Below are positions 1 through 51,324 of a stretch of DNA of 51,324 nucleotides, in pieces. This DNA is from an uncultured Granulosicoccus sp. GTDB taxonomy: Bacteria; Pseudomonadota; Gammaproteobacteria; Granulosicoccales; Granulosicoccaceae. The stretch covers positions 1-51,324 of the forward strand of contig CALKLO010000042.1 of the NCBI GenBank assembly GCA_937991945.1, given 5' to 3'. The notes under the pieces were generated by a model. The model ran no database searches. It worked only from the letters and a program-made list of their open reading frames with translations, and was not told the origin of the DNA. The stretch's first letter is position 1, and the number at the start of each line of letters is the position of its first letter. The translations under genes and the position numbers were made by a program.

Positions 1-1388
1 GCTGAGTGAAGAACATCACCCATGTGCTGACGCTCGGTTGAGCTGGCAATTTCATCTTTTACATCCTTACCTTTTACCCACTCGACAACCATTTCTTGTA
101 CGTCGCTTGGAAGGCCGGCTAAGTATGTATTGATCGTTGTATTCCCGGGTGCAAAAACATCGTTAAGCGTCGTTCCTGTGGTTGGAATAGAGCCAAGGTG
201 GGTGTACACCGTTCTGTTAGAACTGACCATGGTTCCTGCAGCACCGCCAGCTTCCACTGAAGACCCGTCAGCACTGGTACTCCAAAAGCTTTGGGCCGTC
301 TCTTTAAAAAAGCCGGTATCTGGATCAACGGCAGGATCTCCATTAGCATCGGCTATTACGATTGAACCAGAATCAACACCTAACTGGTAACGTTTAAGAT
401 TGCCAGACCATGTGGTTGACGATCCAGGTTTGAACAAACCGAAATACAAGTCGTTACTCTGAGTGAGTCGATTAAACTGACTTATAGATGTTGCCGGTGC
501 AACGAATGTGGTATCGATATCTTTAACTGATGTGATGATTTCATTGAAAACGTCAACAAGTTCGTCAGCACGGTTTGCCTCGTAATATTCGCCTCCACCT
601 GCGCTTGCTACATCATCAAGAAAAGTACTGCTGATATTGAAACCGATTGTGGAGACGCTAATATTCTGTTCATTAGACAAACTAGAACTGTGGTCTGTGT
701 TGTACAGCCATTGTGAAAGTTCGCGTCCACATTGCTCGAATCGATCTCTATTAGAAGAGCTAGCTAGGGCACACGAACCGCCAATCAAAGCCTCAGTTTT
801 TGGTACAGCTTCATTTCGCCATGCTTGTCCGTCTGAGAGCATGACAATATGGTTGTTCTGGCATTCGCCCACCATAGGGCTTGTATAGGACGCCGATGTC
901 TCTTCAATATTACCACCGCGCATAATCATCGCTGATTCGTATAGAGCGCCTACGAGTGGTGTTGCTCGATTACCAACCATGTTATTAACGACGGCTTTCA
1001 TCGCATCTCTTGCCCCAGGTTCGGAGACTGAGGTAACGGGGTACACCATTTCAGATCTGTAGTCGTCAGTACTTCCTAAGAAATTTACCATGCCCATATT
1101 AATATTTTCGACAGAGTCGATAATAATATTCATGGCGTCCTTCATGGCTTGCAGCTTGGATTGAGTTCCGCCTGCAATATTGCCATTCATCGACCCTGAA
1201 TTATCCAGAATAAAAACGATATTAGGGTAGGTGCTTGTATCTCCTTCTGCTTGAGAGAAGAATATTTCCGTGTCGTCGGCTTTTGCCACTGATAGCGTCA
1301 CAGCACTCGCTATTAGCGAAAGTGCGAACACCCTCACGGCAGAACGTATAGGTCGAAACAAGTTCATTGCTGTGTTCTTAGGTTGCAT
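1..1388 (-). CDS. pilY1: PilY1-like type IV pilus tip adhesin, paralog A (partial, C-terminus beyond left edge)
   Basis: An open frame without stops runs off the left edge. It encodes a secretion signal followed by a von Willebrand A domain whose metal site reads DNSGS at about residues 62-66. The frame then continues into the middle region of PilY1, ending in the window near a QHMGDVLHS stretch that matches RKHMGSILHS of the neighbouring full-length gene. About 460 residues are visible; the C-terminal beta-propeller is not. PilY1 proteins sit at the tip or base of type IV pili and modulate extension, adhesion and surface sensing. The start is either the ATG at 1388 or the ATG at 1367, and neither has a strong ribosome site. 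It lies downstream of the second pilY1 and is probably a tandem duplicate of it. Identity as PilY1 family is clear; separate function is inferred. Confidence 0.85.
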   Translation of the reverse strand, partial: MQPKNTAMNLFRPIRSAVRVFALSLIASAVTLSVAKADDTEIFFSQAEGDTSTYPNIVFILDNSGSMNGNIAGGTQSKLQAMKDAMNIIIDSVENINMGMVNFLGSTDDYRSEMVYPVTSVSEPGARDAMKAVVNNMVGNRATPLVGALYESAMIMRGGNIEETSASYTSPMVGECQNNHIVMLSDGQAWRNEAVPKTEALIGGSCALASSSNRDRFEQCGRELSQWLYNTDHSSSLSNEQNISVSTIGFNISSTFLDDVASAGGGEYYEANRADELVDVFNEIITSVKDIDTTFVAPATSISQFNRLTQSNDLYFGLFKPGSSTTWSGNLKRYQLGVDSGSIVIADANGDPAVDPDTGFFKETAQSFWSTSADGSSVEAGGAAGTMVSSNRTVYTHLGSIPTTGTTLNDVFAPGNTTINTYLAGLPSDVQEMVVEWVKGKDVKDEIASSTERQHMGDVLHS

Positions 1389-1501
1389 AGGGTCTTACAT
1401 CCATATTTGACACAAGTTTGGCGGTATAGCGGCCGTCATTGTGTCGCGCTTTAGTTGGTGCGCAAGATTTGATTGGGAACTGCAGATTAAAATTGAATGT
1501 G

Positions 1502-1522
1502 ACGCAGATTTTTTCTCTGCGT
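1502..1522. terminator. Small hairpin between the two pilY1 genes
   Basis: A perfect 7-bp inverted repeat, ACGCAGA and TCTGCGT, encloses a 7-base T-rich loop in the 155-bp spacer between pilY1 B and pilY1 A. It lies 22 bases past the stop of gene B. There is no T-run after it on the minus strand, so it may be a weak terminator, a processing site or chance. Confidence 0.3.
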
Positions 1523-1543
1523 AGAAGGTTGTATTTTGGGTTG

Positions 1544-4465
1544 CTAACGACAGACTCCCAAGCGTCCAGCAGCTGAACGGCACGTTGCTGGCGTCGTTTC
1601 ACCGCGGCGCAAGTCTTGCCAATAGGTGCGTTTTGTAAGATCGGAAAACGGTAGGTCGTTTAAAGGCGTTTCAGTGCCCACGATAACGCTGGTACGAATT
1701 GCACCACCGATATCTGCAATGGCTGCAGTTGGAGACGGTGGAATACTTTGATTAGACAGCACTCTTTTTCGATCTTCTTTCTCAAGATCACCTGACCCTG
1801 AACCACCATTTAACGGCAGCACAGGATCTCCAGTAACAACATCTAATGCGTAAATAAATCCTTGTCCCGACCCTGGAGAGCAAGCATCGGTGGGGGCGAT
1901 AGGGGCATAGGTTGTAAACAGCACTTGATTGTTAACGGTTAGGCTTCTGCTTAGGTTTTTCTCACCGCTATCCACCAGATTTATCATCCAGCCCTCCCTG
2001 TCTGCACCGGGTGCGCGATCGGCTGATACAGAGTTGGTTACATTGGTTAAATCACTCTCTTCAACAGGCTTCCATGAAATGCCACTTCGCATACCGTAAC
2101 CTTCAGGCGTAACTAATGGAGAGTTGTCGCGCAGCATATAAAATCGGTCTTCAACGACATCGTCAAGTGGGTGAGCACGCCAACCGGAGCCTATGCTCAC
2201 AGACATGAATCTCTCACCTTCATGTGACATTAATGCAACATCAGGTTCGTTGTAGAACCGAAGGGTATTTGCCGGAGTACTTAAGTTTGCGATAACGCCG
2301 CCATCAACAAGTCCGTTTATGCCGTCACTCGTTTGATGGTAAGCCTTTATGTCAAAGCGCCATACTTGTCCGCCCATGTCGCCGACATATATTCGATCGG
2401 CGAACGTATCACCATTCACGTCAATAATTCGCAGGTCGGAAGGAATGCTGTAAGTCATATCGGCTGAGACACCTGCGATGTTATCGGAGGCACTCCAAAT
2501 CTTGTTTCCTGTGAGTGCATCGACGATATAAATGGTGCTTCCCACTGTGTCACTGAGTCCGGATGTTGTTGCCGCGCTGTTATCGTCTGGATCTTGGTTG
2601 GTGTCATATCCACCACCAAAAATGAGTACATCACGAGAAGATCCGTTGAATTGAATTTTAGTTGGTGTCGCTTTGGACCACGTCTGACCTAAGTCGGCGA
2701 AGTCTCCGTTGCCACCATCAAGGCGCCACATTAATCGCGGGCTATTTGGATTAGTGATATCTAAGGCATAGTAGTCATCGCCACCGCGACGCATACCAAC
2801 GTATAAATAAGCTTTATCAGCACCGTCGACAATTGAGTTCCCGTTGTCATCGGTGTGTAATAGGGAAATATCGCCGTCTAATCCGTAAGGGCGATTCTTC
2901 GCTCCCTTGTTGGTGTAAAAATCGATTAGATTAGGTATGAGTTCTTGAGGTAGGAACGCGAATTCTTCAGTTCCATCATTTTTATTGATGGCATGTAAAA
3001 AACCTTCATTGGTACCGACATACACCAATGACTTACCACCGCCGTAGTTCACTGTTACTGGAGCTGAATGTAGTATCGACCCCATGTGCTTTCGTTCGTT
3101 AGACGTAGCAACCTCACCTTTGATATCGATGCCCTTGATCCATTTGATCAGATCAGATCGCTCTGCTGGCAATATGAGGGCAAGCAGTGTTGCAATAGAG
3201 GCGTTTGTCTCGTTTAGTACATTTGACAAGGCTGAACCGCCGTTGGGTAATGCTCCGACGTGGGTATAGATAGCACGTGTATTACTTTGTAACTCGCCTG
3301 CAGCGCCACCGATGGCGACTGTGTTTCCATCGACGACATCACTCCAGTCACTTTGAGCGGTATCTTTGAAAAAACCTGTTGCAGGGTCAACTGCAAGGTT
3401 GTTGTTTACATCTTTTATAACGATTTCGCCACCTTGATAGCCGAGCTGGTATCGCTTAAGGTTGCCTGACCAGGTAGATGTAGATGCGGGTTTGAACATC
3501 GCAAAGAATAGATCGTTGCTTTGTGTCAAACGATTAAACTGACTAATGGATGTTGCTGGCGCTACAAACGTTGTTTCTATGTCTTTAACAGTAGTGATAA
3601 TTTCATTGAAAACATCGACAAGTTCTTCAGAGCGATCTGCTTCGTAGTATTCACCTTCACCAGCAGTTGCAACGTCATTTAAGTAGGTGCTGCTAATATT
3701 GAAGCCAATGGTGGAAACGGTTATGTTCATCTCCTTTGAAAAGCTTGGCTTGTGATCGGTATTGGCAAGCCATTGAGCTAACTCTATTCCACATTGTCCA
3801 GATTCAGTTCCAAACGAGGTGGTGTCTAGCGGGCAGGTTTGACCGATTAACGCTTGAGTTTTTGCTACCGCTTCATTTTGCCAAGCTTGTCCGTCTGAGA
3901 GCATGACAATATGATTGCTCTGGCATTCTCCCAAGATAGGGCTTGTGTACGTTGTTGCAGTTTCCTGAATATTGCCACCGCGCATGATCATCGCTGACTC
4001 ATACAGCGCCCCTACTAATGGGGTATTGGTTTCGTTGTTCATGGCATTGACAACATCTTTCATTGCTTGCCTTGCACCGGGAGTGTTGATAGGGGTGACT
4101 GGGTATACCAGCTCAGATCCATGGTTGCCCGCAGCATTTAAGAAGTTCACCATGCCTAAATTGATGTTATCGGCTGTGTCTATGATGTCGTTCATGGCAT
4201 CCTTCATGGCCTGTAACTTAGTGCCACCGCCAACGGCTGGATTACCCATTGAGCCGGAATTGTCGAGAATGAAAAGGATATTCGGATGTGTGCTTGAATC
4301 GCCTTCGGCTTGGGAGAAGAAGACTTCTGTGTCATCAGCCTGGGCAGCCGAAAGCGCAATGGTGGCTCCAATAATTGAAAACGTTGCTATCTTTAATGAG
4401 GCGCGGATGGGCCTGACGAAGCGTGCAAATATATTGTTAGTTTTCATAGCCATTGACGCTGACAC
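1544..4465 (-). CDS. pilY1: PilY1-like type IV pilus tip adhesin/assembly factor, paralog B
   Basis: A 973-residue secreted protein. The hydrophobic signal segment is at about residues 24-43. A von Willebrand A domain follows, with DNSGS at residues 68-72 as the metal-dependent adhesion site. The C-terminal half is the PilY1 beta-propeller, recognisable by KSLVYVGTNEGFLHAIN and by DVNGDTFADRIYVGD near residue 680; the latter resembles the calcium-binding loop of PilY1. Family members cap or prime type IV pili and mediate adhesion and mechanosensing. The gene is the sixth of a minor-pilin operon, 54 bases after pilX. ATG codons at 4465, 4453 and 4447 are all possible starts. The tail after KRTYWQDL, with two cysteines, has no family precedent I recognise. 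It is about one third longer than the visible part of its paralog only because that one is truncated by the window. Confidence 0.92.
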   Translation of the reverse strand: MSASMAMKTNNIFARFVRPIRASLKIATFSIIGATIALSAAQADDTEVFFSQAEGDSSTHPNILFILDNSGSMGNPAVGGGTKLQAMKDAMNDIIDTADNINLGMVNFLNAAGNHGSELVYPVTPINTPGARQAMKDVVNAMNNETNTPLVGALYESAMIMRGGNIQETATTYTSPILGECQSNHIVMLSDGQAWQNEAVAKTQALIGQTCPLDTTSFGTESGQCGIELAQWLANTDHKPSFSKEMNITVSTIGFNISSTYLNDVATAGEGEYYEADRSEELVDVFNEIITTVKDIETTFVAPATSISQFNRLTQSNDLFFAMFKPASTSTWSGNLKRYQLGYQGGEIVIKDVNNNLAVDPATGFFKDTAQSDWSDVVDGNTVAIGGAAGELQSNTRAIYTHVGALPNGGSALSNVLNETNASIATLLALILPAERSDLIKWIKGIDIKGEVATSNERKHMGSILHSAPVTVNYGGGKSLVYVGTNEGFLHAINKNDGTEEFAFLPQELIPNLIDFYTNKGAKNRPYGLDGDISLLHTDDNGNSIVDGADKAYLYVGMRRGGDDYYALDITNPNSPRLMWRLDGGNGDFADLGQTWSKATPTKIQFNGSSRDVLIFGGGYDTNQDPDDNSAATTSGLSDTVGSTIYIVDALTGNKIWSASDNIAGVSADMTYSIPSDLRIIDVNGDTFADRIYVGDMGGQVWRFDIKAYHQTSDGINGLVDGGVIANLSTPANTLRFYNEPDVALMSHEGERFMSVSIGSGWRAHPLDDVVEDRFYMLRDNSPLVTPEGYGMRSGISWKPVEESDLTNVTNSVSADRAPGADREGWMINLVDSGEKNLSRSLTVNNQVLFTTYAPIAPTDACSPGSGQGFIYALDVVTGDPVLPLNGGSGSGDLEKEDRKRVLSNQSIPPSPTAAIADIGGAIRTSVIVGTETPLNDLPFSDLTKRTYWQDLRRGETTPATCRSAAGRLGVCR

Positions 4466-4519
4466 GTATTTTATAGATCGAATATTGTCTAAATATGTTT
4501 TAAACTATGCGGATAATCG

Positions 4520-4993
4520 CTAGTTAGCCGGTACGATGCGGTAGGCACCTTGCTCAACGTTGGATTGTGTTCCAGCATCTTCCATGGTGCTAATCCCCGT
4601 TGCTATAAAGACCAGAGCTTCGAAGTTATTTCCAATGCCCGCTGAAAAACCTTCGATAGGCACCTCACCTGCGTAGGCAAGCGTTGATATTGAATCTAAG
4701 CCGATGGCGGTATCCACAGACACACTACTGACTTCGTAGTTACTGTTTAATCCCATGTTGTACGCTTCAGTCAGGTTGTCAGCGGAGTTCAATGCTAAGT
4801 TTGATGCCGATTCTGCAGCCTGAAACGTAGCTGCTGTTCTGATCGCATTGACAGCCATTCTGTGTTCTAGAGTAGAGCTACGCATGACTGAAATGCCCAT
4901 AATGGAAAGCATGAATATCATGACCATTGCCACTAGCAAGGCACCACCACGCTGAGATTTCTCGTATTTCATTGGAGTGTTCATATATCTCAT
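4520..4993 (-). CDS. pilX: Type IV minor pilin PilX
   Basis: A 157-residue protein with a short basic leader (SQRGG) followed by a long hydrophobic helix GALLVAMVMIFMLSIMGIS and then RMAVNAIRTAATFQAAESA. This is the PilX N-terminal signature: a pilin-like helix without the usual glutamate at position 5. PilX is a minor pilin that, with PilV, PilW, FimU/FimT and PilY1, forms the priming complex for pilus assembly in the inner membrane and periplasm. Its start ATG at 4993 overlaps the pilW stop in an ATGA arrangement, which implies translational coupling. A second ATG at 4984 is possible. Position between pilW and pilY1 supports the name. Confidence 0.85.
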   Translation of the reverse strand: MRYMNTPMKYEKSQRGGALLVAMVMIFMLSIMGISVMRSSTLEHRMAVNAIRTAATFQAAESASNLALNSADNLTEAYNMGLNSNYEVSSVSVDTAIGLDSISTLAYAGEVPIEGFSAGIGNNFEALVFIATGISTMEDAGTQSNVEQGAYRIVPAN

Positions 4994-6111
4994 TCGGTAC
5001 GCCTGTTGCGAATCTTGACAGTCGTGTTAAATGCCAATCGAAAGCGATTGTCTCGGGCATGTGTGTCGCCACCAGCGCTGCCGCCTGCAGCCGCGGTAAT
5101 CGGTTGTCCCGCCAACGAGTAGGTTCTTGTATCTTCTACTTCTGTTATTTCGTTTTCGGATACCATCAATAAGCCAACACGTATACTCTCTATATTGCTT
5201 GCGGTGAGTCCTGCTGCGTCGGGTGTTTGAAAACTGAGTGTATTAGTGCCTGTTCTAACGCCGAATACAATTCTCATGTTCTCGACCCCAGACACCATAA
5301 GGATTGGGGGGTTGGTGGCGTCGTAGGGCAGTGTTTGTTTATATAATCCTGTGATTGCGGTCCCATCGGAGCTAGTACTACCTGTATCGCCAACGTAATA
5401 CACGTTTGAATTGAAACGCATAAATTTGGTACTAGGATTCGCCAGGTAGTCAATGGTTAGTGAGTCGTCTGAGTTCATAGAGTTCTCATGACCAATAACC
5501 GCAACAGTGGCACCTTCAGATACAGAGCTTATTTTTATTAAATCAGCGCCGATGCAATTGCTGATGATTGCGTATTCGCCAGCTTTCATGTTGAACGGCT
5601 CGCTGGAAATTCCCGCACTTATATCTAATTTAATATCAGCTGAGCGTTCTGGGACACCGCCGTTACCTACGTTTTCAGATAAAGGGTAGGAGGCAGGGGA
5701 GCCAAACTGTAAGCTCAATGCGTGAGTGCCAGCTATAGCGTTTCTATTCTGGGCAGGGACAGATCCTCCAAGTGCTGAGTCGGGACTCCAGCTTGAGGCT
5801 GTGTTAATAAGTGATCCGCTTGAGGCTGTTAGCGCAAGGTTCGTCGTAGGCGCGTCATTTGCCAATATCGTTGGACCACCGCGATTAATATCGTTACAGC
5901 CTTGGAAACCTGCCATTCGAATATCAGATGAGAGTTGGTTCAATGCAAATCTCGCATTCTCTTGCATATCACCCATCGTAGTCGTTAGGTCAGAACTTTG
6001 TTTGTTGCCTGAGAAAACCGTGAAAATACCAGCTGAAAGCATGAGTCCTAAGACCATTGCGATCATTAACTCGATCAGTGAGAATCCCTTACTGTGATGA
6101 GGCTGATTCAT
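4990..6111 (-). CDS. pilW: Type IV minor pilin PilW
   Basis: The protein begins MNQPHHSKG and continues FSLIELMIAMVLGLMLSAGI, a class III prepilin signal with cleavage after the glycine and glutamate at mature position 5. The next segment DMQENARFALNQLSSDIRMAGFQGC is typical of PilW. Length of 373 residues is usual for PilW. The frame stays open upstream to 6186, but the ATG at 6111 puts the leader at nine residues and overlaps the pilV stop (ATGA), so it is the likely start. PilW is a component of the minor-pilin priming complex processed by prepilin peptidase PilD. It is coupled at both ends by four-base overlaps, so pilV-pilW-pilX are probably translated together. Confidence 0.88.
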   Translation of the reverse strand: MNQPHHSKGFSLIELMIAMVLGLMLSAGIFTVFSGNKQSSDLTTTMGDMQENARFALNQLSSDIRMAGFQGCNDINRGGPTILANDAPTTNLALTASSGSLINTASSWSPDSALGGSVPAQNRNAIAGTHALSLQFGSPASYPLSENVGNGGVPERSADIKLDISAGISSEPFNMKAGEYAIISNCIGADLIKISSVSEGATVAVIGHENSMNSDDSLTIDYLANPSTKFMRFNSNVYYVGDTGSTSSDGTAITGLYKQTLPYDATNPPILMVSGVENMRIVFGVRTGTNTLSFQTPDAAGLTASNIESIRVGLLMVSENEITEVEDTRTYSLAGQPITAAAGGSAGGDTHARDNRFRLAFNTTVKIRNRRTE

Positions 6112-6683
6112 ATTCCTCTGGTCTCCAGTTCGAATTGAATGCGTAGACGCTGGGTTGTGTTTGCCCCCGCAATCAATTCTGACCAAGACATCTCAATGGC
6201 GTATTGTTCGCCGCCTATCAGGATAATCCTGCCATTGGCCGGTGTATCTCCGCTTTGCAGTGCTGGAATAAATCCGGCGGTACCTGCTAAGTCGAACAAA
6301 TTTGAACTCCAATCAAATATGTCCAATTGTGCGACTTCTGATGGTGTGCAATCTGCGCAGGTAGGTTTTACTGCAGAGGAGCTGGTCGATACGTTGTTAT
6401 AGTCTCCATCGAGTACGCCTTGAATGTTACTGCGCATGCGATCGATCATGTCGTTAGCAAGAAAATGTGCTTGTGATTGGTAGTAAGCACTTTGACTGAA
6501 GCGCATGCCTTCCACTTGCATTCTTGCTGCTGCAAGAAAACCAACGGACATAACAACCACAGCAATGAGCACTTCAATTAATCCAACACCGCTTTGGGAT
6601 CGTTTGGGTGCGTGACAATTCTTAGGCTTTGAATTTGTCTGGTTCACGATTGGGCCTGTAGAGATTAAACTTATCTTATTCAT
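6108..6683 (-). CDS. pilV: Type IV minor pilin PilV
   Basis: A 191-residue prepilin with SQSG followed by VGLIEVLIAVVVMSVGFLAA, so the cleavage glycine is followed by a valine and then GLIEVL, the usual PilV signature. The mature N-terminus continues RMQVEGMRFSQSAYYQSQA and MIDRMRSN, also PilV-like. The leader is long (32 residues) if the ATG at 6683 is used; an in-frame GTG at 6647 would shorten it to 20. PilV acts with PilW, PilX and PilY1 in pilus initiation. It lies 18 bases after fimT and overlaps pilW by four bases. Two cysteines about residues 84-87 (CADC) may form a disulfide. Confidence 0.85.
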   Translation of the reverse strand: MNKISLISTGPIVNQTNSKPKNCHAPKRSQSGVGLIEVLIAVVVMSVGFLAAARMQVEGMRFSQSAYYQSQAHFLANDMIDRMRSNIQGVLDGDYNNVSTSSSAVKPTCADCTPSEVAQLDIFDWSSNLFDLAGTAGFIPALQSGDTPANGRIILIGGEQYAIEMSWSELIAGANTTQRLRIQFELETRGI

Positions 6684-6701
6684 GGCGGAATCTGATGCGA
6701 A

Positions 6702-7328
6702 TCATGGGCAATCGACAGGGCGGTCGAAAACATCCAGTGGAGCTGTGCTTCCTGATCTAACAGCTCCTCTTCTTATGTCGCCGGTTTGAACAATGTTTAG
6801 GGCGCGTGATGAGTCGGCGCCTCGGGTGGTATCACAAATAACAATTGAGCCGGTAGAGAGCGTACTCGAGCCGTTTTGGAGATATCGCACGTAGCTGACA
6901 TCGGCCACATTTCCAACCACATTCGTCGTAGAGCCAAATGCGGAAATAGTGTTGTCACCTTTTGTTGCAGGTTTGACCGAAATGATTTCGTCATCGGCGT
7001 CAATGTTTGCAGTGAGTTCGCCAGGTGTATTGGTATTGTCTAAAAAGACGATCCAACCGTTCTCCCAGCTATTGGCTCCGCCACATTGAGTACTGCCGAG
7101 AGCATTCTTAGGACAAACAGTTACATCAGAAGCACCTTTGATAGCCTCAGAGCGTGCCTGATACATCGAACCCACTAACGAATTGTATTGAGAGCTTATT
7201 CGGCTCTCCTTTATGAGTGAACCGAAACTGGGGACGCCGATGCCCAGCAATATTCCTGCTATAGCCAGCGTGACTAGTAGCTCTAGTAGGGTGAAGCCAT
7301 TGGCAGTTTTTCTTTCCATGTCTGGCAT
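6702..7328 (-). CDS. fimT: GspH/FimT family minor pseudopilin
   Basis: A 208-residue prepilin with a short leader ending TANG and the helix FTLLELLVTLAIAGILLGIG, then VPSFGSLIKESRISSQYNSL and ARSEAIKG. The latter is the hallmark of the GspH/FimT/FimU family. The C-terminal half contains a VTVCPK motif and repeated short beta segments, as in FimU/FimT, and a pair of cysteines near the end. It starts the downstream minor-pilin block, about 112 bases after pilE. ATG codons at 7328 and 7319 give leaders of 11 or 8 residues. FimT and FimU are close relatives; FimU would be the name in the Pseudomonas gene order. Some FimT proteins bind DNA during natural transformation, but that cannot be judged here. 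Confidence 0.85.
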   Translation of the reverse strand: MPDMERKTANGFTLLELLVTLAIAGILLGIGVPSFGSLIKESRISSQYNSLVGSMYQARSEAIKGASDVTVCPKNALGSTQCGGANSWENGWIVFLDNTNTPGELTANIDADDEIISVKPATKGDNTISAFGSTTNVVGNVADVSYVRYLQNGSSTLSTGSIVICDTTRGADSSRALNIVQTGDIRRGAVRSGSTAPLDVFDRPVDCP

Positions 7329-7440
7329 ATCGGCGGCTTTAATTTAAAGTTTATAAACTGGAAGGTGTGTCCACTCTCTAGCGCGCTTGACGAGTAGGGA
7401 GTGGCTCAAAACGTCTGTGTTAGCTGAGTGGGTTGTTTCC

Positions 7441-7872
7441 TTAATCGGGCCAGCATGGCGATGTATCAGGGTCTGGAGTTCGTATGCCTCGCCCATCTAT
7501 TGTCATGACATTGCAAGCGGTGTCGTTTGCTTGCCCACCTTGGCCTGTTGCCGTTAGGGTGTAGGAGGTGCCTGTTGTGCCACTCAGGGTTATTTGGTAG
7601 TGAGATTCTGGAGATGTGGCGGAGGTTACGGTGCACCCTGCAAATGTATAAGAGGTGGTTTTACAACGCTCTAATGACTGAATCTCGTTCATCAAAGCAA
7701 CCTGGCCGTCAGCACGGCGAGTCTTCGTTACGTAGCTTGAGTAGTTGGGTATCGCTATGGCTGCGAGTATGCCGATAATGGCCACAACAATGAGAATTTC
7801 GATCAGCGTAAAGCCTTTAGCGGGCTTGAGTCGTTGCAAGACAGCCGATTGTGTTTTTAGACTGAACGTCAT
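7441..7872 (-). CDS. pilE: PilE-type type IV pilin
   Basis: A prepilin with RLKPAKG followed by [20 protein letters not shown] and [17 protein letters not shown], a very typical type IVa pilin helix with glutamate at mature position 5. The mature protein is about 124 residues, small, with a [14 protein letters not shown] pair and a C-terminal [14 protein letters not shown]...PCW segment that looks like the disulfide-bonded D-region. In many gammaproteobacteria pilE lies at the end of the minor-pilin operon; here it is first. It may be a minor or an accessory pilin. The frame is open up to a TTG at 7920; ATG codons at 7884 and 7872 give leaders nearer the usual length, and none has a good ribosome site. 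Confidence 0.88.
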
Positions 7873-7992
7873 ATTGGGCACCATTGCGCAGTTAGTTTTC
7901 AAAGTTGTATGCAACGGCAATGCCTTGAACTGTGTTTACAGGGCTTTGAGATACATGTAAGCGGTGAATTAGGTCAATATTTTGCTATCAAT

Positions 7993-8006
7993 CTCTCAGT
8001 TGAGAG
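7993..8006. promoter_or_regulatory. Palindrome in the pilE/hyuA divergent spacer
   Basis: CTCTCA-GT-TGAGAG is a perfect 14-base palindrome with a two-base centre in the 234-base spacer between pilE and the hydantoinase-like gene. Its symmetry and position fit an operator for a dimeric regulator of either gene, but I recognise no known consensus and see no regulator gene beside it. Confidence 0.25.
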
Positions 8007-8106
8007 TCCATCGCTGATAAGCCAAATTTGTGTTATGCCGCAAACTTCGTATCCAGCGACATGGGATATCGCAAAATCAACGTCGGTGCTTTACAAGTAG
8101 CGGGGG

Positions 8107-10125
8107 TTGGTTAATAGTCATGAAAATTCAAAAGGTCTAAGAAAAGTGGGTTATCAGCTAGGTCTAGACACCGGTGGTACGTACACCGATGCAGTGATAG
8201 TGGACGATGCATTAAACGTGCTTGCCAGCGCGAAGTCGTTGACTACCCACGACAACCTGATTGAGGGCTTAAGAGGAGCAGTTGAGGGCCTTCTTGATAA
8301 ACCGGCAATGTCTGACATCACCCTTGTTTCATTGTCGACCACATTGGCCACCAATGCCTTAGTGGAAGGTCGTGGACGTTCGGTCGCTTTGGTGCTCATC
8401 GGTTTTTCGCCATCGCAAATGCAGCGTGCGAATTTAGGTGAAGCATTAGCTGGAGATCCGCACGTGTTCATCAGTGGTGGACATGATGCAGGCGGTCGAT
8501 CACTATGCGATCCTGACGTGAACGCCTGTACGGAGTTCGTCAATCGCGTGAATGATACAGTCGATGCGTATGCTGTCTCGGGCGTTTTTGCGGTTCGAAA
8601 TCCTGAGCATGAAAATCGTATTCGAGACTTAATCGCAGAATTAACGGGGAAACCTGTGACCTGTGGCCACCACCTTAGCTCAGGCTTAGACGCTCCGCGC
8701 AGGGCATTAACAGCGTTATTAAACGCACGTTTAATTCCTATGATTGGTTCTCTACTGGATGCCGCTAAGGGATTGTTATCGGAGCACAATATAACCGCAC
8801 CCCTTATGGTCGTTAAGGGTGACGGGTCTTTAATCAGCGATGTGATGGCCACGCAATACCCAGTGGAGACTATTCTCAGCGGGCCAGCCGCAAGTGTTGT
8901 CGGGGCGCAATTTTTATGTAAGCACCCAACCGTGTTGGTCTCAGATATGGGGGGTACAACCACCGATGTTGCATTAATTCGCGATGGCCAGCCGCGGCTT
9001 AATCCTGATGGCGCAACGGTAGGTGGTTGGAGAACGATGGTTAAAGCGGTCGATGTTCGAACCTACGGCTTGGGTGGTGATAGTGCCATTAGGTTCGACA
9101 GAAATACCCATAAATTTACAGCTGGGCCTCATCGAGTGGTGCCATTGAGCTTACTCATGAAGCAGCATCCAGAACTGATTGCTGATTTAGAGGCCCAGCT
9201 GGCCCTCCCATTTAGTACAACTCATAGCGCACAATTTGTGATGACTCATGGTCCTCTGGCAACGGATCTCTCACTTCAACAACGCGAGTTGTACGAACGA
9301 ATCTGTGAAGGCCCAATCGCTATACAAACCTTATTTAGCGATCAAACGTTAGAGCGAGCCCTGAGTAAGTTAGAGCAGCGGGGTGTTGTTCTTAGGTCAG
9401 GTTTTACACCCAGTGATGCCTGTCATGTGTTGGGTGTGCAGTCTGATTGGGAGCTGCGTGGAGCTCAACTTGGCGCTGCATTGATGATGCGGTATTCGGC
9501 TGCAAATCTAGGTCGTGAATTCAACAACGATGAGGAGTTTGCATCGTCTGTTATGCGATTAGTATCAGAGCAAACAGCCATGGTATTACTAGATACGGTT
9601 GCAGCATGTGATGAAAGTACGGAGGCATTCAATGAGTCTCAACTACAGCTGGTTAGTCGATCGTTAAATAAAAACACCAAGAGTTTGTTTCAGTTACAAG
9701 CCAAGCTTGATGTGCCCATCGTTGGATTAGGTGCACCCGCTGCTAGTTATTACCAGCTGGCTGGAGAGCTACTCGGCACTGAAGTTGTTCTGCCAACCTA
9801 TGCCCATGTTGCTAATGCGCTTGGGGCGGTGGTTGGAACCATTCGCCAAGAGCAGGTCATATCCATCGCACCGGCAGGTGGGAAACGGGTCAGTGTGTTG
9901 TTTCCGGATGGCCCCATGGATTTTGATGATTTAGAGGAGGGCGTCGCGGCGGCTCAAAGCCTGTGTGAAAGTCTTGCGACGAGTAAGGCGCAAGCAGCAG
10001 GTGCTCACACGTTAACGATCTCATTTGATCGGCAGGATACGGCTGTGAAAGACGGCGATCAAAGTGTGTTTTTTGAAAGCCGAATTACCGCTGTAGCAAC
10101 GGGTCGACCAGCGAATTCAGTCTAA
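8107..10125 (+). CDS. Hydantoinase/oxoprolinase family protein, subunit A type
   Basis: A 672-residue protein with two actin-like ATP-binding glycine loops: LDTGGTYTDAVI at about residues 19-30 and VSDMGGTTTDVALI near residue 280. These are the marks of the HyuA half of 5-oxoprolinases, N-methylhydantoinases and acetone/acetophenone carboxylases, which use ATP to activate a carbonyl or lactam. Length is normal for HyuA. No HyuB subunit follows, so the substrate cannot be assigned; the next gene is the convergent lpd. The only early start is TTG at 8107; a GTG at 8146 after AAGAAAA would begin just before the conserved region and is a reasonable alternative. It is transcribed alone, divergent from pilE. 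Confidence 0.8.
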   Translation: MVNSHENSKGLRKVGYQLGLDTGGTYTDAVIVDDALNVLASAKSLTTHDNLIEGLRGAVEGLLDKPAMSDITLVSLSTTLATNALVEGRGRSVALVLIGFSPSQMQRANLGEALAGDPHVFISGGHDAGGRSLCDPDVNACTEFVNRVNDTVDAYAVSGVFAVRNPEHENRIRDLIAELTGKPVTCGHHLSSGLDAPRRALTALLNARLIPMIGSLLDAAKGLLSEHNITAPLMVVKGDGSLISDVMATQYPVETILSGPAASVVGAQFLCKHPTVLVSDMGGTTTDVALIRDGQPRLNPDGATVGGWRTMVKAVDVRTYGLGGDSAIRFDRNTHKFTAGPHRVVPLSLLMKQHPELIADLEAQLALPFSTTHSAQFVMTHGPLATDLSLQQRELYERICEGPIAIQTLFSDQTLERALSKLEQRGVVLRSGFTPSDACHVLGVQSDWELRGAQLGAALMMRYSAANLGREFNNDEEFASSVMRLVSEQTAMVLLDTVAACDESTEAFNESQLQLVSRSLNKNTKSLFQLQAKLDVPIVGLGAPAASYYQLAGELLGTEVVLPTYAHVANALGAVVGTIRQEQVISIAPAGGKRVSVLFPDGPMDFDDLEEGVAAAQSLCESLATSKAQAAGAHTLTISFDRQDTAVKDGDQSVFFESRITAVATGRPANSV

Positions 10126-10160
10126 GACCAATTAGCTAAGGCCCGACAACGTTAAGACTC

Positions 10161-10199
10161 GGCGGTAGCGACTACTGGCTATCAGTAGTCACTACCGCC
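10161..10199. terminator. Strong bidirectional hairpin between hyuA-like gene and lpd
   Basis: GGCGGTAG, GACTACTG, a GCTAT loop, CAGTAGTC and CTACCGCC form a 16-bp stem with one C/A mismatch. It sits between two convergent genes, 35 bases after one stop and 10 from the other. There is no T-tract on either side, so a bidirectional terminator or 3'-end stabiliser is the likely role. Confidence 0.65.
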
Positions 10200-10209
10200 A
10201 CAAACGCTA

Positions 10210-11985
10210 TTAGCGTTTTGGTGCGTAAATGTCAGTGACCGTACCTTCAGCCACTTCAGCTGCGAAGTTAAAGGTCTCTGACAAAGTAGGGTGAGGATGA
10301 ACAGTAAGAGCGATATCTTCAATGTCTGCCCCCATCTCTAGTGCTAACACGGCTTCCGCAATTAATTCACCGGCGTTAGGACCGACCATACCCGCACCCA
10401 AGATTTGCTTGGTCTCAGGGTCGTATATGATTTTCGTCATGCCTTCGCTGCGTCCCATGCTCAAAGAACGACCGCTTGCCGCCCAAGGAAAAGCGCCTTT
10501 GGCCACTTTAATACCTTGTTCTTTAGCAGCAGTTTCAGTTAAACCCATCCAAGCAACTTCGGGGTCTGTGTATGCAACGGATGGGATAGTCTTCGCATCA
10601 AAATAAGACTTCATACCCGATGCAACTTCCGCTGCGATTTTGCCTTCATGTGTTGCTTTGTGTGCAAGCATTGGCTGCCCAACGATATCTCCGATGGAGA
10701 AAATATGATCCACGTTGGTTTTTTGCTGAGAATCAGCGGGAATAAAGCCTCGCTCATCAACATGAACACCTGCCACATCAGCGGCAATCTCACGGCCATT
10801 AGGGCTACGTCCAACTGCCAGTAATACGCGGTCGAAGGTGTCATTCTCAGGTGCTTTACCCCCTTCAAAATTCACCGATAAACCTGCCTCTGTCGATGTC
10901 ATTCCGGTGACTTTGGAACCTAAGAAAATGTTTTCAAAGTCTGCTCGTAAGCGTTTTTCAAGCGGGCGAACTAAGTCTCTGTCACAGCCAGGCATGAGTC
11001 CTTCGGACAATTCCACAACCGTCACTTTGGAGCCTAAGCCTGCGTAAACACAGCCCATTTCTAAACCGATAATGCCACCCCCGATTACCAGTAATCGGTC
11101 CGGAATATCTGCAAGCTCTAGAGCTCCAGTAGAATCCATAAGGCGAGGGTCGTCGTACGGGAAGCCCGGTATACGAATACTCTTTGAGCCAGCAGCGATG
11201 ACTGCATGCTTGAATCCAACCGTACGAACACCGTTGCCGTCATCGGTAATGCTGAGTGTATGAGTTGATGTGAACGTGGCTTTACCATGAGCAACGGTGA
11301 CATTACGTTGCTTTGCCAGCCCTGACAGCCCACTGGTTAGTTTGCCGATAACATCTTCTTTAAAACCGCGCAGTTTATCGATATCGATTTTTGGCTCACC
11401 AAAGGTTACGCCGTGAGCTCCCATGTCGCGAGTTTCTTGAATGATCGCAGCCGTATGCAGAAGCGCTTTAGACGGTATGCAGCCGACATTGAGACAAACA
11501 CCACCCAAGATAGGGTAGCGCTCAATCAAAAGAACCTTAAGGCCTAAGTCAGCCGCTCTAAAGGCCGACGTATAGCCTCCAGGGCCTGCACCGATTACAA
11601 CAAAGTCGTACTGCTCGTCTGCTGAGTTAGCATCTCCAGGCGCTACAGCTGCCGCAGCGGCTGCGGTATCAGGCTTAGCTTCTGGTGCAGCAACGGCTGC
11701 GGGTGATTCGGTAGTCGGGTTGGTGGTAGATTCGCCGCTTGTTGCAGCAACATCGATAACCAGCAAATCACTACCTTCAGCGATACGATCTCCTGTTTTG
11801 ACAATTACAGAGGTAACCACTCCAGCGACGGGTGCAGGAATTTCCATGCTCGCCTTGTCACTTTCAACCGTGACTAAGGAGTCTTCAGGTGCAACTGTGT
11901 CGCCCACGGAGACAAGTACTTCGATAACTTCAACGTCGTTAACGTCACCGATATCCGGGACTTTGATTGTTTGTAATTCACTCAT
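10210..11985 (-). CDS. lpd: Dihydrolipoyl dehydrogenase (E3) of pyruvate dehydrogenase, with N-terminal lipoyl domain
   Basis: A 591-residue flavoprotein that reoxidises dihydrolipoamide with NAD as acceptor. Residues 1-80 form a lipoyl domain with the modified lysine K44 in ESDKASME. An Ala/Pro-rich linker follows, then the FAD site VVIGAGPGGYTSAFRA, the redox-active disulfide GGVCLNVGCIPSK, the NAD site VIGGGIIGLEMG, and the C-terminal HPHPTLSE with the catalytic histidine. A fused lipoyl domain is known in E3 of several bacteria, such as Neisseria and Alcaligenes. The gene follows aceF by three bases and is the last of the aceE-aceF-lpd operon. The convergent side ends in a strong hairpin. 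Confidence 0.95.
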   Translation of the reverse strand: MSELQTIKVPDIGDVNDVEVIEVLVSVGDTVAPEDSLVTVESDKASMEIPAPVAGVVTSVIVKTGDRIAEGSDLLVIDVAATSGESTTNPTTESPAAVAAPEAKPDTAAAAAAVAPGDANSADEQYDFVVIGAGPGGYTSAFRAADLGLKVLLIERYPILGGVCLNVGCIPSKALLHTAAIIQETRDMGAHGVTFGEPKIDIDKLRGFKEDVIGKLTSGLSGLAKQRNVTVAHGKATFTSTHTLSITDDGNGVRTVGFKHAVIAAGSKSIRIPGFPYDDPRLMDSTGALELADIPDRLLVIGGGIIGLEMGCVYAGLGSKVTVVELSEGLMPGCDRDLVRPLEKRLRADFENIFLGSKVTGMTSTEAGLSVNFEGGKAPENDTFDRVLLAVGRSPNGREIAADVAGVHVDERGFIPADSQQKTNVDHIFSIGDIVGQPMLAHKATHEGKIAAEVASGMKSYFDAKTIPSVAYTDPEVAWMGLTETAAKEQGIKVAKGAFPWAASGRSLSMGRSEGMTKIIYDPETKQILGAGMVGPNAGELIAEAVLALEMGADIEDIALTVHPHPTLSETFNFAAEVAEGTVTDIYAPKR

Positions 11986-11988
11986 GAT

Positions 11989-13377
11989 CTATAAGCTCAA
12001 CCTGCGGATATCACTAATTTCTTTAATGTACTGAGCCATGAACCTAGCGGCGTCAGCTCCGTCGACTACTCGATGGTCGTAAGTCAAATCCAATGGACAC
12101 ATAAGTCGAGGTATAAACGTAGAGCCATCCCAAACCGGTTGCATGCTAGCGCGAGTGATGCCCAGAATGGCCACCTCAGGTGGATTGACGATAGGAGTAA
12201 AGGCTGTACCACCAATTCCACCAAGACTAGATATAGTCATGCTGGCACCCTGCATTTCATCAGGCTTCAGTTTTTTCGCTCGGGCTCTTGCGCTCATGTC
12301 TGACATTTCAACTGCTAGTTCAGAGATGCTCTTTTTGTCCACATCACGGAACACAGGCACAACAAGTCCGTTAGGTGTATCCACGGCAATACCGATATGA
12401 AAATATTTTTTATAAAATAATGCTTCACCGTCGGCAGACAGGGAGCTGTTTACTTTTGGAAAGGCTTTGAGCGTTTTAGCGAGCGCCTTCATATGGAAAG
12501 CTAACCCAGTGATCTTAGGATCGCCTTCTTTGGATTCGCTTTTTAGCTGCTTACGAAAAGCTTCCATCTCGGTGATATCTGCCGAATCGTGATGGGTCAC
12601 CATGGGTAAGTTTAGCCAAGCGCGATGAAGATTCGCCGCACTAATCTTATTGATTCTTCCTAACTCAACGCGTTCAATTTCTCCGAATTTTGAGAAATCA
12701 ACGTCTGGAATAGGCGGTATACCTGAACCACCCCCAGAGAATCCAGCGCCGCTTGAACCATAGTTCGAGCTCATACCTTCCATGGCTTGTTTTATAAATG
12801 CCATGACATCGGTTTTTACGATGCGATTCTTAGGACCTGAGCCTTGAACGAGCGATAGGTCAGCACCGAGTTCACGCGCGTAACGCCTTACCCCAGGACT
12901 TGCATGGGCCAGACGAATGTTGTCATCTTTAATGTGTGCGGTTGGAGATGCACTTTTGTTTAAAGAAGATTTTGCGTTGTTCGGGGTACCGCCAGCTGCT
13001 GCTGGGGCACTTGAACTGGCAGGTGCTGGTGGTGCAACAGGCGCTACCTCAGAGGGTGCTGCAGCGTCGGCCGGTGCTTCTTCTGCCGGTGCTTCATCAG
13101 CGGCAGGTGAGGCTGCGACGCTTGCAGCGCTCATCTTACCAATGACATCGCCTGCGTTAACTGAGTCACCGACTGAGATAGTTAAGGATTCGATGACACC
13201 GGCAGCTGATGCCGGTATCTCCATGCTTGCCTTGTCACTTTCTAACGTGACTAGGGAATCATCGACGCTGACGGAATCACCGACAGCGACGAGTATTTCG
13301 ATGACTTCAACGTTTTCCGAATCGCCTATGTCAGGTACGACAATATCGACGCTTGGGGTGTTTTCTGATTGACTCAT
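11989..13377 (-). CDS. aceF: Dihydrolipoyllysine-residue acetyltransferase (E2) of pyruvate dehydrogenase
   Basis: A 462-residue E2 core of the pyruvate dehydrogenase complex, transferring acetyl from lipoyl to CoA. It has a single lipoyl domain with K49 in ESDKAS, an Ala/Pro-rich flexible linker at about residues 86-130, a peripheral-subunit-binding domain (SPGVRRYARELGADL) at about 160-195, and the catalytic acyltransferase domain with YDHRVVDGADAARF, whose H435 and D439 are the catalytic pair. E. coli AceF has three lipoyl domains; one is common elsewhere, and here a second copy sits on E3. The start ATG has an AGGGG ribosome site. It follows aceE by 11 bases. Confidence 0.95.
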   Translation of the reverse strand: MSQSENTPSVDIVVPDIGDSENVEVIEILVAVGDSVSVDDSLVTLESDKASMEIPASAAGVIESLTISVGDSVNAGDVIGKMSAASVAASPAADEAPAEEAPADAAAPSEVAPVAPPAPASSSAPAAAGGTPNNAKSSLNKSASPTAHIKDDNIRLAHASPGVRRYARELGADLSLVQGSGPKNRIVKTDVMAFIKQAMEGMSSNYGSSGAGFSGGGSGIPPIPDVDFSKFGEIERVELGRINKISAANLHRAWLNLPMVTHHDSADITEMEAFRKQLKSESKEGDPKITGLAFHMKALAKTLKAFPKVNSSLSADGEALFYKKYFHIGIAVDTPNGLVVPVFRDVDKKSISELAVEMSDMSARARAKKLKPDEMQGASMTISSLGGIGGTAFTPIVNPPEVAILGITRASMQPVWDGSTFIPRLMCPLDLTYDHRVVDGADAARFMAQYIKEISDIRRLSL

Positions 13378-13388
13378 AGTGCTACCCC

Positions 13389-16073
13389 TTAAGCTGTGGC
13401 CGGATTTGGCTTATCTGGATCAATACCGTATTGCTGAACAGCTTTAGCAACCGTAACAGTATCCAGTTTTCCATCTTTCGCCAAAGAGTGAAGCGCTGCA
13501 ATAGTGACGTAGCGTCTATCAACTTCAAAGAACTCACGAAGTTTTTCGCGAGTATCCGATCGACCAAAGCCGTCAGTGCCAAGAGCTGTGAACGTAGCAG
13601 GTACATATTCACGTACTTGATCAGAGTAAGTCTTCATGTAGTCAGTGGAGCTCACGACAGGTGAATCGTCTCCGCCGAGAACTTGCGTTATGTAAGGCAG
13701 TCTTGGTTCATCGTTGGGGTGCAGCATGTTCCAGCGCTCCACATCCAATCCATCACGTGCAAGTTCGTTAAAGCTTGTGACGCTATAAATTTCTGCACCG
13801 ATGTTCCATTCTTTTTCAAGCATGGTAGCCGCTTCAATGACTTCTCTTAAGATGGTGCCACCGCCTAATAAACGAACCTTATGCTTAAACTTGGCAGCAG
13901 CCTTCTTGTCACCATCTGCAACCTCTCTAAACTTATAGATACCTTTAATAATGCCTTCTTCCGAACCTTCTGGCATAGCCGGATGTAGGTAGTTTTCGTT
14001 CATGGCGGTGATGTAGAAGTACACGCTTTCGTTATTAGTGAACATGCGTGTCATACCGTTATGAATAATGACGGCCATCTCGTAACCAAAGCATGGGTCG
14101 TAGCTAACGCAGTTAGGGATCGTGTTGGACAGGACGAGTGAGTGCCCGTCTTCGTGTTGAAGTCCTTCACCATTCAACGTTGTGCGTCCCGCTGTACCAC
14201 CGATCATAAATCCGCGAGCGCGCATGTCACCCGCTAACCAAGCTAGATCACCGATACGCTGGAAACCAAACATCGAGTAGTAGATGTAGAAGGGCAGCAT
14301 GTTTACGCCATGCGTAGAGTAAGAGGTCGCAGCAGCGAGCCAGCTCGCCATTGCACCTGCTTCGGTAATACCTTCTTCCAGAATCTGACCACTTTTATCT
14401 TCCTTGTAGTACATGATCTGGTCGCGATCCTGCGGCTCGTATAATTGGCCGACAGAGGAGTAAATTCCTAATTGTCTGAACATACCTTCCATACCGAAGG
14501 TTCTGGCTTCGTCTGGAACGATAGGAACGATGTTTTTACCGATCTTTTTGTCTCTGGTCAAAATGGTGAGCATTCGGACGAAAGACATCGTTGTCGACAT
14601 CTCTCTGTCGCCAGAGCCATCGAGTACCGGCTGGAAAACACTTAATGGTGGGACTTCTAACGGCGCTGCAAACTTCTTGCGCTGAGGTAGGTAGCCACCA
14701 AGCGCTTTTCTGCGTTCCTGCATGTACTTGATTTCAGCACTTTCAGTGTCAGGCAGAATGTATTCGTAGTTCTTGACTTGCTCATCGGTTAAATCGAGGC
14801 CGAATCTGTCACGCATTTTCAGCAATGACTCAAGATCCATCTTCTTTTGCTGGTGCGTGGCGTTGGTGCCTTCACCGGATTCGCCAAGGCCGTAACCTTT
14901 GACTGTTTTCACCAAGATAACGGTAGGTTGGTCTTTGTGTTCTACCGCTTGCTTATAGGCCGCGTATAGCTTGTGAGGATCGTGACCACCACGGTTTAGA
15001 CGCCAGATGTCTTCGTCAGTTAGGTTGGCGACCAAGGCTTTTGTTTCTGGGTACTTGCCGAAGAAATGCTCACGCGTGTAAGCACCGCCTTTGGCTTTAC
15101 AGTTTTGGTATTCACCATCCACTGTTTCCATCATGAGCTGCATTAACTTTCCAGACTTGTCACGAGCCAGTAGAGGATCCCAATAAGAACCCCAGATGAC
15201 CTTGATAACATTCCAGCCAGCACCTCGGAAGACGCCTTCAAACTCTTGAATGATTTTGCTGTTACCACGCACTGGACCATCAAGTCGTTGAAGGTTGCAG
15301 TTGATGACAAAATTCAGGTTGTCGAGTTTTTCACGACCCGCAAGTGAAATGGCGCCGAGTGATTCAGGCTCATCCATTTCGCCATCGCCGAGAAATGACC
15401 AGATTTGGCGATTGTCGGTTTTGGCTAAGCTGCGATCCTGAAGGTATTTCATGAAGCGCGCTTGGTAGATGGAGGTGAGTGAACACCAGCCCATCGATAC
15501 CGTTGGGAACTGCCAGTAGTCAGGCATCAACCAAGGGTGAGGGTATGAGGAGAGTCCATCGCCATCGACTTCGCGGCGAAACTTGTCAAGATCGTCTGTC
15601 GTCAGGCGGCCTTCCATGAATGAACGTGCGTAGATGCCAGGTGAGCAATGCCCCTGCATCATGACCACGTCACCGCCATGATCGGGTGTCGGTGCATGGA
15701 AAAAATGGTTGAATCCGACATCGTAGAGTGTCGCAGCTGATGCAAAACTGGCTAGATGACCGCCAAGGCCTGAATCGTCGCGCTGGGCTCGCAGCACCAT
15801 CACGGTGGCATTCCAGCGGATCATTGATCGAAGCCGATGCTCTAGCTCCGAGTCACCTGGGCTTTTGGCTTCTAGGTGCAAGGGGATCGTGTTGACGTAA
15901 GCGGTGCTGGAGTCATAAGGCAGGTTGGCACCGGATCGGCGCGCCTTGTCTATCAGCCGCTCCAACAGAAAATGGGCTCTCTCGGGTCCTTCTTCTTCAA
16001 TTACAGCTTCTAGAGCGTCCAGCCATTCCTGGGTTTCGATCTCATCAGCATCAAGCATCTGGTTTGTAGCCAT
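13389..16073 (-). CDS. aceE: Pyruvate dehydrogenase E1 component, homodimeric type
   Basis: An 894-residue thiamine-diphosphate enzyme that decarboxylates pyruvate and acetylates lipoyl groups of E2. Length and sequence match the single-chain AceE of gammaproteobacteria (887 in E. coli). The cofactor motif GDGEMDEPESLGAISLA followed by NCNLQRLDGPVRGN is intact, as are MQGHCSPGIYARSF and GLQHEDGHS. It is the first gene of aceE-aceF-lpd. A promoter-like element and a palindromic operator candidate lie within the 134 bases upstream. The ATG at 16073 is chosen because the conserved N-terminus MLDADEIETQEWLDAL starts right after it. Confidence 0.96.
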   Translation of the reverse strand: MATNQMLDADEIETQEWLDALEAVIEEEGPERAHFLLERLIDKARRSGANLPYDSSTAYVNTIPLHLEAKSPGDSELEHRLRSMIRWNATVMVLRAQRDDSGLGGHLASFASAATLYDVGFNHFFHAPTPDHGGDVVMMQGHCSPGIYARSFMEGRLTTDDLDKFRREVDGDGLSSYPHPWLMPDYWQFPTVSMGWCSLTSIYQARFMKYLQDRSLAKTDNRQIWSFLGDGEMDEPESLGAISLAGREKLDNLNFVINCNLQRLDGPVRGNSKIIQEFEGVFRGAGWNVIKVIWGSYWDPLLARDKSGKLMQLMMETVDGEYQNCKAKGGAYTREHFFGKYPETKALVANLTDEDIWRLNRGGHDPHKLYAAYKQAVEHKDQPTVILVKTVKGYGLGESGEGTNATHQQKKMDLESLLKMRDRFGLDLTDEQVKNYEYILPDTESAEIKYMQERRKALGGYLPQRKKFAAPLEVPPLSVFQPVLDGSGDREMSTTMSFVRMLTILTRDKKIGKNIVPIVPDEARTFGMEGMFRQLGIYSSVGQLYEPQDRDQIMYYKEDKSGQILEEGITEAGAMASWLAAATSYSTHGVNMLPFYIYYSMFGFQRIGDLAWLAGDMRARGFMIGGTAGRTTLNGEGLQHEDGHSLVLSNTIPNCVSYDPCFGYEMAVIIHNGMTRMFTNNESVYFYITAMNENYLHPAMPEGSEEGIIKGIYKFREVADGDKKAAAKFKHKVRLLGGGTILREVIEAATMLEKEWNIGAEIYSVTSFNELARDGLDVERWNMLHPNDEPRLPYITQVLGGDDSPVVSSTDYMKTYSDQVREYVPATFTALGTDGFGRSDTREKLREFFEVDRRYVTIAALHSLAKDGKLDTVTVAKAVQQYGIDPDKPNPATA

Positions 16074-16092
16074 GTCGTCGTCTTGTCTTCCC

Positions 16093-16104
16093 TTGGTTTA
16101 CCAA
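16093..16104. promoter_or_regulatory. Candidate operator for aceE operon
   Basis: TTGGT-TT-ACCAA is a perfect inverted repeat 20 bases upstream of the aceE start. The arms match the half-sites of the PdhR operator of E. coli (ATTGGT and ACCAAT), but the spacer here is two bases instead of three. It falls just downstream of the predicted transcription start, the same place as PdhR in E. coli. No regulator gene is in the window. Confidence 0.4.
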
Positions 16105-16121
16105 TGAACTATGGTACTAGT

Positions 16122-16150
16122 TTATTAAGAGCCTACACAGCTCGTGCCAA
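16122..16150 (-). promoter_or_regulatory. Putative sigma-70 promoter of aceE
   Basis: On the minus strand TTGGCA is followed by a 17-base spacer and TAATAA. The -35 box matches five of six consensus bases; the -10 box is poor (three of six). It overlaps a near-palindrome at 16141-16158 centred on GTGCC-AA-GGCAC. Read by eye only. Confidence 0.35.
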
Positions 16151-16207
16151 GGCACAAGTGTATAGACATCATCGCAACGGGTTATTTTTCAATATCCGTT
16201 AAGACCG

Positions 16208-17422
16208 TTACTGATTTGATTTGTTCGTGGCAAACCAGTTGGCAATTAATTGACGCTCTTCATCAGTCATACCCGTCAAATTACCGATGGGCATGGCTCG
16301 AGTGACAACGCTTTGTCGGTGGATAGCGCCGGCTTGAGCGGCCACTGAATCGGCGTCATTAAATTTGATTCCTGCAGGTGCGGCTGCAAAACCCGGATGT
16401 GTCGGTTCATCGTGATGGCAAGACGCACAGCGGGCTTCAACAATGGTGTACACCTCTGTCAGCGTGGGTACAACCGTTGTCGCATTGCTTTGATTAGTGC
16501 TTTTGGCCGAAGGCTGTCTGGGGGCTAAAGCCACGATGATACCGACAAGAAGTAACACTGCCGTGATCATAGGAATAGGCGAGGGTTTGCCGAAGTGCGC
16601 CTTAACGAAATGAACCCTTATCAGTGCGCCAACCAATGACATAGCGATCAGGATGAGCCAGTTATATTCGTGCGCGTAGGTCATGCTGTAATGGTTACTA
16701 ATCATGACGAACAACACGGGCAGGGTGAAATAGGTGTTGTGAACAGAGCGCTGTTTGGCGGTGATGCCGTGTATCGGGTCGGGCACTCTGCCTTGTTCTT
16801 TGGCAGCGACGAGGTCTCGTTGCCCCGGCATAATGATAAAAAACACATTGGCCACCATGATGGTGCCGAGCATAGCTCCAAAGTGAAGGTAGGCTCCCCG
16901 GCCACTAAACACCTGGCAAAGCGCCCATGCGGCAAAGCTCAGCACGACAAGCAGCGCGAGCGCCATCAGGTTTTCTTTTTGCCCAATCGCTGATTTACAC
17001 AATTGGTCGTAGATCAGCCAACCTCCAGCGAGTGTGAACATGCCGATACCGATAGCGACAGGCTTCGACAAATTCATGACGCTGGGGTCTATAAGGTAGA
17101 TTTCCGCTTGGTACCAATAAATAAGGGCTAACAGAAACGCACCCGTAATGAAGGTGGTGTAAGCCTCCCATTTGAACCAATGCAGAGTGTCTGGAAGTTC
17201 AGGAGGCGCAACCTTGTATTTTTGTGACTGATAAAAGCCTCCACCGTGCACTGCCCAGAGTTCACCGCCGACACCTTTGTCGGTATCCTGCGCAAGCTTG
17301 GGTGGCTGCAAGTGATTATCTAGCCAGACAAAATAGAAGGAAGCACCGATCCAGGCAATACCCGTTATGAGATGGGCCCATCTACCAATCAGATTTAGCC
17401 ATTCAAGTAGGTAAGCTTCCAT
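16208..17422 (-). CDS. puuD: Membrane-bound urate hydroxylase PuuD with C-terminal cytochrome c domain
   Basis: A 404-residue protein. It has about seven or eight hydrophobic helices (from GRWAHLITGIAWIGASFYFV to the VLLLVGIIVAL segment near residue 290) and then a small cytochrome c domain with the heme motif CASCH at about residue 330. A downstream methionine in the RAMPIGNLTGM segment could be the sixth heme ligand. This layout, including ELWAVHGGGFYQSQKY, is that of PuuD, which oxidises urate to 5-hydroxyisourate and passes electrons to cytochromes. The family is found in Proteobacteria that lack soluble uricase. It lies alone, divergent from the ureidoglycine aminohydrolase-like gene, which supports a purine-degradation role. 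Downstream hydrolases are not in the window. Confidence 0.88.
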   Translation of the reverse strand: MEAYLLEWLNLIGRWAHLITGIAWIGASFYFVWLDNHLQPPKLAQDTDKGVGGELWAVHGGGFYQSQKYKVAPPELPDTLHWFKWEAYTTFITGAFLLALIYWYQAEIYLIDPSVMNLSKPVAIGIGMFTLAGGWLIYDQLCKSAIGQKENLMALALLVVLSFAAWALCQVFSGRGAYLHFGAMLGTIMVANVFFIIMPGQRDLVAAKEQGRVPDPIHGITAKQRSVHNTYFTLPVLFVMISNHYSMTYAHEYNWLILIAMSLVGALIRVHFVKAHFGKPSPIPMITAVLLLVGIIVALAPRQPSAKSTNQSNATTVVPTLTEVYTIVEARCASCHHDEPTHPGFAAAPAGIKFNDADSVAAQAGAIHRQSVVTRAMPIGNLTGMTDEERQLIANWFATNKSNQ

Positions 17423-17701
17423 TAAAGGATCATCGGGTGCGAGCGGTTAATGTGGATACGGCAGGATGAAGCAGGTCGTTTCGATAACGAAGCCCAATCT
17501 ACCAGTGAGTATACTTCGTGCTCGAATAGAGTGCATACCTACGCGTATTGGATGCGGCGTCGTTGCAACATTCGTCTGCTATCGTTACAGTCACCGACGC
17601 TTCAGTCTCATGCCGTTACAGCGATTGTTATCAACCGGATCATTCTGGTGAAAACGTCGAATAGCTGGCTTTTAAATTCCCCATAAACGAGCTTGTGCCT
17701 T

Positions 17702-18535
17702 ATGAGTAATTATCATGTTCCGTCAGGTGGCCTGCCACCGCAAACGGCTCTGATGAGTGAACGGGCTGTGTTTACTGACGCCTACGCTGTTATTCCGCGC
17801 AGTGTATTCACTGATATTGTGACTAGCTTCTTGCCTCATTGGCACCAAACCCGTTTATGGGTTATCGCAAAACCACTGTCTGGATTTGCGACGTCGTTTT
17901 CTCAATACCTTGTTGAAGTAAAGCCCGGTGGCGGCTCAAAAGACCCTGAACCCAATCGTGCGGCTCAGTCAGTCCTGTTTGTAGTCTCAGGTAGCCTGTC
18001 GCTAACACTGAGCGATAGCGGTGGTCCTGCATCGACGCACACTTTAGTGTCAGGCGGCTACGCCTACATTCCCGCTGGCGCACGTTGGGAAATCGAGAAC
18101 ACCGGAGATACCGATGCGTCGTTTCATTGGTTGCGAAAACGCTACGAAGCGGTTGAGGGCATCGATCACCCAACCGCTTTTGTCACCAGTGACCAAGAAG
18201 TTGAACCTACCGTTATGCCTGATACCGAGGGTGTTTGGTCTACAACGCGTTTTGTAGAGCCGACTGACTTGCGTCATGACATGCACGTAAATATCGTTAC
18301 CTTCGAGCCCGGTGGTGTCATTCCTTTTCCAGAAACGCACGTCATGGAGCATGGCTTGTTTGTTCTGGAAGGAAAGGCTGTTTACCGGCTCAACCAAGAT
18401 TGGGTTGAAGTTGAGGCAGGGGATTTCATGTGGTTGCGTGCTTTTTGCCCACAGGCTTGTTACGCCGGTGGGCCTGGCAGATTCCGCTACCTACTGTACA
18501 AAGATGTCAATCGTCATATGCCTCTTGATCTGTAG
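17702..18535 (+). CDS. allE: (S)-ureidoglycine aminohydrolase-like bicupin protein
   Basis: A 277-residue protein made of two cupin domains. The second carries PETHVMEHGLFVLEGKAVYRL and EAGDFMWLRAFCPQACYAGG, with the histidine/glutamate metal-binding set (H, E, H, E) seen in ureidoglycine aminohydrolase. That enzyme removes ammonia from (S)-ureidoglycine in allantoin degradation, using manganese. The N-terminal cupin has a WHQTRLWVIAKPL and GGGSKDPEPN segment as in bacterial homologs. The ATG at 17702 is the natural start; an upstream TTG at 17693 adds only three residues. Sharing a 279-base spacer with puuD suggests joint control of ureide catabolism. Confidence 0.85.
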   Translation: MSNYHVPSGGLPPQTALMSERAVFTDAYAVIPRSVFTDIVTSFLPHWHQTRLWVIAKPLSGFATSFSQYLVEVKPGGGSKDPEPNRAAQSVLFVVSGSLSLTLSDSGGPASTHTLVSGGYAYIPAGARWEIENTGDTDASFHWLRKRYEAVEGIDHPTAFVTSDQEVEPTVMPDTEGVWSTTRFVEPTDLRHDMHVNIVTFEPGGVIPFPETHVMEHGLFVLEGKAVYRLNQDWVEVEAGDFMWLRAFCPQACYAGGPGRFRYLLYKDVNRHMPLDL

Positions 18536-18544
18536 GCAGGGGCT

Positions 18545-19840
18545 TTACTGGCTGACGATTTCGCCCATTAATTTACCGTTGTCGATGGACAAGAGCTTCA
18601 CCGGCAGAATTTGGTTTGCTAAATCGGTGCTGCTAAGCGTTATAACTCGCTGGTAATTAGGTGTATAACCTTGATGCCTCCAAAGGGTGATGCCGTCCTC
18701 TGAGGTAACCTCTCGGCCTCTCTCCCACAGAACGTCTGCGGTGTCACCAATAGAGCGTTGTAGTTGCGCGTGCTTGAGTGTTTCGGCCAGCTCATGCAGC
18801 TGGCGACTGCGCTCTTGGCGCACAGCCATGGGTACAGAGTCACTTAACGTGGCCGCTTTGGTACCTTCTCTTTCGGAATAGGTGAAGGCATGAATGTGCC
18901 CAAATCCTTGAGTTCCGATAAATGCCATGGAGTCGTTCCATTCGTCTTCGGTTTCGCCAGGGAAGCCTGCAATGATGTCTGTTGTGACATTGAAATTGGG
19001 TACAGCGGCTCGCAGCGATTGAGTCAGTTCGTTAAATGATTCTGTCTTGCAACGACGCGCCATACGCCTTAGCACGGTATCGCTGCCACTTTGTAAGGGT
19101 AGGTGCATGTGAGGCTGAACCCGTGGATTTTCAAATAAATCTAGAAAGCCAGGTGAAAGATCCCACGGTTCTACAGAGGCAAAGCGGATTCGCGGAATGC
19201 CCGTCTGCTCGAGCAATGCTTTGACTAAACCGTCAAGATCAATGTCGAGATCTGAGCCGTATCCGCCAACGTGCACACCAGTAAGCACGATCTCTTTGAC
19301 GTCTTCGGATTCAAGTCGCCGTACTTCATTGACGATATCCTCCACGGTGCGGCTTCGTTCAGCACCGCGGGCCACTGTTACGATACAAAAAGTACACCGA
19401 TATCGACATCCATCCTGAATTTTAATGAAGGCGCGATGTCTATTGCGGTTGAAAAGTGCAGTCGTCGCTGGGATAGTAGCGGCCTGAGGCATATCTGGCT
19501 GAGCGAAAGCTTCGCGTGTTAGAGCAACAAGCTTATCTTTTTGTGTATTTGGAACCACTAGATCGACGCCGAGCTCTGCCATGTCTGAGGCGGGAGCCAA
19601 TTCGCTATAGCAACCACTGACGACAAGCTTTGCAGCCGGATTATCCCGTTGCAAACGTTGGAGTTTTTGACGTGATTTTCGAACCGCCTCGCGGGTTACC
19701 GCACAGGTGTTCATGACCATGACGTCTGCATCGTCAGGGCTTGTTGTGATTTGGTCGCCGGCACCCGTGAAAGCGGTTGCCCATTGCTCAAGCTCGGCTT
19801 CATTGAGCCGACATCCAAGAGCGCTAAGATGAATACGCAC
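18545..19840 (-). CDS. mtaB: tRNA N6-threonylcarbamoyladenosine (t6A37) methylthiotransferase MtaB
   Basis: A 431-residue radical-SAM enzyme of the methylthiotransferase family. The N-terminal UPF0004 domain begins MRIHLSALGCRLNEAELE, with cysteines at C10, in MNTCAV and in SGCYSE that would hold the auxiliary 4Fe-4S cluster. The radical-SAM motif is CRYRCTFC near residue 148. A TRAM-like tail ends the protein. The GCRLN form of the first motif separates MtaB from MiaB (GCQMN) and RimO. It methylthiolates t6A at position 37 of ANN-decoding tRNAs. MtaB is common in Bacillus and several Proteobacteria but absent from E. coli. It converges on the bicupin gene with nine bases between the stops. 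Confidence 0.88.
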   Translation of the reverse strand: MRIHLSALGCRLNEAELEQWATAFTGAGDQITTSPDDADVMVMNTCAVTREAVRKSRQKLQRLQRDNPAAKLVVSGCYSELAPASDMAELGVDLVVPNTQKDKLVALTREAFAQPDMPQAATIPATTALFNRNRHRAFIKIQDGCRYRCTFCIVTVARGAERSRTVEDIVNEVRRLESEDVKEIVLTGVHVGGYGSDLDIDLDGLVKALLEQTGIPRIRFASVEPWDLSPGFLDLFENPRVQPHMHLPLQSGSDTVLRRMARRCKTESFNELTQSLRAAVPNFNVTTDIIAGFPGETEDEWNDSMAFIGTQGFGHIHAFTYSEREGTKAATLSDSVPMAVRQERSRQLHELAETLKHAQLQRSIGDTADVLWERGREVTSEDGITLWRHQGYTPNYQRVITLSSTDLANQILPVKLLSIDNGKLMGEIVSQ

Positions 19841-19930
19841 TGTTTTACAGTTCCGTGGAGTTTAGAGTGGAATAATGGCTAGTGTACTGAAAGGATTGCC
19901 CAAAAAACTGTTTTTCGTGCGTAGTCAAGA

Positions 19931-19959
19931 TTGTGGCAAGTTTATCTTTTCGCTAGGAT
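19931..19959 (+). promoter_or_regulatory. Possible promoter of the coiled-coil OmpA gene
   Basis: TTGTGG, 17 bases, TAGGAT. The -10 matches four of six and the -35 three of six consensus positions. It lies 52 bases upstream of the ATG in the divergent spacer with mtaB, and is the best candidate there. Confidence 0.25.
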
Positions 19960-20011
19960 GGCTACATTGTGAATAAATTCGTTGTACGACCCCTGTCACC
20001 GGAATAGACTC

Positions 20012-23000
20012 ATGTTTAGAGATTTTGAGAAGGCTCCCAGCCGATCTTCATACCAGTTAAAATTTATTTTGGCTGCTTTGGCCATATTAGGCCTCTTAGG
20101 CGCCTGGATTGCCCAATCCAGCACAAGCAGTGATTTGAGGAGCACTCAAGTCGAGCGCGACAAAGTCAACGCGCTGCTCGATCAAACCACCACCGAACTT
20201 GGCGATGCCGAGCTAGACATACAAAACCTACGTAGCGAGCAAGCGGCTCTCGAAGAAGCCATCGGCGACAGGGAAGCAGAGCTAAGCGCTCTACAGGCTC
20301 AAGTGTCTGAGCTCGACCAAGGTCGCTCAGAGGTACAAGGTCTACTCGCTACAGTCACTGAATCCAAATCTGGGCTGGAAGGGACTATCGGCGATCTAGA
20401 GGCTCAGTTGCAGGCTTCGGCTGAGCAATTGCAGGCTCTGGAAGCTGAACGTGCCCTAGCCGCAGCAGATCTAGAGCAAGCGGTCGCATCGTTTGATGTG
20501 CAGGCGAATGAGCGTGTTACCGCCTTGGAAGCTGCGTTGAGTTCAACGCTGGCATCGGGTGATGAGCGCACAGCAGCAATGGCTGCTGAAGCACAGGCCC
20601 AGGTCGCTGCAGCTGAGCAACGGGTCGTTGAGCTAGAAGAGCAGCTTGCATCGACTGCTACCAGCAACGAGGAAAAGACAGTCGCGCTAGAGGCTGAGAT
20701 AGTTGCATTGCAATCTGAGATTGAAGCATTTACTGCAAATTCCGAAAGCAAGGTTTCTTCGCTTCAAGCAGAGATTGCTGGCCTTAGCGAACAAATGAGT
20801 TCTCAAACGGCTGCGCTGGCATCACGTGAAGTTAACCTGGGTTCTTTCGATGCGCAAATTCAGTCGCTTCAAGCGTCCAGCGATACCGTTAACGTAGAAC
20901 TGGCAGATGCGCAGGCAAGCTACAGCACGTTACTGAGCTTGTACGACACTGATGTAGCTGTTTTGAATGCCACTATCGGTGAGTTGGATGCAAAGAAAGC
21001 ACTTCTAGAATCACAAATTGAAGGGCTGCAAACCAAAGTTACCTCCATGGAAGACGGTTTAGCGTTTGCTCGTAAGAACTTAGCTGACACGGAAACAGAG
21101 CTTGTTCAGACGCAAACTGCATTAGAAGATTCAGAGGCAGGTCTAGAATCTCAAATTGCGGAAAAAACAGCAGCTTTAGCTGCATTGGAGTCAGAGTTCA
21201 GTGGTCTTCAGGAGCAGTACGCTGCCGCCCAGTCAGAAATCGAGCAACGCGATGCGCAAATGGGTGAACTCAATACAGAAGTGCAATCTCTTCTGTTTAG
21301 CTCTGATGAAAAAGATACGTCTCTACAAAGCAGTCAAGAAAGTTTAAACACGCTGCAGGCTGATTTCGACAATCAAGTCGTTGAGCTCAATGCTGAGATT
21401 GGTGAGCTTGAGGCGCAAAAACAAGCGCTAATGCTAGAGGTCGACGGTTTGACTGCTCAAGCGGTGGATCTGTCTGATGTGAAATCACAACTGCAACTAG
21501 CAATGGGTGGTCTCCAAAGCCAACTTGAGCAGGTTCAAAGCGAGCGAGCTGAAATAACACAGTCTAGTACTGCACAAATTCAAGGCCTGCAAAGTGACTT
21601 TGGCGAGCAAACTCAAGCACTAAACGACGAAGTGGCTGATCTGTTAACCCAATCAGCTAGCCTCACCGAAGAGCGAGATACATTGCTGGCGCAAGTGTCT
21701 CAGCTAGAAGCTGACAGAGACACATTATCGAGCGCACAAGTCGCGCTTGAGTCTGAAAAAGAAGCTGCTAACGGTTCGATCATTGAGTTGCAAGCTGAAG
21801 CCGGTGAGTTGCAAGCTATTGTAGATTTACAGAAGCCTGCTATCGCCGAACTCAGAGAGAGAAGCGCATCTTTAGAGCAAGAGCTAACAGATGCACGAGC
21901 TGCTGCTGCCGAACAGCAAATAGCCTTTGATGCTGAGATGGCTGAGCTGCAAGCAACTATTGATCTGCAGGTACCTGCGTTAGCTGAGTTGCGTGCTCGT
22001 AGTGCGGACTTAGACACGCAGCGAGCGGGTTTCTCAACACGTGTCACTGAGTTAGAGGCAATGTTGGAAGAGTCTAAGGGGACTCAAAGTGAGCAAGTAG
22101 CTTCGGCTCAATCCTTATCCGAAGAATTACAAGCCACTATCGATTTACAAGTACCGGCAATTTCGGAATTAAGAGGCCGAGCCACTTCTTTGGAGTCAGA
22201 GCTAAGTGCTAGCCAAGTCGAGCGTGAGGCGTTGTTAGCAACTGTTTCAGAACAGGAAGCATCACTGACTGAGTTGCGTGAAAGAAGTGCTGCGTTGCAA
22301 GGTGAAATCGACGGTAAGAACATCGAGATCGCTGAATTGCAAACTACGGTCGATGATCAAGTACCTGCAATAGCCCTACTACGCAGCCAGGTCAGTGATG
22401 TCGATACACAACGAGCCGGCATGGCGACCCAAATCAGCGATTTGGAAGCGCAGTTGGCAGTTGCTGTACAGGCTGCTGACGTGACTGCCGAGATGGAAGC
22501 TCTCGCATCTGAAAAGGCAGCGTTGCAACTCCAAGTCGGTGATATGCAGACCCGCATCGAATCCATCATGGCTGACGCTGATGCTAACAACTCAGGCTTT
22601 GCAGAACTTCAAGGGCAAAAAGCTGAGCTACAAGCGCGTATTGGTGAGCTGCAAGGTGAGCTAGAAGCGCAAGCAGAAAACCTAGCCAGTGCGGGTAGCC
22701 AAATGGAAGCAGCAGATACACAAAAATCAGCCTTGTTCTCAAAGCTGGGTGATATGCAGAATCAGTTAGAGGCTAACTCTGCTGATGCTGATGCTGATGT
22801 TGGTAAATTGGAATCACACAAGACGGCTCTATTTGCTCGAATTGTTGAACTGAGCGGTTCAGTTAGCGAGAAAGATGCGCTATTGAATGACGGTGCTTCT
22901 GAGGCTGCGGCACTTGCCGACGCTAATGCAGAGCTATCTAGTCAGGTCGTTGATTTGACGGCTGCAAGGGATGCCTCTCTTGAGCAAATGAGCGCTTTGG

Positions 23001-24163
23001 AAACAGAGCAGGCTGCATTAAATCAAGCATTGGCTGCGTTAGAGTCTGAGAACGCCACATTGGGCGAGCAGGTTGCAACACTTCAAGCTGAAGGTGCTGA
23101 ACTCGTTGATCAACTAGGTGGGTTATCCACGCAAATGTCCGGTGTCTCAGGTGAGCGTGATGGCCTGTTATCAGAAGTGGTTGAGCTGGGTGTTATGGTC
23201 GGTGACCTAGAAGGCCAGCTGTCGGTTGTTACCGATCAGTCTGTTGCTAGCGATGCGAAAGTAGGCGAGCTAGAAGCAGAGCTTTCCTCTACCGTTGCCG
23301 CCGCGGGTACTGCGCAAGAGCAAGCTGATGCAGCAAAGCAAGCACTTGAACAGCAAATAGCTGACACCATTTCAGCCAAAGATGCACTTGAAGCACAGTT
23401 AGCAGAAGCTGAAAAAGGTGTTCTTGATCTTCAAGCTGTGAAAGAAGGTTTGGAAGGTGACAAGTTGGCTCTGGAAACTCAGGTTAAAGAGTTGACGGAC
23501 ACAGCGAATCGCCTTGAAACAGAGCTAGCAGAGGCTGCAGCTAACAACGAACAGCTGACTTCTGATTTAGCCGACGCCGATGCAATTGCAGTAGGTCTTC
23601 GTGATGAAATCAGAAATGAGCGAGCTAACTTGACTGAACAACGTGCTGTTGCAGAAGCGTTGTCTGGTGAGCTGTCTGCTATCAACGAGCAAAACGCTGC
23701 GGAAGCTACACGTGCTGCATCACTTCGCGACACCATTGCTGGAAGTTTGAAGGACAATGGTGTTGATGCTGTCGATGTCACGATCCGTGATGACAACGGG
23801 GTGGTTATCAACTTGCCTAGTCAAGCGCTGTTTAACTCGGGCCGGGCACGTTTAAGTGCTGCGGGTCGTGTCCTGATGACAAACGTCGCTGCTTCGGTTG
23901 TAGATCTAGATAACGACATTGTGGTTGAAGGTCATACTGACAGTGTTCCAGTAACAGGAGATCTACAAACAATCTTCCCAAGTAACTGGGAGCTTTCAGT
24001 GGCTCGTGCTGCGAATACGGTTAACTTTTTAGAATCGGTAGGTAGTGTAGATTCAAGTAGACTAGGCGCATTGGGTTACGGTCAACAGCGTCCTGTTGCA
24101 AGTAACGATACGCGTGAAGGTCGTGCGCTTAACCGTCGAGTGGAGTTAGTTGTAAAACCTTGA
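20012..24163 (+). CDS. Giant coiled-coil protein with membrane anchor and C-terminal OmpA/MotB peptidoglycan-binding domain
   Basis: A 1383-residue protein. One transmembrane helix lies at residues 18-34 (FILAALAILGLLGAWIA), then about 1200 residues of almost unbroken heptad-type sequence rich in Glu, Gln, Ala, Leu and Ser with few prolines, and finally an OmpA-like domain from about residue 1255. The OmpA domain has VEGHTDSVPV, FPSNWELSVARA and NRRVELVV, closer to MotB/LafU than to OmpA itself, and keeps the Asp and Arg that bind peptidoglycan. The protein would be anchored in the inner membrane and grip the cell wall through its tail. A four-unit repeat lies in its middle. The ATG at 20012 is preferred over a TTG at 19982. 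Function unknown; a structural or cell-envelope-tethering role is inferred from layout alone. Confidence 0.85.
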   Translation: MFRDFEKAPSRSSYQLKFILAALAILGLLGAWIAQSSTSSDLRSTQVERDKVNALLDQTTTELGDAELDIQNLRSEQAALEEAIGDREAELSALQAQVSELDQGRSEVQGLLATVTESKSGLEGTIGDLEAQLQASAEQLQALEAERALAAADLEQAVASFDVQANERVTALEAALSSTLASGDERTAAMAAEAQAQVAAAEQRVVELEEQLASTATSNEEKTVALEAEIVALQSEIEAFTANSESKVSSLQAEIAGLSEQMSSQTAALASREVNLGSFDAQIQSLQASSDTVNVELADAQASYSTLLSLYDTDVAVLNATIGELDAKKALLESQIEGLQTKVTSMEDGLAFARKNLADTETELVQTQTALEDSEAGLESQIAEKTAALAALESEFSGLQEQYAAAQSEIEQRDAQMGELNTEVQSLLFSSDEKDTSLQSSQESLNTLQADFDNQVVELNAEIGELEAQKQALMLEVDGLTAQAVDLSDVKSQLQLAMGGLQSQLEQVQSERAEITQSSTAQIQGLQSDFGEQTQALNDEVADLLTQSASLTEERDTLLAQVSQLEADRDTLSSAQVALESEKEAANGSIIELQAEAGELQAIVDLQKPAIAELRERSASLEQELTDARAAAAEQQIAFDAEMAELQATIDLQVPALAELRARSADLDTQRAGFSTRVTELEAMLEESKGTQSEQVASAQSLSEELQATIDLQVPAISELRGRATSLESELSASQVEREALLATVSEQEASLTELRERSAALQGEIDGKNIEIAELQTTVDDQVPAIALLRSQVSDVDTQRAGMATQISDLEAQLAVAVQAADVTAEMEALASEKAALQLQVGDMQTRIESIMADADANNSGFAELQGQKAELQARIGELQGELEAQAENLASAGSQMEAADTQKSALFSKLGDMQNQLEANSADADADVGKLESHKTALFARIVELSGSVSEKDALLNDGASEAAALADANAELSSQVVDLTAARDASLEQMSALETEQAALNQALAALESENATLGEQVATLQAEGAELVDQLGGLSTQMSGVSGERDGLLSEVVELGVMVGDLEGQLSVVTDQSVASDAKVGELEAELSSTVAAAGTAQEQADAAKQALEQQIADTISAKDALEAQLAEAEKGVLDLQAVKEGLEGDKLALETQVKELTDTANRLETELAEAAANNEQLTSDLADADAIAVGLRDEIRNERANLTEQRAVAEALSGELSAINEQNAAEATRAASLRDTIAGSLKDNGVDAVDVTIRDDNGVVINLPSQALFNSGRARLSAAGRVLMTNVAASVVDLDNDIVVEGHTDSVPVTGDLQTIFPSNWELSVARAANTVNFLESVGSVDSSRLGALGYGQQRPVASNDTREGRALNRRVELVVKP
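21809..22384 (+). repeat. Internal protein repeat: four copies of LQ-T-IDLQVPAIAELR
   Basis: Four copies begin near residues 600, 646, 706 and 776 of the coiled-coil OmpA protein: LQAIVDLQKPAIAELR, LQATIDLQVPALAELR, LQATIDLQVPAISELR and LQTTVDDQVPAIALLR. Each contains a conserved proline, rare in the rest of the coil. Copies two and four are followed by DTQRAGF or DTQRAGM, so the repeat seems to have grown as pairs. Spacing is 46, 60 and 70 residues. Confidence 0.8.
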
Positions 24164-24192
24164 TATCAACAAACCGTATTAAGCTACCGAAC

Positions 24193-24230
24193 ACTCACTT
24201 ATCGCCCTCAGGGATGGGGCGATAGTGAGT
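24193..24230 (+). promoter_or_regulatory. Strong hairpin spanning the ubiX ribosome site and start codon
   Basis: ACTCACT-T-ATCGCCC pairs with GGGCGATAGTGAGT: a 14-bp stem with one bulged T and a nine-base loop that carries AGGGA. The GTG start of ubiX is at 24225, inside the right arm. The stem lies 30 bases after the OmpA gene and has no T-tract after it. It could be the terminator of that gene, or a translation-control element for ubiX, or both. Confidence 0.6.
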
Positions 24231-24848
24231 CAACAATTTGATAAAACAATTTGTGTCGCTATGACTGGGGCATCAGGTATTCAATACGCATTGCGACTTA
24301 TTGAATGCCTGGTGCAGGCCAATTGCGAAGTGTATGTCCTGATGTCGAAGCCAGCGCGCATCGTCATGGGGATGGACACAGATTTAAATGTCCCCTCACG
24401 AACTGCCCAAGTGCAATCACAGTTTTCTGAGAGTTACGGAGCTCGAGAAGGCCAGTTGAAGGCGTTTGGCCAAGAAGAATGGACAGCTCCGGTGGCTAGT
24501 GGTTCTGGAGCTCCTGATGCGATGGTTATCTGCCCATGTACGACAGGTACGTTGGCATCAGTTGCTGCTGGTACGTGCAATAGCTTGCTTGAGAGGGCGG
24601 CCGATGTCGTCATCAAGGAAGGCCGCAAACTCATTGTCATGCCTCGTGAAATGCCGTTCTCATTGATTCATCTTGAGAACATGACTCGCCTAGCCCGTGC
24701 CGGTGTCATCATAATGCCGCCCAACCCTGCCTTCTATAATCTGCCAGAGACGGTGGATGATTTAGTCGATTTCGTTGTCGCTAGAGTCTTAGATCAATTG
24801 GATGTCAAGCAGGCGCTAATGCCGCGCTGGGGCATCGAGGAAGAGTAA
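24225..24848 (+). CDS. ubiX: Flavin prenyltransferase UbiX
   Basis: A 207-residue flavoprotein-fold protein. The N-terminal MTGASGIQYALRLIE is the phosphate-binding FMN loop, and MPREMPFSLIHLENMTRLARAG and MPPNPAFYNLPET are UbiX signatures. It joins dimethylallyl phosphate to FMN to make prenylated FMN, the cofactor of the UbiD decarboxylase in ubiquinone synthesis. The only start that keeps the family N-terminus is the GTG at 24225, with AGGGA upstream. No ubiD is in the window, although a UbiH-family gene lies about 5 kb downstream. The LON-domain gene follows after six bases and is probably co-transcribed. Confidence 0.93.
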   Translation: MSQQFDKTICVAMTGASGIQYALRLIECLVQANCEVYVLMSKPARIVMGMDTDLNVPSRTAQVQSQFSESYGAREGQLKAFGQEEWTAPVASGSGAPDAMVICPCTTGTLASVAAGTCNSLLERAADVVIKEGRKLIVMPREMPFSLIHLENMTRLARAGVIIMPPNPAFYNLPETVDDLVDFVVARVLDQLDVKQALMPRWGIEEE

Positions 24849-24854
24849 GCTCTG

Positions 24855-25436
24855 ATGCAACTGCCGCTGTTTCCTTTGTCTAGTATCGTCATGCCGGAAG
24901 GCCTGATGCCGTTGCGTATTTTTGAGCGACGCTACATAGACATGATTAAAGACTGTTTCAAAACAGAATCGGGTTTTGGTATCTGCTTGATAAAGCAGGG
25001 CAGCGAAGCTCAAGATGTATCCGAACCTTACCCAATAGGGACTCGGGTATCTATCGTCGACTTTGACCAAGGGGCCGATGGCCTTTTACACATAACAGCC
25101 AGGGGAATAGAAGAATTTAATCTCCTGACCTATACCTCTAACGACGCGGGCTTACTGATTGGTGAGGTATCGCCCATTGCGGCTAAGCCAGCCACTGATA
25201 TGGAACCACAGTTTGAGGGTTTAGCTGACAAGCTAGATGTGATCTTAGGGTACTTGGGAGCTGAAGCTAGCGTCGGAGAAAAACGGCTTCACGATGCTGA
25301 TTGGGTCATTCATCGTTTGTTAGAACTTCTTCCACTGACCAATGAAGCCAAGTTTGAGTTGCTTCAAATGGATACAAACAAAGAAAGGCTTGAAGCGCTT
25401 TCGTCTTTGCAGATAGAAATTGCTCCGCAACAGTAA
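24855..25436 (+). CDS. LON substrate-binding-domain protein
   Basis: A 193-residue protein consisting only of the N-terminal LON/PUA-like domain: LPLFPLSSIVMPEGLMPLRIFERRY and FGICLIKQG, then TRVSIVDFDQ and the final KERLEALSSLQIEI. It lacks the AAA ATPase and protease domains of Lon. Stand-alone proteins of this type are common in Proteobacteria and are presumed to bind protein segments; their role is unproven. It begins six bases after ubiX with GAGGAAG upstream, and ends at a small hairpin shared with convergent argA. Confidence 0.85.
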   Translation: MQLPLFPLSSIVMPEGLMPLRIFERRYIDMIKDCFKTESGFGICLIKQGSEAQDVSEPYPIGTRVSIVDFDQGADGLLHITARGIEEFNLLTYTSNDAGLLIGEVSPIAAKPATDMEPQFEGLADKLDVILGYLGAEASVGEKRLHDADWVIHRLLELLPLTNEAKFELLQMDTNKERLEALSSLQIEIAPQQ

Positions 25437-25439
25437 CGA

Positions 25440-25463
25440 ACGCTCATACATCCCGATGAGCGT
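25440..25463. terminator. Hairpin between convergent LON gene and argA
   Basis: ACGCTCAT and ATGAGCGT are perfect 8-base arms around an eight-base loop, four bases after the LON-gene stop. No T-tract follows. Likely a bidirectional 3'-end structure. Confidence 0.5.
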
Positions 25464-25481
25464 CACGATGCTAAATTGCCT

Positions 25482-26828
25482 CTAAACAGATTTCACATCG
25501 AGTCGTTTAGAGTAAATTTTAGAGTTTCGTTGTTCGTTATAGCTATCACGCCTGACACTTGGAAGTTCCTGCGGCGAGGTTTGTGTATAGCCTCTAGCAA
25601 CAAACCAATGACCCGTGTGGGTGCTCAGTATTCGGGCAGTGGTGCAGTTCAACTCTCGAGCGCGCTCTTCCAGATGCGCTAACAATTGATCGGCTCGCCC
25701 CGCACCGCGATAATCTGGGTGGGTAACGATGCAAGCAAACTCAGCAGTGGCTGATTCCGGCTCAAGGTAGATAGCGGCGCAGGCCACGACCATTCCGTCT
25801 CGTTCGCTGACAACAAAATGCTCAATGTCTAATTCTAAGTCTTCCTTAGAGCGGGTGACCAGCGTACCGCTCTCCTGTAAGGGCGCGATCAGTTCGATAA
25901 TGCCACCAACATCTGTTATCGAGGCTGGGCGAAGGTGCTCCCAACGATCCATAGTAATCATTGTGCCACTGCCATCGCGGGTATAAAACTCGCGCAGCAG
26001 GGCTGTTGGGTCGTCGCTTTCCAGCAAATGCACTCGTTCCACATTCTGTAGGCAGGCTTTCACCGCATGCTTCAAGATGGTGTTTAGCTCAGTTTGCGAG
26101 TCATCATTGGGTCCCTGATTGCTTAGTAGGCGCTCTATACGCCTGCTACTGGCTTGTCTTATCGGTGCACCTTTTTCATCGTTCGGCAGTGAATCAACAA
26201 AGAAAGCCAGTTTGTCTGCGCCTAGAGCAATCGCGCATTCTGTGGCGACCTCTGCAACAGTGACATTGAATACTTCGCCTGTCAGAGAGTATCCAAGAGG
26301 TGGCAGCAGAACCATGTGGCCAGCATTTAAGATCGCCTCAATGGCGGTGCTGTGAACCTCACGAACAGATCCAGTGTGTTGAAAATCAACGCCTCCATGC
26401 ACACCGAATGGCTGGGCGGTCACATAGTTGCCAGAGGTAACAGCGAGGCGAGCTCCTGACATGGGCGTGTTAGGTAACCCCATTGATAGCCGCGCTTCCA
26501 TATCATTTCTGGCGATACCTGCAGCACTGATGATGGTTTCTAGCGCCTTTGAATCAGTGACACGTCTGCCATCGACAATGTCACTGTGCTCTTGCTTGAT
26601 GGCTAGTTGGTCATCCACTTGTGCGCGCAATCCGAAACACAGAACCAACCGTAAGCCAAGATGGCTCAGCAGGGTGAGGTCGTGAGTCAGTGTGGGGAGT
26701 AAATCGCTGCGTAGCCAGCTGCCAGGCAGAGCCACCACCAGAGTTTTTCCTCTGTGTGCATTGATGTACGGCGAAGCCGCGCGAAACCAGTTAATGTCTT
26801 CGTCGCCTTCACGAATGTGTTTGTTCAT
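25482..26828 (-). CDS. argA: Amino-acid N-acetyltransferase (N-acetylglutamate synthase) ArgA
   Basis: A 448-residue enzyme that makes N-acetylglutamate from glutamate and acetyl-CoA, the first step of arginine synthesis. The N-terminal amino-acid-kinase-like domain (residues about 20-285) binds arginine as a feedback inhibitor; the C-terminal GNAT domain (about 300-440) carries ACIVTHPDYRGAGRADQLL for acetyl-CoA and ends SYNEQRNSKIYSKRL, the classical ArgA tail. Length equals E. coli ArgA (443). ATG at 26828 is used. It is divergent from the protease gene. I could not identify a clear ArgR box in the spacer by eye. Confidence 0.93.
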   Translation of the reverse strand: MNKHIREGDEDINWFRAASPYINAHRGKTLVVALPGSWLRSDLLPTLTHDLTLLSHLGLRLVLCFGLRAQVDDQLAIKQEHSDIVDGRRVTDSKALETIISAAGIARNDMEARLSMGLPNTPMSGARLAVTSGNYVTAQPFGVHGGVDFQHTGSVREVHSTAIEAILNAGHMVLLPPLGYSLTGEVFNVTVAEVATECAIALGADKLAFFVDSLPNDEKGAPIRQASSRRIERLLSNQGPNDDSQTELNTILKHAVKACLQNVERVHLLESDDPTALLREFYTRDGSGTMITMDRWEHLRPASITDVGGIIELIAPLQESGTLVTRSKEDLELDIEHFVVSERDGMVVACAAIYLEPESATAEFACIVTHPDYRGAGRADQLLAHLEERARELNCTTARILSTHTGHWFVARGYTQTSPQELPSVRRDSYNEQRNSKIYSKRLDVKSV

Positions 26829-27046
26829 GAAAATCTGCAGTTAGTATGAGCGTTGATTTACAGTCCAGAGGCCTATAGTAAACCTCTAAGAGAGTGTATT
26901 GCGCTAGCAAATTTTAGCAATATTCGGGCACGATACGTTCAATCTGCGGTCTGCTCACTCAATCATCCGCTTAGAAGGGGTTCAAACTGAACTATAAGTG
27001 GAACGTTTGTTGCGCCACAATGATGAAAACTCAGGAGATTGTTTTA

Positions 27047-29884
27047 GTGACAGCTTTGCGGTTAGAAAACAGGTTTGTCCGACAAGTAACAGGAGGCATA
27101 GCCTCTGTGACGTTGCTTACACTGAGCTTATTCACCTACAGTGCATTGGCATCTGAAGAGGAGAGCTGGGCTACAACGGTCTCTCAGGCGGCAAATTCGG
27201 TGGTATCACTGCAACTATCGCAATTGCGTAACTTTGACGATTCTGAGCAAGGCGGGAGTAGCGCGACAGGTTTTGTTGTTGATGCTGAGCTGGGTATTGT
27301 TCTGACTAATAGGCATGTTGTTGGCTCCGGACCCATTCGCATGACTGGTACCTTCCAGAATCAGGAGCGTGTCGTGGCGGTTCCGTTATACCGTGACCCG
27401 ATACATGACTTTGCGTTTGTTCGGTACGACCCCGCATTACTGCAATATGCCAAACCTGTGTCTTTGCAGCTTCGTCCCGATAAGGTCAGCACGGGCATGA
27501 ATATCCGTGTCATCGGTAGTGATGGAGGAGAGCAGCTATCGATTCTACCGGGCACCATTGCCAGGCTTGATCGAGAGGTTCCATCTTACGGTCGTTATGG
27601 CTACAACGATTTCAATACGTTTTATTTGCAAGCAGCCTCTGGCACATCAGGGGGCAGTTCCGGCTCGCCGGTCATAGACATTGATGGGGACGTTGTTGCA
27701 TTAAACGCTGCGGCAAATACGCAAACAGCAAGCAGTTTTTTTCTGCCACTTCCACGTATTCAATACGCACTGGCACGATTGCAAGCAGGTTTGCCCATAG
27801 AGCGTGGTGGCTTCCAAACACTATTTTCGCACCAGCCGTTTCGTGAACTTTTACGATTGGGATTAAGTGAGGAGTTAGAGGCGCAGGTTCGCGCAGAAAA
27901 CGAAGAGACCAACGGTATGCTAACGGTTGGGCAAGTCATCCCCGGTGGTGTGGCAGACGGTAAATTGGAACCCGGTGATATTTTGGTCTCCATTGATGAA
28001 TTGTTGGTGACGGACTTCATTAGTTTGGAGGACACACTGGATCAATCCATTGGGCAAACCTTAGCTGTAGAAATCATTCGTCTGGGTGAAGCGTTGAGCA
28101 TTAGCTTGGAAGTGACAGATTTAAACGCATTAGCGCCAAGTCAGTTGTTTGAATTAGGTGACTCCATTATCCAAGATATGTCGATACAGCATGCAAGGGC
28201 TATGAACCTAGAACAACAAGGGGTTGTCCTCATGCGTCCCGGTTTTGTTTTTACTAAGGGCGGTATTCCTCAAGGCGCATTAATGACTGAGGTTAACGGT
28301 GAGAAGATGACCGATTTGGCAAGTTTCATTGCAGCGCTGGCCAAGCCTAGTGAAGAGAACAAGAAACGAATTCGTTACGTTGTACCTAGACGCGAGTTCA
28401 GTTCAGAGGTTGCACAAATTCAGATAGATGACAGTTGGTTTGATAACCGTTTATGCGAGCGAGTCGATGATGCACGGTTTTGGAACTGTTCATCGGTTGA
28501 TATACCCGTGGTGCAAGACATCGCGGATAATGTGTTGGTTGAAGTCCCAGATTATCAAGATGAATTACTCAACACCGTTGCACCTGCAATGGTTCGAGTC
28601 GATTTTAGTATTCCGTATTCAATCGACAACGTTTACGCCCGCCACTTTAAAGGCGTAGGCCTAATTGTTGACAAAGAAGCAGGGCTTGTCGCTGTTGATA
28701 GAAACACGGTACCAATTGGTTTAGGCGACACCAAAATCACATTTTTTGGCTCACTTGTCCTACCGGGTCGAGTCGTATTTTTGCACCCTAGACACAATAT
28801 CGCTCTATTGCAGTACGATGTAAGCAGCTTGGAAGGTGGGGAGTTTCAAGCACTGAATCTTAGCGACAGTGCATCTCAAATTCCCGATGAACTCACTATG
28901 GTTGGGTATCGTGCAGACGGTACCTTTCGAGCACATCCCATCGATGATATAAGCCGTTTAACCATCGGCTTTAACCCTCCAGGATTACCGCGCTTTCAAC
29001 AAGCGGCAATAGACGTATTGGGTGTGCCTAATGTGCCGCCTTCTCTTGGCGGTCCTTTAGTGGACGACAACGGCACTGTTCACGCTATTTACATGAGCTT
29101 TGCTTTTGAGGAAGATCGAGAAATTCGAGAGCGAGAATGGGCAATGCCTGCGGCAGTTTTGCGCGAATCATTAAGAATGTATCAATCGGGTAGTCCGTAC
29201 TATTCGCTGGATATGCGTTTGGAATATCGTCCATTAGCATTAGCGCGAGAATTTGGTCTTACTGATGAGTGGTTGAAACGTTACTACGAATTACCCGCAG
29301 ATGTGCGCAGAGTGCTTTATGTCACTCAGCTCATTCCCAATACCGATGCTGCTGAAAAGCTAGCATCGGGCGACATTATTATCGCCATCGATGATGTGGT
29401 CGTTTCAGATTTGTTTGGAGCTGAAACTCAGACTCAAAAGCCAGAGGTATCGCTGACCATACTACGAGATGGTGAGACACAGAATATTGTTCTGAACCCC
29501 TCAGAGCTAGGTGCTTTGGGTACTGAGCGTTTAGTGAGTTGGGCGGGAGCCACCTTCCAGGAATCGTTTAACGATATAGGCTACCAAAAGGGTGTTGATT
29601 TTCCAGGCGTCTATATATCGGGTACGAGTCAAGGATCCCCTGCATTATGGGATAACTTGTACCGAAATCGTTTCGTTGTTGCTGTTGAGGGCCAATCGGT
29701 CGATACCTTGGATGAATTCCTCGCTCAGGTTAAAACCCGCAAGCAAGACGAAATTACACGCCTGACTGTAATCTCAATGAGTGGTCGAAAACGTATCGTA
29801 ACTATCAAGCCAGAGTATAATTTCTGGCCAACGTTCGAAATCACTCGAACGGCCGATAGCTGGCAGCGTGTCAATCATCGGTAG
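27047..29884 (+). CDS. Double trypsin-PDZ serine protease of Nma111/Deg7 layout
   Basis: About 945 residues. A signal peptide ends near SALASEEES. The first trypsin-like domain is complete: His in LTNRHVVGSG (residue 90), Asp in IHDFAFV (121), Ser in GGSSGSPV (about 205). PDZ-like segments follow (VIPGGVADGKLEPGDILVS). A second protease-like domain begins near residue 510, but its histidine site reads VDRNTV and its serine site SLGGPLV, so it should be inactive. More PDZ-like sequence follows (ASGDIIIAIDDVVVSD). Active plus degenerate protease with several PDZ domains is the plan of yeast Nma111 and plant Deg7. The GTG at 27047 is chosen because AGGAG lies nine bases upstream; an ATG at 27020 is also in frame. 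Probably periplasmic quality control. Confidence 0.8.
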   Translation: MTALRLENRFVRQVTGGIASVTLLTLSLFTYSALASEEESWATTVSQAANSVVSLQLSQLRNFDDSEQGGSSATGFVVDAELGIVLTNRHVVGSGPIRMTGTFQNQERVVAVPLYRDPIHDFAFVRYDPALLQYAKPVSLQLRPDKVSTGMNIRVIGSDGGEQLSILPGTIARLDREVPSYGRYGYNDFNTFYLQAASGTSGGSSGSPVIDIDGDVVALNAAANTQTASSFFLPLPRIQYALARLQAGLPIERGGFQTLFSHQPFRELLRLGLSEELEAQVRAENEETNGMLTVGQVIPGGVADGKLEPGDILVSIDELLVTDFISLEDTLDQSIGQTLAVEIIRLGEALSISLEVTDLNALAPSQLFELGDSIIQDMSIQHARAMNLEQQGVVLMRPGFVFTKGGIPQGALMTEVNGEKMTDLASFIAALAKPSEENKKRIRYVVPRREFSSEVAQIQIDDSWFDNRLCERVDDARFWNCSSVDIPVVQDIADNVLVEVPDYQDELLNTVAPAMVRVDFSIPYSIDNVYARHFKGVGLIVDKEAGLVAVDRNTVPIGLGDTKITFFGSLVLPGRVVFLHPRHNIALLQYDVSSLEGGEFQALNLSDSASQIPDELTMVGYRADGTFRAHPIDDISRLTIGFNPPGLPRFQQAAIDVLGVPNVPPSLGGPLVDDNGTVHAIYMSFAFEEDREIREREWAMPAAVLRESLRMYQSGSPYYSLDMRLEYRPLALAREFGLTDEWLKRYYELPADVRRVLYVTQLIPNTDAAEKLASGDIIIAIDDVVVSDLFGAETQTQKPEVSLTILRDGETQNIVLNPSELGALGTERLVSWAGATFQESFNDIGYQKGVDFPGVYISGTSQGSPALWDNLYRNRFVVAVEGQSVDTLDEFLAQVKTRKQDEITRLTVISMSGRKRIVTIKPEYNFWPTFEITRTADSWQRVNHR

Positions 29885-29909
29885 TGACAGAAACTAGAGG
29901 ATAGCTCTG

Positions 29910-31160
29910 ATGAACGACTACGATGTCGTCATCGTTGGTGGTGGAATGGTAGGCAGTATGCTTGCCGCAGCACTTGCGACTCGCCAGTCGAAACACGCAC
30001 CGTTGAACATTGCGTTGTTGGAAAATCGTGCGCCAGAGCCATTCCAGCCTGGTAGTGATCCGGCCTACGATATTCGCGTGTCAGCGTTAAGCGCAGCTAC
30101 GCAAAACATGTTTGAAAACGTGGGCGCCTGGAACGGTATTGTTGAGCGTCGAGCATGTGCTTATCGTGAAATGCTCGTGTGGGACGGTGAAGCAGGCGGT
30201 CGAACTCACTTTAAATCTTCTGAGTTAGATATGCCTGAGCTAGGACATATCGTTGAAAATCGTGTCATGCAGCTCGCATTGCTCGACAGGCTTAAAGACG
30301 CTACTAATGTGACCTACCTATGCCCTGTCAGCTTAGTGGGTTATGAACAGGCCGAGGGTGGCGTTGTGTGTCAACTCAGTGAAGGCTATGAGCCAATTAC
30401 GACTCGATTGCTAGTTGGCGCTGATGGAGCACAATCGACCGTGCGCTCACTGGCAGGCATCGATATTGAGCGCGAGCCGTATCCACAACACGCGCTGGTC
30501 GCAACCATTAAAACTCAGCTACCTCAACAAGATATTACGTGGCAGCGGTTTCAACCGACTGGTCCTGAGGCGTTCTTACCTCTGTGTGGATCTTTCGCAT
30601 CAATGGTGTGGTATCACACTGAAGACGAAGTTAAACGGTTACGTTCGTTGAGTGACGACGATTTTATCCATGCCATGCAAGAGGCTTTTCCAGCAGAGCT
30701 TGGCGGTATCGATAGCATTGTTGAGCGCAGTGGGTTTCCTATTGCTAAAGCACATGCCAAGCACTACATCAGCGATCGGGTAGCGCTTATTGGTGATGCT
30801 GCTCATACGGTTCATCCGCTAGCAGGGCAAGGCGTTAATTTGGGTATGCTCGATGCCGCAGCCTTGGCGGATGTCATATTTAACGCAAAAGAGTCGGGCC
30901 ATGACATTGGTAGTCAGCGGCACTTACGCAAGTACGAGCGTTGGAGGCGAGGCGAGAACAGCATCATGATTTCCATACTCGATGGTTTTTATCATGCTTT
31001 TAAGCCGCAATCAGATGTCGTCCAAAAAATTCGTTCAGCAGCGCTAAACCTTGCGGATAATGGTGGGCCTCTCAAACGTTTCGTTATGCACTATGCACTA
31101 GGCACGACGGGACAACTTCCAACGCTTGCTAAAAAATCATTTGGGTTTAAATCAGGCTAG
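29910..31160 (+). CDS. UbiH/UbiF/VisC family FAD-dependent ubiquinone-biosynthesis hydroxylase
   Basis: A 416-residue flavin monooxygenase. Motifs are the FAD dinucleotide loop VVIVGGGMVGSMLAAAL at residues 6-22, the DG segment LVGADGAQSTVRSLAGI, and GDAAHTVHPLAGQGVNLGMLD. These belong to the UbiH/UbiI/UbiF hydroxylases that add hydroxyls to the ubiquinone ring. I cannot say which ring position from sequence alone. The gene starts 25 bases after the protease gene with GAGGAT upstream and overlaps the convergent ypeA by four bases. Aerobic quinone synthesis agrees with ubiX nearby. Confidence 0.85.
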   Translation: MNDYDVVIVGGGMVGSMLAAALATRQSKHAPLNIALLENRAPEPFQPGSDPAYDIRVSALSAATQNMFENVGAWNGIVERRACAYREMLVWDGEAGGRTHFKSSELDMPELGHIVENRVMQLALLDRLKDATNVTYLCPVSLVGYEQAEGGVVCQLSEGYEPITTRLLVGADGAQSTVRSLAGIDIEREPYPQHALVATIKTQLPQQDITWQRFQPTGPEAFLPLCGSFASMVWYHTEDEVKRLRSLSDDDFIHAMQEAFPAELGGIDSIVERSGFPIAKAHAKHYISDRVALIGDAAHTVHPLAGQGVNLGMLDAAALADVIFNAKESGHDIGSQRHLRKYERWRRGENSIMISILDGFYHAFKPQSDVVQKIRSAALNLADNGGPLKRFVMHYALGTTGQLPTLAKKSFGFKSG

Positions 31161-31573
31161 TCCGGAATTAGGCGTTTACCGAAGCTGACGCAGTTGTCAT
31201 CGCTAAAACCTATGGCTTCATAAAAGGCAATAACAGCATCGTTACCCGTTCTCACCTGTAAATTTATTTTGGGACAGCCTTTAGCCAGTAATCGATTTTC
31301 AACGTCCAGCATCAATTGTCTGCCCAACCCTTGCTTGCGTATGGTTGGGTCAACCGCCAAATAGTTGATCCATCCACGGTGCCCTTCATAGCCGCCCATG
31401 ACAGAACCAACGACCCGACCGTTGTCTTCAGCGACTAGAAACAAGTCATCGTTTACGGCTAATTTTCTGTCGATATCCAGCTTGGGATTATTCCAAGGGC
31501 GGGTCAGTTCACAGGCTTGCCACAGTGCGATAACAGCTTCTGTGTCACCGGTTTCGAAAGGTCTTATGTTCAT
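31157..31573 (-). CDS. ypeA: GNAT acetyltransferase, YpeA family
   Basis: A 138-residue GNAT-fold protein beginning MNIRPFETGDTEAVIALW and continuing CELTRPWNNP, VVGSVMGGYEGHRGWINYLAV and RKQGLGRQLMLDVE, a sequence order that matches E. coli YpeA. RKQGLGRQL is the acetyl-CoA pyrophosphate loop. Substrate is unknown. The ATG at 31573 is preferred; a GTG two codons earlier is possible. Its end overlaps the UbiH-family gene by four bases (convergent stops). Confidence 0.82.
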   Translation of the reverse strand: MNIRPFETGDTEAVIALWQACELTRPWNNPKLDIDRKLAVNDDLFLVAEDNGRVVGSVMGGYEGHRGWINYLAVDPTIRKQGLGRQLMLDVENRLLAKGCPKINLQVRTGNDAVIAFYEAIGFSDDNCVSFGKRLIPD

Positions 31574-31638
31574 GGTCACCAGGTTCCGTGAGCAGGGTTT
31601 TAAAATGGGCAGCTAAATAGTCGTTAGCAAGAGACGTT

Positions 31639-32208
31639 GTGATAATACCTAGGTGGTTTATCATACTTGCTACGTTCTTAACAACTTACCTGAATACGCC
31701 TGTGACACAGCCAGAAATTGATCCAGCGACTGTCCTAGCGCTCTTAAGGACACAGATGCGCAGTGTGTTGCTGTGCACCGTTGATGAACACAGTGACCCT
31801 CACAGCGGCTACACGCCGTTCATTTTTGATGATGCGGCCGACACCGATCATCATCTGATTATTTTTGTAAGCCAATTGGCTTTGCATACGCGTGATTTAT
31901 TAGCTAACCCCAAAGCTTCGGCCATGCTTATTGCTGATGAGTCTGCCTCTGAGCAAATTTTTGCAAGAACACGGGTAAGTTACCAGTGCGAGGCTGAAGT
32001 CATCACTCGTGATAATGTGCGTTACGAGGCTTTGCTCGATGCCATGCAGGTAACACATGGAAAGATGATAAGTCTGCTGCGCACGTTACCCGACTTTGTT
32101 TTGTTTCGATTGAAACCTGTGCGCGGACAGTTTGTGATGGGCTTCGGTCAGGCGTTTGCATTGAAGGGTAAAAAATTGAACCAGTTCGAACATAGCCGAC
32201 GCGCCTAG
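31639..32208 (+). CDS. Pyridoxamine-5'-phosphate-oxidase-fold protein, HugZ-like
   Basis: A protein of 168-189 residues. The core RTQMRSVLLCTVDEHSDPHSGYTPF, then LIIFVSQLALHTRDLLANPKASAML and RVSYQCEAEVI, is the split-barrel FMN/heme-binding fold of HugZ and related general-stress proteins. DFVLFRLKPVRGQFVMGFGQAF near the end is the usual HugZ-type C-terminal signature. HugZ degrades heme in Helicobacter; the homologs in this class are often uncharacterised. The frame opens at a GTG at 31639 with a hydrophobic leader that has no counterpart in the family; a GTG at 31702 just before TQPEIDP may be the real start. No heme-uptake genes are nearby. Confidence 0.75.
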   Translation: MIIPRWFIILATFLTTYLNTPVTQPEIDPATVLALLRTQMRSVLLCTVDEHSDPHSGYTPFIFDDAADTDHHLIIFVSQLALHTRDLLANPKASAMLIADESASEQIFARTRVSYQCEAEVITRDNVRYEALLDAMQVTHGKMISLLRTLPDFVLFRLKPVRGQFVMGFGQAFALKGKKLNQFEHSRRA

Positions 32209-32270
32209 CGCGAAGTTACATTTCCTAGTCCAGAGGCCGATATCTAACAAAAATTGGCTGGAGGAATGTG

Positions 32271-32861
32271 ATGAGCGCAACGTTGTTAACCGTGTTGGCT
32301 GGGGTAGTGTTACTAATTGCCGTGATGGTTGTCTATAACCGGCTGATTACATTAAGAAACCAAACCTCCAACGCGTTTTCTCAAATAGAAGTTCAATTGC
32401 AACGACGCTATGAGCTGATTCCTAATTTGGTTGAAACAGCCAAGGCGTACATGGCGCATGAATCTGAGACGCTGTTGGCAGTCACAGAGGCACGTAACGA
32501 GGCGAGCTCTCGCTGCAATGCGGCGTCCAAGAATCCAGACGACGCAAGCTTAATCGGTGCATTAGCCTCTGCTGAAGGGGCCTTGACTAGCGCCATGGGG
32601 CGTCTCAATGTTGTTATGGAGAATTATCCAGAGCTTAGGGCGGATGCGCAGATGCGAGACCTCGGCGAAGAACTTGCATCTACAGAAAATAGAGTGGCTT
32701 TTGCAAGGCAGGCTTACAGCGATTCGGTAATGACATACAACACGGCACGGGAGCAGTTTCCGGCGGTGATTGTTGCTAATTTATATTCGTTTAAAGAAGC
32801 CGATTTATTTGCGGCGGAAGACCCTGCCATGAAGCAGACGGTTAAAGTCGCATTTGCATAG
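32271..32861 (+). CDS. lemA: LemA family membrane protein
   Basis: A 196-residue protein with an N-terminal transmembrane helix (LLTVLAGVVLLIAVMVVYNRL) followed by a helical LemA domain: NAFSQIEVQLQRRYELIPNLVETAKAYM and VAFARQAYSDSVMTYNTAREQFP. LemA proteins are membrane-anchored helical bundles that sit beside M48 peptidases or TPM-domain proteins; their biochemical role is not settled. The ATG at 32271 has GGAGG six bases upstream, so the GTG one codon earlier is less likely. The M48 gene follows after 43 bases, which supports a joint function. Confidence 0.9.
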   Translation: MSATLLTVLAGVVLLIAVMVVYNRLITLRNQTSNAFSQIEVQLQRRYELIPNLVETAKAYMAHESETLLAVTEARNEASSRCNAASKNPDDASLIGALASAEGALTSAMGRLNVVMENYPELRADAQMRDLGEELASTENRVAFARQAYSDSVMTYNTAREQFPAVIVANLYSFKEADLFAAEDPAMKQTVKVAFA

Positions 32862-32904
32862 TCATCAGCACGATAGCCAAAGAGGGTAGTGAGCAGCTGT
32901 AGCA

Positions 32905-34755
32905 ATGAATTTTTTTGATCAGCAGTTAGCAAGAAAAAGACAATCGGCGCTGTTGCTGGTGTGCTTTGCTATCGCTTTAGTGGCTACCGGTGCGCTCATC
33001 CATTTTGGAGTCGCTCTGGTTTCCCTTCTACTAGGGCAATCGGTTGCGCTTTTTGAGCCTTCCGTACCTGCGTTAGTGCTCATAGGGCTCGTCTGGACCG
33101 TAATACTCTTTGGCGCCTATTTCAGGAGCCTAGATGTCAAAGCCGGAGGTGCAATCCTGGCCAGACGGTTTGGTGCTGTGCACGCATCCGATAGGTCCCG
33201 CTATGAGAAAGAACAGCAACTACTGAACGTTGTCGCGGAGATCTCAATAGCTTCTAGTACGCCCCAGCCAGACGTCTATATTTTACGTGCAGAGTCTAGT
33301 ATTAACGCTTTCGTGTTGGGGGCAGAGGAAAGACAAGGGCATGCAGGACGATATGCCATCGTCGTCACTCAAGGGGCTCTAGATAATTTTGATCGTGACG
33401 AGCTTCAAGCAGTTGTCGCACATGAATTTGGACATATCGCTAATGGGGATTTGCCCGTGAATATGCGCTTATTAATAGCCTTAGGCGGATTAATGGCTAT
33501 CGATGAGGTTGGACAGCTGTTGGTGGGTGAAGAGCCAGATAGTTTGATACACCCCGGTGTACTCGTTGGATACTTTGTTATTGGCCTTGGCAGTATTGGC
33601 GTGTTTTTCGGACAACTGATTCGCAGTGCTTTTTGTCGACAACGTGAATATTTGGCAGATGCTTGCGCTGTGCAATTTACCCGTAATCCGTACGCGATGG
33701 CCTCAGCGTTAGCTGTAATAAAAAACCATACAGAAGAGCCTGCGCTTCACAGCATTCATGTAAAAGAATTAGCGCATATGTGCTTTCAAAGCGGTAAAGG
33801 AAAAGCATGGTTTAATCGTTTGCTAGCTAGTCATCCGCACATACAAAACCGTATTGATGCCATTGATCCCTATTTCGATGTGAAGCAAAAAAAATTGGCA
33901 GAAAAACTCAACCCAGGTGATGAGAGCGGTGTAAGCGGGGTAAGCCATTTAACCCCCGAAAAAACGATTATTACTACCTCGGATTTACCCATAGGTAGCG
34001 AATTGTCCGACAGTGCTGTAGTTATGTTGGCAGACACGCGTAACAGTGTAGCGACACTGTTTGCCTTGTTTGCTAGTGAGAATGCCATCAAAAAGCGAGA
34101 CTACTTAAGTGCGATATCGTTTGCATTTGATAAGCAGTTTTCATCGCGAGTAAAAGACGTTATCGGGCTTATCCCGGATGAGCTTAGTGAAAATAAACTT
34201 GCGCTTATCGAGTTGGCTACCATCAAGGTATGCCAATCGGTTGAGCGTTCAGGCCGACAAAGCATACTCAAAAAATTAGAAAGCTTACTGAGTGTAAGTG
34301 GTGAGTATGACTTAATGGCATACGCTAGCTTACAACTTATAAGGGGCAAGCTGGACCTAGAGTTTCCGCTTATTGATACGCTTGCAGATGATCACTTTGC
34401 GCAAGGCCGTCATACTAAAGCGTTCGACGAAATGGGGAGTGAGTTTGCACTGCTATTGTCGCTGATGATCGAATCATCGGGCGCGTCTTCCTCTGTACAA
34501 GCGTATGAATTTGAAAGGGTGTTGAAGTGCTACACAATGACACAGTATCCGAGAAGAACCTGTCACGAAACCGGTATTGTGGCTGAGGTCGCAGAAGCTT
34601 TTCAAACGCTATACGTTCAGCCTAAAGCGATACGCGAAGCATTTGTGCAGCACTGTGTTGAGATTGTCCAAAAGGATGGGCATGTGGCTCGTGCCGAGCG
34701 GACACTGCTAGATTTGTTTGCTGCAAGCTTAGGGTGCGACGAACACGTCGCTTAG
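32905..34755 (+). CDS. M48 family zinc metalloprotease with long C-terminal extension
   Basis: A 616-residue integral membrane protein. Two N-terminal helices span residues about 14-70 and a further hydrophobic pair lies near 210-240. The zinc motif is HEFGH at 173-177, and E248 in REYLADA is the third ligand. This core resembles HtpX/Ste24-type proteases of the cytoplasmic membrane. From about residue 330 onward the sequence leaves the M48 core; the last 35 residues (EIVQKDGHVARAERTLLDLFAASLGC) look like the end of a TerB-type helical domain. Pairing with lemA is a frequent gene context. Substrate unknown; membrane-protein quality control is the usual inference. Confidence 0.87.
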   Translation: MNFFDQQLARKRQSALLLVCFAIALVATGALIHFGVALVSLLLGQSVALFEPSVPALVLIGLVWTVILFGAYFRSLDVKAGGAILARRFGAVHASDRSRYEKEQQLLNVVAEISIASSTPQPDVYILRAESSINAFVLGAEERQGHAGRYAIVVTQGALDNFDRDELQAVVAHEFGHIANGDLPVNMRLLIALGGLMAIDEVGQLLVGEEPDSLIHPGVLVGYFVIGLGSIGVFFGQLIRSAFCRQREYLADACAVQFTRNPYAMASALAVIKNHTEEPALHSIHVKELAHMCFQSGKGKAWFNRLLASHPHIQNRIDAIDPYFDVKQKKLAEKLNPGDESGVSGVSHLTPEKTIITTSDLPIGSELSDSAVVMLADTRNSVATLFALFASENAIKKRDYLSAISFAFDKQFSSRVKDVIGLIPDELSENKLALIELATIKVCQSVERSGRQSILKKLESLLSVSGEYDLMAYASLQLIRGKLDLEFPLIDTLADDHFAQGRHTKAFDEMGSEFALLLSLMIESSGASSSVQAYEFERVLKCYTMTQYPRRTCHETGIVAEVAEAFQTLYVQPKAIREAFVQHCVEIVQKDGHVARAERTLLDLFAASLGCDEHVA

Positions 34756-34780
34756 CGCTCGTAGGTCCGGCTTATTAGAA

Positions 34781-35614
34781 TTATTGCGAGCCTTTGTTTA
34801 ATAGCGTGCAAGCGATGTCCACTCTGTCGGTTACGATGCCATCGACTCCTCTATCAATGAGTGTTTTCATGGCAGCGCTAGTATTGATGGTCCAATAGAC
34901 TGCAGCCACGCCTTTACTTTGAGCGAATTTTATAAAGTTATTATTAGCCAGAGGGATGCCGTAGTAATTCGTCGGTATCTGCAAGTATTGATACTTTAAC
35001 GATCCGCACAGTTGTCTACCAAAATACAGTCTGGCGACCTCTGCCTGTGAGGCGGCTGTTGTCACATCAGGTGCGTAGTGACGAAAATGTGCCAACGCCT
35101 TTGCGTGAAAACTACCGATGTTTACTCTGTATTGAGCATTGGCTTTTTCGATACAATCAGCGACCGCTTTTGCAGCGATAGCCGAATTATCCTTAATATC
35201 GATGTTTATTCGTGTGTTGGGGAATTGTTCAAAGAGATCGTCCAGGCTTATTAACGAGATGTTTCGACTGCGATAACTCTCGCCTTCTAAATCTATAAAG
35301 TGCCAGGCTGCATTGAATTTTTTAAGTTCTTTTTCGGTATAGCTGCGCACATCACCAGAAGCATTGCACGTGCGATCAACTCGTCTGTCGTGGGTGACAA
35401 TGATCTGATCATCGCGGCTGAGTCGTACATCTATTTCGAGTATATCTGCGCCTAAGCCAAGTGCCAACTCAAACGCTGCAGCGGTGTTTTCCGGCGCTAA
35501 CAGCGTACTTCCACGGTGTGCATAAACGTCGATATTCGGCGCTAAGTCGTTGATTCCAACTCCGTGGTCGGACCCCGGTAGGTGGTTGTTTTTATTAGTG
35601 GTGTTGGTGTTCAA
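34781..35614 (-). CDS. Glycerophosphodiester phosphodiesterase family protein
   Basis: A 277-residue TIM-barrel protein. Active-site elements are AHRGSTLLAPENT, where His-Arg and Glu-Asn are catalytic and metal-binding, EIDVRLSRDD and IIVTHD. VYWTINTSAAMKTLIDRGVDGIVTDR closes the barrel. GDPD enzymes cleave glycerophosphodiesters to glycerol-3-phosphate and an alcohol. There is no signal peptide, so it is probably cytoplasmic. The frame begins at a TTG at 35614 with an odd Asn/Thr-rich leader; no better start precedes the conserved region. It converges with the M48 gene. Confidence 0.88.
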   Translation of the reverse strand: MNTNTTNKNNHLPGSDHGVGINDLAPNIDVYAHRGSTLLAPENTAAAFELALGLGADILEIDVRLSRDDQIIVTHDRRVDRTCNASGDVRSYTEKELKKFNAAWHFIDLEGESYRSRNISLISLDDLFEQFPNTRINIDIKDNSAIAAKAVADCIEKANAQYRVNIGSFHAKALAHFRHYAPDVTTAASQAEVARLYFGRQLCGSLKYQYLQIPTNYYGIPLANNNFIKFAQSKGVAAVYWTINTSAAMKTLIDRGVDGIVTDRVDIACTLLNKGSQ

Positions 35615-35685
35615 AGGGCTTTGAAAAAGTCTTAATGGTAATAGTATGCGTATTCTGGGCTGATTCTTGAACTAAAACAAACCTC

Positions 35686-36606
35686 ATGACAAAAGTTATT
35701 CAGGACAATATGCTGACTCACAGTGCCATTGCTGTATTCGCAGGCGCGTTGGGCTGCGTCGTTACCTTGTTTGCAGTAGGCGCTTTTAATGATGACAGCG
35801 ACTCTATTAGCACCGAGCCGACACCGCTGCCCGAAATAGCCAATGCAAAAAGCGACATTGAAGAAGATACCCAATCAGACATAACCGTGGAGCAGCTCCA
35901 GTCAAGCCTATTGGATGCGCAATCAGAGCGCACCCAGATGGCTGAAACCTTAGTGCAAATGTCTAGGGAGCTTGCCAACGTACAGCTGCAAGTAGCCACG
36001 CTGGAAGAGTCTGAAGCTACACAACTGGCGTTAGCGCAAGCGGGTGCGAATGAAGCGTTAGAACCTGCCAATGAGCCAGTGCGGGGTCGGAATCTAGGTC
36101 AAAACGCTGAGCAACGTTTGAGCAGTTTGATTGCAGCGGGTATCGATGAACAGACCGCTCGCGATCTTCAAGCTAGGCGCGATCAACATCAGCTGGCTAG
36201 GTTAGAGCTATTTGACCAGGCTGCTCGTGAAGGTTGGTCTGAATCTGAAGTGCTCGGTGAGCGACTTGCGGCGCTAAACGAAGACCGTGTTGATCTGCGA
36301 CAAGAGCTGGGTGATGACGCCTATGATCGGTTTTTGTATGAATCAGGTGACCCCAATCGCGTAAACATTGCCTCGGTAATTTCAGGCTCAGCTGCAGAAT
36401 TAGCAGGCTTAGAAGTTGCCGATCTAATTGTTAGCTACGACAATGCACGCGTGTTTCGAGTTAGAGAATTACAGCAGGCTACCCGATCAGGTACGCGTGG
36501 CGAATATGTGCAAGTTTTGTTTGATCGAGGCGGCAGACTTTTGAGCGCGGATATCCCGCGCGGACCCTTAGGCGTGACGCTTAGCACATCGTCCGTGATG
36601 CCCTAA
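35686..36606 (+). CDS. Membrane-anchored PDZ-domain protein
   Basis: A 306-residue protein. A signal-anchor helix lies at about residues 11-32 (SAIAVFAGALGCVVTLFAVGAF), then an acidic, coiled-coil-like stretch (about 60-125), then helical sequence NAEQRLSSLIAAGIDEQTARDLQARRDQ, and a C-terminal PDZ domain from about residue 225 (ASVISGSAAELAGLEVADLIVSYD). No protease domain is present. Related proteins of this plan occur in gammaproteobacteria as hypothetical PDZ proteins. Start is ATG 35686, or ATG 35710 with AGGA just upstream. It is divergent from the GDPD gene. Envelope location is likely; function unknown. Confidence 0.8.
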   Translation: MTKVIQDNMLTHSAIAVFAGALGCVVTLFAVGAFNDDSDSISTEPTPLPEIANAKSDIEEDTQSDITVEQLQSSLLDAQSERTQMAETLVQMSRELANVQLQVATLEESEATQLALAQAGANEALEPANEPVRGRNLGQNAEQRLSSLIAAGIDEQTARDLQARRDQHQLARLELFDQAAREGWSESEVLGERLAALNEDRVDLRQELGDDAYDRFLYESGDPNRVNIASVISGSAAELAGLEVADLIVSYDNARVFRVRELQQATRSGTRGEYVQVLFDRGGRLLSADIPRGPLGVTLSTSSVMP

Positions 36607-36625
36607 GCTCGCTTGAATTCAGAGA

Positions 36626-37546
36626 CTAGGAAATGATGGCTTTCAATGTCATCGTGGCTTCAAGTGACTCACCAGGGGCTAAAATCTTAACGCCTGACGC
36701 TATTGAGCGAGAAGCAAGGTTAAAGGCATCGTTAGCATTGGTGACGGGCTCAACGGCGAAGTGTGGTCTGTCTGGGTTGAATAGGATCAAATACTCGCAC
36801 AGCTCACTTGCTTGTACGATGAGTTTGATACCACCGTCCTGCCAATCAAGCACGCACGAGCCCTGAAGACCCGATAAACAGCAATCGATTCGCTGGTTTT
36901 CATCCAATTTTCGAGCGGTTCGAAAATCGAGGTCCTTGGGTAGTGCGATGGCCGCATCATCGGGCAGGCAGTCGCCCGCTTCATCGGGAAAAACACCACT
37001 TACCGGCAGTGTCAGTGTGGGTTGAGAGCCGTTTACAGTCCGCACGAAATAAGGGTGCCAACCGAATCCGGCAGGCATGTCTGTGTCGCTGTCGTTGGTC
37101 AGCACGATACGGCTGCTTAATTCATCGCCATTAACGCGTTGCTCGATCGTTCCTGAAAAAGCCCATGGCCAGTTGACGTCTGTGTGCTCATGAGATTGGA
37201 ATGTGCAGACAAGCGAAGAGGCATCGCTGTCTACAACTGTCCAAGGTAGGTTGCGAACCGCCCCGTGGATAGCGTGTTTCGCGGCATTTTCAAGCTGAAT
37301 TTCGCGCCCCTGATGTTCGAAGCGGGCATCTCGTATTCTGTTGCTGTACGGCAGCATGTGAAAGTTGGCGGCCCCCAAGGGGGCATCTGTCGATTGTCCT
37401 GCCCGTGGTCCATCACTGGCGCGACAATCTGGCACAACGCTGTGCCATGAATCGCCACGGCGTACTTCTGCGGCCATCCACTGTACGCCATTGTCAGGCT
37501 CGCTCCAAAGCCGCCATGTGTCTGATTCGATGAGTACCAATGACAT
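36626..37546 (-). CDS. Aldose 1-epimerase (galactose mutarotase-like) family protein
   Basis: A 306-residue beta-sandwich enzyme. MLPYSNRIRDARFEHQGRE, KHAIHGAVRNLPW, GFGWHPYF and AVEPVTNANDAFN are mutarotase landmarks; the two histidines and the glutamate of AVEPVTN match the catalytic set of GalM-like enzymes that interconvert sugar anomers. It starts with an AAGGGA ribosome site. No sugar-catabolic genes are adjacent apart from an SMP-30 protein 5 kb away, so its sugar is unknown. Convergent with the PDZ gene. Confidence 0.85.
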   Translation of the reverse strand: MSLVLIESDTWRLWSEPDNGVQWMAAEVRRGDSWHSVVPDCRASDGPRAGQSTDAPLGAANFHMLPYSNRIRDARFEHQGREIQLENAAKHAIHGAVRNLPWTVVDSDASSLVCTFQSHEHTDVNWPWAFSGTIEQRVNGDELSSRIVLTNDSDTDMPAGFGWHPYFVRTVNGSQPTLTLPVSGVFPDEAGDCLPDDAAIALPKDLDFRTARKLDENQRIDCCLSGLQGSCVLDWQDGGIKLIVQASELCEYLILFNPDRPHFAVEPVTNANDAFNLASRSIASGVKILAPGESLEATMTLKAIIS

Positions 37547-37701
37547 ATCAATCCCTTAAATGCGATTCAGTTGAAGAGGGTTTTATCGTATCTCACTGTA
37601 ACCAGTCTGGGTTGTCATGTTCTCTGATCTTGCTAGAGAGGCATCCCGTATCTACACTTGGGAGGTAAACTCGCCTAATTATTCAATTCAAAGGACATAC
37701 C

Positions 37702-38328
37702 GTGATAGTTCGATTGTCATTAGTAGCCAAAGTCGCATGCTGTATTTCCGGCATCGTGTTTCTAAATCCCGCTTTCGGCCAGTCAAGCGGCGGCCTGAAG
37801 CTGGGTCAACCTGAATCGGGAAATACGCTAGATCTGGGAGCTGCTGATAAGCAAGCGCCTCCGCCAGCTCAACCGACCTCCAAAGGGGTGGGTGAGGCTG
37901 CCAAGAGAACTCAGCATGGCGATTGGGATGTGGCCTGCGACGCCAGTGGAGCCAATTGTGCGATGGCACAAATCGGTAATGACAAAGCCGGTACACCCGT
38001 GTTGGAAATGGTAATCCGAAAGCTCGATGAACCCTTGGAAGTGGGCGAGCGAACCGCTACAGCTGTTCTCGACGTCATTACACCGCTAGGTGTGGTTTTA
38101 CCGGAAGGGTTGGCAATTAAAATTGATGATGGCCCGGATGAGGCAGCTCCGTTTCAGATCTGTACAGAGCAGGGTTGTTTAGTGCGTGAACCGGTAGATG
38201 ACGGACTCATTAAGCGCTTGAAGTTAGGGGGAGAGGTCGCCGTATCGGTGATAGCTGCTAACCAAGGCGAAGTGAAAGCGATACTCTCACTCAAGGGCTT
38301 TACCAAAGCTTACGACTCATTGAAATAG
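37702..38328 (+). CDS. Invasion-associated locus B (IalB) family secreted protein
   Basis: A 208-residue exported protein. The signal peptide ends around NPAFGQSS; a low-complexity Pro/Gln linker follows, then the IalB domain: GDWDVACDASGANCAMAQIG, EMVIRKLDEPLEVGE, TPLGVVLPEGLAIKID and CTEQGCLVREPVDDGLI. Cysteine pairs (DVACDASGANC and CTEQGC) are typical. The name comes from Bartonella, but the family is widespread in free-living Proteobacteria and has no agreed function. The GTG at 37702 has AAGGA upstream and is the natural start. The SDR gene follows 55 bases later. Confidence 0.85.
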   Translation: MIVRLSLVAKVACCISGIVFLNPAFGQSSGGLKLGQPESGNTLDLGAADKQAPPPAQPTSKGVGEAAKRTQHGDWDVACDASGANCAMAQIGNDKAGTPVLEMVIRKLDEPLEVGERTATAVLDVITPLGVVLPEGLAIKIDDGPDEAAPFQICTEQGCLVREPVDDGLIKRLKLGGEVAVSVIAANQGEVKAILSLKGFTKAYDSLK

Positions 38329-38383
38329 GCATACTTTGATGCTCACTATGTACTGCTTTCTCATGACTGAAAACGTTTCATAG

Positions 38384-39130
38384 ATGAGTACTACGCTCAA
38401 AATTGCCATCGTTGGGGCAAGTGGTGGAATTGGTGCTGCATTGCTCGATCAACTAGTTGATCGAGCCGATGTCGCCGTCATTCATGCAACTTACTTTAAA
38501 TCCCCAGCTGGAAGCGCCTTAGGCAATATCAGTAATTTTGGAAATAAAACGTCTGTGGTTTGGCGTGAATTAGATGCCACTGACGATCTATCAGTTAAAG
38601 AATGGTTAGCCGACGTGGGTTCAATAGACTGGGTAATCAATTGCGTTGGCATGCTGCACACACAAGATAACAAACCCGAAAAAACAGTACGCCAGCTGGA
38701 TGCAGATCACTTTGCTGCCAGCATGAACATTAATTGTCTACCGACTCTGTTACTTGCGAAGTACGCGGCGGCTGCACTCAAAGGTACAGACAACGGTGTG
38801 TTCGCCACCGTTTCAGCAAGGGTTGGCAGTATTGAGGACAACCAATTGGGCGGTTGGTATAGCTACAGGGCGTCAAAGGCTGCGCTAAATATGGCGTTAA
38901 AATGTTTGTCTATTGAGTGGCAACGAACTCTAAAGAATGTGCGGGTATTGGCACTTCATCCGGGTACGACAGAGTCGCGTTTATCGGAGCCTTTCCAGCG
39001 CAATGTTCCTGAGGGCAGCTTGTTTACCGCGGAAAAGACAGCGCGTTTGTTGTTAGTTCAACTGGATGCCGCAAAAAACCTTCCTACAGGTCGTTTCATT
39101 GCATACGACGGACAGGAAATCCCTTGGTAG
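38384..39130 (+). CDS. Short-chain dehydrogenase/reductase, C-factor-like
   Basis: A 248-residue Rossmann protein. The NAD(P) loop is [16 protein letters not shown] at residues 8-23, the structural NCVG at about 84, the catalytic Tyr and Lys in [11 protein letters not shown] at about 160-170, and Ser in FATVSARVG. It resembles the C-factor/CsgA-type SDRs annotated in many gammaproteobacteria. Substrate is unknown. Its last 35 bases overlap the 3' end of ttcA on the opposite strand. Confidence 0.85.
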
Positions 39131-39944
39131 GTATGGGCAAACGAATTTCTTCAGCACGCTTTTTAGTTGAGGTCACGCGTTCGTTTGCATCAAAATCGTA
39201 GAGAGATTTGTCTAGCAAATGTGACGGTGCAACATTACCCAATGCGCCTAGCATGGAGGATATGCGAGAGGGGTCATCTGCTTCCCACTGATTGAGCATT
39301 TGCTTCATAGCCTGACGTTGCAGGTTAGGTTGTGATCCACATAGGTTGCAAGGAATAATAGGATAGCTCTGCTGCTCGCTTAGTGCTTCGAGGTCTTTTT
39401 CTCGGCAATAGGCTAATGGTCTAATAACGATGTTCTTGCCGTTGTCCGCATGCAGCTTGGGAGGCATGGTCTTGATGCTGCCACCGTGAAACAGGTTGAG
39501 TAGAAGCGTCTCTAGTAAATCGTCAGCATGATGGCCTAAGGCTATCTTGGTGGCACCAAGCTCATCTGCAACGCGGTACAAAATACCCCGGCGAAGTCGA
39601 GAGCACAGACCGCATGTGGTTTTACCCTCGGGGACTTTATCGACAACTATGCTGAACGTGTCTTCTTCTATGATGTGATAAGCAACGCCTTTATCTGCCA
39701 GATATTCGGGAAGAATATGCTCTGGAAAACCGGGCTGCTTTTGATCAAGATTGACAGCAATAAGCGAAAAATTGATGGGCGCGACCTGCTTAAGGTGCAG
39801 CAATAGGTCTAACATGGCATAGCTGTCTTTCCCGCCAGACAGGCAAACCATGACGTGGTCGTCCGCTTCGATCATGTTGTATTCAACAACTGCTCGAGCG
39901 CACTGTCGCTGTAAACGCTTACTGAGAGGGGTAACTCTGGACAA
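39096..39944 (-). CDS. ttcA: tRNA 2-thiocytidine biosynthesis protein TtcA
   Basis: An ATP- and Fe-S-dependent enzyme that thiolates cytidine 32 of tRNA. The PP-loop is [12 protein letters not shown]; cluster cysteines are in [14 protein letters not shown] and [36 protein letters not shown] and [17 protein letters not shown] are near-identical to E. coli TtcA. The frame is open to a TTG at 40040, but a TTG at 39944 gives [15 protein letters not shown], which aligns with the family's usual N-terminus; neither has a clear ribosome site. Length would be 282 residues. Its 3' end overlaps the SDR gene by 35 bases, an unusually long convergent overlap. Confidence 0.92.
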
Positions 39945-40144
39945 TTCGGTTGGCCATGGCGATGTTTTGAATGGGTATTGTAAAGCAATGCAGCAATATC
40001 TCTGCGGTTTTACGCTCAGAGTGCAACGCAAAACGCACAAAGCTTAGACAAAAGACTCAATGGGGAGGGTGGTGAAAGTCTGCTAAAGTGAAGGGTATTC
40101 CCTCCCATGCAGTGCAATTACATTTTAAACGTGTCATTTCAACA

Positions 40145-40786
40145 ATGAGAATGCTTATTGTGGACGACCACGCTCTGTTCAGGAGTGGGATGGTCTATTT
40201 GCTACAAAGCTTCGATCCGCAGCCTGAAGTTCTAGAATCTGAAGATTTGCACGGTGCAGAAGTCTTGCTAAGTTCAGACTCAGACATCGACCTGGTTCTG
40301 CTTGATCTAAAGTTGCATGATTCTAAAGGGGTTTATTCCCTGCTAAAACTGCGAAAACAAGCACCGGATACTGCCATCGTGGTGTTATCGGGTGAGGACA
40401 ACGCCGACGTCATACATTCGTGCATAGACAATGGCGCTATGGGCTATATCAGCAAAGCTGCCACTCATGACGAACTGTTAGACGCTATTAAACTCATTGT
40501 GGCGGGTGGGGTGTATCTTCCAAAAGATATAACAGCTTCCTATTCTCAAGCCAAAAGAGGAATTGGAAAAAGTAACGCTGAATTACTAGCGTCGTTGTCT
40601 AGTCGACAACGGGAAGTGCTTGCGTATCTTTTGCAGGGAAAGCCCAATAAAACTATTTCTGAGAAAATGAATATTTCTCAGAACACCGTAAAGGCTCATT
40701 TGTCGGGAATCTTTAAAGTGTTAGGCGCAAAAAATCGCACCGAAGCCGTATATTTTGCTGCGCGAGCTGGCGTCCCATTGGGTTAA
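40145..40786 (+). CDS. LuxR/NarL-type response regulator, orphan
   Basis: A 213-residue two-domain regulator. The receiver begins MRMLIVDDHALFRSGM with acidic residues D7 and D8; the phospho-acceptor is D54 in DLVLLDLKLHD, and the conserved Lys is in GYISKAA. A LuxR helix-turn-helix follows: LSSRQREVLAYLLQGKPNKTISEKMNISQNTVKAHL. The frame opens upstream at a GTG at 40088, but the ATG at 40145 begins at the domain boundary. No histidine kinase is adjacent, so its input is unknown. Confidence 0.9.
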   Translation: MRMLIVDDHALFRSGMVYLLQSFDPQPEVLESEDLHGAEVLLSSDSDIDLVLLDLKLHDSKGVYSLLKLRKQAPDTAIVVLSGEDNADVIHSCIDNGAMGYISKAATHDELLDAIKLIVAGGVYLPKDITASYSQAKRGIGKSNAELLASLSSRQREVLAYLLQGKPNKTISEKMNISQNTVKAHLSGIFKVLGAKNRTEAVYFAARAGVPLG

Positions 40787-40839
40787 AGCCTGGCAGCTTG
40801 GGTGCTTTCTGCATCAAGTAAATAAGCATCGGTTTGTTA

Positions 40840-41973
40840 TCATTTTTGAGATAGCTCCGCGCTAGACAACTGCTTGTCCACTGCTGCATACACATCCGCT
40901 AACCCCGATTGTCCGCCTAGTTCTATTGTTTTCAATGTCCCACTTGCAAAGGCTGCATCGACAGCGCTAGTGATGAGTTCGCTGGCGCGAGCTGCGGCTA
41001 CGCTATGATGAGTATCGGCAAGCCACTCTAACAACATGGCACCTGATAGAAACATGGCAGTGGGATTAGCTAAACCTTTACCTGCTATGTCGGGAGCACT
41101 TCCATGGCAGGGCTGAAACACAGCGTGTTTATCGCCGATATCTGCAGACGGTGCGTATCCCATGCCACCAATAAGCCCTGCTGCTAGATCGGATAAAATA
41201 TCACCAAACATATTTTCGGTGACCATGACGTCGTAGTCCCAGGGCCGTGTTAGTAAATTCAAAGCCATAATGTCAACATAAGCGTGATCTATCAATGTTT
41301 CCGCACTTGTATTACCGCTAGTTAGGTGATGCTCGGCAACCTCATAAAATATTTTTCTAAAAAATGCAAACGCTGGAAATACGTTAGCTTTGTCAATACA
41401 CGTAATGCGATTGGCATTCCTCTTCTTGGCTAATTCAAATGTGGCGTTAAATAATTTCTCGCTGACACGTCTAGTGATAACCAAGGTTTCTTCTGCTTGC
41501 TCGTTACCCAACATTTTAGACGGTGCTTGTGGGGCAAATAAGCCCTCTATAGATTCTCGTACTAGAACAAAATCAATGGCCTTTGCTCGTTCGTCGGCAA
41601 GGGGGCCGTTAACGCCTGGAATACTACGAATAGGGCGAATACCAGCATAGAGCTCTAGCTCAAAGCGCAGGTCTATTTGCGGTGTGAGTTCGGTACCGTC
41701 AGGATAACGAATCTGTGGATCACCCATAGCAGACAGCAGTATGGCGTCAGCAGCTTTTGCTTGTGTAACCGATGATTTGGGTAATGCTTCTCCGCACGAC
41801 TGATACGCTTTAGCGCCTGCGGGCAGCATGATCATATCCAACGAAATACTATTAGCAGGGTCAGACTCGGAGACAATACGACAAGCCTTGTTCATGAGCT
41901 CGCAGCAAGGGCCCGTCACTTCCGGACCAATACCATCACCTTCAAATACGGCTATGTTGAATCGGTTGCTCAT
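40840..41973 (-). CDS. Isocitrate/isopropylmalate dehydrogenase family enzyme
   Basis: A 377-residue beta-decarboxylating dehydrogenase. Landmarks are FEGDGIGPEVTGPCCE, ELYAGIRPIRSIPG, TRRVSEKLF, CIDKANVF, the YVDIMALNLL and NMFGDILSDLAAGLIGG stretch, and FQPCHGSAPDIAGKGLANP. The metal-binding aspartates of DILSD and the hydroxyacid site are present. It is not LeuB in its usual leuCDB context, and the substrate-loop sequence differs, so tartrate, D-malate or another 2-hydroxyacid derivative is possible. AAGG precedes the ATG. Lies after the SMP-30 gene on the same strand, 111 bases apart. Confidence 0.85.
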   Translation of the reverse strand: MSNRFNIAVFEGDGIGPEVTGPCCELMNKACRIVSESDPANSISLDMIMLPAGAKAYQSCGEALPKSSVTQAKAADAILLSAMGDPQIRYPDGTELTPQIDLRFELELYAGIRPIRSIPGVNGPLADERAKAIDFVLVRESIEGLFAPQAPSKMLGNEQAEETLVITRRVSEKLFNATFELAKKRNANRITCIDKANVFPAFAFFRKIFYEVAEHHLTSGNTSAETLIDHAYVDIMALNLLTRPWDYDVMVTENMFGDILSDLAAGLIGGMGYAPSADIGDKHAVFQPCHGSAPDIAGKGLANPTAMFLSGAMLLEWLADTHHSVAAARASELITSAVDAAFASGTLKTIELGGQSGLADVYAAVDKQLSSAELSQK

Positions 41974-42026
41974 GCCTATACCTTTCTAGTCCAAGTGGTT
42001 TGTCGCTAATTCAATGTGGCGTACTG

Positions 42027-42054
42027 TTCAGTTTTAGCTTTGCAAAAAACTGAA
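42027..42054. terminator. Inverted repeat between SMP-30 gene and dehydrogenase gene
   Basis: TTCAGTTTT and AAAACTGAA are perfect 9-base arms around a 10-base loop, 30 bases past the stop of the SMP-30 gene on the minus strand. No T-tract follows, so it may be a terminator for that gene or a regulator site upstream of the dehydrogenase. Confidence 0.4.
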
Positions 42055-42084
42055 TACATCGTAACTGTTGTGTGTTCTGGGTCT

Positions 42085-43107
42085 TTAGTCAAGGTAGCGA
42101 GTTAGAGCACCCAGAGACACCGACCAATGTGCCATGGCCTGTCCTTCGATATTGGTTGTAAAAACCGGTAAGGCATCGCCCAACAAATTGCCTACGTACA
42201 AGGTTGTTTTGTTTGGCCCGCCAAACGCTAAGTTGGATAAATTATTCATACACTCACCTTTGGCGTTATCCAAATGCTCTCGGCCTAATAAATCATTTGC
42301 ATAGGCCTCTTCAGTCCATTCTAGGTGCGCTTCATCAGCATCCTCAAACATGAGCGTTTGTTGACCGCTTGGTGAAACCCTAATAATGCGGTTGCTCACT
42401 ATGCTGGTTATCCAACAATGCCCCTGCGAATCCAAAGCGAGTCCATCGGGGTAGGTAGCAGGTCCAAAAGCACAGACGGTTTGCCGTTTAGAAAGACTGA
42501 CTCGGTTAGAGTCGAATCCATTGAGTGAGAATCGGGTAAGGCGCCTTCCAAAGGTTTCGTTAACCCACAGCTCACCGCGGTGCTCATCGATGACGCATTC
42601 GTTGGTATAGCCCAAACCGTCAGCAACAATGCGAGCATCTGAGGAACCCGGTTCTACGATTGCAATAAAACCTGTGTTCGCGCTAGCTCTGTAATCTGAG
42701 GCGCGAGGTGTTTTTCGAGTACTGACGGTAATCCAAAGACGCCCCGTGCTGTCTTTAACAATGAAATTGGTGGGTGGCATGGGAGCTCCCTGAACGGTCA
42801 GGGCCACACTTTCTGTCTGTCCATCTGGGTGAAGGCGGTAAATTCCACCACTTGTATCGCCCATATGAGCCAGCAAAACATTGCCGTTTTCCTCAAGAGC
42901 AATTCCGTTTGGGCGCAACGTTTCGTCGTGTTTACTTAAAATGTGATGCGTCTCACCTGACGGCGAAATAATGCTGATTCCACCACTCAACGACCAGTTG
43001 GGCACGATCAGTAGGCCTGACTGATGGGCGATAACACACTCAGGCCTGTTGAGTTCGTTACCAACCCAGCGCTCTATTGGGTGTAAAGGAAGGTTCTCTG
43101 GTATCAC
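42085..43107 (-). CDS. SMP-30/gluconolactonase/LRE-like family protein
   Basis: A 340-residue six-bladed beta-propeller. PECVIAHQSGLLIVPNWSLSGGI, LRPNGIALEENGNVLLAHMG, YTNECVIDEHRGELWVNETFGRRL and YPDGLALDSQGHCWIT carry the metal-binding Glu, Asn and Asp of the SMP-30 family. Members are lactonases or phosphotriesterase-like hydrolases. Without a signal peptide it should be cytoplasmic. It begins with GTG at 43107 and is divergent from the aminotransferase gene. Specificity is not predictable. Confidence 0.82.
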   Translation of the reverse strand: MIPENLPLHPIERWVGNELNRPECVIAHQSGLLIVPNWSLSGGISIISPSGETHHILSKHDETLRPNGIALEENGNVLLAHMGDTSGGIYRLHPDGQTESVALTVQGAPMPPTNFIVKDSTGRLWITVSTRKTPRASDYRASANTGFIAIVEPGSSDARIVADGLGYTNECVIDEHRGELWVNETFGRRLTRFSLNGFDSNRVSLSKRQTVCAFGPATYPDGLALDSQGHCWITSIVSNRIIRVSPSGQQTLMFEDADEAHLEWTEEAYANDLLGREHLDNAKGECMNNLSNLAFGGPNKTTLYVGNLLGDALPVFTTNIEGQAMAHWSVSLGALTRYLD

Positions 43108-43261
43108 TTTCGTTTATTTGCTGGCACTGTATGCTGTTGGTGGAACTACCCCATAGTCTGGACTTATTGTAATCGCCTTGTTTAAGGCTTGGCTATGTGC
43201 GTGTGTCGTGCTCAAAATACCGGACGCCGGTCGCATATCTTGAACTGTTGGAGTAAACGCT

Positions 43262-44644
43262 ATGAACAAACCTACCGAGAATGTGAGTATGTCGGACCTG
43301 ATCGAAATGGATCGGTCTCACGTATGGCATCACCTAACTCCGCATAAGCCCCTAGAAGACAAAGATCCACTGGTTATCGTCAAAGGCGACGGTATGCGTG
43401 TGTGGGATCAAAATGGTAAGGAGCATTTAGACGCAGTTTCCGGTGCTGTATGGACAGTAAACTTAGGCTATGGTCGCGAAAGTATCGCTAATGCAGTACG
43501 CGACCAACTGGTTGAAATGTGTTATTTCGCGGGGTCAGCTGGCAACGTGCCTGGCATTAAGTACGCTGAACGACTCATTTCAAAGATGCCTGGCATGAGT
43601 CGGGTGTACTACTCCAACTCTGGTTCTGAAGCTAACGAGAAAGGCTACAAAATTGTTCGTCAAATTGCGGCAATGCAAAATGACGGCAAGAAGCACAAAA
43701 TTTTGTACCGAGACCGTGATTATCACGGTACAACGATTACAGCGTTATCGACCTGTGGCCAAAATGAGCGACGTGATCAGTACGGTCCGTTTACGCCAGG
43801 TTTTGTCGAAGTCCCGCATTGCTGCGAATACCGCAGCCAGTTCCCTGACGATTCAGACTACGGTGTCAAGATTGCTCGGGAAATTGAAAACGTCATTTTG
43901 CGTGAAGATCCAGACACGGTGGGTTCTATCGTATTGGAACCGATTACTGCGGGTGGAGGGGTTATTACACCTCCTGAAGGATACTGGGAAACGGTTCAGG
44001 AAATATGCACAAAGTACGGAGTCCTATTGCACATAGATGAAGTGGTGTGTGGTTTGGGTCGTACCGGTGAATGGTTTGGTTATCAGCACTACGGCATCAA
44101 GCCTGACATCGTCACTATGGCAAAAGGTGTTGCTAGTGGTTATGCGGCTATCGCTTGTACCGTCACAACTGAAGATGTATTTAATCAGTTCAAGAAAAGT
44201 GACGACCCTATGAGCTACTTCCGTGATATCAGCACATTCGGTGGCTGTGCCGCCGGACCTGCAGCAGCATTAGAAACCATGCGTATCATCGAAGATGAAA
44301 ACCTTCTAGAGAACACCCGAAAAATGGGTGACTATCTAATGGAAAAACTACGCGGTTTACAGAACAAATATAAAGTCATCGGCGATGTACGCGGTAAGGG
44401 CTTATTTTGTGGTTTTGAGCTGGTTAAAGATCGCCAGACCAAAGAGCCTGTTGACGAAAAAATGCTCATGGCTGTCGCCGCAGATTGCATGGAACACGGC
44501 GTCATTATCGGCCGTACTAATCGAAGTCTTACGGGATTGAACAATACAGTTTGCTTAAGCCCTGCATTGATTTGCACAGAAAAAGATATTGATGACATCG
44601 TGCTAGCGATTGACAATGCGATGGGTCGTCACGCCAACATTTAA
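43262..44644 (+). CDS. tpa: Class III aminotransferase, taurine-pyruvate aminotransferase-like
   Basis: A 460-residue PLP enzyme. The core MSDLIEMDRSHVWHHLTPHKPLE and LDAVSGAVWTVNLGYGRESIA match Tpa-type enzymes that transfer the amino group of taurine to pyruvate, giving sulfoacetaldehyde. The PLP lysine is K288 in TMAKGVASGYA; the aspartate of HIDEVVCGLGRTG precedes it. GGAG lies eight bases before the ATG. ACCGG-ACG-CCGGT at 43219-43231 is a small symmetric site in its upstream region. Xsc or a taurine transporter is not in the window, so other omega-amino acids such as beta-alanine remain possible. A GST gene follows after 16 bases. Confidence 0.65.
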   Translation: MNKPTENVSMSDLIEMDRSHVWHHLTPHKPLEDKDPLVIVKGDGMRVWDQNGKEHLDAVSGAVWTVNLGYGRESIANAVRDQLVEMCYFAGSAGNVPGIKYAERLISKMPGMSRVYYSNSGSEANEKGYKIVRQIAAMQNDGKKHKILYRDRDYHGTTITALSTCGQNERRDQYGPFTPGFVEVPHCCEYRSQFPDDSDYGVKIAREIENVILREDPDTVGSIVLEPITAGGGVITPPEGYWETVQEICTKYGVLLHIDEVVCGLGRTGEWFGYQHYGIKPDIVTMAKGVASGYAAIACTVTTEDVFNQFKKSDDPMSYFRDISTFGGCAAGPAAALETMRIIEDENLLENTRKMGDYLMEKLRGLQNKYKVIGDVRGKGLFCGFELVKDRQTKEPVDEKMLMAVAADCMEHGVIIGRTNRSLTGLNNTVCLSPALICTEKDIDDIVLAIDNAMGRHANI

Positions 44645-44660
44645 TGTGCGAGGCTAGAGA

Positions 44661-45305
44661 ATGATCAAGGTTTGGGGGCGAAAATCGTCGTCTAACGTTC
44701 AGGCTGTCATGTGGTGTCTGGATGAGCTGAGCCTTGATTATTCTCGAATTGATGCAGGTTTTACGTACGGTGTCGTGGAGACGCCTGCGTATCTGTCCGT
44801 GAACCCCAATGGAACAGTGCCCACCTTGCAGGACGGCATTGCGGAACCGATTTGGGAGTCGGGCGCTATCTTGCGCTACTTGGCGAGTCAGTACGCGGAA
44901 CAAACATTCTGGCCCTCAAAGCCTGCTGATAGGGCACGCGTCGACCAATGGGCGGAATGGTCGAAAATCAATGTTGCTGCTAATTTCACATCCCCCATAT
45001 TTTGGCGGGTTGTGAGGACCCCTGAAAGCCGTCGAGATCAAACTGCCATTGATTGTGCGGTGGCTGAGCTTACTAAAGTATTGGTGATCGCTGACAAACA
45101 GCTTGAACGTTGCGAGTATTTGGCAGGCGAGGAATTTACATTGGCAGATGTTCAGTTCGGCCATTGTTTGTATCGCTACTATGACATCGCCATTGAGCGT
45201 CAGCCGTTGCCAAATTTGAAACGCTACTACGACTTGATTGCCTCGCGGGCTGCTTTCACAGCCCACGTCCAAGTCGATTACTCGGAATTGCGAAACACGC
45301 TTTAG
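44661..45305 (+). CDS. Glutathione S-transferase family protein
   Basis: A 214-residue thioredoxin-fold plus helical GST. The N-terminal motif WGRKSSSNVQAVMWCLDEL puts a serine where the catalytic residue of this subgroup sits; NPNGTVPTLQDG and ESGAILRYLASQY bind glutathione, and FTLADVQFGHCLYRYYDI is the C-terminal helix cap. Acts in the cytoplasm on electrophiles or as a lyase; substrate unknown. It follows the aminotransferase gene closely and is likely co-transcribed. Confidence 0.87.
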   Translation: MIKVWGRKSSSNVQAVMWCLDELSLDYSRIDAGFTYGVVETPAYLSVNPNGTVPTLQDGIAEPIWESGAILRYLASQYAEQTFWPSKPADRARVDQWAEWSKINVAANFTSPIFWRVVRTPESRRDQTAIDCAVAELTKVLVIADKQLERCEYLAGEEFTLADVQFGHCLYRYYDIAIERQPLPNLKRYYDLIASRAAFTAHVQVDYSELRNTL

Positions 45306-45315
45306 GCCTTGAGTC

Positions 45316-46410
45316 TTACTGACCCATACCTGACAGAGTGCCGGTAACCGAATCGATAGTCGGTTGGAGAATATCGCTAACACCATCAGCAGCGAAGGCT
45401 TTGTCAGCGAGCGGTTGGATACGTTCCAGTCCACTGGCAATCATTTTAGCGATAGGGCCTTTCGCGACATCAGGTACTGAAGGAAATTGTGCTGCTACAT
45501 CGCTGAGCCGACTGCTGACAGCTTCTAGTTTAGGTTGGGCAAGCTTAGCGCTAGCTTCGTCCTTAACGCCAGAAAGCAAGCTCGTGGTCGTGCCTATAGC
45601 GCTTCCGATACCACGACTAATGCCAGACAGACTCAGTGGTTCTGCGCTTGATCCCTCAGCGTTTTCGCTGGCGTCAGTCGTCTCGACGTCAGCTGCACCA
45701 TCCACAGCTTCAGATGCCCCATCAGCTGCACCGTCCACAGCGTCAGATACTGCATCGGTTGCGCCGTCTACAGCGCCAGATACTGCATCAGTAGCACCGT
45801 CCACAGCGTCAGATACTGCATCAGTAGCACCGTCCACAGCGTCAGATACTGCATCGGTTGCACCGTCCACAGCGTCAGATACCGCATCGGTTGCACCGTC
45901 CACAGCGTCAGATGCCGCATCGGTTGCACCGTCCACAGTGTCAGATACCGCATCGGTTGCACCTTCTACAGCGTCAGATACCGCATCGGTTGCACCTTCT
46001 ACAGCGTCAGATACCGCATCGGTTGCACCTTCTACAGCATCTGCCGCACCTTCTTCAGAACCCGATACGGCGCTCTTAACGCTGTCCACAGCGCCAGATG
46101 CCATTTCTGATGCGCTTTCAAACGCGCTTGATGCCACCGTGGAAGCCGTTTCCATTGCGCCAGAGACCGCGACAGTTGCCGTATCAGCGGCGTTTTTGAT
46201 CACGTCTTTGACTGACTCGAGTGTGTTCTCAGCGCCGTCTACAGCGGCTTCAGAGACGTCGCTGACCACATCTGCAGACCCTTCCAGCTTATCGGCGGCG
46301 GTGCTTGAGGCATCCGTGGCGGTTTTTCCAGAAATGGTCTCTTGGTATTGCGAGTAGCCGAGCCAACTGAGTACGCCGATGACAACGAATAGAAATAGGG
46401 CTTTCCACAT
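45316..46410 (-). CDS. Membrane-anchored protein with 11-residue tandem repeats
   Basis: A 364-residue protein. A transmembrane helix lies at residues 3-20 (KALFLFVVIGVLSWLGYS), then Ala/Ser/Asp-rich helical sequence, then ten units of VDGATDAVSDA-type 11-residue repeats at residues 126-235, and a C-terminal helical domain of about 110 residues (ISRGIGSAIGTTTSLLSG and later). The 11-residue period is that of LEA and apolipoprotein-like amphipathic helices, but the units lack lysine and are strongly acidic. No homolog with a known function comes to mind; structural or stress protection is a guess. GGAG lies 12 bases before the ATG, and a palindrome (46450-46459) is 40 bases upstream. Confidence 0.8.
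   Translation of the reverse strand: MWKALFLFVVIGVLSWLGYSQYQETISGKTATDASSTAADKLEGSADVVSDVSEAAVDGAENTLESVKDVIKNAADTATVAVSGAMETASTVASSAFESASEMASGAVDSVKSAVSGSEEGAADAVEGATDAVSDAVEGATDAVSDAVEGATDAVSDTVDGATDAASDAVDGATDAVSDAVDGATDAVSDAVDGATDAVSDAVDGATDAVSGAVDGATDAVSDAVDGAADGASEAVDGAADVETTDASENAEGSSAEPLSLSGISRGIGSAIGTTTSLLSGVKDEASAKLAQPKLEAVSSRLSDVAAQFPSVPDVAKGPIAKMIASGLERIQPLADKAFAADGVSDILQPTIDSVTGTLSGMGQ
45706..46035 (-). repeat. 33-bp tandem repeat, ten units, encoding VDGATDAVSDA
   Basis: Ten in-frame 33-base units, most nearly identical in DNA, coding for V-E/D-G-A-T-D-A-V-S-D-A with scattered substitutions (T158, A165, G212). DNA-level similarity implies recent unequal crossing-over or slippage, so unit number probably varies between strains. 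Confidence 0.9.
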
Positions 46411-46727
46411 GATTTTGGGGTCTCCATGAAATCGTAGGGTGTGAAAAATGATAATTATCCTAGATGATTAGGCTACAACGGCGGTTTAGTCCCGTTTGTT
46501 TTAAGTTCTTTACGTTACAAGGCCTAATCAGGGCAAAAACCACGTGTTTGGGTTATCGATGAACGTATCGGTGAAAATAAGGAAGGCTGAAGTAGAGCTA
46601 CAGAATTCTGAGGATGAGAAGTAGGGCCATAAAAACAACGCGCAATAAATGACAGTATATTGACGTATAGCCTCCTGCTTAGTATTCTAAAGGCCAATAG
46701 TGCGCTTTATTATTTGGTAAAAAACTC
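46411..46727. other. Long gene-poor divergent spacer with two inverted repeats
   Basis: This 317-base spacer holds no convincing ORF. It contains GATAATTATC (46450-46459), a perfect palindrome resembling half of a Fur box, the inverted repeat TGATTAGGC (46465-46473) and GCCTAATCA (46522-46530) with 48 bases between, and a good promoter for the next gene at 46660-46688. The palindrome lies where the minus-strand -10 region of the repeat-protein gene could be. Confidence 0.5.
46660..46688 (+). promoter_or_regulatory. Sigma-70-type promoter for the PD-(D/E)XK-like membrane protein
   Basis: TTGACG, 17 bases, TATTCT: five of six and four of six consensus matches at the ideal spacing. The predicted start of transcription is about 33 bases before the TTG at 46728, and this is the clearest promoter I see in the window. 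Confidence 0.55.
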
Positions 46728-47414
46728 TTGGAAGACCTCATATACAACTTCTTGTTGCAATCAAAGTTTCCCAGAGCCTCAATTTTACTCAATACCGACT
46801 TGCTCAACGTTGATAGTTTGGCGTCCACAGGTCCTTATGACATACCCACTTTTATAATCGTAGACCCTGAAACAGCGCAACCACTAGCACTCATCGAAGT
46901 GGTCGATGCTGTCGATGACGATACCCTAAAAGAACACTCCATGCAGATGCGAAAGTATGCATCAAAGCTGGCGGGCAACGCTATTCAGGGGTTCCTCATC
47001 AGGGTAGATATTAGGGGCGTTACTGAGGCTGATCAGGTACAGTTTTTTAAAATTTGGCCAACCAGCACACTGCAAAGCTTAAGTAGCAAGACGTTTCCAG
47101 ATCTGGGCACGCTTAGAGTTGCCCGAATGTTGGTGGATGCCAAAAAGCCTGTAGAAGAAGCAGACGACGTTGAAGAGCCAGAAATTGTGCCTATTGACCT
47201 TCCGGTTGTTCAAGCTGCCCTGCCTGAACAACAGAAATCGGGTGCGCTGTTGAGCCTGTATTTTCCCGCAGCTGTCGTACTTGTCCTAGCATTGCTCGAT
47301 AGCGTCCATATGGCTTTTCGTGGAACCCCATTGCTGTCATTAACGCAAAGTGTGCTGGTTATTGGCGCAGCGTTGCTATATACCGTGCCTGCAGCCCTCC
47401 GGTACATCCGTTAA
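46728..47414 (+). CDS. Membrane protein with N-terminal PD-(D/E)XK-like domain, lysine replaced
   Basis: A 228-residue protein I do not recognise. The N-terminal 120 residues look like a restriction-endonuclease fold of the HsdR-N type: an early glutamate, an aspartate in YDIPTFIIVD, IEVVD in the second strand, and QMRKYA in the following helix. The normally essential lysine (ExK) is replaced by valine, so it is probably inactive, or a lysine is supplied from elsewhere. A loop rich in Glu and Asp follows (130-165), then two transmembrane helices at about 174-193 and 204-224. The start TTG has no clear ribosome site; no other start lies before the stop at 46698. The fold call is by motif reading only. 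Confidence 0.5.
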   Translation: MEDLIYNFLLQSKFPRASILLNTDLLNVDSLASTGPYDIPTFIIVDPETAQPLALIEVVDAVDDDTLKEHSMQMRKYASKLAGNAIQGFLIRVDIRGVTEADQVQFFKIWPTSTLQSLSSKTFPDLGTLRVARMLVDAKKPVEEADDVEEPEIVPIDLPVVQAALPEQQKSGALLSLYFPAAVVLVLALLDSVHMAFRGTPLLSLTQSVLVIGAALLYTVPAALRYIR

Positions 47415-47504
47415 CAGATACCTGAACCCTACGGCATTTTTCAATCGCGATGCTGGGCTCATTAGTGCATACTCAATTTTCGTATACACATATCTTTATA
47501 TTTA

Positions 47505-48434
47505 ATGGAAGTTTTGCTATCAGGTTTGCGTGCAGCAGGAGAGCCCACTAGGCTCCGGTTACTTGCGCTGTGCGCGCATGGTGAGCTAAGCGTTTCTGAA
47601 CTGACTCAGATATTGTCCCAGAGCCAACCACGCGTCTCTCGTCACTTAAAGTTACTGGTTGAAGCGGGTTTACTCACGCGCATACGCGAGGGCTCCCTAG
47701 TGTTTTATCGCATAGCTGATGGGCATGAGTCTGCACACTTAGCTAGAACCCTCGTCGATTTACTTCCAAGTAACGATACGGAGTTAAATCGAGATTTAGC
47801 GCGGTTAGACATGATTCGTCAAAAGCGAGCTGAATTGGCTGAAAATTACTTCCAAGTTAACGCCTCTCATTGGAACAAAATACGTGCGTTGCATGTTCCT
47901 GAGGCAGATGTAGAAACTCGATTACTTGAGTTAGTGGGTCCGGAACGCATCGAGACGTATTTGGATATCGGTACGGGAACGGGGCGAATGCTCGAGTTAT
48001 TTGCAGGCCAAATCGACAAAGGTATTGGGCTTGATTTAAGCAGTGAAATGCTGGCAATTGCACGAACGCAACTAGAGAACGAACAGTACCGACATGTGCG
48101 GATTCGTAAAGGTGATATGTACAACATGCCGCTCGACGACGAATCCATAGATTTAGCGACGTTGCACTTGGTTCTACACTACAGCTTGGAACCGGCAGCT
48201 GTGTTGAAGGAGGCAGCTCGCACCCTCAAGAAGAGTGGTCGTTTAATTATTGTAGATTTTGCAGCACACGGCGAAGAGCACTTACGTACCGAGCATAAGC
48301 ATCAGCGCCTGGGTTTTAGTGATCGAGAAATAGTACAAGCCCTGGAGCAAGCAGGGCTTACCGTTGGTGCTACAGAGTCCCTAGTTGGTGACCCTCTTAC
48401 GGTTAAAATTTGGCAGGGCGTACGCGCTAGTTAA
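47505..48434 (+). CDS. ArsR-family regulator fused to a methyltransferase domain, SahR-like
   Basis: A 309-residue fusion. Residues 1-95 form a winged helix: GEPTRLRLLALCAHGELSV, SQSQPRVSRHLKLLVEAGLL, and EGSLVFYRIAD. The C-terminal half is a class I methyltransferase fold with YLDIGTGTGRMLEL at about 152-165 and GIGLDLSSEMLAIA. This layout is that of SahR, which represses methionine-cycle genes and responds to S-adenosylhomocysteine. No ahcY or met gene is adjacent, so targets are elsewhere. ATATC-TT-TATAT (47490-47501) abuts the start and might be an autoregulatory site. The gene's end overlaps the DegT gene by four bases. Confidence 0.72.
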   Translation: MEVLLSGLRAAGEPTRLRLLALCAHGELSVSELTQILSQSQPRVSRHLKLLVEAGLLTRIREGSLVFYRIADGHESAHLARTLVDLLPSNDTELNRDLARLDMIRQKRAELAENYFQVNASHWNKIRALHVPEADVETRLLELVGPERIETYLDIGTGTGRMLELFAGQIDKGIGLDLSSEMLAIARTQLENEQYRHVRIRKGDMYNMPLDDESIDLATLHLVLHYSLEPAAVLKEAARTLKKSGRLIIVDFAAHGEEHLRTEHKHQRLGFSDREIVQALEQAGLTVGATESLVGDPLTVKIWQGVRAS

Positions 48435-49648
48435 TCGGCGCTTAGCGTTTGAACAACATCGACAACAATGCGCCCAATAAGTGCACAGTCATCGACACTA
48501 AACGTTAAAGGAAGACGGCAGTCATAGAGACGCGTAAGAAGTTCATCTGTACGCGGTAGTGAAGAGGGTTCTAAGTACTTCCAGCTGTCATACCGACTCG
48601 TATAGGCTTTGGGTTCTTCAGCACCAAACCACTTTATATCAACACCACGCTTTGCACATTCATCAAGAAACAATTGATTCTGAGCGTCATCAAAGTGTGG
48701 AATTCTAAATTGGATAGAACTGGGTACTTCATAAGCTGCTGCGTGTCTTTCAGGCAATTCGATGGTGTTGCTGTTTTCTTTCAAAGCACCTGCAAACGCA
48801 TCATAGCGATCGTTCCAGCGTGTTCCATTTTCATCGAGTTTACGTAGCTGCGGCCGTAAGATCGCAGCTCTTAAGTTATCCATACGACCACTGCAATTTG
48901 GCGTGGCAAGTTTCAATGCAGAGAAGGCTTCAGCGGGTGGTGCTGCTTCGTGCCTTTCAAACAACATGTAAGAGCCGGACAGCACGATAGCTCTAGCCAT
49001 CATTTCGTCATTATTAGACGTGAGAAGGCCGCCTTCGCCTGAGTTAATGTGTTTGTATGTTTGGCTACTAAAGCAGGCCATGATGCCATGACAGCCGCTT
49101 TTAACGTCGTTGAATGTGGCACCCATAGTGTGAGCACAGTCTTCTATCATGTCTACACCGTGCGTTTCTAATAACGCACACAGTGCATCCATATCGACTA
49201 GATGTCCGCGCATATGAGATAGCAACAGCAGCTTAGCTCCCGATGTTTTTATCAGGTTTTCTAGGTGCTCCAGATCAATAACTAAGTCGCTAGTGGTTTC
49301 AACTAATACGGGTTTGCCACCGACAGCTTGGATAGCGCCGGGTACGGGGGACAAGGTGAAACCATTGGTTAATACGGGTTCATCATTACGAATACCCCAG
49401 GCACGCAACGCAAGTTGTATGGCATAACCACCAGAGGCGCAGGCTAGGCAATAACGTTGGTCTTGGTAGCGTGCAAACTCTATTTCTAACGCTGCGGTTT
49501 CTGAAATTTCCTCAGCGCTGGCAACGTTGTAGCGATGCAGTCGCCCACCTTGCATAACCGCGATAGCAGCGTTAATGGCATCTTCGGGGATTGCTTCTTG
49601 TTGCGTGAAGTTGCCCGTGAAATGCAGAGATGAGGAAGCTGTGTTCAT
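48431..49648 (-). CDS. DegT/DnrJ/EryC1-type PLP aminotransferase
   Basis: A 405-residue PLP enzyme of the sugar-aminotransferase family. The lysine is in SSQTYKHINSGEGGLL, with the aspartate pair of MIEDCAHTMGA before it and CLACASGGYAIQLAL for cofactor phosphate. Members aminate keto-sugars for lipopolysaccharide or antibiotic sugars. The usual partner genes (nucleotide-sugar dehydratases, glycosyltransferases) are absent. The frame is open to 49732, inside the rhomboid gene, but the ATG at 49648 with AGAGA upstream is the likely start. It is the last gene of a three-gene minus-strand operon. Confidence 0.85.
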   Translation of the reverse strand: MNTASSSLHFTGNFTQQEAIPEDAINAAIAVMQGGRLHRYNVASAEEISETAALEIEFARYQDQRYCLACASGGYAIQLALRAWGIRNDEPVLTNGFTLSPVPGAIQAVGGKPVLVETTSDLVIDLEHLENLIKTSGAKLLLLSHMRGHLVDMDALCALLETHGVDMIEDCAHTMGATFNDVKSGCHGIMACFSSQTYKHINSGEGGLLTSNNDEMMARAIVLSGSYMLFERHEAAPPAEAFSALKLATPNCSGRMDNLRAAILRPQLRKLDENGTRWNDRYDAFAGALKENSNTIELPERHAAAYEVPSSIQFRIPHFDDAQNQLFLDECAKRGVDIKWFGAEEPKAYTSRYDSWKYLEPSSLPRTDELLTRLYDCRLPLTFSVDDCALIGRIVVDVVQTLSAD

Positions 49649-49655
49649 GTGTTCT

Positions 49656-50249
49656 CTAGGGTGTCTTACTGTTTTCTGGTTGTTTAAGTGTGCGTGAAAC
49701 AAGTAAAGCGACGAAGCCGCCAGCCAACGCACCGATTAAGTGGCCTTCCCACGAAACGCCACGTTGAAAAGGCACGATGCCCTGCAGGATAGTTGATGCA
49801 TACAAAACGCCAACAATCACTGACAAAATCACAGACTGCACGCGTTTTTCAAACAAGCCTGCACAGATGTGAAAAGCGATTAGCCCAAAAACAACGCCGC
49901 TTGCGCCAATATGTAAAGCCGTTCTACCAAACAGCCACAAGCCCACACCACTGAGTACGGTGATGATGGCAACAATGCCAAGGCTATTTGCTCGAGACCC
50001 TGCCAATAGCAATAAGGTGACGGCTAGTGGAGCTGTATTACCGAGCAAATGTTTAAAGTCGGCATGTAGAAATGGCATCGCAATGATGCCAGTTAGCCCA
50101 TGCAGGGTTCGAGGTACGAGTCCAAAGGTTTCTAAAGGTAGAAAACTGTCTAACGCGAAGACCACCCATACGAGGGCGATAATGAGACCCACGCTAAGTA
50201 GGTCCCGCTTTACGGAATGGATATTTCTAGAATCTATGAGTCCTGACAT
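49656..50249 (-). CDS. Rhomboid family intramembrane serine protease
   Basis: A 197-residue protein with about six hydrophobic helices. The catalytic serine is S117 in IGASGVVFG and the histidine H170 in WEGHLIGALAGG; HADFKHLLGN supplies the His and Asn of the oxyanion region. Rhomboids cut membrane helices of substrates within the bilayer. It starts five bases after the upstream small membrane-protein gene and ends seven bases before the DegT gene. Its natural substrate is unknown; the neighbour with one helix is a candidate. Confidence 0.9.
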   Translation of the reverse strand: MSGLIDSRNIHSVKRDLLSVGLIIALVWVVFALDSFLPLETFGLVPRTLHGLTGIIAMPFLHADFKHLLGNTAPLAVTLLLLAGSRANSLGIVAIITVLSGVGLWLFGRTALHIGASGVVFGLIAFHICAGLFEKRVQSVILSVIVGVLYASTILQGIVPFQRGVSWEGHLIGALAGGFVALLVSRTLKQPENSKTP

Positions 50250-50254
50250 AATCG

Positions 50255-50728
50255 TTAGACGAGCATTTCTCTCAACTTACTGGCCACAGATGCCAGTTCG
50301 TCATCCGATGCTGAAACGCTATTGTCGCCAGAACGTAGCGCTGCGAATAGTTCTTTAGTGACGCCTAAGCGGCCGGCATCAGGTGCTGCTAAATTAAGCA
50401 TTTTGATCATCTCGCGAACATCTTGGCCTACGTTATCGCTTTGTACGGATAAATCAGGTAAGTCAGTTGCACTCAAGCTTCCTGCCGCTGCACTGGCTAG
50501 CACCGCTGCTGCAACGCCCTTGGCGGCACCCGAGCCAGTTGAGGTGGTGTTAGCTGCGTCCGTGGCTACAGCGTTTGCTGCAGAAGAGGGTGTGGCAGGA
50601 TTTTCAGTGTTAGCGGTGCTAGCGCTAATCTCTGCTGGGGGTGAGTCAGTCGAGGCGGATTTGCCCGTCATGGCTTTTATAATTAAATAGGCGATTACAG
50701 CGAGGACAAGCAGGATCAAAAACCACAT
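50255..50728 (-). CDS. Small membrane-anchored Ala/Ser/Thr-rich protein
   Basis: A 157-residue protein. One hydrophobic helix (FLILLVLAVIAYLIIKAM) at residues 3-20 is followed by a low-complexity Ala/Ser/Thr/Asn stretch (25-90) and a C-terminal helical part (NVGQDVREMIKMLNLAAPDAGRLG and VASKLREML). No known domain. It is the first gene of the operon with the rhomboid five bases on. Like the repeat protein at 45-46 kb it starts with MW and a single helix, a weak resemblance. A rhomboid substrate or partner is a hypothesis from position alone. Confidence 0.7.
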   Translation of the reverse strand: MWFLILLVLAVIAYLIIKAMTGKSASTDSPPAEISASTANTENPATPSSAANAVATDAANTTSTGSGAAKGVAAAVLASAAAGSLSATDLPDLSVQSDNVGQDVREMIKMLNLAAPDAGRLGVTKELFAALRSGDNSVSASDDELASVASKLREMLV

Positions 50729-50812
50729 TTTCTCTCTCCGGTGCGCGAATGCGAACTAATCAGTTATTAGACACACAATACATTCAGAGTGTGACCTGTG
50801 TGCAGATATACT

Positions 50813-50849
50813 TTCGTACCAGAGTTAAATAGAGCCACCTTGGTACGAA
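50813..50849. promoter_or_regulatory. Inverted repeat in the small-membrane-protein/dynamin divergent spacer
   Basis: TTCGTACCA and TGGTACGAA are perfect 9-base arms 19 bases apart. A second small hairpin (AGAGC, six bases, GCTCT at 50872-50887) and a T6 run follow before the GTPase gene. Position fits an operator; no known consensus. Confidence 0.35.
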
Positions 50850-50923
50850 TTTGGCGGTTGAATGCTAATTCAGAGCCTATAAGCTCTCTAATCCTTTTTT
50901 AATTTCCAGAGTCCTAAATCCTG

Positions 50924-51324
50924 ATGGTCCAAGCCGACAAATCCATTGTCAAACGTTTCGACAGCCTCAAGAGTCACCTTGAACGGGAAAACCCGATCCT
51001 TATTGACGCCATAAGCGGTTTCCGCAAATTGGACGTCATAGGATACAAGACTGGGCTCATAAACACCGATGAATCCTACGCCATGCAGATATCGTGGTGG
51101 CCCCTAGTATCAATTCTTGGTGTGTTTTCAGCCGGAAAATCGTCGTTTATCAATAGCTATTTAGGGCGAGATTTACAAAAAACCGGTAACCAGGCTGTTG
51201 ACGATAAATTCACAGTCATGTGTTACGGCGAAGAAAATGCGGGTCGGGTATTGCCAGGCTTAGCACTCGATGCTGACATGCGTTTCCCGTTTTATCGCAT
51301 CAGCGATGAAATTGAGAAAGTGAC
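50924..51324 (+). CDS. Dynamin-like GTPase, N-terminal part (cut by right edge)
   Basis: The frame is open to the window end with about 133 residues visible. The P-loop is GVFSAGKSSFIN at about residues 67-78, and TVMCYG may belong to the switch I region. This is the opening of a bacterial dynamin-like or YjdA/CrfC-type large GTPase, which acts on membranes or, for CrfC, on replication clamps. The remainder is outside, so the assignment rests on the P-loop and its surroundings. The ATG at 50924 lacks a clear ribosome site. Confidence 0.65.
   Translation, partial: MVQADKSIVKRFDSLKSHLERENPILIDAISGFRKLDVIGYKTGLINTDESYAMQISWWPLVSILGVFSAGKSSFINSYLGRDLQKTGNQAVDDKFTVMCYGEENAGRVLPGLALDADMRFPFYRISDEIEKV

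Follow-up and report, generated by a model that had tools for sequence, protein, structure and literature searches.

A gene in the uncultured Granulosicoccus sp. sequence studied here joins a putative membrane anchor to a conserved C-terminal domain through a long acidic spacer, part of which consists of tandem 11-residue repeats, and the locus raises the question of what such a repeat is for. The gene was analysed within its window, the whole stretch of 51,324 bases, and compared with relatives from the same family and beyond. The reading that we favour, with somewhat better than even confidence, is that the product is a membrane-anchored acidic helical stalk or tether that presents a four-helix tip in the periplasm. 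At one locus, the relatives provide a natural series of stalks of 232 to 768 residues in which the repeat has been replaced and the helical phase mostly retained. With this series one can ask directly which property of a periplasmic spacer is selected, its length, its charge or its helix, and the comparison points to a domain that lacks a convincing Pfam or NCBIfam match and is present in 44 of 48 sampled family genomes.

A young repeat array within a three-part protein

A tandem repeat search (TRF, score of at least 50) found a single array in the window, at 45694-46038, with a period of 33, 10.5 copies, 92% matches and 0% indels. The array falls within the minus-strand ORF at 45316-46410 and is the same as that described in an earlier note on this DNA as 33-bp repeats coding for 11-residue units, which had been placed at 45706-46035 and is offset by 6 bases. 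DNA identity among the ten in-register units averaged 88% in pairwise comparison (73-100%) and was 76-100% between neighbours, and the last unit, beside the C-terminal linker, was the most different from its neighbour. Codon differences among the units were 87 synonymous and 76 non-synonymous in 495 codon comparisons. The array is young, but its units are not near-identical throughout, as the earlier note had described them. The coordinates of the gene, its parts and the conserved locus markers are collected in Table 1.

Table 1. Features of the gene and of its conserved neighbourhood in the window
Feature	Position	Strand	Basis or remark
Whole gene, 364 aa, ATG start: TM anchor, acidic spacer and C-terminal domain	45316..46410	-	ORF list, best self match, syntenic relatives
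Membrane anchor at the N-terminus (aa 1-28, MWKALFLFVVIGVLSWLGY...), taken to be N-in/C-out	46327..46410	-	hydropathy only
Spacer, first part (aa 29-127), with a degenerate helical rhythm	46030..46326	-	best angle 99 degrees; 0/5000 shuffles
Ten in-register 33-bp units, aa 128-237	45700-46029	-	consensus GATDAVSDAVD, net charge -29
Linker (aa 238-258), acidic and probably flexible	45637..45699	-	pLDDT <50, no helix
C-terminal domain, aa 259-364 + stop, predicted four-helix bundle	45316..45636	-	profile, alignment, structure prediction
Class-III aminotransferase, conserved locus marker	43262..44644	+	neighbour searches
228-aa ORF, TTG start, hydrophobic C-terminal stretches, conserved divergent neighbour, locus marker	46728..47414	+	neighbour searches
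ArsR-type HTH + methyltransferase, conserved locus marker	47505..48434	+	neighbour searches

The 110 repeat residues comprised 29 Asp/Glu and 0 Lys/Arg. Three acidic residues were present in nine of the ten units and two in the other, so that the earlier account of units without lysine and with three acidic residues each held in all but this one unit. When a unit was drawn on an 11/3 helical wheel, Gly/Ala/Val occupied 0-164 degrees, Thr/Ser 196-229 degrees and Asp 262-327 degrees. Permutation of the 11 unit positions, alike across all ten units, reached the observed hydrophobic moment of the 11/3 helix in 10 of 5000 cases. Thus, the repeat unit is amphipathic at 11/3, which supports the helix period first proposed for it.

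The regions that flank the repeats differed in charge. The first part of the spacer had 19 acidic and 5 basic residues among 99 and the linker 6 acidic and 0 basic, while the C-terminal domain was near-neutral, with 10 acidic and 9 basic residues; the protein has no Cys and no His. The membrane anchor and the conserved C-terminal domain noticed at first reading were both recovered, the former as an anchor-like hydrophobic N-terminus by hydropathy, which has a similar counterpart in a relative (G015), and the latter as the conserved core of the protein. The spacer between them totals 240 aa. AlphaFold modelled the whole protein with helices at residues 2-117 and 119-236 and a gap at 238-258; pLDDT was 65-75 over the repeats and 38-73 ahead of them, with only the window sequence covering the spacer. 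AlphaFold is prone to over-predict helix in low-complexity sequence, and because no homologous row covered the spacer, the helices predicted there were given little weight.

On the plus strand opposite the array, a frame with a GTG start is open for 339 codons (45338-46357) and encodes PSTASDTASVA-like repeats. It gave a weak match in a similarity search, and we attribute its openness to the repeat itself. A promoter and terminator scan returned 2 and 3 sites, respectively, against 1.3 and 1.3 expected, and no use was made of it.

A predicted four-helix domain at the end of the spacer

Structure prediction by AlphaFold2 with 17 alignment rows yielded four helices for the C-terminal (tip) domain, with a mean pLDDT of 92.3 and a pTM of 0.83. 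In an alignment of 89 tip domains, conservation reached 75% or more at 16 columns: one Phe, one Asp and one Ser, the rest being Leu, Ala, Pro, Gly or Val. The window domain departs from three of the 16 (aa 272, 331 and 354); it carries the signature of the domain (D..SA..A.P.L, P, P, GV, P) and matched the tip profile, which was built from 22 rows with the window domain among them, at 1.3e-38. No catalytic residue set was apparent in the domain. Since most conserved columns seem to fall at helix caps, in turns or where helices pack, we read the tip as a putative binding or assembly domain.

A scan of 22 tip members found no convincing Pfam or NCBIfam model (best E 0.048 and 0.00083, respectively, with the cut-offs of the models displayed for the first member only). 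The best NCBIfam match, TIGR00709, scored 18 bits at an E of 0.00083 against a cut-off of 401.6 and was taken as chance. A search by sequence for solved relatives returned 22 sequences at E <=1, of which the best, sc-apCC-4 (E 4.1e-5), is presumably, to judge from its name, a designed coiled coil; none of its stretches passed by itself, and the match was taken as composition. When the predicted tip was compared with folds in the PDB, the best Foldseek E was 2.2, and VIA-align gave MukF (Z 9.8, rmsd 2.4 over 110 residues) and a FlgN-like protein (Z 9.8, rmsd 3.0 over 99 residues) as its best matches, a Z within the range that the program's own note gives for common helical bundles. Clear fold relatives were thus not found in the PDB by either program. 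Neither the protein nor its tip domain was named in the parts of the literature covered by searches on Granulosicoccus, DUF937, yidB, hendecads and TolA spacers, with preprints and most subscription journals lying outside them. The tip domain is undescribed, while the stalk plan itself is of a known kind.

Distribution of the tip domain and its DUF937 relatives

The Granulosicoccaceae genomes with the tip domain held one to three copies each, and the domain was found in 27 of the 28 family genomes with completeness of 90% or more and contamination of 5% or less. A search at order level took in the same 48 genomes as the family search. Sampling across the class turned up the domain in 5 of 369 genomes, three of them from the window's own family, and sampling across the phylum in 6 of 398, one being the window's genome. 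The tip domain is therefore rare outside Granulosicoccaceae, a family for which kelp and other seaweeds are reported sources, and the long-stalk form has so far been seen only within it. The window's own genome has the domain at three places, namely the window and contigs C8 and C31.

Relatives with DUF937 (PF06078) have the plan DUF937, TM helix, short linker and the same four-helix domain as the window tip, whereas the window protein had no DUF937 match listed at E <=1 and consists of anchor, spacer and tip only. In all eight genes that the two samples gave outside the family, the tip followed a DUF937 domain scoring over the Pfam cut-off (L172, L173, L176, L177, L178, L179, L180 and L181). 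In the window's genome, PF06078 is present on contigs C31 and C131, and the tip-domain copy on C31 carries DUF937 over the Pfam cut-off; a plasmid protein annotated as "DUF937 domain-containing protein" also matched the tip domain (32% over 79%). A DUF937 start motif was found in 47 of the 89 genes, although this motif missed the Pfam-confirmed L172 and L173. Some spacer-group proteins, as seen when L085 is set against L094, retain the Gly/Asn-rich stretch and TM helix of the DUF937 form without DUF937 itself, which suggests that the domain was lost in them. Six tip paralogues (L120, L125, L136, L109, L124 and L111) have repeated DPVTGATIY-like motifs between acidic low-complexity sequence.

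The starts of these relatives bear on topology. In DUF937 relatives, some 200 residues or more precede the TM helix, which is therefore not a cleaved signal there. One protein from another genus (L143, G027 contig C23) begins with a lipobox-like LSAC motif, possibly with a lipid anchor in place of the TM helix, and continues with 11-residue Ala/Ser/Asp repeats, Gly/Asp/Ala units and the tip; L109 and L124 have signal-like starts. Internal TM helices, LSAC and signal-like starts all agree with an extracytoplasmic tip. From hydropathy and this comparison, the tip and spacer of the window protein would lie on the periplasmic side.

Spacer length varies between species at one locus

Loci were assigned by neighbour searches using genes from the window and from the other own-genome loci. 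Among the 89 fetched tip genes, 19 were at locus A, in the order class-III aminotransferase, tip gene, 228-aa ORF and ArsR/methyltransferase; three were at locus B (purC and/or fba) and 13 at locus C (murQ). The assignment to locus A was made on the 228-aa neighbour alone for L140 and L152 and on the aminotransferase alone for L086, L092, L095, L100, L103, L105, L108 and L110, and two further fetched entries, L174 and L175, were without a tip domain. The 228-aa ORF shared 33-54% identity among relatives and had no Pfam match at E 0.01; its N-terminal half may resemble HsdR_N-like sequences.

Twelve locus-A genes were uncut and 7 of the 19 were cut at contig ends. In a tree of the tip domain, built on 105 columns with many forks unresolved, 11 of the 12 uncut genes fell in a 31-row spacer clade (support 99/94), and their intact spacers measured 232, 238, 240 (window), 254, 296, 385, 483, 535, 664, 736 and 768 aa. 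The twelfth, L110, is of the DUF937 form, has a 49-aa spacer and comes from another genus; it lies in the other clade of the tree and so may not be an orthologue. The suggestion of a variable-length spacer is thereby supported between species, across 11 intact genes of one clade at one locus, and the constancy of unit count that the earlier note had named as grounds for giving up its proposal did not occur between species.

G015, to which the window protein is most closely related, has a 238-aa spacer with no tandem array and with 8.4% Lys/Arg, and the two tip domains group at 100/100 support on a long branch. Because G015 has a spacer of near-equal length without an array, the window array may have grown within an older helical spacer of similar size, a comparison of two species from which conservation of length is not inferable. 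At 0.15 nm per residue, a straight helix of 240 residues would measure about 36 nm and one of 768 residues about 115 nm. The latter exceeds any ordinary periplasm. Spacers of 664-768 aa could not cross one as straight rods, and the long forms must therefore bend, fold back or be partly disordered.

Helical phase and negative charge across spacers

Hydrophobicity spectra were computed over periods of 2-20, where the alpha-helix band of 3.55-3.76 residues makes up 3.6% of the frequency range. Rows were 18 of the 19 locus-A spacers, each at least 60 aa (L110, at 49 aa, was too short), and 14 further spacers of our own choosing, excluding eight DUF937-type rows (L146, L155, L158, L159, L160, L164, L165 and L169). 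The strongest peak fell in the helix band for 15 of the 18 locus-A spacers, at 3.58-3.75 residues, including the non-repetitive G015 spacer (3.68); two short contig-end pieces, L095 and L105, were marginally in band, with a power in against outside the band of 1.09 and 1.01, respectively. Of the 18 spacers, 15 matched themselves best at a shift of 7, 11, 22, 29 or 40 and the other three at 10, 15 or 41, although such a shift does not always mark a clean repeat (as in G015 and L152). Sequence shuffles break tandem repeats and overstate significance for arrays, and for this reason unit permutation and whole-spectrum tests were added.

The three locus-A spacers outside the band (L094, L100 and L108) are Gly/Glu-rich and group together (100/94); that clade thus retains the tip domain without the rhythm. 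Of the 14 further spacers, from other or unassigned loci, three were in band and 11 outside, several of the latter carrying DPVTGATIY-like motifs or Gly/Glu units. Collectively, the rhythm marks most locus-A stalks; many sister stalks lack it, and it reappears in other members of the family. Negative charge was more uniform, with Asp/Glu at 23-39% in all 18 locus-A spacers measured and Lys/Arg at 2.1% or less in 17, G015 being the exception.

These results bear on an alternative, possible but rather doubtful in our judgement, in which the spacer is a disordered acidic brush or entropic tether, charge and length alone matter, and the 11-residue rhythm is left over from repeat growth. The shared acidity and scarcity of Lys/Arg would fit such a tether, and so would units of the kind (AAEGEE)n or AEGEATETEA. 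The residues Thr, Val, Gly and Asp also have a low helix propensity. With only 3 of the 14 further spacers showing a helical peak, an acidic tether that is disordered is evidently able to bear the tip domain. However, the helix-band rhythm was the strongest in 15 of 18 locus-A spacers despite their differing periods, and retention of phase across differing periods is not expected from drift alone.

A rhythm of 3.62-3.66 (0/300 shuffles in each) was also seen in the eight DUF937-type proteins, which come from another genus. It lies there in long Ala/Gly-rich stretches of near-neutral charge that in most cases precede the TM helix. Thus, neither acidity nor a periplasmic location is needed for such repeats.

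Comparison with known helices and periplasmic spacers

The 11/3 phase of the window repeats is that of apolipoprotein, LEA group 3, synuclein and perilipin helices. A membrane-lying amphipathic helix like the 11-residue repeats of synuclein, apolipoprotein or perilipin would account for this phase, for the single apolar and single acidic arcs of the wheel (0-164 and 262-327 degrees) and for weak Pfam matches to Apolipoprotein A1/A4/E (PF01442, 38 bits) and Perilipin (PF03036, 22.5 bits). Nevertheless, both matches fell under their curated cut-offs (90 and 33 bits, respectively), the repeats have no Lys/Arg and an apolar face mostly of Ala/Val, unlike the known 11-residue amphipathic helices, and a net charge of -29 per 110 residues would lie beside anionic membranes. 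We consider this reading unlikely. The earlier note had also doubted it, a doubt that the lack of Lys/Arg strengthens and the shared 11/3 period tempers.

The window protein had 12 Pfam families listed, 11-residue-helix families included, and all scored below cut-off. Membership was likewise rejected for Phasin_2 (PF09361; 18.8 bits against a gathering score of 24.9) and for the Ag473 lipoprotein (NF047840; 30.2 bits against a curated cut-off of 100), the window protein having no Cys.

The window repeats resemble right-handed or straight hendecad coiled coils in the 3-4-4 spacing of their apolar residues, and the 11/3 hydrophobic periodicity by which hendecads are recognised was found in them; spacer periods of 11, 22, 29 and 40 likewise fit whole helix turns. 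They differ in having Ala/Val in place of large core residues.

The continuous acidic arc of the wheel also raises a divalent-cation rod, in which Ca2+ or Mg2+ held by rows of Asp on one face would make the stalks stiffer or link them to each other. Sea water is high in both ions. No Ca2+-binding family is among the 12 Pfam listings, however, and the acidic residue and its spacing vary between species, so that we regard a cation-binding rod as very unlikely.

In its overall plan the protein resembles TolA and TonB, which have a TM helix, a long periplasm-spanning domain II and a globular C-terminal domain; domain II of TolA in gamma-proteobacteria is often alpha-helical and variable in length, and a SHLS motif is named for the TolA TM helix (PMC12204202). 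This shared plan could be taken to mean that the window protein is a force transducer that replaces or supplements TolA. Unlike TolA and TonB, the window protein lacks the Ser/His TM motif, its TM helix having no His, its counterpart of domain II is acidic, and its tip is predicted to be an all-helical four-helix bundle. It matched neither PF06519 nor PF13103 at E <=1, of which PF06519 does not discriminate, since it also misses the own-genome TolA-like protein, and its gene is not in a tol group. Further, the same genome encodes a 576-aa TolA-like protein (L185:2008-3738) with a TonB_2 (PF13103) C-terminus (32.5 bits against a cut-off of 22), whose gene adjoins those for TolB, ExbD/TolR and MotA/TolQ/ExbB family proteins. 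A TolA substitute was rejected on these grounds, and we hold a transducer role to be extremely improbable. At most, the protein would act in the manner of a TolA-type spacer; it does not belong to TolA.

A model for the acidic stalk

In the model of an anchored acidic stalk that we favour, one N-terminal helix would hold this envelope protein in the inner membrane, and the acidic spacer would extend into the periplasm as a stalk or tether, its Ala/Val and Asp residues lying on separate faces at the 11/3 helical phase. The small four-helix bundle at its end would be the working part, in binding or assembly. Stalk length would be set by the gain and loss of in-frame units that leave the reading frame unbroken, 33 bp in size here and, as judged from protein periods, probably 66, 87 or 120 bp in relatives. 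Length and sequence would then drift fast while acidity and, in 15 of 18 locus-A spacers, helical phase are retained. Stalks may pair through the Ala/Val face, their acidic faces then pointing outward in a marine periplasm. That the spacer is helical in the cell, that its Ala/Val faces pair and that the tip binds a partner are points that we infer.

For Granulosicoccaceae envelope stalks as a group, we tentatively propose, as a conjecture with the odds somewhat against it, that repeat turnover rebuilds the period (11, 22, 29 or 40), while selection holds helical phase and negative charge and so tunes the distance or mobility of the tip from the inner membrane.

Neighbouring genes

The murQ gene was present in 13 of the 89 fetched stretches, and 8 of these 13 tip genes carry the DUF937 start motif. 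One DUF937-TM-tip gene, L107 on contig C31 of the window's genome (G000), stands tail to tail with murQ. A link to peptidoglycan through murQ, seen in 13 of 89 stretches, was judged too weak to build on. The locus-B stalk gene of the same genome, between fba and purC (L174/L089; G000 contigs C101 and C8), is apparently split by the assembly inside 22-residue repeats.

Within the window, at 49656-50728, a rhomboid protease gene adjoins a small anchored-looking protein (50255-50728) with an Ala/Thr/Ser-rich linker, and the two are a possible protease and substrate pair.
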